Assembly: GCF_024713945.1 (NCBI RefSeq) | Contig: NC_134677.1 | Location: 7,648,001-7,712,000, forward strand | DNA length: 64,000 nt | Source: Dermatophagoides farinae | Lineage: Eukaryota > Arthropoda > Arachnida > Sarcoptiformes > Pyroglyphidae | Reading direction: 5' to 3' | Part shown: positions 1-64,000 of the stretch, one piece after another | How the letters are laid out: every line of letters begins with the position of its first letter | Numbering within the stretch: the first letter of the stretch is position 1 | Notes under the pieces: generated by a model | What the model saw: the letters and a program-made list of their open reading frames with translations, nothing else | Told to the model about the DNA's origin: nothing | The model's database searches: none | Made by a program: the position numbers and the translations under genes

Positions 1-3000
1 TAAATGAAATGAATCACTTACAATTTGGTTTGGTCATCATATACAAAAAAAAAAAATTCAATCCACTGGTGTCACACCTGAAATTATTATCATTATTATT
101 GCCAGGGAAGGTCATACAATTCATTTTATTGATTATTGTCAAATGAATGATTATACCTGATGATGATGATCATCATCATCATAAGTGACACCAATGACCA
201 CCAATCATAGTCACATGATAGGTAGCTAGGCAAAACAAAAAAAAATACTAATTGAAAATTTTGTGAACCTTATCGACCAGAAGAACAACAGATTCATGAG
301 ACAAGAAAATTCGTAAAATTGATTCGATATGGTTAGTTTTTTTTTGTTGTAGAAGAAAATTTTTCATTCATTATCAAATTCATTTTGAAACACATGCACA
401 CACACACACACACACACAAACAGAATATAGTGCATGACAAACTAAAGAATTCTCTCACCCCGATTACTTTTACCTTGAACCTATGAACATTATCATTGTC
501 TATGTAAAATTTTCATATACATTGTATACACACACACACACACAGGAAATTCTTCCTATTTTTACATTATTCTGTTTGACATTTTTGTTTATTTATTTGT
601 CATCATGTCCACTTGTAATTTAATATAATTTTGAGCTTTCATCTTCTTATAATTGTTTATTTATTTTTTTTTATTAGTTGAAAAATTAATTGACTTTTAT
701 TTCTGGCTACCTTTTCGTCTCAATGTTTTGTTTGGTTTGGTTTGGTTTGGCTATAGCCACACTTTCTCATTCTTTTAAGGTTTTACGTTGTACGTTTATT
801 TATGATTTGCAGAAATGATTAGTCCAATTTCAATTACCTTACTTTTACTTTGAATGGTCTCGTTTTACTCTAAAGATACCCTCAGTTTTTTTTTTGGTGG
901 AAAATCCACTTCATCTTCATCAACTTGATGATGATTGGCCACAATTTACTTCTTTGATACACACACACACAAACACAAACACAAACACTTACCACAAAAG
1001 TAGGCAATTAATTCGTGACTAGCTAATATTTTTCTTTTCGTTTAATTGTTTTTCTTCCATTTTGGTTGCTGTTGCTGTGATTTTATATTCAAACATCTGC
1101 ATTTGGCTTTCATCATTTTTTTTTTTTACAAACAAAATTTTGTCCACTCTCATTTAATGATGGTGTGATGATAACTCTCATCATCATCATCATCATCATT
1201 GAGTATCAATTTTTGTGTTGAAATTTTTGTATTTGAAAACAGAGAAAAAAAATCTCATGTTTTGATTTCCTTATTACTCAAAAAAAAAAAAAAAAAAACA
1301 AAATTTTTTTTTCTAGGGCAAATCTAATTCGTTTCTAATTGAATGTGTGTGTGTGTGTGTGTTGATGATAGTATGATGCCATCATCATATTATTAAAATG
1401 GTAACTCGTTTTTTTTACTTTTTGAAATAAACAATTCCTGAACAAGAACATAACCATATTTCACCAAATAACATCTCTCTTCACACATACACAATTAATC
1501 GATTTAGTCATTATCATCATCATCATCATCATCAAATTCTGAAAACTTTTACAAGTTTTTCATCATTCATCCATCGTTGATTTCATTATTGCCCATCCAC
1601 ACACACACACACACACAGAGAGAAACACAAAACACACCCATCTTCATCAAATGATTTTCAGAAAATCAAAAAAAAAAATGAAACGCTGAACAAATATAAA
1701 AAAAAACATTTGTGAAAAAGAATATATATATATACTACACATAGGAAAGTGAATAGCAAAAAAAAAAAACGTTTCAAATGCAGAACAAAGTTTCATCATC
1801 ATCATCATTGATTGAATGAATGAATGAATGGTAAAAAAAAATACATGAAAACTGTCATAAACAGAGCAATATATATATATACAATCCACACATATTTACT
1901 ATTGAATTTTCAATTGAAATTATTGTATTTCTGTGTGTGTGTGTGTTTCTAAATTGTGGCAAAATAAAAAAAAAAAAAATGCGACCGACCGCATGCCGTG
2001 AGACCATCATCATCATCATCATCATCATTCTGTTTTTTTTTGTTTGTTATTATTCAATTCTATCATCATCATCATTTACTGTTGTTGATGATGATGATGT
2101 GTATGGTTCCAGTGCTTATATCAACCAACAATACACACACACACACATAACAATCAAACAAAAATGAAATATTTTTTTTTCCAATCTCCCGATGATGATG
2201 ATGATGATTATGACGTATGTTTTTTTTTCTTTCTTTCTCAAATCATCATCGTGTTACCACCTCTCTCTTGGTTTGGTTCGAATACACAAACACACCCAAT
2301 TTTATTTTATTTTTTTTTCACCTTTAATTTCAATTTCATTAACAGATTCATGAATGAACAGAATTATTATTATTGTTGTCTTATTTTTTTTTCGCTATTA
2401 TTTACCAACATCATCATTATATATTCTGATGATTTTGATGAATAATTGCCTTTTTTGATTATTTGAATGAATTTTTTTTTTGTTTTGTTTTGTTTTTAAC
2501 ACATCCGAAGAATTTCTTTTATTTTCTTTATTATCCTTGTATTCATTCAAAGATTATTTATGATTATTGATCGATTGTTTTTTTCGTTGTTTCGGGTTTC
2601 CCTATTGTGTTGTTTTGGGTGATGAAAAAAAAATCAGTTCATCATCAAAAATATTTCATTCGAATTTCCCCTTCGTATTTTGTTCATTCATTCAATTTTT
2701 TTTTTGTTAAAAATTTCAACCAAACCAAACTAAACTCAATCACCAATTTAGTCGATCGATGTTTGGGGTTCGTTTATTCGATCAATCAATCAATCCATCC
2801 ATCCGTCCGTCCATATATCTATCAATCAACCAGACACATTTAGAGGGAGAATTTTTTTTATCATCGCACACTATGGGCACATTTTTTTGGTTGAACAAAA
2901 AAAATTGTTTGGAAATAAAAAGATTACTCGTTGATTTCGTTATTGCTGTTGTTGAATAATTTTTAACTTTTATTACAAGCAAAGAAATGAATTCTTTTGC

Positions 3001-4338
3001 TGCATTTTTTGGATCAAAATAATTTTTGTCTAAATCCGCTTTAAATTTGTTTGTGTGTGTGTGTGTGTGTGAAAATATAAATTGATCATCATTTTCATAG
3101 TCAGATCCATTAGGGAGATTATAAAGACAAGTGGAAAAAAAATTAGATAACTAAATTTTGCTATCATCCAATCCTTTTTTTACAACCAACCAAACATTGA
3201 CCAATAATTCCAAAATGGTACAAAATACATTTTTTTTTTCATTTGCATTATTATCTTACCTTGTGATCAATTTTAGTTGTCATTTATTCTTGTGTGTGTG
3301 TGTGTGTGTATGTGTTTTTTTTTCTGTTTGAGATTGTGATAAATCCAGAAGACAACAGAGTAAGAAAAGTGAGAAAAGTCACAACTTGTGTTTTTTTTTT
3401 TTTACTTATTCTAAAACGAACGAAAGAATTATGTAGAAAAGTAGAAAATTGTGAACATTCCATTTCATACCACCGACAACAATCAAAAAAAAAATGTGAA
3501 AGTTGTGACATGAAATAAAGGAGAAAAAAAACAACGACAACAACAAAAATATTCATTGAAGCCATTTTGGGTTTAGGGTAAAAATGATAAAACCAAAAAA
3601 AAAAAAAAAAAAAAAAGAAAAAAAACGTTAACGAGTGAAATTTTGAAGACAAACAAAAAAAAAAATTTTTTTTGCAGGTGTTTTACAGGTGCCCTGAAGG
3701 CAGCTTGATTAGAAAAAAAAAGAAAAACTTATTCTTTACCTGAACAAAATATCTTCTGGACATATAAATAAAAACGACCAGGATAAATGACCACAACAAA
3801 CAAGAACATAATTCTTTTTTTTTCTTGTCGTTGTAGAAGAGTTTTGAATACTTGTTGTTGTTGTTGTTGTTATTATAACAAGAGATTGAAGATTGTAATC
3901 TGGAATGTTTGTTATTATTAATTTATTTGTACTTGTAGTTTAAGTTGTTGTTGTTGTTGTTGTTTTTCGATCAAAAAAAAGAAGAAATCTATTGTGTGTG
4001 TGTGTGTGTGTGTGTGTATTGGTAAATTTAGATTACTAAACGATAGATCTATCTAACACATGAACATTTATCACACATTTTTGTTTTTATTTATTTCGAA
4101 TAAAAAAAAATACATCTTAATTATGGATCTTCTGATAATTATAAATAAAAACACATCGCACTTAAGCTATCTATCTCTACTCATATGTTTGTATTTTGTC
4201 CGTTTGAAACTTTCAAATGTTTACATGATGATATGGTTAATAAAATGTTTGATTTTTCTAACAAATTAATTAATTTACTTTTTTTTTCTCTAATTGATTT
4301 CTTGTTTTTCGTTTTTTTTGTTGTTGTTTCGTTCACAG
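1..4338. other. intron or upstream DNA of the Zic gene; simple-sequence rich
   Basis: No coding exon is recognisable here. The stretch is built from short (CA)n, (ATC)n, (GTT)n and poly(A/T) runs, with a 24-nt perfect palindrome at 158-181 and a TTTGG pentanucleotide run near 726-750. A splice acceptor (tttcgttcacag) closes it at 4338, directly before the Zic zinc-finger exon, so at least its right part is intron on the + strand. The exon carrying Zic fingers 1-3 was looked for and not seen, so it probably lies left of the window. Confidence 0.6.
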
Positions 4339-5609
4339 GTGAAAAACCATTCAAATGTGAATATGATGGTTGTGAAAGACGTTTTGCAAATAGTTCGGAT
4401 CGTAAAAAACATTCACATGTACATACAAGCGATAAACCATATAATTGCAAGATAAAAGGTTGTGATAAAAGCTATACACATCCAAGTTCATTACGTAAAC
4501 ATATGAAAGTACATGATAATAATAATAATAAACCACAATCATTATCATCATCATCATCATCAATGTCACCAATGTCACCAACATCGTCATTAAATAATAA
4601 TCATAATAATCATATGTCAATAGATAATAATAATTTGGCTCGTAATAATAATAATATTGATCAACTATCATCATCGATAGCTAGTTCAAATAATGGTTCT
4701 GGATATGATAGTGATGGTGGTGGTGGTGGTGGTGGTAATGATCATCATATAATAGCCAATGCATCAAGTCCACCAATTAATAATAACAGTAATAGTAGTA
4801 CGGCATCACATAATTATCAACAACAACAATCGCAACATCATAATCATAATCGTTTACTTACAACAGCAACATCTACAACAAATTCATATTTATCAGCATC
4901 ATCATCATCATCATCACCGCATCATCATCAAGGTATTCAACATCATCAAACAAATTTATCACTTCATAATCAACAGCAGCAACAACAACAACAACAACAA
5001 CAACATCACATGAATCATCATCAAATTAATACGAATAATAATCATCAAATAATTTCAAATGGACTATCATCACAACATCATCATCTATCTCATCACCATT
5101 ATCCACATCATAATATGCATCAACAACAACAACAACAACAGCAACATTTACATAATAATCAAAATATAAATCAAAATCAAAATAATAATTTCACAATGTC
5201 ACCACCATCACCATCGACAACATCAACAACAACAACATCATCAATGTTATCAGCATTAGGTGATCAACAAAATCATCTTCATCAACATCATAATCATCAA
5301 ACACATCATGGACCTACACCACCACCACCACCACCACCATCACATGGACATCATCATCAATGGTATCATACAATGTCACAAACAAATACAATGGCGCCAC
5401 TTGGACCTGGACATGGACATGGTCATCATCATGTATCGTCTTCAAATAATCATCATCCTCATTATGAGACAACACACTTGAATCATCATCATCATCCAGC
5501 ATTAAGTCATCATCATCATCATCATACGGCATTAACATCACCATTCCATCATCATCCTCATCATCATCATCATCATCATCCGCATCTAAATGCTGCAATC
5601 TCATATTGA
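4339..5609 (+). CDS. opa: Zic/odd-paired zinc-finger transcription factor, last exon (partial gene)
   Basis: The exon opens after an acceptor at 4337-4338 in phase 1 and ends at TGA 5607-5609, about 423 residues. The first 60 or so residues are two C2H2 fingers nearly identical to Zic fingers 4 and 5: the GEKPFKCE start, the [12 protein letters not shown] helix, the HTSDKPY linker and the [15 protein letters not shown] end are diagnostic of Zic/Opa, a nuclear DNA-binding developmental regulator. The remaining 360 residues are low-complexity His, Gln, Asn and Ser runs with a Pro-rich patch, including a long His-rich C terminus. Fingers 1-3 and the start codon are outside the window. The family call is firm; orthology to a single Zic paralogue is inferred because arthropods usually have one. 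Confidence 0.93.
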
Positions 5610-8600
5610 TTCAGGAATTTTAAAATTCATTTTTTTTTTTGGCTTCATCATATTCTGAAATATATAAATTATTTATGTGTACACATTAAGATTCCTAGTC
5701 AACACAACACAACACACACACACACACCATGTAACAATTGCACTGTTTCAAATTTCAATCAAAAAAATACACACAAACAAATTTTCTTGATTAATTGATT
5801 GTAATTAATTAAAATCAATTTGATGCTGACTTTGGCAGAAAAACAACAACCAATAACAACAACAACAACAATATTCTCTCACTCACTCAATCTCGATTTT
5901 TTGTGATAAAATAATAATAACGATATATATTATGATGATTACTATTAATTACTGACATTGATAAATTCGATGGAAAATGAGAATAAAATTTCTGAATACT
6001 TTTGTTTATCAAAAATTGAAATTGAAAATTTTTTTTTTGTTTTCACTTATTTTTAAAATAATTTCGTTTTTGGTTTCACATTGCAAAAAAAAAAAAAAAA
6101 TTTCAATTTCATCCAGAAATCATTTTTTTGATGGCTGTCAGATTGTTTTTTTTTTCCAAAACGATTGGATTATTGATTGAAGATTGACAAATATTTAGAC
6201 AAAATGTTGTGGTGAAATAGTGGACAATCATCAATGATATATAAAGTGTTTTTGTTGTGTGATGAAATGTTTTTCATTTAAAATTCACTCTATACACACT
6301 AAACACATTTTGATTCATAATATTTTCAAAAAAAAAAACAAAATCCATTTTCATTCAATTCAAATTTTAAACTCGATAAATAAATCTAGATCATCATCAT
6401 CATAATATAGACAATGTGTCAGTCATCATCATCAATCTGAATCGACAAAAAAAAAGAGAATGAGAAAGAAAAAAAAAAGTTTGGACAACAGTCATCATCA
6501 TCATCATCAAATGGGGAAAAAAACCATATTAAATGAATGAATGAATAATCAGCAGGCGTTTTTATTTCAAATTCGATTCGATTCGCATCCAATCTTATTT
6601 TGTTTTTGTTTTTTTTTTGTCTTTCCATTTCTTGATTTGTCTTCAAATCAAATTAATTGTTTTCTATATTTATATAATAAATGTGAATGAATGATGTTTC
6701 TTTATGATTTGTGTGTGTGTGTGTACTATATGTCCATCACACAAACAAAATTTCTCTTTTCTCGTTGTTGTGGTGGTGGTTGTTGTTGTTGTTGTCCATA
6801 TTATTACATCCGTTCATCAACAACATCGACAATCATCTGAATCTCAATCCAGTCAATCCATCTATCCATCTATCTATCGTATAAAGAAGAAGAAGAAAAA
6901 AAATTTTTAAATGTGATTGAATGACGTTTTGTGTATACAATAATTGTCTGTATGTGTGTGTGTATGTATGAGTAATTCAAACAATCAAATCAAATCTTTC
7001 AAATAAATCGATGAAGTTTTTTTTTGTTTTCTCTCTGCTGTTGTTGTTGTTGTTGTTGTGGATGAAATGTAAAATTTGAATTGAAATGAATAAAATCCTG
7101 ACTTGTAATGAAGCAAAAAAAAAAAAATAAAACGGATGTAAATGAAACAAAAACAAGCAAATAATGATAATAAATATAGTATAAATGGACAGTCCGACAA
7201 AATATTTTATTTTCTTCTAATAATAAACAACAACCACCACCACCACCACCATCAGCAGCAGCACAAATTGTTGATTATCATTAAAATGAAATGAAAATTT
7301 TTTTTTGTTTTTGCAAATGTTTCTCTTTTATTCGATGCATTTTAATGCTGATTTATCGCTAATAAATAACAAAAATTTTTTATTCTTGAATCAAACAACA
7401 ACAACAACACAGAAAAGTTTCATTAATTCTAACACATTTGAATTTTCATTTTTATCTTTGTAATTATCATCATGGCAATTAACCATGAATAAATGATGAT
7501 GATCATCATCATCGTGTATGATTTTTTTTACGCATCCAAAATATCACCAGTTGATTATTGATTTGAATTTTGGGTGAAAAAATTGCGTTTTTTTCCCTTC
7601 TCTAGCACTTTTTCTTCTGGAATGCCGACAAACATACATACACACACACATTCATACGCACTGCTACTGGATAATTACAAGTTTTACATTTACCGTATTG
7701 ACTAACTAGACAAGCTTTTTTTTCTTTGATAGTTGATATCGTGCTGGTGTGTGTGTGTGTGTGTGTTGGTTTAACCAGTTAATTATATATATAGTTTTAT
7801 ACCCAATTATTATCTGAATTAGTTTCTTAAATATACGGTATCAGCACCTTTAATTTACACACACGCACACACGAACAATCGAAAGAGAGATTGATAGAGA
7901 GATAAACAAAACAAAACAAAACAAAAAAAAAATCAATGATTTGCACGTGTTTTCATCATTATTTTATAGTGTTTTTTTTGTTAAAAAAAAATCTCCAAAA
8001 ACAAACAAACAGACAACTTGAATTCCACTTGAATTGATAAAATATCGAGATAAGATAGATAAATGTAGATAAATAAACAATCAAAAATCGATACATCATC
8101 AATGATCAAATCTGTAAGGAAAAAACAAAAACGACGTGGATTACGATTGATAATGATGATGATCAATCCAACAAAAAAAAATCTTTTGAATTCCAATCAT
8201 TGAATGAGAGAGAGAGAGAAATAACCACAAAAAAACGAAGAAAAAAAATTATTGCCCGAAAAAAAATAAAGGTCAACACAAAATGAATGAATATAAATAA
8301 ATAATCGATTTTTTTTCCTCCTGAGCTCATCATCATCATCATCATCAAATATTTCATTTCCATTTACAAAAAAAAAACAAGATAGAGAGGTACGCGCTTT
8401 CGTTTTGTTCGGTCATCATTGTGAATGTGACCGGGGCCCGAAAAAAAAAATTCGTCCGAAATTTTTTTTCTGTTTTATTTTAAACGTCGTCATTATGGCC
8501 TTCCAGCTTTCCATGTTCATTCGTTTTTTTTTACCTTGATCATCATCATCATCATCATCATCATTTCAAAATGTGATCTGCATTCATTTTGACATTTTAA

Positions 8601-10351
8601 TAAATTAGATTCATTGCATTCTTTTCGTTTTTTTTCTTTTCTCATAAACTGCCCAGGCCAAGACAGGCCAACAGAGTGTCCTGTTCTTTTTATTTTTTTT
8701 TTTTTTTTTTTTGTTTCACTTGATCAGTATTGGCTTTTTTCTTTCATTTTTTTTTTCTCTTTCTTCTTTTTTTTAAAGAAAATATATAAAAAGTAGGACG
8801 ATGAAGATGATGATGATGTCTGATGATGAGTACCCACCACAACCACCACCACCACCACCACAAGAAAAAAAACCACAATAACCATAACTACAACAACAAA
8901 CAACCATAACGACTTTGGTAAAACGATCGATCTATCTATCTATCTATCTATATATCGTACAGTTGATCATCGTCAATAACGATATGATGATGATGATGAT
9001 AATCAATCTGGACACGGTATGTGAACGATATTGATCTCTCTCTCTCTCTCTCTTTTTCTCTCTGGTGGTTTTTTTTTCTGGTGGTCACCTTACTTCTCTT
9101 TGTGAACAAACGAATAAAAAAAATGATTGGCCCAATCAAATGGAGATTCTTATCTTGGCCTATACCTGTTGTTGTTGTTGTTTATTGTCGATGTTGACGA
9201 TCAATTCGTTTGGTTTTTTTTTGTTTTGTTTCAAGAACGTGTCCAAGAGATTTACAGACATGATTTTTTTTTTCTTCTATCTTTTTTTTTTTTTTTTTTT
9301 TTTGATTGTCAAACACATAAACACAATAAAAACACACACACACAGAGAGAGAGAGAAAGAAAGATAAATAAACAACAACAACAACAACAACACAAAATTG
9401 ATACAAAAATCAATAACAAATTCAAGCAAAATTCAAGTGCCAAGTTTTTTGTTTTCTTGTATTTGTAAGATCTACACAAAACAATTTTTGTCTTTTTGAA
9501 AAATGAAAACATTTGTTTCGATCTTTTTTTTCACAATTTATGATAATAATAATAAATAATATAATATAATATGACCAAAGGTCAAATGTAAAATTAAATT
9601 AATGATCATTTATTATTATTTTTTGGTTTTGCCATATCAATTACCGTTATTGCAATTCGACACACACACACACACACTCTTGAAAAAGTCAATCAATTTA
9701 TTTGTGGTAGATGACCACAAAATATCATAGCCATATGGTCCTTGATATGAATAAAATGATGATGATGATGATGATATCATGTTTCATACAAAACAGCAGT
9801 AATCCAGGAAAAAAAATGGAAGAAACACACAGATATTATCAATATAAAATGGAAAAATCCATCAAGATAAGCCGATAAATTGGTAGGTAAGTGGTTAAAT
9901 AACAATAAATCGTCTCACCTTTCACATGAACATACACACACATACATGGTTGATCGAATTTGATTTTGATTTTTTTTTTTTTTTTTTTTTGATTATGATC
10001 ACCATATAATATGACTAGATGAATGAAAATTCAGTTCAATGAACATCAAGAGATAGAGAGAGAGAGAGAAAAAAAAAATAGTTACCGGCTTGTGCAATAT
10101 TTATGCCGGTAACAACAACCAAAAAAAATATGTTCCTGAATAACAGCAACAACAAAAAAAATGATTTTGGTGTAAATAACGTTCGAAAATTTCTTTTTTT
10201 TTCCACACACACACACACACACATCATAATCATCATAATGAATGAATGAATGAATAATAATGTCTCACTTTTTTTTTGAATTTGTCTCAATTAGAGAGTA
10301 CTAAATAATTGGAACCTATTTTTCTGATGTTAATGTTGATCCATTGAATAA

Positions 10352-10389
<38 letters not shown>

Positions 10390-12359
10390 ATCGAATGAAT
10401 GAATGAATGTGAATTGAGAAAAAAAAACTAACATTGTCCTCTTCCTACATTTTTATTCATTCATGTTTTGGATCATTATTTTTCATTTGGTAACAATAAC
10501 AACGAAAATCGGTCCTTCAATTATTATTATTATTATTACGGTCTATATGTGTGCTGGTGTGTAATGTCAACAATTTACAATTCACACATCAAATGTGAAT
10601 GAATGAAAGGAAAGAAAAAAAATTTTTTTTTCAATTTTTTTTCTGAATGATCCACATAGATATAGAATGAATTTCCTACATCGACATCGTCCAATAGATA
10701 ATGTTTTCAAATGAATAATTTTCATTTCTCTCCCTCTTTAGTTGTTGTCGATTCAAATCCTCCCATTAAACCATGTCAAATACACACACACAGACAGACA
10801 AGTCGAGTGTCCAATCTCTGCACTTTAAATTGATATTCTATTTTGCCTTTCTCTGGCCAAAAAAAAAGAAAAAAAAATTGAAAATGTATTTGTGTGTGTG
10901 TGTGTGTGAACAACAACATAGCCGACAAAATCGATTTGTTTGTCAATTGTGTATTTGTGATTATTTAGTGTGGTAGTTGGTAAATAGTCATTGAATCTTT
11001 GACACACACACACACACACTCGAAAATGTAAAGGACTGTGTGTGTTGTGACGACTATGTCAATCTCTCTCTCTCTCTCTCTCTTTAATGTTCTAGGACCC
11101 GAGAAAAAAAAGAAGGTTTTTTTTTTGCTGTTGTTCGTGATGTTCAATGTGGTTGTCGTACAACAACAACAACAACAACAATAACACAAGCATCATCTAT
11201 TCAACAATCACATACATATTATATATGCAGGACCCAAGTGTATGTGTGTGTTTTTTTTATGTTTTAAAAATCGATTTAAATCATTGAAATCTCTTTGAAT
11301 AATAATAATAATACTCTATATAATATAAGTCTATCGATATAATGTTTTTGTTTTGTCTTCAAATGTGAATAGCTTTATAACAAAAATATTTACATTTCTC
11401 TAGGTCTCGGGTCCATCTCTTTTGTTTTGTTACACGGATGACAACAACAGTTATGGCACACACACACACACATAGAAACACAAACAAAAACGAGTGTTAT
11501 TATTGTTGCCGACAAGCTTATAACGGGATTCAAAACAAAACAAAACAAAAAAAAATTATTTCCTCCCTTAGTCTCTTTTTCACCCCTCTTTTCGATACGG
11601 ATTTTATACCGTTCCTGGAACATTTGTTGTTGTTGTTGTTGTTCACCTACATTGACATACTGTCTCTCGGTCAATGACGACAACAAATAAAGCAAATTAT
11701 AATATTAAAATTGTCAAATTGTAATAGTGGAAAAAAAAGACAATTGAACATTAACAACAACAACAACAACAATAAGAGAAGAGCGGAGCAAGCCATTGTC
11801 ATCATCATCATCATCATCATTTGTATGTATACCATATGTATTTAAAATGAATGTTAGAGAATATTATTCAAATGGAAACAAAAATCGAATAAAAATTATC
11901 CAAATTTTCAATCCAAAAAGATTTCGACTCAATGATCATTTTCTCTCATTTTTGCTAGTGACCTTCATCAAATACACAATCGATAGGATCGATATTTTGA
12001 TTTTCAACAACAACAACAACAACAACCAACAACAATCTAAAATGATGAAAACACCTGAATTTTTTTTCCTCATAATGAAAATGGATAGAAAGATTGGCAG
12101 GCCAAAATTTTGAAATAATTTCAACTTTGCAGATGGTCCATGGTTTGTTGTGGTCAATGTTTTTTTCCATTTCATGAATGAATGAAAAAAAAATGAAAAA
12201 AGAAAAAACTAATTTCATTAATGAAAAAAAAAGAAATTCATCAACAGCCAGAAACCAATCAAAAAAAAAAAATTAATTTAATAAGAAACAAGAAACCGAA
12301 ATAAAAATTGCCATTTAATATCGAATGAAAATGAATTTTGGTAATGTAAATCAACAGAT
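5610..12359. other. long microsatellite-rich intergenic region, no gene seen
   Basis: The short ORFs across this interval are all products of triplet or dinucleotide repeats (poly-V, poly-D, CVCV and similar) and look like shadows of simple sequence. Notable tracts are (TG)15 at 10356-10385, clusters of (GTT)n near 6775 and 7041, poly(T) near 8690-8710, (CT)n near 9035-9060 and 11065-11082, and a 20-nt palindrome at 7493-7512. The 3' UTR of the Zic gene presumably occupies the first few hundred bases. Enhancers may exist but none can be named from sequence. Confidence 0.6.
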
Positions 12360-12815
12360 ATGGCCAATATGTCAGATGATGACTTTTTTCATGGACAGAG
12401 AAAATATTCAGGTTCGTATCATGTACTTTATTTTATTTTATTTTTTTTTCCAAAAAAAAACAGCAAAAAAAAATTAAATCGAAATCGAGAATCTGTTCAC
12501 AAGTTTCAAAGAAAATATTGACTTGTATATGTGTTTGTGTTTATGACCCGAACAAACAAATTCTTAACAAAATCAACAACAACAACAACAACAACAAACT
12601 ACCCGATCGGGACAAACATCAACAAAAACATCAAATGGTAAGTTTACAATTTTTTTAAGGAATTGTGAAATTTTATGACATAACTACCCCTGTCTCTTTC
12701 ATTTTAGGTTTTTTGCCATATAAACACTAGAAAAATATTCGAAAGTAAAAGAAAAAGAAAAAGAAAAAAAAATTCAAGAAATTCGCGAAATCAGGAGACT
12801 GCTTGGCGACTTTGA
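12360..12815 (+). CDS. possible small three-exon gene, lysine/arginine-rich tail
   Basis: Not recognised. Three stretches join in a single frame with consensus splice sites: 12360-12411 (ATG; 17 codons then phase 1), 12504-12637 (donor ATG|gtaagt, phase 0) and 12708-12815 (acceptor ctctttcattttag; TGA 12813-12815), giving 97 residues. The N terminus begins MANMSDDDFFHGQRKYS, the middle has an Asn run coded by (AAC)n, and the C terminus is basic (KRKRKRKK). Support is only the matching of phase and splice motifs; the acceptor before exon 2 (ttcacaag) is weak. It could be a small nuclear protein, a spliced non-coding RNA or chance. Confidence 0.3.
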
Positions 12816-14485
12816 TGATGATTTTGATCTTTTTTTTTCATTTCATTTCGTTTCTTTCATCATCGTTTTCGAGAAAATCACCATTTTCATTGCTTTTCCT
12901 CTCTCGTTTTACGTTATACATTTCTTGTTTTTTTTTTGGTAGTGTGTGTGTGTGTGTGTTTGATTTCGATTTTGCTGACCACCAGCTGTGATCGATATTT
13001 GTCCATCGTCAGTCTATAGGCTGAACGTTGAACGTTGAACGCTGCTGCTGCTGCTGCTGAACAGAACTGATGAGATCGACCCGAGAATAAACTAAAAAAA
13101 AAAACTCGAATTTTCAAATTCAATCACCTGAAATCTGGATAGCAGAAAAAACGAAATGAAAAAAAACAGAAATAAATATGTTTACCTCAAACACACACAC
13201 ATTCTCATTCTCAATGGTGAATCATAACACAATATTATCATCATTTGATTTTCTGATCTATCAATCTCATCCTATCTATCTACATCTGTATCTGTATCTG
13301 TATGTTTGTTTCATTATCACCATTTTTTTCAAATCTTTAGATTCACATTCAGATTATGATGATGATGATGATGATGACCAGAAAGCAGAAGAAAAAAGTG
13401 CCAAACAAGTAGTTAATTGTCGGCTTACGAACACACACACACACACACATGAGAGAGTGCAAGAAAGAGATTTAAATTTGAAATGTAAAAATGCTATGGC
13501 CTCATCACACATTTTATTTATATTTATTTATTTATTTCTATAAGCAAAACATGAAGATGAAGAAAAAAAAAATTCTTCGAAAAACATTCATTCCATTCCA
13601 TTGAATTGAATGTTTTTCCAAATGAAAAAAAAAAATTTTTTTTGTTTTTCAATTTCGTAATTTATGACTTTTAATAATAATAATAATAATAAAGTTGAAA
13701 AATGGTTTTCATTTTCAAATTGAAATTCTTTATTTGCAAAAAAAAAAAAAAATTCCATTTCAAGAAACAAAAGATGAACGGTTAATGGAACAGCAACAAA
13801 GAAAAAAAAATGAAATTAGAATGACAGAATGAATCTTTATGTTGTCACACACACATGAAGACAATCATCGATCGATCGATTGATCGCCAAATGATTATTG
13901 ATTGGCTTTTCGTTCGTTCGTTCGTTTGTTGTTGTTGTTGTTCATTTTGGGTGTTCGTGTTTCGTGTAAATGCAAATTTTTTTTCATTCGATGATGATTA
14001 TGACGATGACGTTCTTTTTACTTTTTTTCTGGAATTTATTTTTTTTCCATTATTCGTTTATCGTCGACTGACAACTTCAACTTTTTAACGTTTTTTTTTT
14101 GTTTCGTTATTGAGTGAAGAAATGATGATTAAAATTTTTTCTCTGTCTCTCTCTCTCTCTCTCTCGCGTCATTCATTTCATACATTCACCAGGTTTAGTT
14201 TAGTAAGTTTGTGTGTGTGTATGAACACAGTTGTGTGAACACAGGTGTTCTCAAATATCGAAATAGAAAATATCTTCTCCCCCAACAAAAAAAAAATCCA
14301 AAATGAAAATGAAAAATGTTGTAAATTGTTTTTTCTCTCTCTCTCTCTCTTTCATTGCCACTTAATTTACCATTTCCAATTCCAATTTTATTTTTCGAAT
14401 GTTGTAGAATCAATGAATGAATGAATGAATTACAATAAACCATGAAGTTTATTGGTATATACTACAAAAAAAATAATGATCATTG

Positions 14486-14522
<37 letters not shown>

Positions 14523-14589
14523 CCAAAATGATTACGAAATTGAATTTTTTTTTCACATTTCAGAATTTGATTTTGGTTCCAAATACCAC

Positions 14590-14641
<52 letters not shown>

Positions 14642-15698
14642 AACACAAATGACGATTGACGATTGTTTTTTTCCAGAGAATTTTTGTTTTTTTTTTTGCT
14701 ACAACCGAATTGGCCAAAAAAAAAAGTAACCAATAATGAATGAGAATGAGAATAGAATACTAAAGACGATAAATGGGTGTTTCTCTGTTTCTTTCTGGGC
14801 TAAAGTTTTTTTTCATATATAAAATTTGAGAAAAAAAAGAAATTTTATTTCATTTGAAACAAATAAAAAAAAACAATGAAAACAAATTACGAATATACAA
14901 AGAAAAAACAAAACAAAAAAAAAATTTGATGAGAACCAAAATAAAAAAAAAACTATAAAAAAAATAAAAACAACAAAATTTGCTGGTTTTTATTACACAC
15001 ACACACATTTTGGTTATATAGAGCAAAATGAATGTTTTGTAATGATCCAGCCTCCATTGAAATATTCACACAATATCATTGTATTCCATTTGATTTGATT
15101 TGATTTAAATTTCAATCCAAGAACGAAAAAAAAGAAAAAAGAAATTTTAACATTAACGAATGGAACATCATAATGTGTGATGATGATGAGAAGAAAAAAA
15201 AAACATTGACAGGTTCCAATGATGATGATGGACCAAAAAAAAAATATAATTTTTTGACATTTGATGATTCTAACGAATTAGGCCATTTTCATAGTGTGGG
15301 GTATGCCTGTGATAAAATGAAAACGCCCCATGGTATGCGGACTATTTATTTGATGATGACCAGTGTGTGTGTGTGTGTGGTGGTGATGGTAAGGTAGAAG
15401 GTATTTTTCTGTTTTAATTTACCTAGATCAAGAATGTGTGTGTATGATGATGATGATGATGATGAAAGAAATTGGAAAAATTGATCGAACAAAACAATTT
15501 CAAACATTTAAATGAAAAATTTTTCTTCAATTCATCATGTGTTCTATTTTGAAATATCATTATTTTTTGTTTCATTATTTCTATTTTAATCGATCGATTG
15601 TTCAAAAATCGACCGACCTTGTCGAAATTGTGGTCGTTATCAAAATATATTCTATGTTATGTTATTGATTGATTGATAGATTGATGTTTATTATTTAT
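12816..15698. other. simple-sequence intergenic DNA, no gene seen
   Basis: Contains the longest CA tracts of the window (14490-14521 and about 14593-14637), poly(A) runs, an (ATC)/(GAT) scatter and a run of Ala-coding (CTG)n at 13041-13059. One open stretch at 15173-15397 has a non-repetitive middle but no family resemblance and ends in a GT repeat. Nothing here is supported as a gene. Confidence 0.6.
14593..14637. repeat. (CA)n microsatellite
   Basis: About 22 uninterrupted CA units. A second tract of 16 units lies 70 bases upstream at 14490-14521. These are among the longest dinucleotide arrays in the window. Confidence 0.95.
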
Positions 15699-15699
15699 T
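15694..15699 (-). terminator. polyadenylation signal of the IFT140 homologue, overlapping its stop codon
   Basis: On the minus strand the last codon runs straight into AATAAA (tgAATAAA), and a second AATAAA follows within 8 bases at 15687-15692. This supports the view that the transcript really ends here and that the short C terminus is not an annotation accident. Confidence 0.6.
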
Positions 15700-18697
15700 C
15701 ATTGTTGCAATGTTTCTCGATATCTGGCCAATTCGTCTTCTGCTTGTGCTTTTGTATAGAATCGAATCACCTGATCAGTATCTTCATAGTTGATTGTCTG
15801 TAGAAAATTTGCAGCCAATTTAAATACCGTTCTATCACGAGCAACATTTGCAAATTGTATTATTTTATCCGATTGGCCGGTACGAATCAATGCTTTTATA
15901 GAATCCACTCTTTTACCGATTTTATTATAAAGTTTTGCTGCCAATTGATAATTACCTTTCTCTAAACATAATTCAGCTATTGTATTCATCAAAGATTGAT
16001 TATTTGAATGTTTCGAAACAAATTGTTCCAATTTTTCCATTATCTGATCATTTAAATCGATACCAAATTGATGAATCAACTGTGTGATTGAATCAAATTG
16101 TTCTTGATTCGACGATAAAAGTATTAGATCAATTACAATATCAACAATACTATTATCTTCGCGTAGATATTCAATAATTAAATCGATTTCATCCTGTCCA
16201 CTGATGAAACGTCGTTCATCTTTTTCCAATTCTTCTTGCAGACATCGGCGAAGAAATGGCCATAAACGATATTTGATTGCAAACAATATTGCCTGTTTAA
16301 TTAGGTCAGCTTTATAATAAAGCATTGCCATATTTTCTTCACTGACCATTTTATCTTGAAAATCATTTTGTAGTGGAAAATATCGTTTAATTATATTTCT
16401 ACATTCATTCATCGTAAGATATTTGATGGCAATCATAACCAATTTATCATAATGTTCATATGCAATACAAACACGTATTGCATGTCGTATGGCTGAACAG
16501 TGTAGATAATAATCAATCGATTGTAAACTATCAATGGATTCAAGATGTTTACCAAGAAATAATATGGCACCTGTCATTTCAGGCGTTTCACTGCCACTAC
16601 CATCATGATCATCATCAATATTATCATTCAATTTTATTTCATCCGATCGTTGTTGTAGATAATCATCAACCAATTCAATGGCTTTATCTTTTTGTCCTAA
16701 ATGACATAATAATCGTACAAGATTATAATGATCATTTGCTAGACGATACATTTCCAATGCTTTTGAATGATCACATTGACTTTCACAATATTGACCCCAC
16801 CATGAAACTAATTTCGTGTCATATTTTTCATTCTTCTTTTTTAGACAATAATTTTTCAAATCCACTATATTTTCATTTTCAAACAACATTCTTACAATTT
16901 CGCCAACATTATCAGCACGTTCAAAATAATTGATTGAATCCATAATACGATTTTCCATTTCCATTTGTTTACCATATTGATAATGAAGATTTTTCAATTC
17001 AATTTTATCTGCACATTCAAAAGCTTTTGGCCATTTTTCTTGCAAACAATACAATTTACATCGTTGTGATGGTTCAATTTCCAATAATAATTGTTCAGAT
17101 TCTTCAATTAGATCCAAATGTATCATCATTAGGAATAGAACAATTTGATGATGACCATTTTGTGTTGCCATCTCTTGTCTTAATGTTCGTACTAAGCCAA
17201 CATTACCCATTTTTGCTAAACAAATGAATGTCCAATCAATATTTTTTTCCATTACACATTTTCTTGCCATCAATCGCCATAATTCATAATTATCTTCATC
17301 ATCATCATCATCATTCTTTGAATCACAATATAAATATTTTCGAAAATGATTTTCATCATCTGAATTAATCAACATATTTTCAACATATTCACGTTTATTC
17401 AAATAATATTGTTGATGTTTATTTTTAATAATGCAAATACCATTATTATTGTTCATTTTGAAAATGTATAAATCAGGTATTTTATATGCAACAAGTTGAT
17501 TTACCGATTCCTCTGATTGTTCAATGCTATTGTTTTTGTTATTGTTTTCATTGTTGATAGCTGCTATCGAATCATATCGATAGCATCGTCCATTATTTTC
17601 TGGTGAATAAAAACAAAAATGAAATGTTTGTCTTGTCGATACACAGAATGAATGGTGATGTATTGAATCGAATTCAATTGCTATTATCGGTGATGATGAT
17701 GATGATGATGATGACGATTGTATGGGAATTTTATATTCAATTATACGATGATGGTTATCATTCAAATCGATTATATTAATCACGTTGCTGTTGCCGCCGT
17801 TACCACCACCAATGGTGAATGCAATCAATGTATTATTCCAATTCGTCTGTAATGATTGTGGATTTATTTTGCCACCTTCACCATCATAAATTGGCCAATG
17901 ATTTTTTCTTTGAAGATCTCTTGAATCAAGTATTTGATAATGTATAATTGAATTTTCATTTTCATTTTTAACATTATTATTATCTTTTTTCGATTCAAAT
18001 ATACATAGAAGCATATCTTTGTTTACATGATAACCACATAAATGATAATGATGATGATGATCACTTGGAACCGTCAATGACATTTGTGAAAAATCATTAA
18101 TTTGTTGTATCTGAAATTCTAATTGTCGATTATTATTGTTATTGTCCATTGATTGCTGCATTCGTCCTGACCACAATGCACCTAAATGTATAAATAATAA
18201 TTCGAATGATTGAATCAATTTCATTTGATTATGATGTTCAATACGACGATTTAATGTTGTATCGTAGAGAATAATTTTATCATTATCATCCAATATGATG
18301 GCCATCAAACAATCTTTTTCATTCAATGTAAACATTTTGATTGATGAATCACATGTAACAACAATCTGTTCATTGTTGTTGTTATCCATTTCATGTTTCT
18401 TTAGATCATCAATTGTCACTTGATTTCGTTCCGACTATATATATATTGTGTTTTGAGTTTTTGAAAATGAACATTCGAAAGAAATTTGAAAAAAAACGAG
18501 ATATTGATATTGGAAACGAAAGAAAAAAAAATAAAAAATTTAAATGAAAAATGATCAAACAAAAACAAACATGTCAGTCTTTGATAATCATCAATCTATC
18601 AATATGAAATGAATTATGAACAAACCTTAAAGGCTACTAGATTTCCTGAACGTTGAGATGTTCGTTGTTGTTGTTGATGATGATGATTTTTAGCCAT
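15699..18697 (-). CDS. IFT140: intraflagellar transport protein 140 homologue, shortened
   Basis: IFT140 is a core subunit of the IFT-A complex that carries cargo in retrograde ciliary transport. Exon 1 (18697-18626, 24 residues, His/Gln-rich) joins in phase 0 to a long exon from 18434 to the stop at 15699, about 935 residues in all. The N-terminal 380 residues resemble the end of the first and the second WD40 region. From about residue 400 the TPR-like helical repeats match human IFT140 well: LMARKCVMEKNIDW, SWWGQYCESQ, a MYRLANDHYNLVR stretch and LAAKLYNKIGKRVDSIKALI. Human IFT140 is about 1460 residues, so most of the first propeller and roughly 190 C-terminal residues are absent. The first exon boundary is predicted from phase and a TAG acceptor and is the least certain part. 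Confidence 0.82.
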
Positions 18698-19015
18698 TTT
18701 TATTATTTTTTTTTTGTTTTGTTTTTGGTCTTTGTTTTCGCCTCGATGAAATCAAAAAAAAAAAAAAAAAATGATCATTCATTCATTCATGAATCGCTGC
18801 ATGAATCAGATGAAAATGAATACATGATACGATATACATTTCTTTCCATTGTTATTTGTTTATTTTTTTTATCAAAAAAAAAAAATTCGTGAAAAAAATC
18901 CGTTGTCATGGAAACAATGAGTGAGTGAAAAAGAGAAAAATTCAGTTTTTTTTTAAATAATTGCAAATTTGAATTTGTTAATTACAGATTTGAGCATGAT
19001 CGATCATTAATTCAA
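18698..19015. other. short spacer between IFT140 (-) and transferrin (-)
   Basis: About 318 bases with poly(A/T) runs. It must hold the IFT140 promoter on the minus strand and the 3' end of the transferrin transcript. No room remains for missing N-terminal IFT140 exons of normal size, and none is visible in it. Confidence 0.5.
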
Positions 19016-21406
19016 TTAGTTTGAGATAATGATCATATGATGAAATACAATACTGATAAATAATAATAAAAAGTGTAGATGATAAATAGATGAATTGATG
19101 ATGATGATGATTGCATGATTTTTACTTTGACAATCCACAATCGACATGGCAGTCATAAATTCATGTCCCAAATATTGGCGATAATCACGACGATTATCCA
19201 TTATCGATTTGAGTTTAACAGTTGAATCTTGAAATATAAGATTCTTATATTTTGGTTCCGATACAAACATTTTGAATGTAAATTCATTTGAATATTTAGA
19301 TCCATAAAATTGTTGTGCATAAACAAATAATGTAATATAGGCTTCTTTCTGATAGAATGGTTTAAATCTATTCGTTACGATTGCATTGTTGGCCACTTGT
19401 CCTAGATTGCAGCCACTATAATCTTGTACTTCGGCTCTTGATCCATCACGACATAATAGCTCAAAATCATCTAAATATTTATTACGTGCCCAATATTCAG
19501 GATTGATACCATTTGTATTTTCAAAAATGACTGTATGTTTTGCAAATGCAACATCACCACCACCTTCAATCAGGCATTGAAATGCACCATTATCACCAAA
19601 AAATGGTTCCGATGAATCACGACGACAATAACGATATGAACTACCATGACAAAGATTGCAAAGATTATTATATTGCCATACTGATGATTTACTGGATTGA
19701 TGATATTCTGGTGCTAATACACCGGGTATACAGGATTTGGAGAAAAATTGGGATGCTGCTTTCACAGCATTACAACGATATGAACGCATACGTGAATTTG
19801 ATAATAAAAATGCCATCGGTATAACCCAACCGGCAGCTGTACGATATCCTGAATGACAAGATTTTCGACCCTTTAAATACAATAGATCAGTATCAAGATC
19901 AGCTTTTTTGGCTATAGCCACTGCATAATAACTGTCATTTAGATTATTTTGTTCAGCCATTATTGGTTCAATATTGTATTGTTGTCCGGCCATATAAATA
20001 TCTGCAGCATCCAAAACGGTTAGATCGGCTTGTCCTTGTTGAATTTTTTGCATACAATCAACTGTATTCGATCCTTGAACACACAATAATTGTGGTTGTA
20101 ACATATTCGTACGAAAAGCAGATTTCATTTTATTACATTTTTCCCATTCTTTATTGGAAACGACACATAATTTTGCATTCGGTACATTACATTTTCTGAG
20201 CTTTTCAAATAAATTTTCAATATCAACAAATGGATTGAATAAGCTAAAATATCCACGAAATGTTTGCCGATAACGATCAACAGGTGCTAATGAAATGGTT
20301 TCTTCAGAGAAAATAAAATCCATTCCACCATATTTGAATGAATCAAATAAATTGAATGATGATGTTGTTGTTCTTGATAATGACATTGGATCCATTTTAT
20401 TTAATGAAAAAATTCTTGATGAATCCAATAGAAATTGTTGAATTTTATCCCTAATTTCGGGTAATATAACCGATGATACAAGAATAGCATGTGGTGGTAC
20501 ATAGCCCCAATTACAATTAAGATAATTTTCCACTGAAGTACGATCACCATTTGGACAAAGTAGCTGATAATCTTGTCGACGAATACGATGAATTCGTGAT
20601 AATTGATCAACCACTGTATGTTTTACGAATGCAACATCACCTTTGTTGCGGAGACAATTCAAGGCACCTTCAAAATTGGCATAGAAATCATTTCCAGAAC
20701 ATTTTTTCGATTCACAAAGTAAACAAATTTTCTGTGGATTCGTACCGATTGGATTATTTTTATCAATTAAAGCATTTGGTGCACAACTTTCATTGAAAAA
20801 ATTGGCAGCATTTTGTATGATATTATTACAATCAATTGTATCGATGAGATCCATTTCTAATAATTTTATAATGGGCAATATCCAACCGGCCAATTGTCCA
20901 ACACCACTGAAACAGGCATTTTTATTTCGTAAATCTTTTGGCTGTTGAATGTATGTATAGGAATTAGCTTTGACAACAGCAACGGCATAATATCCGGTTT
21001 GATTTGTTGGACCATATTGTTCATAAACAATCGGTACTAAACTATGATATCGTCCAGCAATATAAATTTCACCAGGTTCAGCACTAACCAAATGTGCTCG
21101 CTGTGTTTCAATCAATTGCATACAATGATCTTTATTATCAGCTTCAATACATTCTAGACGGAAATTGAAATCGATAATTATCATCGACAGCACGTGACCA
21201 ATCACGACATTTATTCAATTCATTATTATTGATTGTACAATATTTTAATGTTTGTTTCTGTGTAGATGCTGTTATTATTATAAGTAATAAAATTAAAAAT
21301 CAATCAGAAAAAAAGCAATACCAATTAATTACTTACCTGTTTGAATGATTAAATGTAATAGGAAATAGATGATTTGATTCAAATATTTTGGCGACATAGT
21401 CGACAT
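19016..21406 (-). CDS. Tsf2: two-lobed transferrin, Tsf2/melanotransferrin-like
   Basis: Transferrins bind or sense extracellular iron; the insect Tsf2 branch is membrane anchored and serves epithelial junctions. Exon 1 (21406-21337) codes a hydrophobic signal-peptide-like start; exon 2 runs from 21268 to the stop at 19016. Both lobes are clear: each has the YYAVA strand with an iron Tyr, a cysteine-rich AGW loop, a SCxPG/SCAPN cysteine and the DVAFxKHT motif with the iron His. The C terminus is a hydrophobic tail consistent with a GPI or membrane anchor. Several ligands differ from vertebrate transferrin: the second iron Tyr is Phe (N lobe) or Asp (C lobe), and the anion-binding Arg is Gln or Thr. 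The reading frame shifts by one base between the cysteine-containing start of exon 2 and the main ORF, near 21160-21200. Confidence 0.88.
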
Positions 21407-21753
21407 TTTTTTTTAAATATTAAAAAACCATAATCTGAAGTGGAAAAAATGGAAAAAACTAATTTTTGTTTTTTTTTGTTTATGACTCACAAATAAATCT
21501 GAAAAATCTGTTGTTATAGCAGTGTACCTGCAGGCCAATGAAACTTGATTCTTTTTGGTTTTTCATTTTTATGTTCAGGTAAAACCCTGTTCACTATCAC
21601 ATCGTATAAACTGGGCATTGTTGATATTTTGGATTGCCAATTTTGTATGTTGAATGTGGTGTTCACACATGAACATTTTTTTTTCATTACGTGGCTAAAT
21701 GTCATTTTTTCATGTTTTGTTTTTGAAAAATTCATCAAGATACTGATTACAAT
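21407..21753. promoter_or_regulatory. shared head-to-head promoter region, transferrin (-) / p24 cargo receptor (+)
   Basis: About 347 bases separate two divergent start codons. No TATA box or named element can be assigned. A minus-strand ORF inside it (21514-21738) has no recognised homology. Confidence 0.4.
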
Positions 21754-22566
21754 ATGAATCGAATTTATATCATTTTCGGTTTATCATTATTATATCAAAC
21801 AACATTGGCATTATATTTTCATATTGGTGAAACGGAAAGAAAATGTTTCATTGAAGAAGTTCCCGATGAAACTTTGGTTGTCGGTAAGTTTTAACTTTCG
21901 GTTAAGTTTTCGGTTTTTTTGGTTTCTTCTCAAGAATGAATTTTTTATTGTTGAATAGGAAATTATAAATGTCAATTATTCGATCCGAATACTGGTGGTT
22001 TTATGCCTTCTAGTCCCGGTATTGGAATGCATGTAGAGGTTCGTGGACCTGAAGATAATATCATTTTGTCGAAAGCATATTCATCCGAAGGCCGTTTTTC
22101 ATTCACATCACATTCACCTGGTGAACATGTTATTTGTTTGTATTCAAATTCAACACGTTGGTTTGCTGGTGGCCAGCTTCGTGTACATTTAGATATACAA
22201 GTTGGTGAACATGCAATCGATTATCAGAATATTGCTCATCAAGAAAAATTAAGTGAATTACAATTAAGGATACGACAATTATTGGATCAAGTTGAACAGA
22301 TTACTAAAGAACAAAATTATCAGAGAGTAATATAACCTAACTAAATCATTTTTTCAAAAATAATTGGTACTAAAAACTAATTCTTTTGTTTTTGTTTGCC
22401 CAATTCTTTATTTCAGTATCGTGAAGAACGATTTCGTGCTACTAGCGAAAGTACATATGCAAGAGTATTATGGTGGTCATTATTCCAGACTGTAATCCTG
22501 TTGGGAATGGGAATCTGGCAGATGAGACATTTGAAAAGCTTTTTCGAGGCTAAAAAACTGGTATAG
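21754..22566 (+). CDS. eca: p24-family ER-Golgi cargo receptor, TMED4/TMED9 (eclair) type
   Basis: p24 proteins select cargo in COPII and COPI vesicles. Three exons, 21754-21883, 21959-22326 and 22417-22566, join in phase to give 215 residues, the usual family length (TMED9 is about 214). Seen in order: a signal peptide, the start of the mature chain [14 protein letters not shown], a GOLD domain with its paired cysteines, a coiled coil ([18 protein letters not shown]), one transmembrane helix (about 185-203) and the cytosolic tail SFFEAKKLV carrying the di-lysine retrieval signal. The tail matches TMED4/TMED9 exactly. It meets BUB3 tail-to-tail, with 181 bases between the stops. Confidence 0.95.
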
Positions 22567-22747
22567 AGATTGATTTTTTTTTTATACAATTATCATGAAT
22601 TTTGAGTATTGATGAATAGTAAAAAATGATGAATTTTTTTTGTCAAAGTGAAAGAAAAAAGAATTTTTTTTTTAATCAAATGTCAATATGACAATGAAAA
22701 TGGTATATAAGGTTCATGTAAAGTAAATGTTAAATATATCTGATTAA

Positions 22748-23800
22748 TCATTTTGGTTTAGTTTCTTGATCGGAAACTTTTCTTATGAAAATAGAATCCG
22801 GTGGTATATCTTTAATATCATTGGTTTCAGCTAGATTTGATGATGCAATGGCTAAATATGTATCATTCGGTGAAAACGATAAAGATGAAATACTTGTTGG
22901 ATATTTATGAAATTGACAAAGACGTTTTTTGTTGAAACCATCCCAAATATTAACGAAACCATCTGATCCACCAGTAGCGAATGTATTGTAACCAGAATGA
23001 AAACTTATTGAATTAACAGGAAAAATATATTCCAATCCAGTGGCCGTATCTTTATTTCGATGACATTTGAATGCATATTTTTTCTTCTGTATATCTGGAC
23101 TAGGATCCAGATATTCAACGGCAACACGACCTTCCACCGAACTAAGAACAAAACCTTCTTTGTTACTAAAACATCGAATAAATCTTGTTTGAAATTTTAG
23201 ACTCGATTCTCGTCGTTGTTGTGGATAAGACATATTTTTTAGATCCCATACGAGTACACGACGTTCTGCAGTACCAACGACAATAGTATTTCCACAAACA
23301 TCAAAAGTATATATACGGTCCGGTTGGATATATGTTCCGATTGCATTCGGTGATCGTCCATCCCATAATTTAAGTTGTGAATCCCAACCACCAGTGATCA
23401 TTAGATTATTATCAATAGAATGTTCTAAACATCTAATCGGTGAATTATGAAAGCCGACAATTGTTTCGGCATTTGTTTGCAAATCAAACATTCGCACTTT
23501 TCGATCAAATCCGACGCTCCAAGCATGATTCGAATCCTATATATTTACATGTTGAAAAGAATCAGAAAATGCAAGTCAATTGAATCAAAAACGAACCTGA
23601 AAAGCACAATCTAAAACCGGTGCTGGATGATCAAATTTTAGGCAAAGTTTTTTATTAAAAATATCATATAAACGTAATGTCAAATCCCATGAAGCGGCTA
23701 GTAAAAATTGATCAGAATGTTTACCAAATTTTACACTCTGTATACAATCATTTGGAACATTGTCCAATTTAAATTCATTGATCGAATCGGATAGTGTCAT
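22748..23800 (-). CDS. BUB3: spindle-checkpoint WD40 protein BUB3
   Basis: BUB3 docks BUB1/BUBR1 on phosphorylated KNL1 at kinetochores. Two exons, 23800-23597 and 23536-22748, join in phase 0 to give 330 residues (human 328). The whole chain is a seven-bladed WD40 propeller. Family hallmarks visible are the WDLTLRLYD blade, ITGGWDSQLKLWD, VGTAERRVLVWDL, the RRESSLKFQTR stretch and the YAFKCHR segment followed by a VNSISFHSGYNTFATGGSDG blade. The ATG at 23800 is the first in frame and begins a family-like N terminus. Nothing is missing. Confidence 0.96.
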
Positions 23801-26800
23801 GTTTTATGATTGATTGATTAATTCGTCGAAATAATGATTATCAATCAAAGATATTCAATTATTCATCGAAAAAACATTTTCATATGAAATAGAAAAGTCA
23901 AAACACACACACATTCAAGAATTTAACCGACGTCACATTCATAGATGAAATGACACTCGTTTAGAATCACATGACTGACGACTATATTTACTCAAAATGT
24001 TTAGCCTGAACGGGAATTTCAGGCATGCACAATAGTGTTGTGCTACTGCTTTCGTGTTCTTTATAATTGCTTCACATTCTTCAAAACAGTTACTTCTGAT
24101 AAAGAAATTATGATGAAAATATCCGAAATAATTGCCCAAAATGTCAAAATCAATTGACTATTTTTATAACAAAATTTGATTCAAATATAATTGGAAACTT
24201 ATTATCGAAATATTCGTATATACGAATTTTAATGTATTAATAATAATACCTAGAATGTGATTTAGAGTTATTTTTATCGAATTAATCAATTTTTATCTTG
24301 CTAAAAGTACAATTTCTTTTGGAAATTGAAATCCGAATTTTTCTGAATCATATTTTTGATAAAATTTTTTTTTTATCCAATATTCATTCGAATGTGAAAA
24401 CAAAACATTAATTCCACTATTGGGAAATTGCATAATCATCATCATCATCATCATCATCATCATTATTTCATATAGAATATTCTTATCTTATGAATTTTTT
24501 AAAAGATCATTCCTATTTCATCGACGATGTGTGTGTGTGTGTGTAGCGATATGATCGAAAATGGAAGATCAATTTTCATGAAAACAAAAACGATTACAAA
24601 GAGATAGCAGAAAGGAACAGCAAATTTTTTTTTTTGCTTTCATCAATTTGATTGATTCGATATTATTTTTTTTTTTCATTTTATTGTTGTTGGTATAAGA
24701 AATTTTATCCACAATTTTTTTTTCTTTCTCTTATAAAGAAATCAATTATGTAATAACAACAACAACAACAACAACAAATTGACAGGGAGAGAAAAAAAAG
24801 AACAAAAAAAAATGTTCGACCATCGACCGCCTACATTCGACATCATTGATATGGTAATGATATTAATTTCTTATATTATGTACTATATTGGTAATTTATA
24901 TATTCGACGAAATTCATTAATATCAACAAGAAAAAAAAACTTTACCATACCTGTGTATGTGTTTGTCTTGTTGTTGATTTTCAATTTATATTGATCGATA
25001 TCATGAATGATAAATAACACATGGATGTATTTTATTATCATTCATTCATGTGATTCTATTATGTTTTCTTACTTTTTTGATTGGGTTTTTTTTGCAAACA
25101 GCCACCCACCTACACACACACAAGCAATTGCGTAATAATAATCATCAATTATCGAATGAATTCGTATATATGATAGAAATATATTGAAAATAATAAAAGT
25201 TACAGGAAATTCATATTTCAAAACTATAATTAGATTAATTGAAAATTTTTCGTTGCTAAATCATTGTCATATGATCACACACACACACACACATATCATA
25301 TCATATCAGATTGTTGATTGATTGATTAATCCGATCGGATGAAAAATAAACAGAAAAATTTTTTTTTTGCGACAACCATGACTAATATATTTGACATTTG
25401 AAATTTTATTATTTGAACAAGAAAAAAAAAAATTTTTTTTGCCTATATATAATAATCGTGTGTGTGTGTGTTTTTTTTCCCGATTTTTGATTGAAATTTG
25501 TCCTTTTTTTCCTGTTTTTTATTTGCTTCAGGGTTTTTTCCGTTTTTTTTTCTCTCTCTCTTTTTGCTTATTCCCTCATTACCGTCATCGCTTGTTACAC
25601 ACACACACACTCATGTATTTGTCAACGAATATTTCAGAATAGAGAAAAAAAAACATATGTCATTATTATCAAACAACAACAACAACAACAAAATGACCGA
25701 AAAGAATGAATGAGTGAATGAGATTCTTATGTCTAAGATGTTTTTTTGTTGTTGTTGTTGTTGCTTCATTCAACTAACAAACAAATTGAAAATAGACAGA
25801 AAGAAAAAAAAATATATCGATCTCCTTATCATTTTTCTTCTTGTTATTTATCGTCTCTCTCACTTTCCAACCAAAAAAAAAGTAAAAGTAAAAAGTGAAA
25901 GTGAAATAATAGTATATAAAATGGAACGTATAATAAAAATACACACACACACACACACATGACATTCGACCGATTCCAATATTGAATCCAGATGCATATT
26001 ACAATGTATAACAAAAAAACAAACAGAATAGAACATGTGAAATGAAAACTATAGAGAAAGAGTGAAAGAAAATAACATCAATCTAAAAAAAAAATTCTTT
26101 AATTTATAGTGCACATTAAATAGTTTTTTTTAGGTTTGTTGTCGTTGTCGTTGCAAAATTCGGTCGATTTTGGTCTTTATGTTGTCGAAATTGAACTTTT
26201 TTTTTTAAATCTCATTTTGTCTTCTTCTTCCAGGTTGTTGTTATTGTCAATGGTTTTGGTGATGGTGGTGGTGGTGGTGTTAGGAGTGACAACAGACTAC
26301 TACCACTACTGTTAAATACTATACAATTTTTTTTCTTTTTCCTATTACATTTAACGTCCGGTTAATAATCGGTCCTATCTTGTATGGTGTTGGTGGTGGT
26401 GGGCGCCACACAATTCTGTGTTGATTTAGGTTTTCCACTGATAAATATAACCGATCCATGCACACACATTCGAACCCAAATTTTTTTTTGTTGTTGAAAC
26501 AAAACTGAACTGAATTCTGATGATGGTTGCTCCTCCTTGCTTCTTCTCCTCGTATTAGGATAGAAAATTTTTTTTCAAACCCCAAAAAAAGGAAAAGCAA
26601 AGAATAATGCAGAAAGAAAAAATCGAATACTGCTCCATATCATCCAAGGATCTGGAACCAAGAAGAAGAATCTGGATATATTTTATTTTATATTTTATTT
26701 TTTTTGTAGTAGAATTCTCTATGTATGCTGTATGTTTGTTCTGATTCTGCTGTCTGTATATTTTATTCTGTGCTTGAACACACACACACACACACACAAC

Positions 26801-28052
26801 ACAGAGATAGATAGAGATGAGAAGAATTCTGGACATGAAAAAGTGATATTAAGAAAGAGTGTTTGTGAGATAGAGAGAGATATAGTTTTCTATGTATGTT
26901 TTTTTTCTGTTTTTGTTTTTCTCTGAGCTTAATATATTAATAATAGTAATATCAAATGAAATGATACAGAAAAAAAAATCTATGAAGATAGATAGATAAA
27001 TAGATCTTTCTATTTATCATTTTGTTACTTTTGTTTGTTTGTCTGTGTATCTATCAATCATTTTTTCATCATTTGAATCTTTTTTTTTTTTGGTTGTGTT
27101 TCACATCTCTTTCATCACTGTGTTTTTTTTTCTTGTATGTGGTTGTGACCAACGACGACGACGACGAGGAGAAACAAAACAAAACAAAACAGAAAAAAGG
27201 ATTGTCATTTTGTGTGTGTTCTGTGTTGTGTTTCATATATTTTGTTTTGTCGTTGTTGTTGTTGTTTTCATCTCCAAGCCTAATATTCTTTACATCTCAT
27301 CATCATCATCACCTGTCATTCATCATTGCCAAATATATTCATTCAAATTCGAACAATCATCATCATCATCATCATCATTTGTAAACCTGGGTTGTGCTTG
27401 CTGTGTGTCCAAAATAAAATTCTTCGATACAAAAAAAAAATTTGAGTGAAATTCTCATTCTTGCCATTGCTTGTTGATAATTTGATATTTTTCTTTTCAA
27501 TTGCCATTTTTATATATATTTGAATGTTTATTTTTTTCTCTTTCGAAAAATTTTCTTTATATGACATTTTGAAGAAAAAAATAACAAAAAAAAAACGATC
27601 AAACGATCAAATTATTGGTGGTCTTCTTCAAATCGAATCAAATTTCAAAATTGTAAAAAACAAAAAGCAAAAAAAAAATTCGTTTGTTTCTTTCCTCCAT
27701 AAATTTCTTTTTTTTCGTTGCAATCAAATAACTCGTTATTCATCTGTTTTTTATGGTCATCATCGTTTTTTTTTTTCGTTGGACATCTAAAACAGCCAAT
27801 TAATTGACGTTTTTTTAAAGAAAAAAAATATTGTCATCATCACGACGACGTCAACAAAAAAGTTGAAATTCAAAAAAAAAACAAATCAACTTTTGGTTTT
27901 CAGTTTCGCCAAATTCAAAGTTTATCACCTCAAGCAATTTTCATTTTTGTTGTCCGAAAAAAAAACTATTACTACAACAACAACAAATATCGTTCGTTTG
28001 TGAATTTTTATTTACAGAGATTAAATGTATAAAGATTTCTATAATAATAACA
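23801..28052. other. intergenic region without a convincing gene
   Basis: The first 300 bases hold the BUB3 promoter on the minus strand. A 66-residue minus-strand ORF at 23939-24139 is not low-complexity and has several cysteines but resembles nothing I know. From about 24.4 kb on the DNA is (CA)n, (ATC)n, poly(A/T) and (GTT)n, with short ORFs that are all repeat translations. The last few hundred bases before 28053 should contain the acetylcholinesterase 5' UTR. Confidence 0.5.
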
Positions 28053-30262
28053 ATGTATGAAATGAAGAACATCATCATAATCATCATATCATTATTGGCT
28101 ATGCTGCTGCCTTTTTGGATTTTAGTTACAACAACAATAATAGTCGATGCTCATCCAATTAATCATCATTATAATAATAATAATAATAATAATAATGGTC
28201 CATATGTATCAACTGGATATAATAATAATAATAATAATGATGATGATTCATTATTAATACAAACATCACGTGGTATGGTACGTGGACAACGTGTACGTTC
28301 ATTAAATGGACGTTTAGTTGATGAATTTTTGGGAATACCATTTGCTAAACCACCTATTGGTGAATTACGTTTTAAACATCCACTTCCAATAGATTTTTGG
28401 GATGGTATATTCAATGCTACACAAAAACCTAAATCCTGTTATCAGGTAGCTGATCATACATTTGGTATGAATTTTTTAGGTACCAATATGTGGAATGTTG
28501 ATCAGACTAACCTTGATGAAGATTGCCTTACATTGAATATATGGGTACCATATCCAAGGCCTAAAAATTCTGCTGTATTAGTATGGATATATGGTGGATG
28601 TTTTTATTCCGGTTCAATATCATTAGATTTATATGATGGAAAATTATTCGCTACAGAAGAGAATATTATATTTGTCAGCATTAATTATCGTCTTGGTAAT
28701 CTAGGTTTTCTTTATTTTGAAAATACCAATGATATTGTTGGCAATGCTGCTATGTTTGATCAGGTAATGGCATTACAATGGATACATACAAATATTGAAA
28801 AATTCGGTGGTAATCGTCATAATATAACATTATTTGGTGAATCAGCCGGTGCAACTAGTATTGCTTATCATCTATTATCACCATTAAGTCAACATTTATT
28901 CAGTCAAGCCATATTACAGAGTGGTGCACCAACCGTACCATGGGGTTTGGTTGATAAGAAAAAAATTCATCAACGTGGCTTAATGTTAGCAGAATCGGTT
29001 GGTTGTCCATATGATGATCAACAAATTGATCGAGTACTTGATTGTTTACGACAAACAGATCCGGCATTATTAATGCAGAATGAATCGACTGATGCATATG
29101 GTGTTGTTGAATTTGCATTCACACCAATTGTTGATGGTGTTTTCTTGACTGATTATCCGGAAAAATTGATGCAAGATAAACGTTTTAAAAAGACACGTTT
29201 ATTATTAGGAAATAATAAAGAAGAGGGTACATATTTTATTATCTACAAATTGAATGATATATTTAAATTTGAAGAAGATGTCTATCTAACACGCGCCGAT
29301 TTCAATAAGTCAGTCAGATTATTAACACCAAATATGCATCCAATAGGACAATCAGCAATCATTTATGAATATACTGATTGGTTGAATCCAGATGATCCAA
29401 TTAAAAATCGTGATGCTATCGATAAGATTGTTGGTGATTATCATTTTGTTTGCCATGTGAATAAATTCGCCGATCGTTATGCATCGGTTGGTAATGAAGT
29501 TTATATGTATTATTTCACACATCGTTCAACAAAAAATCCATGGCCAAAATGGATGGGTACTATACATGGTGATGAGATTCCATTCATATTTGGTGAACCA
29601 TTAAATAAATCGATTGGTTATACACATGATGAAATTGTTTTAAGTAAACAAATGATGAGATGTTGGTCTAATTTTGCTAAAACTGGGTATGTTCAATCCA
29701 TATCAATCAATCGTATTTATTGTGTGATTGGTTTTTTTTTTTTGATTGAAATTGTTTGTGTTTTTTTTCTCATTATAAAACAAAAATAGCAATCCAACAA
29801 TGGATGAGAATGGTATATGGTCACAATTACATTGGCCTTTATATACAGCATATAAAAAAGAATATCTTACATTTTCAACAAATTACAGTATTGGACAAGG
29901 AATACGTACCAAGCAGTGTGCCTTTTGGCAAACCTATTTACCTCAATTAATGGACAATCTAAGTAAGCATGAACATTAGACATAATATAATGATTGATAT
30001 TGATATTGATATTTTTCTATTGCTGATGATTAATTGATCATTTGATTAATTTTTTTTTTATTATTGTTTTCTCTCTTTCTCTATTTTTTCTCTTTGTGGT
30101 AAATATTTAAATGTGAATGCAATAGCTTTACTTGAAGAAAAGATTCACATGTGCCATAATTCGGCCATATCATTATTCAACCAACGATTTAATATGATGA
30201 TGATGATCATCATCAACATTATTATTTCAACAACAACAATCATCACCGTTGTCGTCGTTTAA
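28053..30262 (+). CDS. Ace: acetylcholinesterase (secreted, probably GPI-anchored)
   Basis: Acetylcholinesterase hydrolyses acetylcholine at synapses and is the target of organophosphates and carbamates. Three exons, 28053-29686, 29790-29962 and 30126-30262, join in phase to 647 residues (a second ATG at 28062 is equally possible). In order: signal peptide, Asn-rich insert, the alpha/beta hydrolase. Visible catalytic features are Ser in GESAG, Glu in NKEEGTYF, His in GTIHGDEI, the choline-site Trp in NMWN, acyl-pocket FAF, a peripheral Tyr in FYSG, and the six cysteines of the three disulfides including the KQCAFW one. The C terminus ends in a hydrophobic Ile/Val/Thr tail typical of GPI addition. 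The oxyanion-hole motif reads YGGCFYSG, with Cys where Gly (Torpedo 119) is usual. A catalytic esterase rather than neuroligin, because the triad is complete. Confidence 0.93.
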
Positions 30263-33200
30263 TCATGACGAAAAAAAACCAAGTGTTTACCAAAATAGAG
30301 AAAAAAAAACAAAATTCATCACATATTCGATATTGGATTCAATCAAATCCAAAAATTTGGAGTGAATGAAAAAACAACCCGATCAAACGATGACGACTAA
30401 TAGAAATGTTCAAAATTGTAGCTGTTATTATGATGATTCTATCAATTTCAATCAATAGATTTAGCGCTCAGCAACGAATTCATCCATTCTCGACAAGCAA
30501 ACAAACAAACAAACAAACAAAAAACACTCCAGACATAATCAAAAAAAAAAATTGGAATTTATTTGGATTTTTTCCAAATAATAATGAACTTTTTGCGTCG
30601 CATTTTGTTTTTATTTTGCTGGTTCCATTTCTTATTATGTTTTTTTTTCGGTGCTATTAAAATCCATCACCATCATCCAACAATCTGTGTTTATACTTTC
30701 TGTGTCAATTTAGGTGTTTTTTTTTCTGTATTTGTTGCCGTTTTTTCGTCGTCGTTTCGTTTAATAATTAGCTTACATGAAATATCAAGGCTTAATTAAT
30801 CGTCGCCACCACCATCATCATCATCATCATCATCAAACATCGAAGAAATAAAAAAAAAAAAATACCAGCGACAAACATAGAACAGAATTAATTGATCGAA
30901 TCAGTCAATACTTGCACACACACACACACACCATCATCATCACTAAACTATTCTAGAAATTCTTTGTAAAAACATCTCTCTAGATTCTAGAATATCAAGG
31001 ACAATCTATAAAAATATAGCAACAACAACAACAAGATTATCTCTTCTTTCAAATTTAAATATATTTACTATACGTATAAATTATATACATGTAAACAACA
31101 CAAAACACACACACACACACACCCAACACCTCCTCCTCTCCTTCTTTATTTCAATCACGCTCATTCACCATTTTTTTCTTTCCACATTCGCAATACCATC
31201 GGTTCCGTTTCCAGTTCCTTTTTCTCCCTCCTTACTCCTTTTCACTTTTTATTGTCTTATTTCTATATATATACTGATTACTATCATCATCAATAATTGA
31301 TAACTAACTAAATAACTATGGTTGTGAATTAAGGTTGCATTATTAATGAAACAAAACAAAACAAAACAGAACAAAACAAAATAAAAAAAAAATTTCTCTT
31401 CTACTTCTTCTTCTTTTTTCCTTGAAATCTCACTTGAAACTAACTTGAAAACCTGGAAAAAAAACTTGATTGAATCACATTCACATTTTTTTTTTGTTGA
31501 TTATAATTAACTAACTCACTCACTTCAAATTGCTTGCTTGCTCTCTCTCTCTCTCTTTCATTCATAAAAAAAAGCAAATTCTTTGTCGTCTATTTATATA
31601 TTCTTATTATATTATATTATTACTATTGGGAATTTATTGATCAAAACAAACAAAAAGAAAAATTTCCATTCACTTATTTATTCTCTCTTTTTCTTATTCT
31701 TATTATATAATTCAATATATATTATAATAAAGCAGAAAATGTTAATGTTAATTTTAACTTAATACGAGACTGATTGACTGACTGAATATCACTGAATATT
31801 CTGTAATAATGAAATTACATTCACACACACACACACACAAACACGGCGAGAGAAAAAAAAATTCACAATGTAAAATGCCTTTGTAATTGGGTTATTATTC
31901 TTATCATCATCATCATCATCATTATTATTGTATTGATGAACATGATCAACAACAACAAGAAATTGTATTACATAATGAAATGAAATGAAAACTTGATGAA
32001 TAATCAATATTCGAACAACAACAGCAAGAAAAAAAAACAGAATGACCAGCCTAATAATTTTTTAATAACAACAACCAACCAATCAATCAATCTATCGATC
32101 AATCATATGGTGAAAACAGTGAATGGGAAAAAAAATGGCAAACAATTAAACGAATATCACATATTGTGATAAACACACCCGATACAATTATTGACACGCC
32201 TATCAATTTCCAGTGAATATTATCAATCAGATCATCAGATGTCCATTTAGATACAGAACAATCAAACACAGACATTAGATACATTAAATTAATTGTTATT
32301 TTTTATTTTTATTTTTTTTGATGGTTGAAAACAACACGAAATGAATCATATATGAACACTGTGTTTGTTGAGTGTGTGTGTGTGTGTGTTTGAAAACACA
32401 TTCACTATACATTGATCTAAAATAATCGATACCATCATCATCATGAGTAACCATTTTTTTTTGTTCATTTTCATTTCATTTTTTTTCTCGTTTTGTTTCC
32501 CTGGTTTTATATTTTTTTTTCCATCCCACCATAATTGGTAATTGTAATCTACTCTAATCTAATTAGAATGTTGTTGTTTTTTTTTGTTGTTGTTGTTGAT
32601 ATTTGTGTAATATGAAGAGAAATTTTTTTTTCTGTTTTTAAACAAAAAAAAATACTAGTAGGTATTTTTTTTATTTTCACAGTTCAATGGTTGAAAAAAA
32701 ATGTATACCTGAATTAACAATCATCATACACAGATGAATGAATTTGAATTTACATTTGGAATTTTTTTTTGTCTTTCATTTTCTGGTTCAATTCGTTTAA
32801 TTATGGTTCAGTTTAGTTTTTTGTTTTACAGTCGTAATAATTCTCATTCATTCATAGTGAGTTTTTTTTTCGTTTTGTTTTAATACCAATTCTAATTCGA
32901 ATAATTTATGATGTTTCCACACACACACACACACACACAACCCACACACCTTACCTAATTCATATATTATTTATTCTGTCTCACTTACTTACTTCAATTA
33001 ACAATCAGCTCTATTATCTCTTTTATTCTCGATCTTCTTCCATTTAATATAAAAATTACATAAATTTTGTTATTTTTTCTAACGAATAAAATGTTGTATG
33101 ATTTAACATTAAAAATTAAAAATTAAAAACTGTATTTAAATTCAAAAGCAATATATAAATAATGATGATTAAAAATAGGAAATTGAAATTATCCAAATGT

Positions 33201-33450
33201 TTGTTTTGTTTTATTCTGTGAAAGAATATTCTTTTATTTAAATGCGGGAATTTCACATCGAAAATTCGAAAAAAAAATAATATTATACCGATGTTTATGA
33301 ATGGATCCAATGTTTTTTTTCGATTTTTTTTAGAATTTCATCAATTTTTTTTTCGTATTTTCGTCTGAATTTGTTTCGTGAGTTTTGATTTATATATATA
33401 AATACGATTACCATTTATTTGTTCTTTGTCTCCAGGTTAAAACAAAAAAA
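30263..33450. other. intergenic DNA, simple sequence with one small membrane-type ORF
   Basis: Contains the 3' UTR of acetylcholinesterase at its left end and the 5' UTR of the zinc-finger gene at its right, where an acceptor (ttctttgtctccag, ending 33435) just before the ATG suggests a 5' UTR intron. Between them lie (CA)n, (ATC)n and poly(T) tracts. Only the ORF at 32099-32284 (minus) stands out; it is listed separately. Confidence 0.5.
32099..32284 (-). CDS. candidate 61-residue membrane protein or last exon
   Basis: Not recognised. This minus-strand ORF is free of triplet-repeat residues, unlike its surroundings. It shows a polar start (SKWTSDDLIDNIHW) followed by a hydrophobic segment of about 20 residues (WKLIGVSIIVSGVFITICDI) and a Cys/His/Phe-rich tail, a layout seen in small single-pass membrane proteins. 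It might instead be the last exon of a longer minus-strand gene, but no upstream exon or clear acceptor was found. Chance is a real alternative. Confidence 0.25.
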   Translation of the reverse strand: MYLMSVFDCSVSKWTSDDLIDNIHWKLIGVSIIVSGVFITICDIRLIVCHFFSHSLFSPYD

Positions 33451-34933
33451 ATGCCAAAAGTTTTTCTAACCAAAGAGAATCGTCGACTAATCCGAATCAT
33501 GTTACATTATCGTCATATGTTTTTGTATTTGATGAAACATTATGCCGATGAAATTGATGATTTGTTTGAAAAAGATTCGGAAAAAGATAATTTCAAAACG
33601 ACTGTAGAATATTGTGATAAATGGTTCGAAAAAATTACTTCCAATGCTGAGGATAGAATAAATCAGCTAAACAAATTGATTGTTGAATTAATTGAAGAAA
33701 CTGAATCATCTTATGGTTCACATCGAAAATTGATGAAAATTGATCTAGATCGACAAATTATATCGAATTCAAAAAAGAATGGTAATGGAAAAGATAAGAA
33801 AACAAATTCTAAAAAACGTAAACGACAAGCAGCAGATTCAGAATCTTCAACAAAAAGCAACAAGAAAAAATGTCTTAATCTAGATTCGGAAACGAATAAT
33901 AATTATAATGATGATGATAATGATAATGTTGAAGAGAAAAAACAGACGGATAAACAATCTGATCCTGACACACAACAAGATAATAACATTGGCATTGATA
34001 ATGATGATGATGGTGATACAACCTTCGATATATTTGGCATAGCAATGCAATATACTTGTTCATTGGGATGTAGATTTCGTAGTACATCGATGAAAAAAAT
34101 CAAAAATCATGAATTATTAGTCCATAGTGGTGAAAAAAAAGTTCATAAATGTTTATATAAAAATTGTGGCGGACAATTTAAAACGATTTATGATCTTGAA
34201 AAACATTCAATGAAAATACACGAAATTTTCAAATGTTCCTTTGGAAATTGTGAATCAGAATTTGACAGCGAGTAAGTATGATGACTGATCTTGTGTCAAT
34301 CTCATATTAATCATTCTTTTTTTCCGTTTGAAAAGGTTTTATTTAAAAAAACATTATAGACTGAAACATGAAAAGGAATCGGTAATATGTAAAGAATGTG
34401 ATAGAAAATTTCCAAATTGTACTCGATTACGTAAACATATCTATTTATTCCATGAATATGATGATTATCATTGTGATTATGATGGATGCGATTTTTCTAC
34501 AACACTTCGTTTGGATTTATTCAACCATAAACGTACTAAACATTTGCACAAAAAATGTGAATTTGATGGCTGCAATAGTATTCTATCCATAAGCGGTTGT
34601 TCTATACATAAAAAATTACATACAAAAGCTAAAACATATCAATGTTCATGGCCTGATTGTGGTAAATGTCTTTATGATTCAAAATCATTGAAAGATCATA
34701 TTCGTATTCATTTAAATTTCAAACGTTATCGTTGTAAATGGCCAGATTGTGGTTATGCTTGTGAACAGAAAACCAATATGATCACACATATACGTATAAG
34801 ACATTTTAAACTACCACATACAAAAAAACGTCAATTAGAATTGAATATTTCAACGGATTCATATCCAAATCCAAATGAATATATTGAAACGGTTAATGAA
34901 GATATCTATATGAATAATCGAGGAAATCACTAA
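33451..34933 (+). CDS. C2H2 zinc-finger protein with eight fingers
   Basis: Two exons, 33451-34271 and 34336-34933, join in phase 2 to 472 residues. Residues 1-110 are a charged helical region without a known domain, followed by a Lys-rich, nuclear-localisation-like and acidic Asn/Asp linker to about 195. From about 200 on come eight C2H2 fingers; the single intron falls inside finger 3, after CESEFDSE. Several fingers have the CxxxxC spacing and aromatic WPDCG or YDGCD cores seen in TFIIIA-like and Zic/Gli-like fingers. Linkers are irregular, not the TGEKP type, so it is not a classic KRAB-style array. A nuclear nucleic-acid-binding role is inferred; no orthologue is named. Confidence 0.85.
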
Positions 34934-35153
34934 TTATCATCTATCATCTACGTTAATTTATAAATTTTTTTTTCAATAATCAAAATTTAAAATTTTCATT
35001 TTTTTGTTTCTTTTTCACAATAAACACGTGTTTCACCCCCTAACGACCAAAAAATTTATTAAAAATTTTGTCCACTTCAGTATTTCATCATTGAAAAATT
35101 TCATCAAGTTTCAATTGTGAATTTTTTTTTGATCATTTTTTTTTTTTTTGATA

Positions 35154-36758
35154 ATGGAAAATAATAATTTAATATCTCAATATGGTGATGATTGTGGTAA
35201 ATCAGTATTGCCTAATAAACATAAACGTCAATTAAACCACAATAATAATAATGATGATGATGATGTTGATGATCCAACTACAAACAAACGAAATCGAAAA
35301 ACTATCACTATCGATGACATTATTGATGGATGTTATGGTTTTTTCTTAAACGAAATACCCGATCGACCGGATAATCAATTGAATGGTTTTCATACAATTA
35401 GCCTAAAATCAATATTATCAAATGAAAATGGAAAGATAATCGAATCTATTCATTTTAATTTTTTATACAATCTTGAATGGTAATTATTAATTAATTAATT
35501 AATTGATTAGCATAATATATTGATTTTTTTTCGTTCACTTTTCTTTTATTCAAAAAAAAATAGGCTTATCGATCACTATCCAGCCAATTGTCGTAATTCT
35601 CCCATTTATATTGTTTTTGGTAATAGTCCTCAATCAAGAATTGAATCATGTTCATATTCAAATGTAAAATTATGTAGCATTAAATTGAATGGAATTTATT
35701 CTTGTCATCATTCGAAAATGATTATATTACATTATGAAGATGATTCCATTCGGATAATTATTCTTACAGCTAATATGACTCCATTGGATTGGTATACTGT
35801 TACACAAGGTATATGGATTAGTCCTAAATTGAAAAAGAATAACTTGAAAGAAGATACATCAAAAACAAATTTCAAAAATGATCTGATTCAATATTTAAAG
35901 GCTTATGAACATAAATCTATTGTAATGTGGATCAATATTATCCAAGAATACGATTTTTCACCCATCAATGTATTTTTAATTGGCTCAATTTGTAATTCAC
36001 ATGGAAATGATGATCGTGAATCATTTGGCCATTTGAAAATTCGAAAAATATTGCGAACAAGCCATTATGGACCTACCAACGAAATAAAAAATTGGCCAAT
36101 CATTTGCCAATTTAGTAGTATTGGATCATTAGGTAAAACACCACAGTCATGGCTAACTGCACAATTTTTGGCTTCGTTTTCAGCCACATATAATGATTTC
36201 AATGGCATTAAACCGGAATTAAAATGTATTTATCCGACTATTGAAGATATATTGAATAGCCTGGATAAAAATGGAACTTGTTTTCCATATATCAAATCAA
36301 CGGCTGATAAACAGCCATATTTGAATGATTTTTTCTATCGATGGAAAGCATCCATATCTGATCGTAATAATGTCATGCCACATATAAAAACGTATGCACG
36401 TATATCACCGGATAATAGAAAAATGGCCTGGTTTTGTCTTACATCGGCTAATCTATCGAAAGCTGCATGGGGACATTTAGTTAAAATTGGATCAAAACTT
36501 CGGATTTTGAATTACGAACTTGGTGTACTGTTTTTGCCAAAATTGATGGTTTGTTGAAAATGGTTTTTTTTTTCTTTCAATTAATTAAATTAAATTTTGT
36601 TTTAATCTTTTTTTTTCTTGCAGATAAATCAAGATTCATTTAGTATTAGCCAAAATAATCCACTTTTCTTGCCTTATGATCTTCCATTGGTTAAATATGA
36701 TCCAGAAAATGATAAACCATGGATCAATAATAATAATATTAATACTTTCACGGTATGA
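35154..36758 (+). CDS. TDP1: tyrosyl-DNA phosphodiesterase 1
   Basis: TDP1 removes stalled topoisomerase I from DNA 3' ends in the nucleus. Exons 35154-35479, 35564-36548 and 36624-36758 join in phase to 481 residues. After an acidic, disordered N terminus (about 60 residues) comes the phospholipase-D-like fold. The first HKN site is YSCHHSKMIILHYED with TANMTPLDW after it; the second is MPHIKTYARISPDNRKMAWF with TSANLSKAAWG, then NYELGVLFLP. Both catalytic His/Lys pairs are present. Human TDP1 is 608 residues; the difference is the shorter disordered N terminus. The last exon may end at TGA 36756-36758 or splice on at ACG|gtatga to a very short extra exon; both give nearly the same protein. 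Confidence 0.95.
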
Positions 36759-36873
36759 AATTGTTATTCGTTTATTATTATTGCAGAATATTGACACGTG
36801 TTTTCTTTTGATTCTTCAGAAATAGATCATCATAATATAATAATAATTCTCATCATTTCTTTCAACCGACAAA

Positions 36874-38410
36874 ATGTCTAAAAATCATCCTGCTGTCTAT
36901 GCTGAATCCGAATTATTTAATCAAATTGAAAATAATATTCAAAATTTATCAAAAATATTTAGAAATATATCGAATGGACATATGACCAATGTTGATGTCA
37001 ATGATTCGATGACATTATTACGAAATTCAATCGCTTCAGCTGCCTCTATTGATGATGTTAATTTTCGCTGCCAATTTTTTCGTATTATCTGTGATGAAAA
37101 ATATTTGTTCATCAAAGCTATTCAATCATTTTTTGATCGACAATTTGATGATCTATATACTAAACTTGTATCCAATTCCATTGTTGAAAACGATGATGTA
37201 TCATTGATGTTTATGTTAAAATCACTTCAATTTTTCTTTAATTTATCCAATCTAAATCCACAGCAATTTGAATTTAAAAATTTATCAGAATTTCATTCAT
37301 TTATTTTGAATAAAAAATATTACAAGTAAGATTTGCTTATTTTTTGATCATTTTTTTTTGATTTTTAAAAAATATTTTTTTTGATTCCATAGATTTTTAA
37401 ATTTTTACAAACTTGAAAAATCATTGAAAAATGATCATATCCAATATTTATTGAAAAGACTAACAATCGTTTATACTGCTTTATTATTTCGTTGTCTTTC
37501 AAATGACACCGTTCGAATGAATGGAATTCTAAACGAAACAATGATTGATACAAGCTTTTGGAATTCATTATTCGATCATATTGAATCTGAATTATCCGAA
37601 TGGTCATTATGGATATTTTTTCTTGTGTTGAAAGATGAAAAATTTGCCAAAAATTTATTCTGCACCATAACAACAAAACGACAAATCATTTTTCTTGATA
37701 TCTGTATGGAATTTATTGATGATGAATGCCGAAAACATGAAAAAATTTCGTTGAAAAATATTGAAACTATTAAACCTGATGATTGTCTTAATCTTTTTGA
37801 TTGTCAATTATGTCCGTTACCAAAAGAATTTATTGAATTTATTAATCAATTATTTCATCATCAAATCAATGAATATTTTTTAAAATCAAATTTTCGACGA
37901 TAATTCTCATCACGATGATTTGTCGGTTTTTACAAAAATTTCGTCATTTCTTTTAAAAATTATTTCATTTCAATCATATGCTGAAATTTTGAAAAAACAG
38001 GATTTATTTGAAAATTTACTCGATATTTTATCATGTTTTCATACAATGAGCAATGATCCTGAATCCATATTCTACACACAAGATCTTCGAACAAGTGGCC
38101 AGCAAAAATCATCATGGTTGAAAATCAAGCAATTTTCGGTTTCAAACGAAATATAATTGGATTAATTGCAAATTGTCTACACGAAAATTTTCATGCACAG
38201 ACACAACTGAGAACATCAGGTCGATTTATAGCTTTATTAAATTCAACCAAAATAGATCGTAATAATCCATTCATTTTACAATGGACAATATTTGCCATAC
38301 GTAATGCATTGAAAGATAATATAGCAAATCAAGAATTCGTACGAAATCTGCAAAAACAAACGGAAATTTTTGATAATGAAATTTTCGATAAAATTAAATT
38401 TATTCGTTAA
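36874..38410 (+). CDS. ATXN10: ataxin-10 homologue with two compensating frameshifts
   Basis: Ataxin-10 is a cytoplasmic armadillo-like protein linked to neurite growth and cytokinesis. Exon 1 (36874-37325) splices in phase 2 to 37393. The C terminus carries the ataxin-10 domain: FGFKRNIIGLIANCL, then DRNNPFILQWTIFAIRNAL, very close to the vertebrate GFKSHLIRLIGNLCYK and NPFLTEWVIYAIRNL blocks. The frame changes at about 37890-37903 and returns at about 38116-38150, so the roughly 230 bases between (SVFTKISSFLLKIISFQSYA and on) read in another frame. Both changes sit beside an ATTTTCG homopolymer. The protein would be about 490 residues if both are indel errors (human 475). Confidence 0.85.
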
Positions 38411-38505
38411 TGTTATTAAATAAATAAAATTCGTTGGTTTATTATTTAAATCGAATATTCATTCATACAAGTAATGTTGTTTGGATTGTTTCAAATCGAA
38501 CGGAA

Positions 38506-41173
38506 ATGTCCAATAATCAAAAAATAAATGATTCATCATTGAATCATGAAACGAAATCATCATCATCGCAACAACAAAAACAACAAGATCCATTATCGGA
38601 TCAATTAACGGAACATCCTAGTACAACGAGCCTTGGATTTGGAACCGAAAGCAGTATCACTGTCGTTGTAAGCTTAGAACAAGATGGTATACCTAAACAA
38701 ACACCGGTGGCAAGTTTTCCATTCGATCAGAAACTTTTCAACAATGATGATATTTTTGATTGTTACCTGATTGCATTCGAATGTAGCCAACATAAACGTC
38801 TAGCATTACAAAAGATGTCAAATCAATGTTACTTTTTACCGATCATTAAATTTAACAATGAAAATGATTCATTCGATAAAATTTTCAAAGAATTCATTGA
38901 TTCCAAGATAATTGCATTGCCTAAAGGAAAAATTTCACCACCCAAATTCATTGATCAATGGCGTGTACAACAACCAAAAACCGAACAATTTTTTGTTCGT
39001 TTCATCGTAAAATCAATCATTGAACCAAAAGAAAAGTGTTGTATTGATAGCGATACAGTTCGTTGGCTGAACCAAGATGATCTAAAAAATCTATTGAATC
39101 CAATGTCAAAAAATCTTCTTATCTGGGGCCTGGAACCGTTCAACATTCTTAACACACAACAACAGCGTAAAAGTGGCAATCTAAGAGAATGTCAATTTGA
39201 AGATATTTTACGATCTAATGATCAGAATATTAACGAATTAATTGAATCGGCGGTTGATTGGAATGAAGATGAACGAAAAGCAATCTATAATGAATATCTT
39301 GTCCATTGTTATCCATCGGAAACGATGTCATTCCCGGCATTCATTAGTTTTGCATTCAAAATATCCATACTGAATCATTTTACACCGAATGAATTACGAA
39401 TGATGTATAAATCATTTGATCGGAATCATAAATTTGCCATTGATTTTCAGCAATTGATCATTGGCATCATATTGATGATGGATGATAATGATATTAGTCA
39501 TCGTAGCCCATATTGGAATGAACAAAGATTCATATCATTATTTCATTATTATGATTTAGATGATGATAATCGTATCAACAATGAAGAATTGAACAATTTA
39601 TTTAAAGATTATTATGAAAAACTTGACACATTTCTTGTTGATCATACAGTGATTCCAGAATGGATGAAACAAGAAAAAAGTCGTGATAATTTTGTAATCA
39701 ATATGATGCAAAAATATACGGATAATTCAACAAACGTGACGGCAACACAATTGGAAAAAATTGTGAAAGAATTTTCACAATCATATTCACAAATACCACA
39801 AATGTGGCAGCTATTATATCGAATGCCATTCAATGTTCTGTCATATGCATCGGTTACGTTTTGTTATCGAAAAACATTTCAATCATCTTATTACGGTGAT
39901 TTGTATTTGAATGGTGATTACAAACAACAACAACGATGGCAACAAATTAAATGTCAGAATTGTTTACGAAATCGATTTGCTCTTTCAAATCAAGTAATTT
40001 GTCTATCACTTGAAGGTGAAATCAGTGACATCATAAGGCTGGAACCATTTTCCCCAAAATCAACATTATCATTCATTGTAGATATACCGGATGATGATAT
40101 ATATCTGTTGACCATTGATGTTTTAGTTCGATTACAGCGTTTATCATTATTTTTATTTGGCAATGAAAGATTTAAAGCTGCTGCTGTTAATAATAATGAA
40201 CATGAAGAATTGTTGAGAAATTGGTTTTTCCCATCACGAATGGAAATGTTGGAAACGATACGAATCATTGTGCAGACTACGATGGAAATATTTGCTAAAG
40301 AACGGCGTTGTATTGAAATTCAATCACCATGTTATGTATTTGGTGATTTACATGGTAATTTCAAAGATCTTATAACATATTCACAATATTTTTGGAAATG
40401 TTCACCATTTTTGAATACTGGCAAATATCTCTTTTTGGGCGATTATGTTGACCGTGGTGATCATGGTATCGAAGTGGTTATATTTTTGTTTTGTTTCAAA
40501 ATATTGGCACCAAATAATTTCTATATGATTCGTGGTAATCATGAAATACGTGATGTACAACGGCGATTTACATTTTTTGCTGAATGTGAAAAACGTCTTA
40601 GTGTTGAAATCTGGGACCTGATTAATGATTGTTTTGATTGTATGCCATTGGCTGCCGTTATTGATGATTGTATTTTTGGTGTTCATGGTGGAATTCCGGC
40701 AACTATTTCGACTATTAAACAAATTTATGATATTCCAACACCGTTATCGAATCCATTACGACAAAATATTGCTGCATGGGAAATGCTGTAAGTTTTCCAG
40801 TTTATCCAGAATCCAATTTTTTTTAACTTAGTTAATCATATATTCTAGTTGGAATGATCCAATCAATAATGAAGAATTATTATTACTACCGAAAGAACAA
40901 CGTAAATATCTTACCGATTCAGCAAAAGGATTTGGTAGAAATTTTAAACGTGGTACTGGATATTTATTCAGTGAAAATGCTTTGAAAAAATTTCGAGAAA
41001 AAAATGGCATCGATTTTATTATACGTGCACATGAAGTTTTCGCTGATGGATTTTATCTCTATTCGCGTGGAAAAATTATTACTATTTTTTCTTCATCCGG
41101 TTATTCATTTCCATCGAATTCGGCTTCCGTTTCGTTAATATCGAATAATAAGATTCGAATAATAAAAATTTAA
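38506..41173 (+). CDS. PPP-family Ser/Thr phosphatase with N-terminal EF-hands
   Basis: Exons 38506-40787 and 40849-41173 join in phase 2 to 868 residues. The ATG at 38506 is preferred because the ORF upstream of it has no other ATG. Residues 1-40 are Gln/Ser-rich; 40-240 form an unrecognised domain; about 290-370 hold EF-hand-like helices with one canonical loop (DLDDDNRINNEE, about 349-360) and a degenerate one (DRNHKFAIDFQQ). The catalytic domain fills 600-868: GDLHG (613 on), GDYVDRG, RGNHE, VHGG and RAHE are intact, so it should be a metal-dependent phosphatase. The order, EF-hands before the catalytic domain, is the reverse of PPEF/rdgC, where they follow it. Calcium control is inferred. 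It ends 27 bases from the stop of DENND10. Confidence 0.85.
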
Positions 41174-41200
41174 AAAAAAAATCTCTCGTGTATGTTGTCA

Positions 41201-42448
41201 TCATGTATCATTGACAATTGGCAAACATTCAGCCATGGCAAGATTGAAGAAAAATTGTTCAACATTTGGTGAGGAAAATTTTTCCTTTAATCTAGATTTT
41301 CTTATCACTGAATTATCATCATCCACCAATGACGACGAAGAGTACAGGTTATTTAATAATTCATTGGTTTTTTTTGATATTTCATCCACAACATCTTGAT
41401 CGGTAGAGCTTTGCTTTTCAGCTACACGAACAAATGTGATAGCAACATCTTTATGTGTTTTGGTCATCATGAATGTTTCTTTTGCTCTATGTGAAATAGT
41501 TATTTCGATTGTAGCTAGATTTATATAAACATCATAAAGATCTTCATGTTCTTCAATACGTGGATCATTAAATGTTGATAGAAAATTTTCACGACATTTC
41601 AAATCATTAATCTGTTCTGGACATTGTAGATCAACATTCGGAATGAATTGTTCATCGAGCATGTTTAATCGATGTTGTATGAACAATGGTAATGCCATAA
41701 CAAATTCAAATAATGTCCGTGTATCATTTCCATAGATTATGATTCTTTTCTTCAACAATAATGCCGTGTAAATGAGAATCACATCCAATGAAAACATTTT
41801 TATAATTGACCGTAATTGTGATTGTAATTTTTTCATATCAAATTCATTTTCAATACAATTGTCACGTTGAAAATAAAGTATTCGTTTACCATCATCACCA
41901 TTATCATTGATCATCACTTCAATACGATCCATAATTATCAAAGTTAGATATTCATTCAATAATTTTTGAATAGAATTTTCAGTCAGAAAAATTTCAGCAA
42001 AAATTTTTAATAATTTTTGATAATATTTTGGATAGAAATCGATAGTCAACAATACAAAACTGAATCTTTTCGATTGATTGGTAAGGATGTAGATGAATTT
42101 TTCACGTATTTTATAGAAAGTAAATTTTCCTATTTAAAATCAATATAATATGCAAAGAAAATTTATATATTTAAATTAATTATCATCATCATTAGCAAAT
42201 GTTTATCACCTACCATAGTCATATGTGAATATTGTTGACAATGAGGACGATGATGATGATGATGATGATATGGCTAAACGTTTTTCAATAAAAAAACGTA
42301 CATCATTATCAATAGATGGATAAGTCCAACGCCATAAATATCGACTACTACCAATTATTTCAATTTCATCAACCATAAATTCATCAACATCATCCATTCG
42401 TTCTTCAATCAAATGTATTGACAATAATGTTTCATATGATTTTAACAT
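41201..42448 (-). CDS. DENND10: DENN domain protein DENND10 (FAM45)
   Basis: DENND10 is a compact DENN-domain protein acting on late endosomes, in animals linked to Rab27. Exons 42448-42214 and 42129-41201 join in phase 1 to 387 residues (human about 357). The N terminus has the LWRWTYPSI strand, then SKRFSFVLLTIDFYPKYYQ; the core block VILIYTALLLKKRIIIYG is almost identical to the human VILYTALMLKKRIVVY; DLYDVYINLATIEITI matches DLYDVFVNLAESEITI; the C terminus ends FFFNLAMAE as in the family. The extra length is mainly a Ser run near residue 65 and an acidic insert. The two-exon structure is supported by consensus splice sites and homology across the junction. Confidence 0.93.
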
Positions 42449-42959
42449 TGTGTTTTTGTTGTTGTTGAAATTATTCTATCTTATGACTGAATTATCAATG
42501 AAATTCATTATCCACAAATTCCTTGTTGTTGTCATTGTTTGTGAATTCTATTGGCACGACGAAAAAAAAAATTCCGGATCATGCGCTACGATTCTGTTGA
42601 GCAAATACTAACGAAAAAAAAAATTGGAACACTAATTTTGGCGCCGATTCTTTCATAATTGCTGTAACTGGTTGGAACTATTGTCAGTGGATATAACAAA
42701 ATTATCATTGAATTCAATGATTACAAAGACCAAAAAAAAAAAAATTTCGTACCAGACACTCATAATGTAACCGATAAGATTATCATTAATGTAAATATTG
42801 TCTTTGTGTTTTTTTTTTTTTTTTTTTTTTTTTGATTTGTTTCGTTCGATACTATGTTTTTGGTCATTTTTCTTTATTGTAGAAAATTTTGACGATTTAC
42901 TTAAATTCGACTTTCATCGAGCAAAATCTTTTCATCGAACAACAACAACAACAACAACA
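42449..42959. promoter_or_regulatory. head-to-head promoter region, DENND10 (-) / LC3 (+)
   Basis: 511 bases between divergent start codons. Contains poly(A), a 22-nt poly(T) run near 42810-42832 and an acceptor-like ctttattgtag ending about 42881, so the LC3 leader may contain an intron. A short (ACA)n run abuts the LC3 ATG. No specific factor site can be named. Confidence 0.4.
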
Positions 42960-43562
42960 ATGCCATTCAATATAACATTTTTACGAAAAAATTGTACAGA
43001 AAATGAAAAAACTTATAAACAACGTAAATCATTTGGTTAGTGCAATCATTAAAACAAATTCAAACTAATAAATTTTTGCTCTGTTCAAAATTCATTTATA
43101 GCTATGCGCCGTGAAGAAGTATTGGGAATTCGGACAAAATTTCCAAATAAAATTCCGGTAAGAATTTAAAAATTGAAAATGGATTCAAATGAAAAATTGA
43201 AATTAACATTTCTATATTTGAAGATTATTGTTGAACGTTCACCAAAAGAACGATCATTACCACGATTGGATAAGACTAAATTTCTTGTTCCACAAGAATT
43301 ATCAATGGGAAAATTTATGACTATAATCAGGTAAAATGGAATGAATAAAAATTTGAAAAATTTTACGATATAATCAATTATTATTATAAACCAATACAGA
43401 AATCGAATGAATTTAAACACACGATATTCAATGCATTTCATGATCAATAATAAAACAGTAGCGGTTGGAATGACTCGTACAATGAACGAAATATATAAAG
43501 AACATAAAGATAAAGATGGTTTTCTTTACATAACATATTCATCGCAAGAAATTTTTGGGTAA
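42960..43562 (+). CDS. MAP1LC3: autophagy ubiquitin-like protein LC3 (Atg8 family)
   Basis: LC3 is conjugated to phosphatidylethanolamine on autophagosomes. Four exons, 42960-43035, 43102-43157, 43224-43330 and 43400-43562, join in phase to 133 residues. Diagnostic blocks: YKQRKSFG and RTKFPNKIP of the N-terminal helix pair, [13 protein letters not shown], and [18 protein letters not shown]. It is nearer LC3 than GABARAP because of the long basic N terminus and the [13 protein letters not shown] end. The chain stops directly after the conserved Gly, whereas human LC3 continues past it. An alternative donor, TTTGG|gtaaaa, could splice to 43652 and add about 11 residues, so the end is not certain. 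Confidence 0.93.
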
Positions 43563-43682
43563 AATTTTACACCCTTCAATTTATTGATCAAGAAAGAATC
43601 CAAAAAAATGGACATTATGTACATATTGAAAAAATCATAATAAAAATTATAGTGAAAAAAATACGACCCAAATCTATTATCA

Positions 43683-44765
43683 TTAGAATCCATATTTTGC
43701 TCTTGTCTGTGATTTCGATAGACGATTCTGTGCCCATTGATTTTTTAATTCTAATTCACGTTTTTTAGCCTGATAAGCAAGAAATGTAATCTGATTCTTT
43801 CGTTTGGCCGTTGAATTTGGTGCTTTTGCTTCCAGTGCTTCATCTACGATATCTTTTTCCAATGAAATATTTTTTAACCAATCTTTGTTTTCTGACAAAT
43901 GTTGATTAAGATTTACATCGATAATTTTGATATTCTCAGTATTATCATCGAATTTTGATGCAATGTATTTTTTATATGTTATGTCATCATTTGGATCAAG
44001 ATAATGGATCGATGATTGTTCTTCTTGTTCGATTGGTTTGGATGGGCCATAAATTGGTGCCGATATTTTTTCCTTTTCAGCTTGGTATGATGATGAACAG
44101 GGTTCAGGTGGATAGTTGAAATCCATAACTGTTTTATTATTCGTATCTTCTGTCAGCCAAGGTTTTGGAATCATTTTGATTTTAACATTATCATCATCAT
44201 CAGCATCATCGTCGTCATTGTCTGAATCAGCGAAAAAGAAATTTGAAACACTTTCTTTTTCTACCGTTTTTAATTTTGTAGATAATGAAGTTTTTTCAGA
44301 AGCTTTTGTACGATTCGAAACAGAATTCGGAACCAAAGAAACTAGAGAAGAGGTTGTTGATCCATTTGTGGTTTGTTTATCGCTGTTTATGATAGTTGTT
44401 TTAGGTTTAGGCAACATTGATATCAAACTTGAACCTTTTTCCGAACGTTTCATGCGTTTTCGTGCACGATTATCTTCATCATCGGAATCACTATCTTGTC
44501 GATTCGTCACTAAGTCATCATCAAAAGCTTTAATTTGTATCCGAGAATTCGATGTGATGAAATTTGTTGGTTTTGTAAGACTTTTAAAAGTTAATGAAGA
44601 AAGTGATGATGATAATGATGGACGAGAATGAACATTTGTGGATTTTATATCTGAAATTGAATGAATCGATTTCTGTTCATTTGATTCGGATGGCAAAGTT
44701 TCTGAAATTACATCGGATTCATTTTCATCATCATCATCACTAGAACCATAATTAACCAAGGACAT
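43683..44765 (-). CDS. PRCC: PRCC-family nuclear protein
   Basis: PRCC is a nuclear, splicing-associated protein known from renal-carcinoma TFE3 fusions. This is a single exon of 360 residues from ATG 44765. The start MSLVNYGSSDDDDE matches the PRCC N terminus; the middle is Ser- and Asp-rich and disordered; the C terminus carries the conserved block RKNQITFLAYQAKKRELELK followed by NQWAQNRLSKSQTRAKYGF, nearly identical to human PRCC. Human PRCC is 491 residues with a long Pro-rich half that is largely missing here. It faces LC3 tail-to-tail (120 bases between stops) and ZFPL1 head-to-head. Confidence 0.95.
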   Translation of the reverse strand: MSLVNYGSSDDDDENESDVISETLPSESNEQKSIHSISDIKSTNVHSRPSLSSSLSSLTFKSLTKPTNFITSNSRIQIKAFDDDLVTNRQDSDSDDEDNRARKRMKRSEKGSSLISMLPKPKTTIINSDKQTTNGSTTSSLVSLVPNSVSNRTKASEKTSLSTKLKTVEKESVSNFFFADSDNDDDDADDDDNVKIKMIPKPWLTEDTNNKTVMDFNYPPEPCSSSYQAEKEKISAPIYGPSKPIEQEEQSSIHYLDPNDDITYKKYIASKFDDNTENIKIIDVNLNQHLSENKDWLKNISLEKDIVDEALEAKAPNSTAKRKNQITFLAYQAKKRELELKNQWAQNRLSKSQTRAKYGF

Positions 44766-44975
44766 TTTTTTCGGCTAAAAATTGAATGAAAAACGAAAAT
44801 TTTCAACGATAAAATTTGGTGAGCCAGAATAAATGTTTATGTCAACGTTTGGTGCGCTTCGATCGCTGTTGTTTTTCTTTTTTTTTGGATACGTAATCAT
44901 CATCATTCGAATGAATTTGAATAATAATTTTTCGCTCTAGTGATAATTCTCATTCCATTTTTAAATCAAAACAAA
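44766..44975. promoter_or_regulatory. 210-bp bidirectional promoter, PRCC (-) / ZFPL1 (+)
   Basis: The two ATGs are 210 bases apart on opposite strands, so both promoters and leaders must fit here. It is slightly less AT-rich than nearby intergenic DNA around 44840-44870 (tcaacgtttggtgcgcttcg). No TATA box is evident. Confidence 0.5.
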
Positions 44976-46143
44976 ATGGGCCTTTGTAAATGTCCTAAAC
45001 GTAAAGTGACCAATCAATTTTGTTTCGAACATCAAGTGAATGTCTGCGAATATTGTATGATTGATGGCCAACATAAAACGGTAAGCTGAATGTTTTTTTT
45101 TATCATAAATTTAAATTTAATTTCATTCATTATTTAGTGCATTGTTGGCCCGTATATGAACTGGTTGGATAATAGTAGCTATGAAAGTCAATGTAATCTA
45201 TGTCGAACAGATTTGAATACAAGCCAATGTGTTCGGCTTTGCTGTTACCGTATGTTGTTGATTCTTTTTAATTTAAAATTTACAATAATCTTGCCCTTTC
45301 CCTAATCATAGATATTGTTCATCTTGAATGTCTTGATAGATATGCCAGTAAATTTTCGCCGAATACAGCACCGGCCGGTTATACTTGTCCATGCTGTATG
45401 AAACCAATTTTTTCATTTACATCTCGTACACCGATAACCATACAATTGGAGCAATTACTTTCATCATATGCATGGGCTAAAGAAGGTATTAGCCTTCTAA
45501 ACAGTGGTGAAAATTCACAATCATCGGCTATGAATGGTCAGGCAAGTTTTTCATCATTACTTGATGATTCTACCAAAATTACTATGCCATCAACATCAAC
45601 ATCAACAGCGATAGAAAATCGTCAGGAAAATTTTCAGCCAAGAATTCTACACAATTCTTTACATACGAAAATGAATTATTCAACCGCGGCACCAATCAAT
45701 GTAAGCAATGTGACCAGTTTCATATCAACAAATAGTGATCTAAGTTTTGGTTCAACATCATCGATGAGATCAAAATTCGATAATGAATCACGTCGTCCGT
45801 TACTTTCAAGTGTAAATGAAATAGCCGAAGATAAATATCGAACCAAATCACCGGTCGAATTTTTTTCACGTTGGTTAAGGTAATTGATGATGATAAATGA
45901 TAAGCTATAACAAAACTAATAATTTTTAATTTATTTCATAGATCAAGATCTACATATATAAAAAATCAACGTACAATGTCCAGCTTGAATCTGTATAAGA
46001 AATTCATTATCTATGGATTTTTGGCGTTCCTATTTCTATTCATTGTTATTCATTATTTCATCAAATATGGTCGACAATCGGCCGAGAATGATCCATTTCT
46101 TAATCCAGAATTTGATCCAAACATTCGTAATCATGAAGATTAA
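44976..46143 (+). CDS. ZFPL1: zinc finger protein-like 1 (cis-Golgi membrane protein)
   Basis: ZFPL1 is a cis-Golgi membrane protein that binds GM130. Exons 44976-45080, 45138-45249, 45312-45879 and 45942-46143 join in phase to 328 residues (human 310). Residues 1-45 hold a B-box-like zinc finger that matches the family almost word for word ([26 protein letters not shown]); residues 50-120 hold a RING-like finger ([22 protein letters not shown]). A disordered Ser/Thr/Asn region follows, then one transmembrane helix near residues 282-305 and a short acidic tail. The tail ends [13 protein letters not shown], like the human DPNLDPLMNPHIR. Confidence 0.96.
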
Positions 46144-46219
46144 TTTTCAAAGTTTTATTCTTTTGAAATCAAATATCCAGTCTGTGAATAATAATTGATT
46201 TATTGGAAAAAAATATTGA

Positions 46220-46225
46220 AATAAA
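46220..46225 (+). terminator. polyadenylation signal of ZFPL1
   Basis: AATAAA lies 77 bases after the ZFPL1 stop and one base before the last base of the convergent NAT9 stop codon. Cleavage downstream of it must take place inside NAT9 coding DNA on the opposite strand. Confidence 0.6.
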
Positions 46226-46226
46226 T

Positions 46227-46922
46227 TTAACAGATTTTATAATGACAATCAGATTCATCAAACATTTGTCTTAGACGATGATAATTTGGTTTGTCCCCAT
46301 CGATCAGATCACAAACATAGGTAATTTCATCGAATACTGTCGAACGACCGGATTCAATGAAACCAAATATTTCGGTAAACATACGTTGTGAATGAATATT
46401 GGATGTTTTAATTTTTGCCTGAAATTTTTGAATACCCAGAATTTCGTGACCAAATTTCATCATTAACATTGTCGCTTCACGACCATAGCCTTTTCGTCGT
46501 GCACTTTGTTCGGCAATCATAATTTCAATTTCAGCCATCGGTGCTTGTTCATTATCATTATCATCATCATCATCATGGCAAATGTATAGATTAACATCAC
46601 CAATCATTGATTCAATTTCACATTCAATTGGATCATTCGGCAAATTTTTCTGTTTCATTTCGGATTCATAATGTTTACGATCTAAAATGATGAATGTACA
46701 TTTCTCAGGATCATTATTCCATGATTCAAGCATTTTATATTCATCTTCTAATGTTAATGGTTCAGAACCGGTCAAATATTGTAGTTGTGGATCTTGCATC
46801 CAGCTATTATAACGTGATACATGATGTGATCGATAGGGAACCAATATCAAACGATTGGACCATATTTGATGTTTCTGTTTCATTTCGACGTTTTTCACTA
46901 ACACACGTTCGACGTTGGACAT
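46227..46922 (-). CDS. NAT9: N-acetyltransferase 9 (GNAT family)
   Basis: NAT9 is a GNAT-fold acetyltransferase, reported to affect microtubule stability in flies. Single exon, 231 residues (human 207). Family blocks: LVPYRSHHVSRYNSWMQDPQ, LTGSEPLTLEDEYKM, KCTFIILD, MIGDVNLY, AEIEIMIAEQSARRKGYGREA (the acetyl-CoA-binding loop R-x-x-G-x-G/A is RRKGYGRE), LGIQKFQAKI and SQRMFTEIFGF. An Asp/Asn-rich insert of about 12 residues between MIGDVNLYI and MAEIEIM accounts for part of the extra length. It lies tail-to-tail with ZFPL1 (83 bases between stops). Confidence 0.95.
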   Translation of the reverse strand: MSNVERVLVKNVEMKQKHQIWSNRLILVPYRSHHVSRYNSWMQDPQLQYLTGSEPLTLEDEYKMLESWNNDPEKCTFIILDRKHYESEMKQKNLPNDPIECEIESMIGDVNLYICHDDDDDNDNEQAPMAEIEIMIAEQSARRKGYGREATMLMMKFGHEILGIQKFQAKIKTSNIHSQRMFTEIFGFIESGRSTVFDEITYVCDLIDGDKPNYHRLRQMFDESDCHYKIC

Positions 46923-47061
46923 TTTGTTTTATATTGTGTTGAATTAAAATTTAAATTTGAATAAAAAAGAATTGAAATTTAAAGTTGCAAAATGAATGTT
47001 TATTTTTTTTGAAGCAAAAGTAACTTTTACATTTTGTTTATAAAAGAGGAAGAGAATATAT

Positions 47062-47274
47062 TTAGATTTCTTTCACTTGAAGTCCTGGTGGTAGTGATTG
47101 TTTCAATTTTTCTGCCTTTTCCTTATCATTGATGACCAACGTGTAAAGATATTTCGAACAACGAACCTTGAATTTTGTTACGTTATCCTTATTCTTCTTG
47201 ATTTTCACCGATTTTGCATCTTTACGACGAGCAGTAAGAAGAAAATCTTTTATTTCTTTGATTTCTTTAGGCAT
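47062..47274 (-). CDS. RPL38: 60S ribosomal protein eL38
   Basis: eL38 is a small component of the large ribosomal subunit. The 70-residue ORF has the full family length (human 70) and pattern: [20 protein letters not shown], a basic middle ([18 protein letters not shown]), [24 protein letters not shown]. The ATG at 47274 fits. Upstream on the minus strand a pyrimidine-rich run lies at 47432-47411 (TTTTTTCCTTTTCCTCTCAC), like the 5' TOP leaders of ribosomal-protein mRNAs, and a possible leader intron ends with atcctaaatcag just before the ATG. Confidence 0.97.
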
Positions 47275-47598
47275 TTTGAAAAAATGTTATGCACTACCTG
47301 ATTTAGGATAGAAGAAAAAATTAATTTTGATCGTAAAACATGAAGAAAATCAAATAAAAATTTACCAAAAAATTTTTGCCAAATCACAATGTGGCCTGAG
47401 ACGAAAGAAAGCGTGAGAGGAAAAGGAAAAAACAGACTATTTCAACCAAAAAAGTATACCCAACCGACTTTTAGAATATGGATGGCGCTGCATTCGCCAT
47501 ATTTATAATAATAATTTTTTTTAATTCTGACAAGAAATGGGAGTTTAATTCAAAATTTCAAAATTAAAATTCATTTCGATTCATCTTTTTTTTCAGCC
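47275..47598 (-). promoter_or_regulatory. eL38 leader and promoter with TOP-like pyrimidine tract
   Basis: The minus strand reads as a pyrimidine tract (47432-47411), a probable short leader intron with acceptor near 47298, then the eL38 ATG. The left part up to 47598 is AT-rich and should include the 3' end of the CCDC32-like transcript. The TOP assignment is an inference from gene type and tract position. Confidence 0.4.
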
Positions 47599-48206
47599 TC
47601 AGTTGATTGTATCATGGTCTTGATTATCTTGCTGTTTTGAGTTGAGGAAATTTAGAATATCATGATGAAGCAATTTTTTCGATTCTTCAGGATCAATCGA
47701 ATGTAAATGTGGAAAAAGTTTTCGTTCCATTGTATCATATAGATTCGAATTAGTTATGGCCGTTGAAATTGGATTTTGAGTTGAGCTATCATCCTCTTCG
47801 GGTATAGAAACCGTATCCGAATTTGTTGCACAAAAATCAAATAAACCATCACGTTTTAATGCCAATTCTTTAAGCATCTTTTTCGCTTGTTTATCCGTTC
47901 GTTGGACATTGGAATTCAATTTTTGAAGGCGATTTTCTAATAAATTGAAGACAATAAACATTTGTTATTAATTTATGAATTGGAAAATGAATACTAACCA
48001 AGATAATTTAGATATTTTTGTGAATCTGGTAAACAAAGGCCATTTTCATTCAATTCACCATTTTTGGACAAATCAATATCGAAATTATCATCGAAACAAT
48101 GTTCCGATTTTTCCACATTATTTTCATTCGAATTCAACCATGGATCATTCATATTATCGGCTGATAATTGTGATTCAGACGTTAAAATCGTTGTATACAT
48201 TTTCAT
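47599..48206 (-). CDS. CCDC32: CCDC32-like coiled-coil protein
   Basis: Exons 48206-47999 and 47936-47599 join in phase 1 to 181 residues, close to human CCDC32 (185). CCDC32 aids assembly of the clathrin adaptor AP2. Similarity is modest but in the expected places: a DPWL/PW motif in the acidic N-terminal half, then PDSQKYLNYLENRLQKLN (human DSEVYLASLEKKLRRIKG) and a following helix AKKMLKELALKRDGLFDF (human DMLRTLAQAKKECWDRF). Both halves are otherwise acidic and disordered. The family call is tentative; the gene itself is well supported by its splice sites and amphipathic helix. Confidence 0.6.
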
Positions 48207-48364
48207 TGTTTACAAAGACTTTCGTTTGACAAGTCCAAAATAAAAATGATTTAAGTGATTGAATAATAAGACGAAAGATGGAAGTAGCATCGAATAGTTA
48301 ACAATCGAATTTTTACCAGTTAAATTTCAATGATGATTTTCACAAAGTTCCTGATTGTTTTGAA

Positions 48365-48586
48365 ATGAAATTTAACGATTCATTCGGAGAAAATTCATTC
48401 GATTTGGCAGGAATTTCCATATTCATCGAAATCATAAACATTGTCATTTATTTATTCAATTTCTTGTTTGTTGGTGCTCTGCTCTATCTGTTATGGCGTT
48501 TTACGATCTATATGGCCGAATTAATCTATGAAAAGGAATATTTTTTCTCAAAGAAACGAATTTATTACACTAATCTTGCCGATTAA
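48365..48586 (+). CDS. small membrane protein, 73 residues, family not recognised
   Basis: A short intact ORF between the divergent CCDC32-like gene and ANAPC2, with an AATAAA signal 10 bases past the stop. Residues 1-16 are polar, 17-46 are strongly hydrophobic (long enough for one long or two short membrane helices, ending LLYLLWRF), and the C terminus is charged and Tyr-rich (YEKEYFFSKKRIYYTNLAD), probably cytosolic. It is not a triplet-repeat product, and its own compact promoter and poly(A) signal argue for a real gene. No family can be assigned by eye. Confidence 0.6.
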   Translation: MKFNDSFGENSFDLAGISIFIEIINIVIYLFNFLFVGALLYLLWRFTIYMAELIYEKEYFFSKKRIYYTNLAD

Positions 48587-48595
48587 AATTGAAAA

Positions 48596-48601
48596 AATAA
48601 A
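48596..48601 (+). terminator. polyadenylation signal after the small membrane protein
   Basis: AATAAA begins 10 bases after the TAA of the 73-residue ORF; the ANAPC2 start codon is 150 bases further on. Confidence 0.55.
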
Positions 48602-48752
48602 TTGAAATTTTTTTATCAACCGATTATTTATAGCGCGTTTTTAACTTTGATTCTGAAGCCAGTTTGGGTGAAAATAGTGAGCAGTTTGTGATTCGATTGA
48701 TTGATTCGATTTGAATTTTTTATTCTAATTTGTTTCAACGCCTACAATTATA

Positions 48753-51347
48753 ATGGATATTGAATTTGAATTCCTGATTAATTCGTTGAATATTTCATCA
48801 AAATATCCACCGGTAAGTTTTAAATCAAATTGTCTATATGAAATTATCATATTATTTGTTTTTTTTATGAAGAACAACCTACACATAGATTTAAAATCTG
48901 ATTTATGGCTAAGATGTCAACAAATCATAGCGAATCTGAAAAAAGATTCCGAAGCATTTGAAATACTACAGGAATATTATATTTATAATTATCGTTGCTA
49001 TCTGACCTATATGCTCAAAGAATATTGGTCAGATTTCCTACAGAATTCATCGAAATACAAAGAAATTGTTCCATCACAACATCGATTAATTTTTCATAAA
49101 TTCAATCAACTTAATGATTTCATTTCAAATTGGCTTTACCAACCATTGCTCGATTTATTATTCGATTCCAATGGTGAACAGACTCGAAAACTTAATGAAA
49201 TTCTATACACCGGATTGATTGCCGATATGCCATTATTGTTTTCCAGTTTTTTATTCAATACATTTGCATTTTCATTCGCAGTTCTAGATTATACCGTCGC
49301 GAACAAAAAGAAGGAAACGATTGGCCATGAACAATCGAAATGTAAAATTTGTCGATTCAAACGTTCCGATAATAATGATAATGAAAAGGCTTGTTATTGT
49401 GAAAGTATGAGCAAAGGTTTCATTCCATTCCTGAATGTACTACGTAAATTGGGCATATTTCATCAGCTTTGTGATGATATCATCAAAAGTGTTTTATTCA
49501 AAATGATCGAACGACAGATTTGGAATCTTTGTAAAGATAAAAATTTCGAACTAAGTTGTTTAAGTATAACATGTTCATGGCTTGAGAACAGTATAATTGA
49601 TTGGATGAAGATTATCTACATCATTAAATCAACGGATGAAAATGTTCCCGATATGTTTGTTGCACTCGAACAATATAATACAGCGATAGCAGCGGTAGAA
49701 GATGAACCGATGAATAAATATAATAATACTGGCAGTGGAAATGAATTGAATACTCTTTTTCTCAAAAATAGTAGCCTAACCTTATTCGATCAAATTGAAA
49801 GTTTAAATCTAAACATTATTCGCAGTTTTCTCACGAATACCTATATTTTTAATCGAATGAAACAATTATTCGACATAATCATCGATTATCCATATTCTGA
49901 ACCGGCTATCTATGATCTACATGAGTGTATACAATTGGAACCATTTTATCGTGAAATATTTACACATTCATTGAAGAATGCATTGGAAATACGTTTATTA
50001 CATGCCGGTGTTGCTACCAGTAGTATAATTGAAGCATATCTAACCACAATCAAAGCATTACGTTTATTAGATCCACAAGGTATCATCCTACAGATTGTTT
50101 GCGATCCAATTCGTAATTATTTGAAAACACGTGAAGATACTGTTCGTTGCATAATAAACATTCTTACTACTGATAGTATTGTTAATTTCGATGATCCTGA
50201 TCATTTTAATAAGCTAATTAATGATGAAGATGAATATGTAATGGATACATGGCGTTCATGGGTACCACAAACAATTGGTGTTTCAAAAATGAGTAAAGAT
50301 TTAGCCAATTCAGATATAATATCAATGTTGATCAATATTTTCGATAGTAAAGATTTATTCGTACAAGAGTATCAACGTTTATTGGCACAAAAATTGATTC
50401 TTACACCGGAAATTAATCTTGAATCAGAATTACGAAATTTAGAATTATTATCATTAAGATTTGGTGAATCTGAACTTCATAATTGTGAAGTAATGCTTAA
50501 AGATCTTAAAGATTCTGAACGTATTAATCAACAAATTAATGGATTCGATGAAATGAAAACGGCTAATCTGAAAATGAATGGCCTAATATTATCTGAACAA
50601 TTTTGGCCTGATAATCTTGGATTTACTAGTAATGAATTTAAAAATTTTCGTCTACCCGATGAAGTACAGCAAGTGTTTGATAATTATAAAAAATTTTTTG
50701 AAACATTAAAAGGAAATCGTACGGTTAATTGGATACAACAGCTAGGAATGGTAAAATTAGAATTAGAATTCCCGAACGGTAGTCAAGAATATTCGGTTCG
50801 TCCAATTCAAGCGGCAATTATTCATCTATTTCAACGAAAAAATCAATGGTCCACGACTGCAATCGCACAGGAATTGGATGTTTTACCATCAGTCATACGG
50901 CGAAATTTATCGTATTGGAAAAATATTGGTATCGTAAAAGAATGTGATGGAGAAGATGATTCGCATATGATAGTGGAAGATTTACCACCACCATCATCAT
51001 CAGTGATGAAACAACAACAATGTTCAGGTTTAAATTCACAAGAATTCGATATGATGTTCATCGATCATGATGATGATGATAATGATCATGGTACAATGAA
51101 TAATCAGCAAAAAAATGAAAATAATCTGCATTTATTCTGGAATTTTATTGATAATATGCTGAAAAATTTACATGCACTTTCATTAGATCGTATATATTCA
51201 ATGTTGAAAATGTTTAACATGCAATCACCGGAAATTGAAAATCTATCCATGCATGAATTACGTGAATTTCTTGATCGAAAAGTTTATGAAAAAAAATTAA
51301 TCTTTATCAATGGCCTATATGATTTGAATAAATCGGATGGTGAATGA
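48753..51347 (+). CDS. ANAPC2: anaphase-promoting complex subunit 2 (cullin)
   Basis: ANAPC2 is the cullin scaffold of the APC/C ubiquitin ligase and binds APC11 through its C terminus. The ORF is 864 residues from ATG 48753; human APC2 is 822. A 60-nt segment at 48813-48872 begins gtaagt and ends ttttttatgaag without interrupting the frame, and reads as hydrophobic nonsense; it is probably an intron, giving about 844 residues. Family blocks: LRFGESELHNCEVMLKDLKDSERINQQI, the SEQFWPD cullin strand, VKLELEFPNGSQEYSVRPIQAAIIHLF of the cullin C-terminal region, and the winged-helix end LHALSLDRIYSMLKMF. An Asp/His-rich insert lies near residues 770-790. Confidence 0.95.
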   Translation: MDIEFEFLINSLNISSKYPPVSFKSNCLYEIIILFVFFMKNNLHIDLKSDLWLRCQQIIANLKKDSEAFEILQEYYIYNYRCYLTYMLKEYWSDFLQNSSKYKEIVPSQHRLIFHKFNQLNDFISNWLYQPLLDLLFDSNGEQTRKLNEILYTGLIADMPLLFSSFLFNTFAFSFAVLDYTVANKKKETIGHEQSKCKICRFKRSDNNDNEKACYCESMSKGFIPFLNVLRKLGIFHQLCDDIIKSVLFKMIERQIWNLCKDKNFELSCLSITCSWLENSIIDWMKIIYIIKSTDENVPDMFVALEQYNTAIAAVEDEPMNKYNNTGSGNELNTLFLKNSSLTLFDQIESLNLNIIRSFLTNTYIFNRMKQLFDIIIDYPYSEPAIYDLHECIQLEPFYREIFTHSLKNALEIRLLHAGVATSSIIEAYLTTIKALRLLDPQGIILQIVCDPIRNYLKTREDTVRCIINILTTDSIVNFDDPDHFNKLINDEDEYVMDTWRSWVPQTIGVSKMSKDLANSDIISMLINIFDSKDLFVQEYQRLLAQKLILTPEINLESELRNLELLSLRFGESELHNCEVMLKDLKDSERINQQINGFDEMKTANLKMNGLILSEQFWPDNLGFTSNEFKNFRLPDEVQQVFDNYKKFFETLKGNRTVNWIQQLGMVKLELEFPNGSQEYSVRPIQAAIIHLFQRKNQWSTTAIAQELDVLPSVIRRNLSYWKNIGIVKECDGEDDSHMIVEDLPPPSSSVMKQQQCSGLNSQEFDMMFIDHDDDDNDHGTMNNQQKNENNLHLFWNFIDNMLKNLHALSLDRIYSMLKMFNMQSPEIENLSMHELREFLDRKVYEKKLIFINGLYDLNKSDGE

Positions 51348-51426
51348 AAACAAAAAACAAAAAAAAAATGATTCATGTGCAGATGTGATTTTTTTTTTTG
51401 ATTTTGATTTCTATTGTTTTGTTGCT

Positions 51427-52100
51427 TTATTCACACAAATCATAATAATCAAAATTTATTTGCTGCCAAACATCAAATTCATTTTGTTCATTTATTTCAA
51501 ATGTTTGCTGTAATGATTTATTCGTATCGTTTCCGTGTGATATTTCGGCAAAATATGATTCTTGTTGTGTGAATAAAATTTCATTTCTTGAATTTAATTC
51601 AATTTCATTATTATAGTTGCCACCATTGGTCATTGATGACAATGTTGTTATGCAGAATGTACAAACTGATCGTTTTTGGCTACTACTGCTGCTGCTGCTA
51701 CTGCTATTCTGTTCATGTTCCAAGCGAGAACAAATGTTTTCAATCGGAATTTCTTGTGTTCTATGACCGGAATAAATAAATAATAAAAAAAAATCATAAA
51801 AATCGAATGTTGACATAATTTAATAATGATAACATATAATTACATGGCTAGGCAAACATTATTCAAATGTTGAATATAAGATGTAGCTAAACGAAGAATT
51901 TCAATTTTTGATAATTTTCGATTCAATGGAATTGTTGGTAATAAACGACGTAATCGATTGAATGCTTTGTTTACCGATTCTGTACGATTACGTTCACGTT
52001 CATTTGCAATCATACGATGATAAAGTTTTTGATGTTCCTGTTGTTGTCGAAATTCGGAAGATTTTTCCGGTCGTCGTCTAGAAGTTCTTGTGATCGGCAT
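51427..52100 (-). CDS. bHLH transcription factor, paraxis/scleraxis-like
   Basis: Exons 52100-51844 and 51760-51427 join in phase 2 to 196 residues. Residues 25-85 form a basic helix-loop-helix: basic region [19 protein letters not shown], helix 1 [11 protein letters not shown], loop LNRKLSKIE, helix 2 [15 protein letters not shown]. The KLSKIE-LRLA-SYI-HL-NV set is typical of the Twist-superfamily branch that includes TCF15/paraxis and scleraxis, which act as E-protein heterodimers in mesoderm; which member is unclear. The rest is a Ser run and an acidic/aromatic C terminus. Without the splice the bHLH ORF would stop directly after helix 2. It ends 79 bases from the ANAPC2 stop. Confidence 0.85.
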
Positions 52101-52321
52101 GTTTGTTTGTCAACTAATGATCATCATCATCATCGATGACGACGACGACGACGACGACAAAGATGAAAACATTTTCTTGTTTCACGCTTGTTTCAACACT
52201 AATGACAATAACATATGAACAGCCATAATCATCGTCATCGATGATTGATGACTATTGTGGGATCAAATTTTTTTTTTAGCTTCCGATTTTTTGTCTGTTT
52301 TTCAAGGCACACACACACACA
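52101..52321. other. spacer with (GAC)n run upstream of the bHLH gene
   Basis: Short region between the bHLH start (-) and the RFT1 stop (-). A GAC/GAT triplet array lies at about 52133-52158 and a CA run just before 52320. It must contain the bHLH promoter. Confidence 0.4.
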
Positions 52322-54025
52322 TTAATTATTTTTATTTTTCAAAGATTTAAAAAATAATTCATTTCTTATAAATAAACATAATTCAGTTTCGAAAAAATAA
52401 AGAAAAATCAAATGACAAATAGCAACTATAGCATTGATTATTATGAATATAATTGCTTTTGACCATAGGAATGTATGAATATCAATGAGATCTAACCAAC
52501 GATACAGTGTTGAAAGCCCAATGAATATGATAACATATGACAACATTGTATGAATATTTGGTCGTGTTTGTCTTATGAATATCCATAGTGAATAATTTGG
52601 ATAAACATTTCCGATAAACAGTAGGCTAATAATGATTCGGGTCATCATATTCAGACAATTAGCCATAATGAAACCAATACTACCAACATATGAAGTGATT
52701 ATCAATGAAATTGCCGTAAAAATGATCGATGTTATCATTAGTTTAACATTGAATCGATTCAATTGTCCAGTATTCATCACTGCAAATGAATATGATTCAA
52801 GTATACCGTTAATGGCAATAAATATAATGTATATACAATGCCATTGAAATAGACGAATGGCCAATGTTCCATATGTTCCATGTAGGAAATTTGAACCACC
52901 ATACACGGATAATACAATCATTGCACCATGATATCCATATGTAAATAATGTCAAACCAATTATTGTCATCAATTTCGTTAGATTTGAACAGATTGATAAT
53001 GATTTTACAATTTTTGTCGTCTGTTGACTAGCATCCAGATCACGTTTGATAAGGCTTGAAAACAATATGTATCCATTTTCTTCGATTTGTTGAAATATAA
53101 TCCGAGCCGGTAATGATCCAAGATTATTGATTACATCATATACACCTTGTTCAGCAAAACTAATGACCGAAAACATGGTCATTATATAACGTTCACCTTC
53201 AGTAAGAAATTGTTTCAATAATGAATTGTAGAAAAATGTTAATGATGTTTTTAACAGACTTAATTCATCTGTTTTCATATTATAATCTTCATCATTTTTT
53301 TCACGAAGAAATCTTGGTAAAAATGTTGTCATTGGTATTTTCATTTTCAATAGAAAATAAATATAATAAGTAAGAGAATAGATTGTCGAAGCAACAAGTT
53401 GAGCTATTGCAAAACCAAATACAGAATGTTCAGGTGAAATATAGACAAATATTGCTAATAATGAACAACGAACAGTTTGAAAGATGCCTTCAACAATTAC
53501 TTTCAATCGAATATAATCATATCTTTGTCCATAGATGAAAAATGTTTCAGCCATGGATTCGATAATTACCGAAACATAGATCGACATGATTGCCCATTGA
53601 TATTCTGAAAGTAAATGTTCAGGTCTTTCGAAAACTTTATACCATATTATGGAGAATGTAAGGCCTGTTATAAATGATAATGGTATGGAAAGAAATGTAA
53701 TATTGACCACCTTAGACCAGGCTTTTTGATTCATTGATTTTGATACATTGTGATCATCATCATCAACCGAATTGTTTGGTGCACATGTTCGCCGAAATGG
53801 TTCTCTAGTGGTGAATTGTATTGTCGTATATAATAACAATAATCGTACATTGATTATGCCAAGTGTTTCTTTAGTGATGAATCGAAGAATAAAAGCATTG
53901 ATTATAAAACTAAAAATACGAAGACCAATTTGTAAAACTATATTATATGCCGTCGATATTGTTGTTGTTTTCAATTTAGATTTTATCCGCGGAGAATCTC
54001 CGTCATCGATTGCGTTTGGTTCCAT
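52322..54025 (-). CDS. RFT1: RFT1, ER multi-pass protein of N-glycan precursor synthesis
   Basis: RFT1 is required for Man5GlcNAc2-PP-dolichol to reach the ER lumen; whether it is the flippase itself is debated. A single exon of 567 residues (human 541) with about a dozen hydrophobic segments. Family signatures: YNIVLQIGLRIFSFIINAFILR near the start, FTTREPFRRTC (highly conserved in RFT1), QFLTEGERYIMT, and YDVINNLGSLPARIIFQQIEE followed by LFSSLI, then ILESYSFAVM. The loop insert after the REPFRR motif is Asp-rich. RFT1 and CRELD start head-to-head, 279 bases apart; both are ER-linked. Confidence 0.96.
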   Translation of the reverse strand: MEPNAIDDGDSPRIKSKLKTTTISTAYNIVLQIGLRIFSFIINAFILRFITKETLGIINVRLLLLYTTIQFTTREPFRRTCAPNNSVDDDDHNVSKSMNQKAWSKVVNITFLSIPLSFITGLTFSIIWYKVFERPEHLLSEYQWAIMSIYVSVIIESMAETFFIYGQRYDYIRLKVIVEGIFQTVRCSLLAIFVYISPEHSVFGFAIAQLVASTIYSLTYYIYFLLKMKIPMTTFLPRFLREKNDEDYNMKTDELSLLKTSLTFFYNSLLKQFLTEGERYIMTMFSVISFAEQGVYDVINNLGSLPARIIFQQIEENGYILFSSLIKRDLDASQQTTKIVKSLSICSNLTKLMTIIGLTLFTYGYHGAMIVLSVYGGSNFLHGTYGTLAIRLFQWHCIYIIFIAINGILESYSFAVMNTGQLNRFNVKLMITSIIFTAISLIITSYVGSIGFIMANCLNMMTRIIISLLFIGNVYPNYSLWIFIRQTRPNIHTMLSYVIIFIGLSTLYRWLDLIDIHTFLWSKAIIFIIINAIVAICHLIFLYFFETELCLFIRNELFFKSLKNKNN

Positions 54026-54304
54026 AATATAATTTATTTATTTTCAAAAAATTGAACATTAATCAATACAAATGATTTGAAATTTTCATAATTTTCGGGG
54101 ATTAGTTTTTCTGGAACAAAACAAATGATAAAAAAAATAATAAAAAAATTTAATTTCGAACGTAAACAGAATCTATTTATGGTTCTATTCATAAATGATG
54201 TAATGAAAATATTTTGTTTTTCGGATTTGACAATTAAAATTGTGCCATTAATTTATTCTAGTCAAAAAAAAAAAAATTTCTGCCAAAAAAAAAACAAATA
54301 CCAC

Positions 54305-55765
54305 ATGAAAACCATTCAAATGTTTGGCAATAAAATCAACTGGAAACATTATCCATTAATAGTTTTATCATTATTTATCATATTCTTGTATATCGATGTG
54401 GTTGAATCAAGTGATAATCATCAATCGTCGCCAATCCTGAATAACAATGGAACTTCAAATGAAACAATGAAAAGAAATGAAAAGACATTTAAACCATCAG
54501 TATTGGGTAAATGCACTCGTTGTCGATTGATGAGTAATTCTTTATTCGAGGTAAAAGATTTGATTTATAGAATTAAATTGAAATCTGAATTTTTTTTTAT
54601 AATTCTAGATAACTCGATCATCATTACTTTATGATGATAATGATGCTCAATCAATGAAAAAAACCAACAACAATTATGATTTCTCAAACATTTGGAACAG
54701 GCTTTGTTTCGATATTAAAGCCGGTCAGGATGATGTAATTAAATCTTTAGAATCTTTTTCTCTTTATGCGACACTAATCGATCGATGTTGTTTATTATTG
54801 TTTACTAAATTATTATTATAGTGCCGATCATATGCTGAAGAAAATTATGAAAAAATTCATCAATGGTGGAATGATCATTCATATGATATATTGGATCAAT
54901 CTGATTTATCGTTAATCATCGTGAATGGATTATGTATTGAATTTTTAAAAGTTTGCTGTCCAGATGGACATTATGGCCATGAATGTAAACAATGTAATGG
55001 TTATCCTGATCGAATTTGTTCGAATAATGGAAAATGTGCTGGTTCAGGTACACGTTTAGGTAATGGGAATTGCCTCTGTAATCATGGTTATACAAATATG
55101 AATTGTGATTCATGTGCAAAAGAATTTTATCTAAATCAAACAATATTCCAACTGAATGGTACTATTCAATGTATACCATGTGATTCATCATGTTCGGGTA
55201 GTTGTTTTGATTCGGGACCAAAAGGTTGCCATGTTTGTCGTAATGGTTATTATTGGACAATTGATAATGGTTGTATCGATATCGATGAATGTGAATCATC
55301 ATCATTAACAATAATGGGCAATAAAGATCCATGTCCATTAAATTCATTCTGTATTAATACTGATGGTTCTTATCATTGTTATCAATGTGATCCAGCCTGT
55401 AATGGTTGTGATGGTGATGGACCAGATTCAGTAAGTTTTTTTTTAAAAGTTTGAAAAATCAATAATTCATATTTTGCAAATTTAAAAAAAAACAGTGTTT
55501 AAAATGTGCTGACGATCATATATTGAAAGATGGTATCTGTATGAATCCTGATCCAAAACCATTAATACAACCATATGCATCACCGACACGTTATGCAACA
55601 TATTTTGGTCTCTGTATTGTTACCTGTATCATATTTCGTCATAATATCTATGTTTCATCTGGTATTGGTTTAGCTGTAGCCCTTTATATAATGGCATCGG
55701 AAAAATCATTAGAAACCGAATATGGACGTACATTTGATAAATGGTGGAATAATGTATTTGGCTGA
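54305..55765 (+). CDS. CRELD: CRELD, cysteine-rich protein with EGF-like domains
   Basis: CRELD proteins are ER-resident or surface proteins that help disulfide-rich client folding. Exons 54305-54550, 54609-54734, 54822-55430 and 55496-55765 all join in phase 0, 416 residues. In order: signal anchor (about 17-35), the CTRCR motif and the CRELD Trp-rich domain (QWWNDHSYDIL-type), EGF-like repeats (VCCPDGHYGHECKQC; ICSNNGKC), furin-like Cys repeats, a calcium-binding EGF (DIDECES) and two C-terminal hydrophobic segments (about 355-395) as in CRELD1. The ORF continues upstream of 54305 in frame to 54125, but the ATG at 54305 directly precedes the signal sequence and is chosen. Confidence 0.92.
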
Positions 55766-56639
55766 CGATGATGATAAACGAACCAACGAATGTACAAGCA
55801 TTAGAGACAACAAATTTTCAAGCACAACAAAACCAAAGTGAAAAAAAAACTTTGATCATTTTTTTTTTTCATTCTTATTTTTATTTATTTATTTATACAT
55901 AAATTTTCAAACATCAAATTTCATCATTGATGACGACAAAGATTTTATTACATTCTACAAATTCTAGTCAACTATATAAAATGATCTCCAGAATATTCTT
56001 TGTCTTTTGATGATAAATATAAATCTCTTATTATATACGCATTTCTTATGAGTTTTTTTTCCGCTTTTTGCGCACCACTAAACTTGAAGTTTTTTTTTTT
56101 TTTTGATTTGATAAATAAAAGTTTCATATAATATAATAAATTGTCTCATACACACACACACACACAGACGCATTTTATTTACAAGTGAGAATTTATTATT
56201 ATATAATATAAAAAGAGGACAATAATCAATGGAAAATGAAAACTTGACAATTTTTTTTTTGTTTTGGTTTTGTTTTTGATGATAATAATTCAATAAATAA
56301 AAGCAAAAGTTTCATCAATTTCATGATTGAAAACAAAGCAAAAAAAAAATTCGCTTATACAACAATTATATTAGCGTTTTTTTGATTTGTTTAGTTTTGT
56401 TTGTTTGTTTGTATCGCATATACAATACAAAACAATTGACGATTATAATTGATGATGATGGAATTGACTCATACACACATATATAAATTACCAAATAACA
56501 AAACAAAAACGACTGGATTGTTTATTGTGTTGATTTTATTTTTAGTGACGAAAAAAAAAAAATCAATTTTCATTTTTTTTCTTCTATTGGTGCAAAAAAA
56601 AGTGTTAATCATCATCGTGTGTTGATTTTGTTGTTGGAA
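55766..56639. other. 3' UTR and spacer, simple sequence
   Basis: Holds the CRELD 3' UTR and the promoter and leader of the next gene. Poly(T), CA (56151-56166) and repeated aaaacaaaaca units. No ORF of interest. Confidence 0.5.
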
Positions 56640-57911
56640 ATGTTTTCAAGATTTTTCGATTATATCAATAAAAAAACGGCCAACGATGATGATGATGATG
56701 ATGATGATAATAATGATGATGATGAAGATGGTAATGGTAATGATGATAATAACAATGAAAAGCAAAATTCTGATTCAAATCAAAATGGTATGTGTGTGTG
56801 TGTCTCAATCGATATTGATCGAGATATTTCATTGATTTAATTTTTTTTTTATTCTTCTTCTTTTTTGGATTGTCATCATAATTATTGTCATTACTGTTTA
56901 GTAGTGTCTGAATCGAATGAATCTTTGAAAAAAGAAAATTGTCAAACAAAATATGCCTATTTGGATAATGTCAAACAAATTGATTTAAATGGATTGATTT
57001 CAATGGTAGAGTTGATTGATTGATTGATTGGTTTTTTTTTAATTTTGTAAAACCAAAATTTTTTTTTTAATCATTTGATGATTAGTCGGATGATTTACGT
57101 TCAAATGTTGAAATACTTAAAAATTCCTATCTAGCTATTGTTAATTCATTGGTCATATTGAATGAACGACGACGGCAACAGCGACGACGACGACGGCGAC
57201 AACAACAACGAAAAACTTCCAGTCAAATTCGACAACAATCAAGTAGTAATAAAACTCGACGTTCTTTGGAGAAACAAGAATCTGTTCAACAACAGCAACA
57301 ACAACCAGGAAGAAAATTATCAGATCAAGAAATTTACAATGATTCAGAAGTGATGATGATAAAAATGAACAACAACAACAACAAAATTGATAATAATTAC
57401 AATTTGATTGGTGAAAATTTTTCTAGTACGAAAAAACAAACAACGACAATGGAATGGAATATTGAAAAATTTTGTGATCCAAAAACTCGTGAAAAGGAAT
57501 TCCAGTGGTTATTTGATCAAGTATATATATAACTTTATTATTATTATGGTATTTTTTTCATAGAAAAATTAATTTATTTTTTTTTCTTTTCGAAAAAAAA
57601 ATTTATTTTGTTCTGGAAATGTTTGATTCCACAAACACACAATCCAAAAAGGCTAAACAATTTCAACAAACAATCCAACGTTTTCGAATCGGAAAAGAAT
57701 CGATCAATATGGATCGATTTCGTGATCTTGTCAAACAAGTAAAGAATTTGAAGAAATTTTTTTTTTCATTGATTAACACTTTTCTTTCCATTTCTTTTTT
57801 TTTGTTTTTGTTGTTGTTGTCAAAAAAAAATAGGGCAAAAAACTATTACAAATCACTGAAATACTTAAAAATAATTATAGTAATAATTTTCTTGATATTT
57901 TTCGATTATGA
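56640..57911 (+). CDS. unrecognised five-exon gene, Asp-, Arg/Gln- and Asn-rich
   Basis: Five segments join in one frame with GT-AG sites: 56640-56787 (phase 1), 56902-57005, 57086-57520, 57652-57738 and 57834-57911 (all phase 0), 283 residues. The N terminus is MFSRFFDYINKKTAN followed by an Asp/Asn run. Next come a helical part (LRSNVEILKNSYLAIVNSLV), an Arg run beside Gln/Ser-rich disorder (about 105-150), an Asn run, then charged helices (REKEFQWLFDQ, FRIGKESINMDRFRDLVKQ) and LLQITEILKNNYSNNFLDIFRL at the end. The consistent phasing and the non-repetitive helices argue for a real gene. The Arg run suggests nucleic-acid binding or nuclear import. The exon 4 acceptor (ccaaaaag) is the weakest point. 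No homologue recognised. Confidence 0.6.
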
Positions 57912-60900
57912 TAAACACAGTGGGTGGTGTTTTCTGGTGGTGGGCGTGTATAATCTTGTCACGAATGTTGGATATTTTGGTGGTTGAACTTTTTGATGGA
58001 GAAAAAAAAACAACACGCTTATCGCGCATATACTTGATAATAAAGATAATGAAAAAAAAGTATTCAATACATGATGATAATGATACATTACAACACCAAC
58101 GCGACCATTTTTACATATTATGAATGAAGCAAGATAAATGACATGAATTTTTCTTTTTTTTATTATTCTAGAAAAAAGTTTGAAATTTGACGAAAAAGAT
58201 TCAAACTTACTTATTCACTAGTGTGTCACATTTATATACAAACACAGAGTGAGAGAGAGAGAGAGACGGAAATGTGTGTTAACTCTTACTTATTTGATAT
58301 TTATTACTTAAAAATTCTTAATAACATCTTTCATCATTTATTATTATTAATAATGATGTGATGATGATGATAATGAGGTTTTCACTTTCTTTTTTTTTTT
58401 TTGCTGGTAGTGGGCCGTTGGTAGGCGTGTGGTGGGTTAGTTATGAATGAATTTTGTGCTTTTTTTTCATTCTGAAAAATAATATTTTCTTAAGAATCAG
58501 AAAATTTTTTTTCCTGTATTAAGTTTTATGGTTGGATTTTTTTTTTCGTTTGTTGTTACATTGTATGCCGGACAACGACAACAACAACAACAACAGCAAC
58601 AGCAGAGGCGGATGATGATGATGACAACTCAATGCAAAGAGAAAAGGGGAAACAAAATAAAATTTCTTCGTTGACATAACACTAATGGGAAAAGAATTCG
58701 ATGTTTTTAGCATTTTTTTTTATGCTTGCTTGACAGCTACAGTACAAAATGAAAATTTACTATTCACAAAATGATCTAGACACACATAAACATGTTATAA
58801 TATAATATAATAAATTCATTCAATCGGGCAATCGGGATGATTTCTGATTTCAGATTCAAAATGTTTGTTATTTATGATTTTAAATTTCCGCGCTTTCGCC
58901 CATCATTTCTTTGTTCGAATGTTGTCCATAATATTCGAAATGTTAATTTGGCAATTTGTACCCCAACCACACAACATCCCCCACCCATATCATGTACAAA
59001 CATTCGAATTTTGAATTGTAATTGACATTATTATTATTATTATGCATTTTATCAATGTGTGGATGTGTCAACAATGAATTTGGTTAATAATTTTTTGGTT
59101 GCCAACAACAACAACAATAACCACACAGAATAACATTGATAATGACAATTTTCATTTGAATAAATCCATCCAAATAATGATAATGATATGTAGAGTGAGA
59201 AAGAGAATCCAATGAAACTTTGTCAAATTGTCATATTGATTGATATGGAAAACAACAACATGCATGAATTTCTATATTGTATATATGCATGGTCATCATT
59301 CATCATCAAATTGACATTGTTATTCACCACAAATGTATCGATGGTGTTAATCAATGATTTCAAATGATTTGAAATGTAAATGTTTGTGAAGAATCACAAG
59401 AAAAAAAAAAGTTTCTTTCGTTTTTTATTATTATTATTATTCTACACATGATTCATCTAAAATGTTCGAAAAAAAGGCATGAACTCAGTAAACAAACATG
59501 TAAATAGAATCCAGGAACTTTTTTTTTATTCTTTTTGGCTCGAAGCCACTAAAAAATCAAAATTTTTAGCAGAAAAAATAATATATCAGGAAGAAGATGA
59601 AATTGTAAAATATTGTAAAATAGCGGAATATTTGCCTGTGTTGAAAAGGAAGTTTTTTTATTTAATGATGCAGCATTTTTTTTCTAATACATTGTTGAAA
59701 TTTTTTCATGTGCACGCACATGTACAAGATGAAAATATTTATTTATTTAATAATAATTTTTTAATTTGATCGATTTTATTCCCATCACCATAATAATCGA
59801 TAATATTTGCGAATGTTTGTGTGTTGTTTGTGGATGTGTATTATTATTATTATTATTTTTATACCGGAAATAATAATAAAATTTTTTGGCATTACTGATA
59901 ACAAAACTGTTTATCATACGTGTATTTAAGTGTTGGAAGTTTCCGTTCCAGCATGGCTTTGTATGTGTGTATGTGTGTGTGTGTGTGAGTGTTTCATTGG
60001 AAAAATGAATTCAAAATAAACTTGCAAAATATACCAAAAAAGAACTGTCTATTTGTGTGTGTGGGTGTGTGCAGGCTGATGGGTGTGAATCGAGTGCAAC
60101 AATGGTGGTAGTGGTGGTTGATATTATTGAATTGAATGTTATGATTATTTCATTTTTAATTAATATAAATATGACAATGAAAATTGATGACCCAAACAAA
60201 TAAACAAACGAAACGAAACGAAACGAAACAATGATGATGATAATGGTCATCATTTTGTTTGTGGATCATAAAAAAAAGAAAGAAAATGAAAAATTCGATG
60301 ACAATAATGTTATTTTTCTCTCTCCGTTTCGCTTCATTTATTATTGTCATCGAATTGTTGTTGTTGTTGTTATTGTTGTTGTTGTTGTTATTGTTATTGT
60401 TGTTGTTGTTGTTGTTGTTGTTGTGTATTTGAAAATGAAACAGTCGTGAAACAAAAAAAAAAAAAATAGAAAAATTCAATGATGATTATGCTGTGAACCA
60501 TGAATGACAATGACATTTTTAATTGTTAACAAAAAAAAAAAAAAAAAATTTTCCATCTTTTCCATGATTCTAATGTGCTGAAACATGAAAATTTTTTTCA
60601 TCATGAAAGGATTCATTTCTTTTTCTGTTTTTGACTTGTTGTTTTCTTCTTGGATGTTCAATACATTCAATTTTTGTTTTATATTTTGGTTCTATTCAAT
60701 TTAGAATCTGTCCATTGCCCATTTTATTGCAAATGCCGGATTTCGATATCTGTGTGTGTGTGTGTGTGTGTGTGTATGGATGATAGGTATGGAAATTCTT
60801 TTTTTTTCCCAAATACCACTACCGATTATTTTTTCGATGAAGCGCATAGCGATATAAGAAGAGAAGAGAAGAGAAAAAATTTTTTGCACAGACATGGTAA

Positions 60901-61776
60901 GTCGAATTTGGGCATTTTTTTTTTTTTTGCTTTGTTTTATGGAACACAAACAACAACAACAACAACAACAACCAGACTGGAACAGAACAGACTATACCAG
61001 ACAAAATGAACCATTTTGTAATGATGATGATGGTTTGGTGGTGGTTGGCATATAGTATGTGATGGAACTTCATCATCATTCATATAATAAAAACTTTTAT
61101 TTCGCGGTAAAAGCGATTTTCATTCTATCTTTATTTTCATCTCATTTTGTCGATTGGCGCGATGTGGGTTAATCGTTGTTGATCATCATCATTTGCAATC
61201 ATTTCTCATTGTGTGTAGTGCGTCGATTTTTTCAAACCGCATTTTTTCAATTCAATTCAATTTTTTTTTGTTTTGTTTTTCGGTATTTGAAATCATCACC
61301 AGTATCTAGAAAATGAAAAAAAAACTATAATTTAATTCATGTCAAAAAAAAAACTGAATAAATGAATAAATGAAAACAAAACCGCTGAAAATGATATTCG
61401 AATCTTGTACGATTTTTGCCATTGTCCATAACGTTTGTGACATCATTCACAATAACAGCAACAACAATTCTTAAAGAACAAAAAAGACATCTTCAATTTA
61501 AAATTTTTGATAAATTCTCAATTGGGATATTGCCAGTGAATGATTTCCCATGATGATCATCACTTTTTATTTTGTTTCCAATGACAAACATTTAACCATA
61601 AATGATTCTATTTCCACATGACTATTTCGACACTATTTGTGATCAGCAAATAAAACGCTATCATTTGATTCTATAATTTTTTTTTTTTTTTTTTTTTGAT
61701 TGAAGGAATTATTTGATAGAAATATTCAAAGAATTTCTTCCAGTTTTTTTCGTCGTTGTTGAAAAAAAAATTCACC
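57912..61776. other. intergenic simple-sequence region
   Basis: Mostly (GTT)n, (CA)n, (ATC)n and poly(A/T) DNA. A (GTT)n array sits at 60356-60422 and an AAACG-type pentanucleotide at 60205-60229. The ORF at 59479-59769 (+, 96 residues) is not a triplet repeat but resembles nothing and has no spliced partners; it is not annotated as a gene. Confidence 0.5.
60356..60422. repeat. (GTT)n microsatellite with rare ATT units
   Basis: About 22 triplets, nearly all GTT. It is the longest triplet array seen in the window. Its minus strand would read as poly-Asn, which creates a spurious ORF. Confidence 0.95.
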
Positions 61777-62973
61777 ATGGCATTTTGTTGTTTTTATCCA
61801 TATTATCCAAGCACCAATTTACCAATTATTTATCGAGCTTTTTTACCAAAATTGGCTAAATACAATATTTTTGATGATGTAAAAATTGTCAAAAATTTTT
61901 ACATTCATCATGAAGAACGTGTATTTCTGATAACGATGATGATGATGATGATGATGATGATGATATATTTTGTGACAAAAATTAAAACGAAACAACAATT
62001 GACATTGTCAACAACAACAACAACAACAAAATGCAAAAATCGAAATATAAAACATCATTATCATCATGAAATATGGAATTCATTCATAATAATCATTATT
62101 TATTTATTCGTGATAATCAATCTATCCTACGCTAATATAACGTTTAATGGAAATGTTGAAAATGTTACTGTTATGACAACAAAAATGCCTGAAAAACGAT
62201 CCATTACAACAGCAAAAAACAACAACAACAACAACAAACACTGTATCATTGCTCAATCCATCATCATTGATGAATCCAACACGAATAAAATCAACACAAA
62301 ATCCAATGTTGATTGATACAATGATTACATCGGACATTTCAAATAATCAATTTACATCGTTCAATAATAATGAAAAATTGTCGGTCCTATTTGATGATGG
62401 TCAAAATATATCCAAATTGATCACATCATCATCAACAAAAAAACCACTATATGTAAGAAAACCGAAACTTGGTTTTGGTAATTTTCATTATTCAAATAAT
62501 AATAATGAAATCGACATTAATGATGATATCGATAGTGATATTGATGATGGTTATGATGTTTTCAATGAAGAAGATTATGATGAAATGATTGATGGTAATT
62601 ATGAGAATCAAGAATTTAAGAATTTAAATCATACTACTAATCATATTACAATTGATAATCATGATGATGATGATGATGATGATGGGAATCAATCGTTCGT
62701 CGAAAATTTTTTAGATCAAAATCTATTATTTGATCTGGATTATTTGACAAAAGTACCGAAAATAGATCGTATACTTATTGTTGGCGATCCAGAAAAATTG
62801 CCCACGATCGATAATTATCAATTGATGATGCAACAACAAGCATCTACGCATAATAATTTAGATTTTTTCGGTTGTTATTGTGATCATCCTTATTATACTA
62901 ACAATCATGATAGTGATAATAATTCTATTCAACAACATAATAATGAAATTTCTTTACCACAAAACCATCACCG

Positions 62974-63015
<42 letters not shown>

Positions 63016-63102
63016 TCGGCATGAACTGCCAATATTTTGTAAATGTTTTGGTGAAACTGTAACGGAAATTCCAAAGAATTTTTCTCATTCTGTACAAAAA
63101 AT
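61777..63102 (+). CDS. first exon of an extracellular leucine-rich-repeat protein (partial, frame change at a microsatellite)
   Basis: ATG 61777 has a good context (caccATGG). The first frame codes an N terminus with a Met run and a hydrophobic signal or membrane segment at about residues 98-118 (SFIIIIIYLFVIINLSYA), then N-glycosylation-type NIT and NVT sites. At the (AAC)n tract 62219-62238 the coding frame changes: the +1 frame (62249 on) carries acidic, Asn/Asp-rich sequence, a Gln run coded by (CAA)n, and the end HELPIFCKCFGETVTEIPKNF, which fits the cysteine cap (LRRNT) of an extracellular LRR domain with the first repeat beginning VQKM. A donor (AT|gtaagt) ends the exon at 63102; the repeats must lie to the right. 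Receptor or adhesion role is inferred. Confidence 0.6.
62985..63007 (+). repeat. (CAA)n coding microsatellite (Gln run)
   Basis: Runs of CAA inside the LRR-protein exon give about ten Gln residues immediately before the cysteine cap. Length polymorphism here would vary the linker before the LRR domain. Confidence 0.9.
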
Positions 63103-64000
63103 GTAAGTAAAAAGCAACTTTGATTTGATGTCATGCAGATTGCATTTCTATTTTCTATTTCAATTCCAATCAATTCAACTCTAACGAAGGAAATTTTTGT
63201 TTCGATGAAAAAAAAATATCTCTCAAAGGAATTCTTTTTTTTTCTTCTTCATTTCTTTCTTATTATTATTGAAATGAAAAAAAAATAGGAATTAAACCAT
63301 AAAAGGATTCGCATGTTTCACATTTATTCAATGCATAAATTTAAAAAAAAATAGTTTCCAACAACAGTTTTCAATGATTAAATCTGTTGTTGTTTTGTTT
63401 TCTTTTTTTTCTCGTTTTTTTTTGGGTTTCGCTTGAATAATAAAAAAAAAAATCTTAATATCACACAGTGATGAAAATGAAAATGAAAACAAATTTTAGA
63501 TGAAAATTCCTAAATGGATTACTATATTCATGGAAAGAGCACGAAAAAAAAACAACAAGAGCAAGAGAAATAGAGATTGTTGTCTTTGATTTGTCAACTT
63601 TTTTTTTGCCTTTCTCAAATATTTCGAAACTTTAATATTCGATTATATTCTGGTGATCAGAATTTCTTAGAATTTTCTTCATTCATTTATTTCTGATTCA
63701 CACAAACAGACCAAATAGAATCCAAGAATGTATGAAAATATTGCCATATTTTTAATGTGAAATCAAATAAATGACCTTTATCGGAATTATGTGTGTGTGT
63801 GTGTGTCCTTCGATGTTTGATAAACTGATGCCCACACAAATATTCACACACAAACATACTCCAAGAGAGAGAGAGAGAGAGGGAAAGATTTTGGTATTCA
63901 TACTTTGAAGTTTGTTACGGATTGTATGTATGGTATCAATTTTTAATGTAGCTCAAGATGAAAAGCAAACGAAAGAAAGAAAAAAACATTAGTTTTAATT
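63103..64000 (+). other. intron of the LRR gene running off the right edge
   Basis: Starts with gtaagt at 63103 and contains poly(A/T), a GT run (63791-63806) and a GA run (63865-63881). No LRR exon is seen before the window ends. Confidence 0.5.

Follow-up and report, generated by a model that had tools for sequence, protein, structure and literature searches.

Which acetylcholinesterase (AChE) does the dust mite Dermatophagoides farinae rely on, and what follows from a cysteine in its oxyanion hole? In insects, position 119 (Torpedo numbering) is well known for target-site resistance, and a cysteine occupies the equivalent position in an AChE gene within the 64,000-nucleotide stretch analyzed here (NC_134677.1, positions 7,648,001 to 7,712,000; hereafter the window, to which all unprefixed coordinates refer). 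The answer depends on whether the gene is intact and catalytically equipped, whether the genome holds another AChE, how unusual the residue is, and how cholinesterases with a side chain at this position behave.

Results

An intact acetylcholinesterase gene, probably of ace-1 type

The AChE gene occupies 28053-30262 on the plus strand and is intact, with three exons encoding 647 amino acids. Exon 1 (28053..29686), an open frame of 545 codons with a Pfam COesterase match of 469 bits, codes for residues 1-544 plus two bases and comprises a hydrophobic and low-complexity N-terminus followed by the bulk of the catalytic domain. Splice-site enumeration placed the remaining parts: intron 1 (29687..29789, GT...AG); exon 2 (29790..29962), which carries the C-terminal part of the catalytic domain with Cys588 and across which homology to mosquito AChE1 (6arx) continues; intron 2 (29963..30125, GT...AG), with a second in-frame acceptor 12 bases downstream; and exon 3 (30126..30262), which carries Cys612, a hydrophobic C-terminus and the stop codon at 30260-30262. 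Two of the splice-site combinations tried stay in frame to this stop, giving 647 or 643 residues. The hydrophobic C-terminus would fit the GPI-anchor type.

The best phmmer match in the PDB was 5ydj (E 1e-182), which, like 5x61, we take to be Anopheles gambiae AChE1, and 256 of 486 aligned residues are identical between the mite enzyme and 5ydj/5x61 (MAFFT). A tentative ace-1 placement comes from bit-score ranking of the best 60 of 155 PDB matches: the five top sequences, presumably all mosquito AChE1, score 604-611 bits and the next 507, and no ace-2 chain was identified among these 60. On this homology, the fold can be regarded as already fixed. Torpedo numbers were assigned through what we take to be the equivalent motifs. 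The Ser-Glu-His triad is present (S264, E391, H505): Glu263-Ser264 (Torpedo E199 and catalytic S200) lie in a GESAG elbow at 28839..28844, and the catalytic His505 (Torpedo H440) is encoded at 29565..29567, both on the plus strand in the frame from 28053. The choline site and aromatic gorge are complete (W84, E199, Y121, W233, F290, F331 and Y334), D72, G117, G118, Y130, S200, A201, E327, W432 and H440, also checked in the active site, are present, and the mite enzyme shares Tyr at position 330 with 5ydj. Six of the nine cysteines in the protein sit at conserved intrachain disulfide positions (C129, C158, C318, C331, C467 and C588), presumably pairing into the three conserved disulfides; the others are Cys612 near the C-terminus and Cys183 and Cys537, which are unpaired by disulfide count.

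The AChE neighborhood consists of ordinary animal genes. A Pfam scan of nine of the 12 open reading frames of 250 amino acids or more, spanning 15699-54025, left two of the nine without a match and identified an IFT140/172-like TPR protein (15699-18419, minus strand), a transferrin (19016-21205, minus), a tyrosyl-DNA phosphodiesterase (35520-36557), a metallophosphoesterase (38434-40791), PRCC (43683-44765, minus), an APC2 cullin (48753-51347) and Rft1 (52322-54025, minus).

Cysteine in the oxyanion hole

Codon 183 reads TGT (28599..28601, plus strand) and encodes Cys183, the equivalent of Torpedo position 119 and the second oxyanion-hole residue, within the sequence VWIYGGCFYSGS. In the phmmer alignments, Cys183 is paired with the Gly of 5ydj and with the Ser of 6arx and 6ary, which we take to be Anopheles G119S mutants. 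The Gly118-Gly119-Ala201 oxyanion hole is incomplete in that Gly119 is replaced by Cys and Gly118 and Ala201 are kept; a side-chain-bearing residue is thus present at 119, as in G119-type insensitive AChE. Since G119S alleles are themselves ace-1, Cys at 119 does not exclude ace-1 membership. The original prediction had read this gene as an astigmatid mite AChE with Cys at codon 183 and all remaining catalytic and choline-site residues present, and it holds in identity, residue and numbering: the cysteine codon aligns with the G119S Ser of mosquito AChE, and every residue checked was found.

Two more departures from the mosquito enzyme lie in the acyl-pocket approach. Selective targeting of the thiol of the insect GICEF Cys has been suggested, and the peripheral-site Trp279 is variable among cholinesterases. 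The mosquito GICEF Cys is Val in the mite enzyme, and the peripheral Trp is missing from residues 343-354 (NESTDAYGVVEF; 29079..29114, plus strand), the acyl-pocket approach ending at Phe354 (Torpedo F290), where its place is taken by Ser beside a one-residue insertion (phmmer) or by Thr (MAFFT). By our own mapping, Torpedo W279 corresponds to W417 of sand-fly AChE1, called the “peripheral site wall” in excerpted text of PMC4268798. Given these changes, ligands of the peripheral site and thiol reagents aimed at insects may be ineffective against the mite enzyme; with the GICEF Cys gone, Cys119 would be the candidate thiol instead.

Search for another acetylcholinesterase

The assembly (62.4 Mb, 22 contigs; the window is G000:C1:7648001-7712000) fits D. 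farinae in one gene: among seven group 2 allergen-family matches, L040 encodes a stretch that equals solved Der f 2 (1ahk) at 111 of 112 residues and scores lower with Der p 2 (230-232 bits) than with Der f 2 (252). The assembly was searched in six frames, with 59 matches to Pfam COesterase and 47 to the AChE protein as query. These were tallied as 38 loci (eight from the 59 Pfam rows and 30 from the 47 protein rows) and, counted by hand, as 27 separate genes, of which column 119 could be read in 26 (L036 was left out); protein-search rows beyond the tally were exons of tallied genes, further fetched stretches and one C6 match to the N-terminal low-complexity region. As read from pairwise tblastn alignments of low identity, the full choline site (W84, E199, W233, F290 and Y334) occurs in the window AChE alone among the 26 carboxyl/cholinesterase genes readable at 119. 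W84 was aligned in two genes, the AChE and L021, the latter without E199, W233 and F290 and not a cholinesterase; column 84 was unreadable in L028, L030 and L033, all of which are without the catalytic Ser.

Other searches agreed. The DNA of 28400-29000 returned one full-length match in the assembly, itself, and four partial ones at 64-74% identity. A degenerate oxyanion-motif pattern run over the genome found the AChE and one carboxylesterase (control, 0), and a looser Gly119 DNA pattern hit three places, none a COesterase match, against two in the control, which we read as chance. Eight further regions beyond the 38 loci were taken from the assembly; they are neuroligin-like or part of the degenerate cholinesterase-like gene L012/L053. 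The GESAG elbow is absent from L046, L047, L048 and L050, which resemble neuroligins, and was not reached in L049 and L051.

Pfam, protein, DNA and motif-pattern searches turned up no further canonical AChE carrying Gly119 in the assembly, and we rejected the existence of one there; the case of a non-synaptic paralogue accompanied by a separate Gly119 AChE was thereby sought, and no such AChE emerged. Carboxylesterase-paralogue identity of the window gene was ruled out because the full choline site is kept. Its being the only gene with that site among the 26 readable ones, together with the failure to find a second AChE, was counted in favor of its role as the main AChE. According to excerpts of the published surveys, one AChE gene was counted in each of four arthropods, including M. 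occidentalis and Drosophila (PMC7738191; we take the remaining two columns to be A. lycopersici and T. urticae, making three mites and the fly), and trombidid mites have a single AChE gene copy each, clustering with tick AChEs (PMC6275457).

The nearest paralogue, L012/L053 (G000:C5, ~2468888-2470600, minus strand), is 46% identical over the matched part and has a hydrophobic N-terminal stretch. As a second AChE it was rejected: its residue at 119 is Leu, W84 is missing and the elbow reads GTSAG. This degenerate cholinesterase-like gene perhaps encodes a non-hydrolytic or altered cholinesterase. In four other loci (L029, L032, L033 and L019) the oxyanion residue is His, Glu, Ile or Ser and the catalytic Ser is replaced by Asp or Gly; these are probably non-catalytic cholinesterase-like proteins.

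Rarity of cysteine at column 119

Among prokaryotic relatives, column 119 holds Gly in 46, Ala in 27, Ser in six, Thr in one and Cys in none; this base rate comes from an alignment-based contig scan and covers the best 80 of 595 confirmed relatives, a non-random sample. That scan returned prokaryotic relatives only and no mite sequence, and a contig scan with the mite protein alone gave 17 pattern matches and no relative, with no match in viral contigs. Within the D. farinae genome, the 26 readable genes have Gly (12), Ala (4), Ser (3), Cys (2) and Leu, Phe, His, Glu and Ile (one each); for the 20 genes with both Ser200 and His440 the counts are Gly 11, Ala 4, Cys 2, and Ser, Leu and Phe one each. 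The two of 26 genes with Cys are the AChE and carboxylesterase L031. Cys at 119 is rare and unusual, yet apparently tolerated twice in this genome.

L031 (900-2650 of its locus; G000:C7, near 1165600-1167340) reads HGGCF at the oxyanion hole, adjoins L021 (GCSAG elbow) and by eye appears intact apart from its putative introns. It shares with the AChE the Cys in the same column and the retained Ser and His; it differs in having Tyr aligned at W84 and a GNSAG elbow, and is not a cholinesterase. This second esterase with Cys alongside Ser and His was counted in favor of a working Cys119 enzyme.

Discussion

Our best explanation, to which we assign a probability of about 0.6, is that D. farinae has a working ace-1 type AChE in which Cys119 would slow turnover and strongly cut attack by bulky organophosphates (OPs) and carbamates, more likely as a settled trait. 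In the mechanism we propose, the Cys119 side chain would fill oxyanion-hole space beside the catalytic serine, like Ser119 of resistant mosquitoes, so that the thiol-bearing group would sterically crowd the oxyanion hole and the acyl region. Acylation by acetylcholine would then be slowed, acylation by bulky OPs and carbamates would be slowed further, and choline-site ligands would be less affected. The steric mechanism is the most likely one because both Ser and Cys have precedents at the same site. D. farinae may therefore be naturally insensitive to OPs and carbamates.

The precedents, quoted from excerpts of the cited papers, are quantitative. With G119S, sand-fly AChE1 showed sensitivity losses of 1336-fold (paraoxon) and 19,213-fold (propoxur), others of only 5.8-fold (tacrine) and 5.0-fold (donepezil), and a four-fold higher Km (PMC4268798). 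Small or special carbamates lost little on the same enzyme (eserine 27-fold, one pyrazole carbamate 18-fold; PMC4268798), which we counted against reading the mite enzyme as carbamate-insensitive. Turnover also suffers: the G119S enzyme of Anopheles has a 34-fold lower kcat and that of Culex a 30-fold lower one (PMC3462181), and human BChE G117C gave 0.14 units/ml compared to 4.4 for the wild type and 2.3 for G117S (PMC5859046, Table 1). Enzyme amounts aside, the G117C figure is about 3% of wild-type activity units, and Cys may thus be costlier than Ser. Given so low a figure, the mite enzyme would need compensation. The side chains most affected by G119S in a sand-fly model are Y258 and F425 (PMC4268798), which by our own mapping are Y121 and F290; in the mite these two are unchanged, the assembly has no amplification of the gene, and no compensating change was identified. 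The predicted change in inhibitor sensitivity is plausible in the light of same-site precedents in other enzymes (G119S; BChE G117C/H/D; pNBE A107C), which uphold it in part. Searches of open-licence PMC papers, with passages of a few of them consulted, yielded no inhibitor data for D. farinae AChE and no residue-level data for mites.

Whether Cys119 is a trait or an allele bears directly on this reading. A settled trait of D. farinae or its lineage is more likely, about twice as likely as a recent allele, because the gene is not amplified in the assembly and because stock cultures of dust mites are unlikely to be under strong OP selection. The most serious rival, which we consider unlikely, is selection of Cys119 as a resistance allele in the strain that was sequenced, with Gly in other D. 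farinae. Cys is one base change away from GGT or GGC, and the same position has been selected repeatedly in mosquitoes, according to excerpts of PMC3462181 and PMC4006752. However, the title of PMC5137868 states that all resistant Anopheles gambiae have amplified ace-1; the single copy in the mite assembly speaks against a resistance allele and, set beside that amplification, was also counted against the insensitivity reading. Neither G119C nor Gly119Cys was found reported together with cholinesterase in the open-licence PMC literature, which likewise argues against an allele under selection. Against the insensitivity reading, one Culex study found the G119S-equivalent unassociated with propoxur resistance (PMC4006752, excerpt), so the link to resistance is not universal even for Ser, and diazinon is used to control Psoroptes ovis, a related mite (PMC12364353, excerpt), so insensitivity, whatever the P. 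ovis residue at 119, is not general among related mites. We hold only tentatively, and with the balance somewhat against it, the more far-reaching view that G119C is naturally fixed in the sole AChE of D. farinae, perhaps of astigmatids more widely, giving an OP- and carbamate-insensitive enzyme with a thiol beside its catalytic serine.

Beyond blocking access, Cys119 could confer self-reactivation after OP inhibition, making the enzyme a weak OP hydrolase. We regard this as improbable, and a weak self-reactivation, while possible, is less well supported than the steric mechanism. After paraoxon, B. subtilis esterase pNBE A107C reactivates at 0.15 per h compared to 0.03 in the wild type, which has Ala, and 0.0114 in A107G (PMC4100338, Table 4); this is a five-fold gain over wild type, but recovery reached only 40%, and His and Asp outperform Cys at pNBE 107 (PMC4100338). 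Other replacements at the site act on OPs, G117H and blowfly G137D hydrolyzing them (PMC3462181, excerpt) and BChE G117D dephosphorylating at 0.025 per min, but the G117C entry for dephosphorylation in the excerpted table is “??” (PMC5859046). It is still less probable that the enzyme is so slow that acetylcholine is cleared mainly by other means and the gene is drifting: the low G117C activity and the lost peripheral Trp are compatible with drift, but all three exons are open, the identity to the mosquito enzyme and the other active-site residues are kept, and no alternative cholinesterase was found in the assembly. A base-calling or assembly error at the single position is very improbable, for although the reference is a single assembly and the codon's third base opens a run of five T, the frame is clean throughout the gene and the base that turns Gly into Cys opens the codon, flanked by A and G and clear of the T run, where a substitution error would be unlikely.

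If the only AChE of this major allergen-producing mite naturally has Cys119, several consequences would follow. Many anticholinesterases would be expected to perform poorly against the mite, which would also serve as a natural experiment on the loss of catalysis that a nervous system can bear. The equivalent position in human AChE is Gly122 (PMC3462181, excerpt); a fixed Cys119 thiol, absent from the human enzyme, would be usable for selective inhibitors and open to mite-selective covalent ones, and slow self-reactivation may follow.

Set against known systems, the mite enzyme resembles arthropod AChE1 (5ydj/5x61) in its triad, choline site, six disulfide Cys positions, Tyr330 and Phe331, and differs in having Cys for Gly119, no peripheral Trp279 and Val for the GICEF Cys. 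It resembles G119S AChE1 (6arx/6ary and the sand-fly construct) in that a small polar side chain replaces Gly at the same position, whereas the mite residue is Cys rather than Ser and is not known as a selected allele, and the mite assembly shows no duplication. The same oxyanion-hole position is altered in human BChE G117C, G117S, G117H and G117D and in blowfly esterase E3 G137D; the BChE mutants are engineered and the blowfly E3 is a carboxylesterase, whereas the mite Cys is natural and lies in an AChE.
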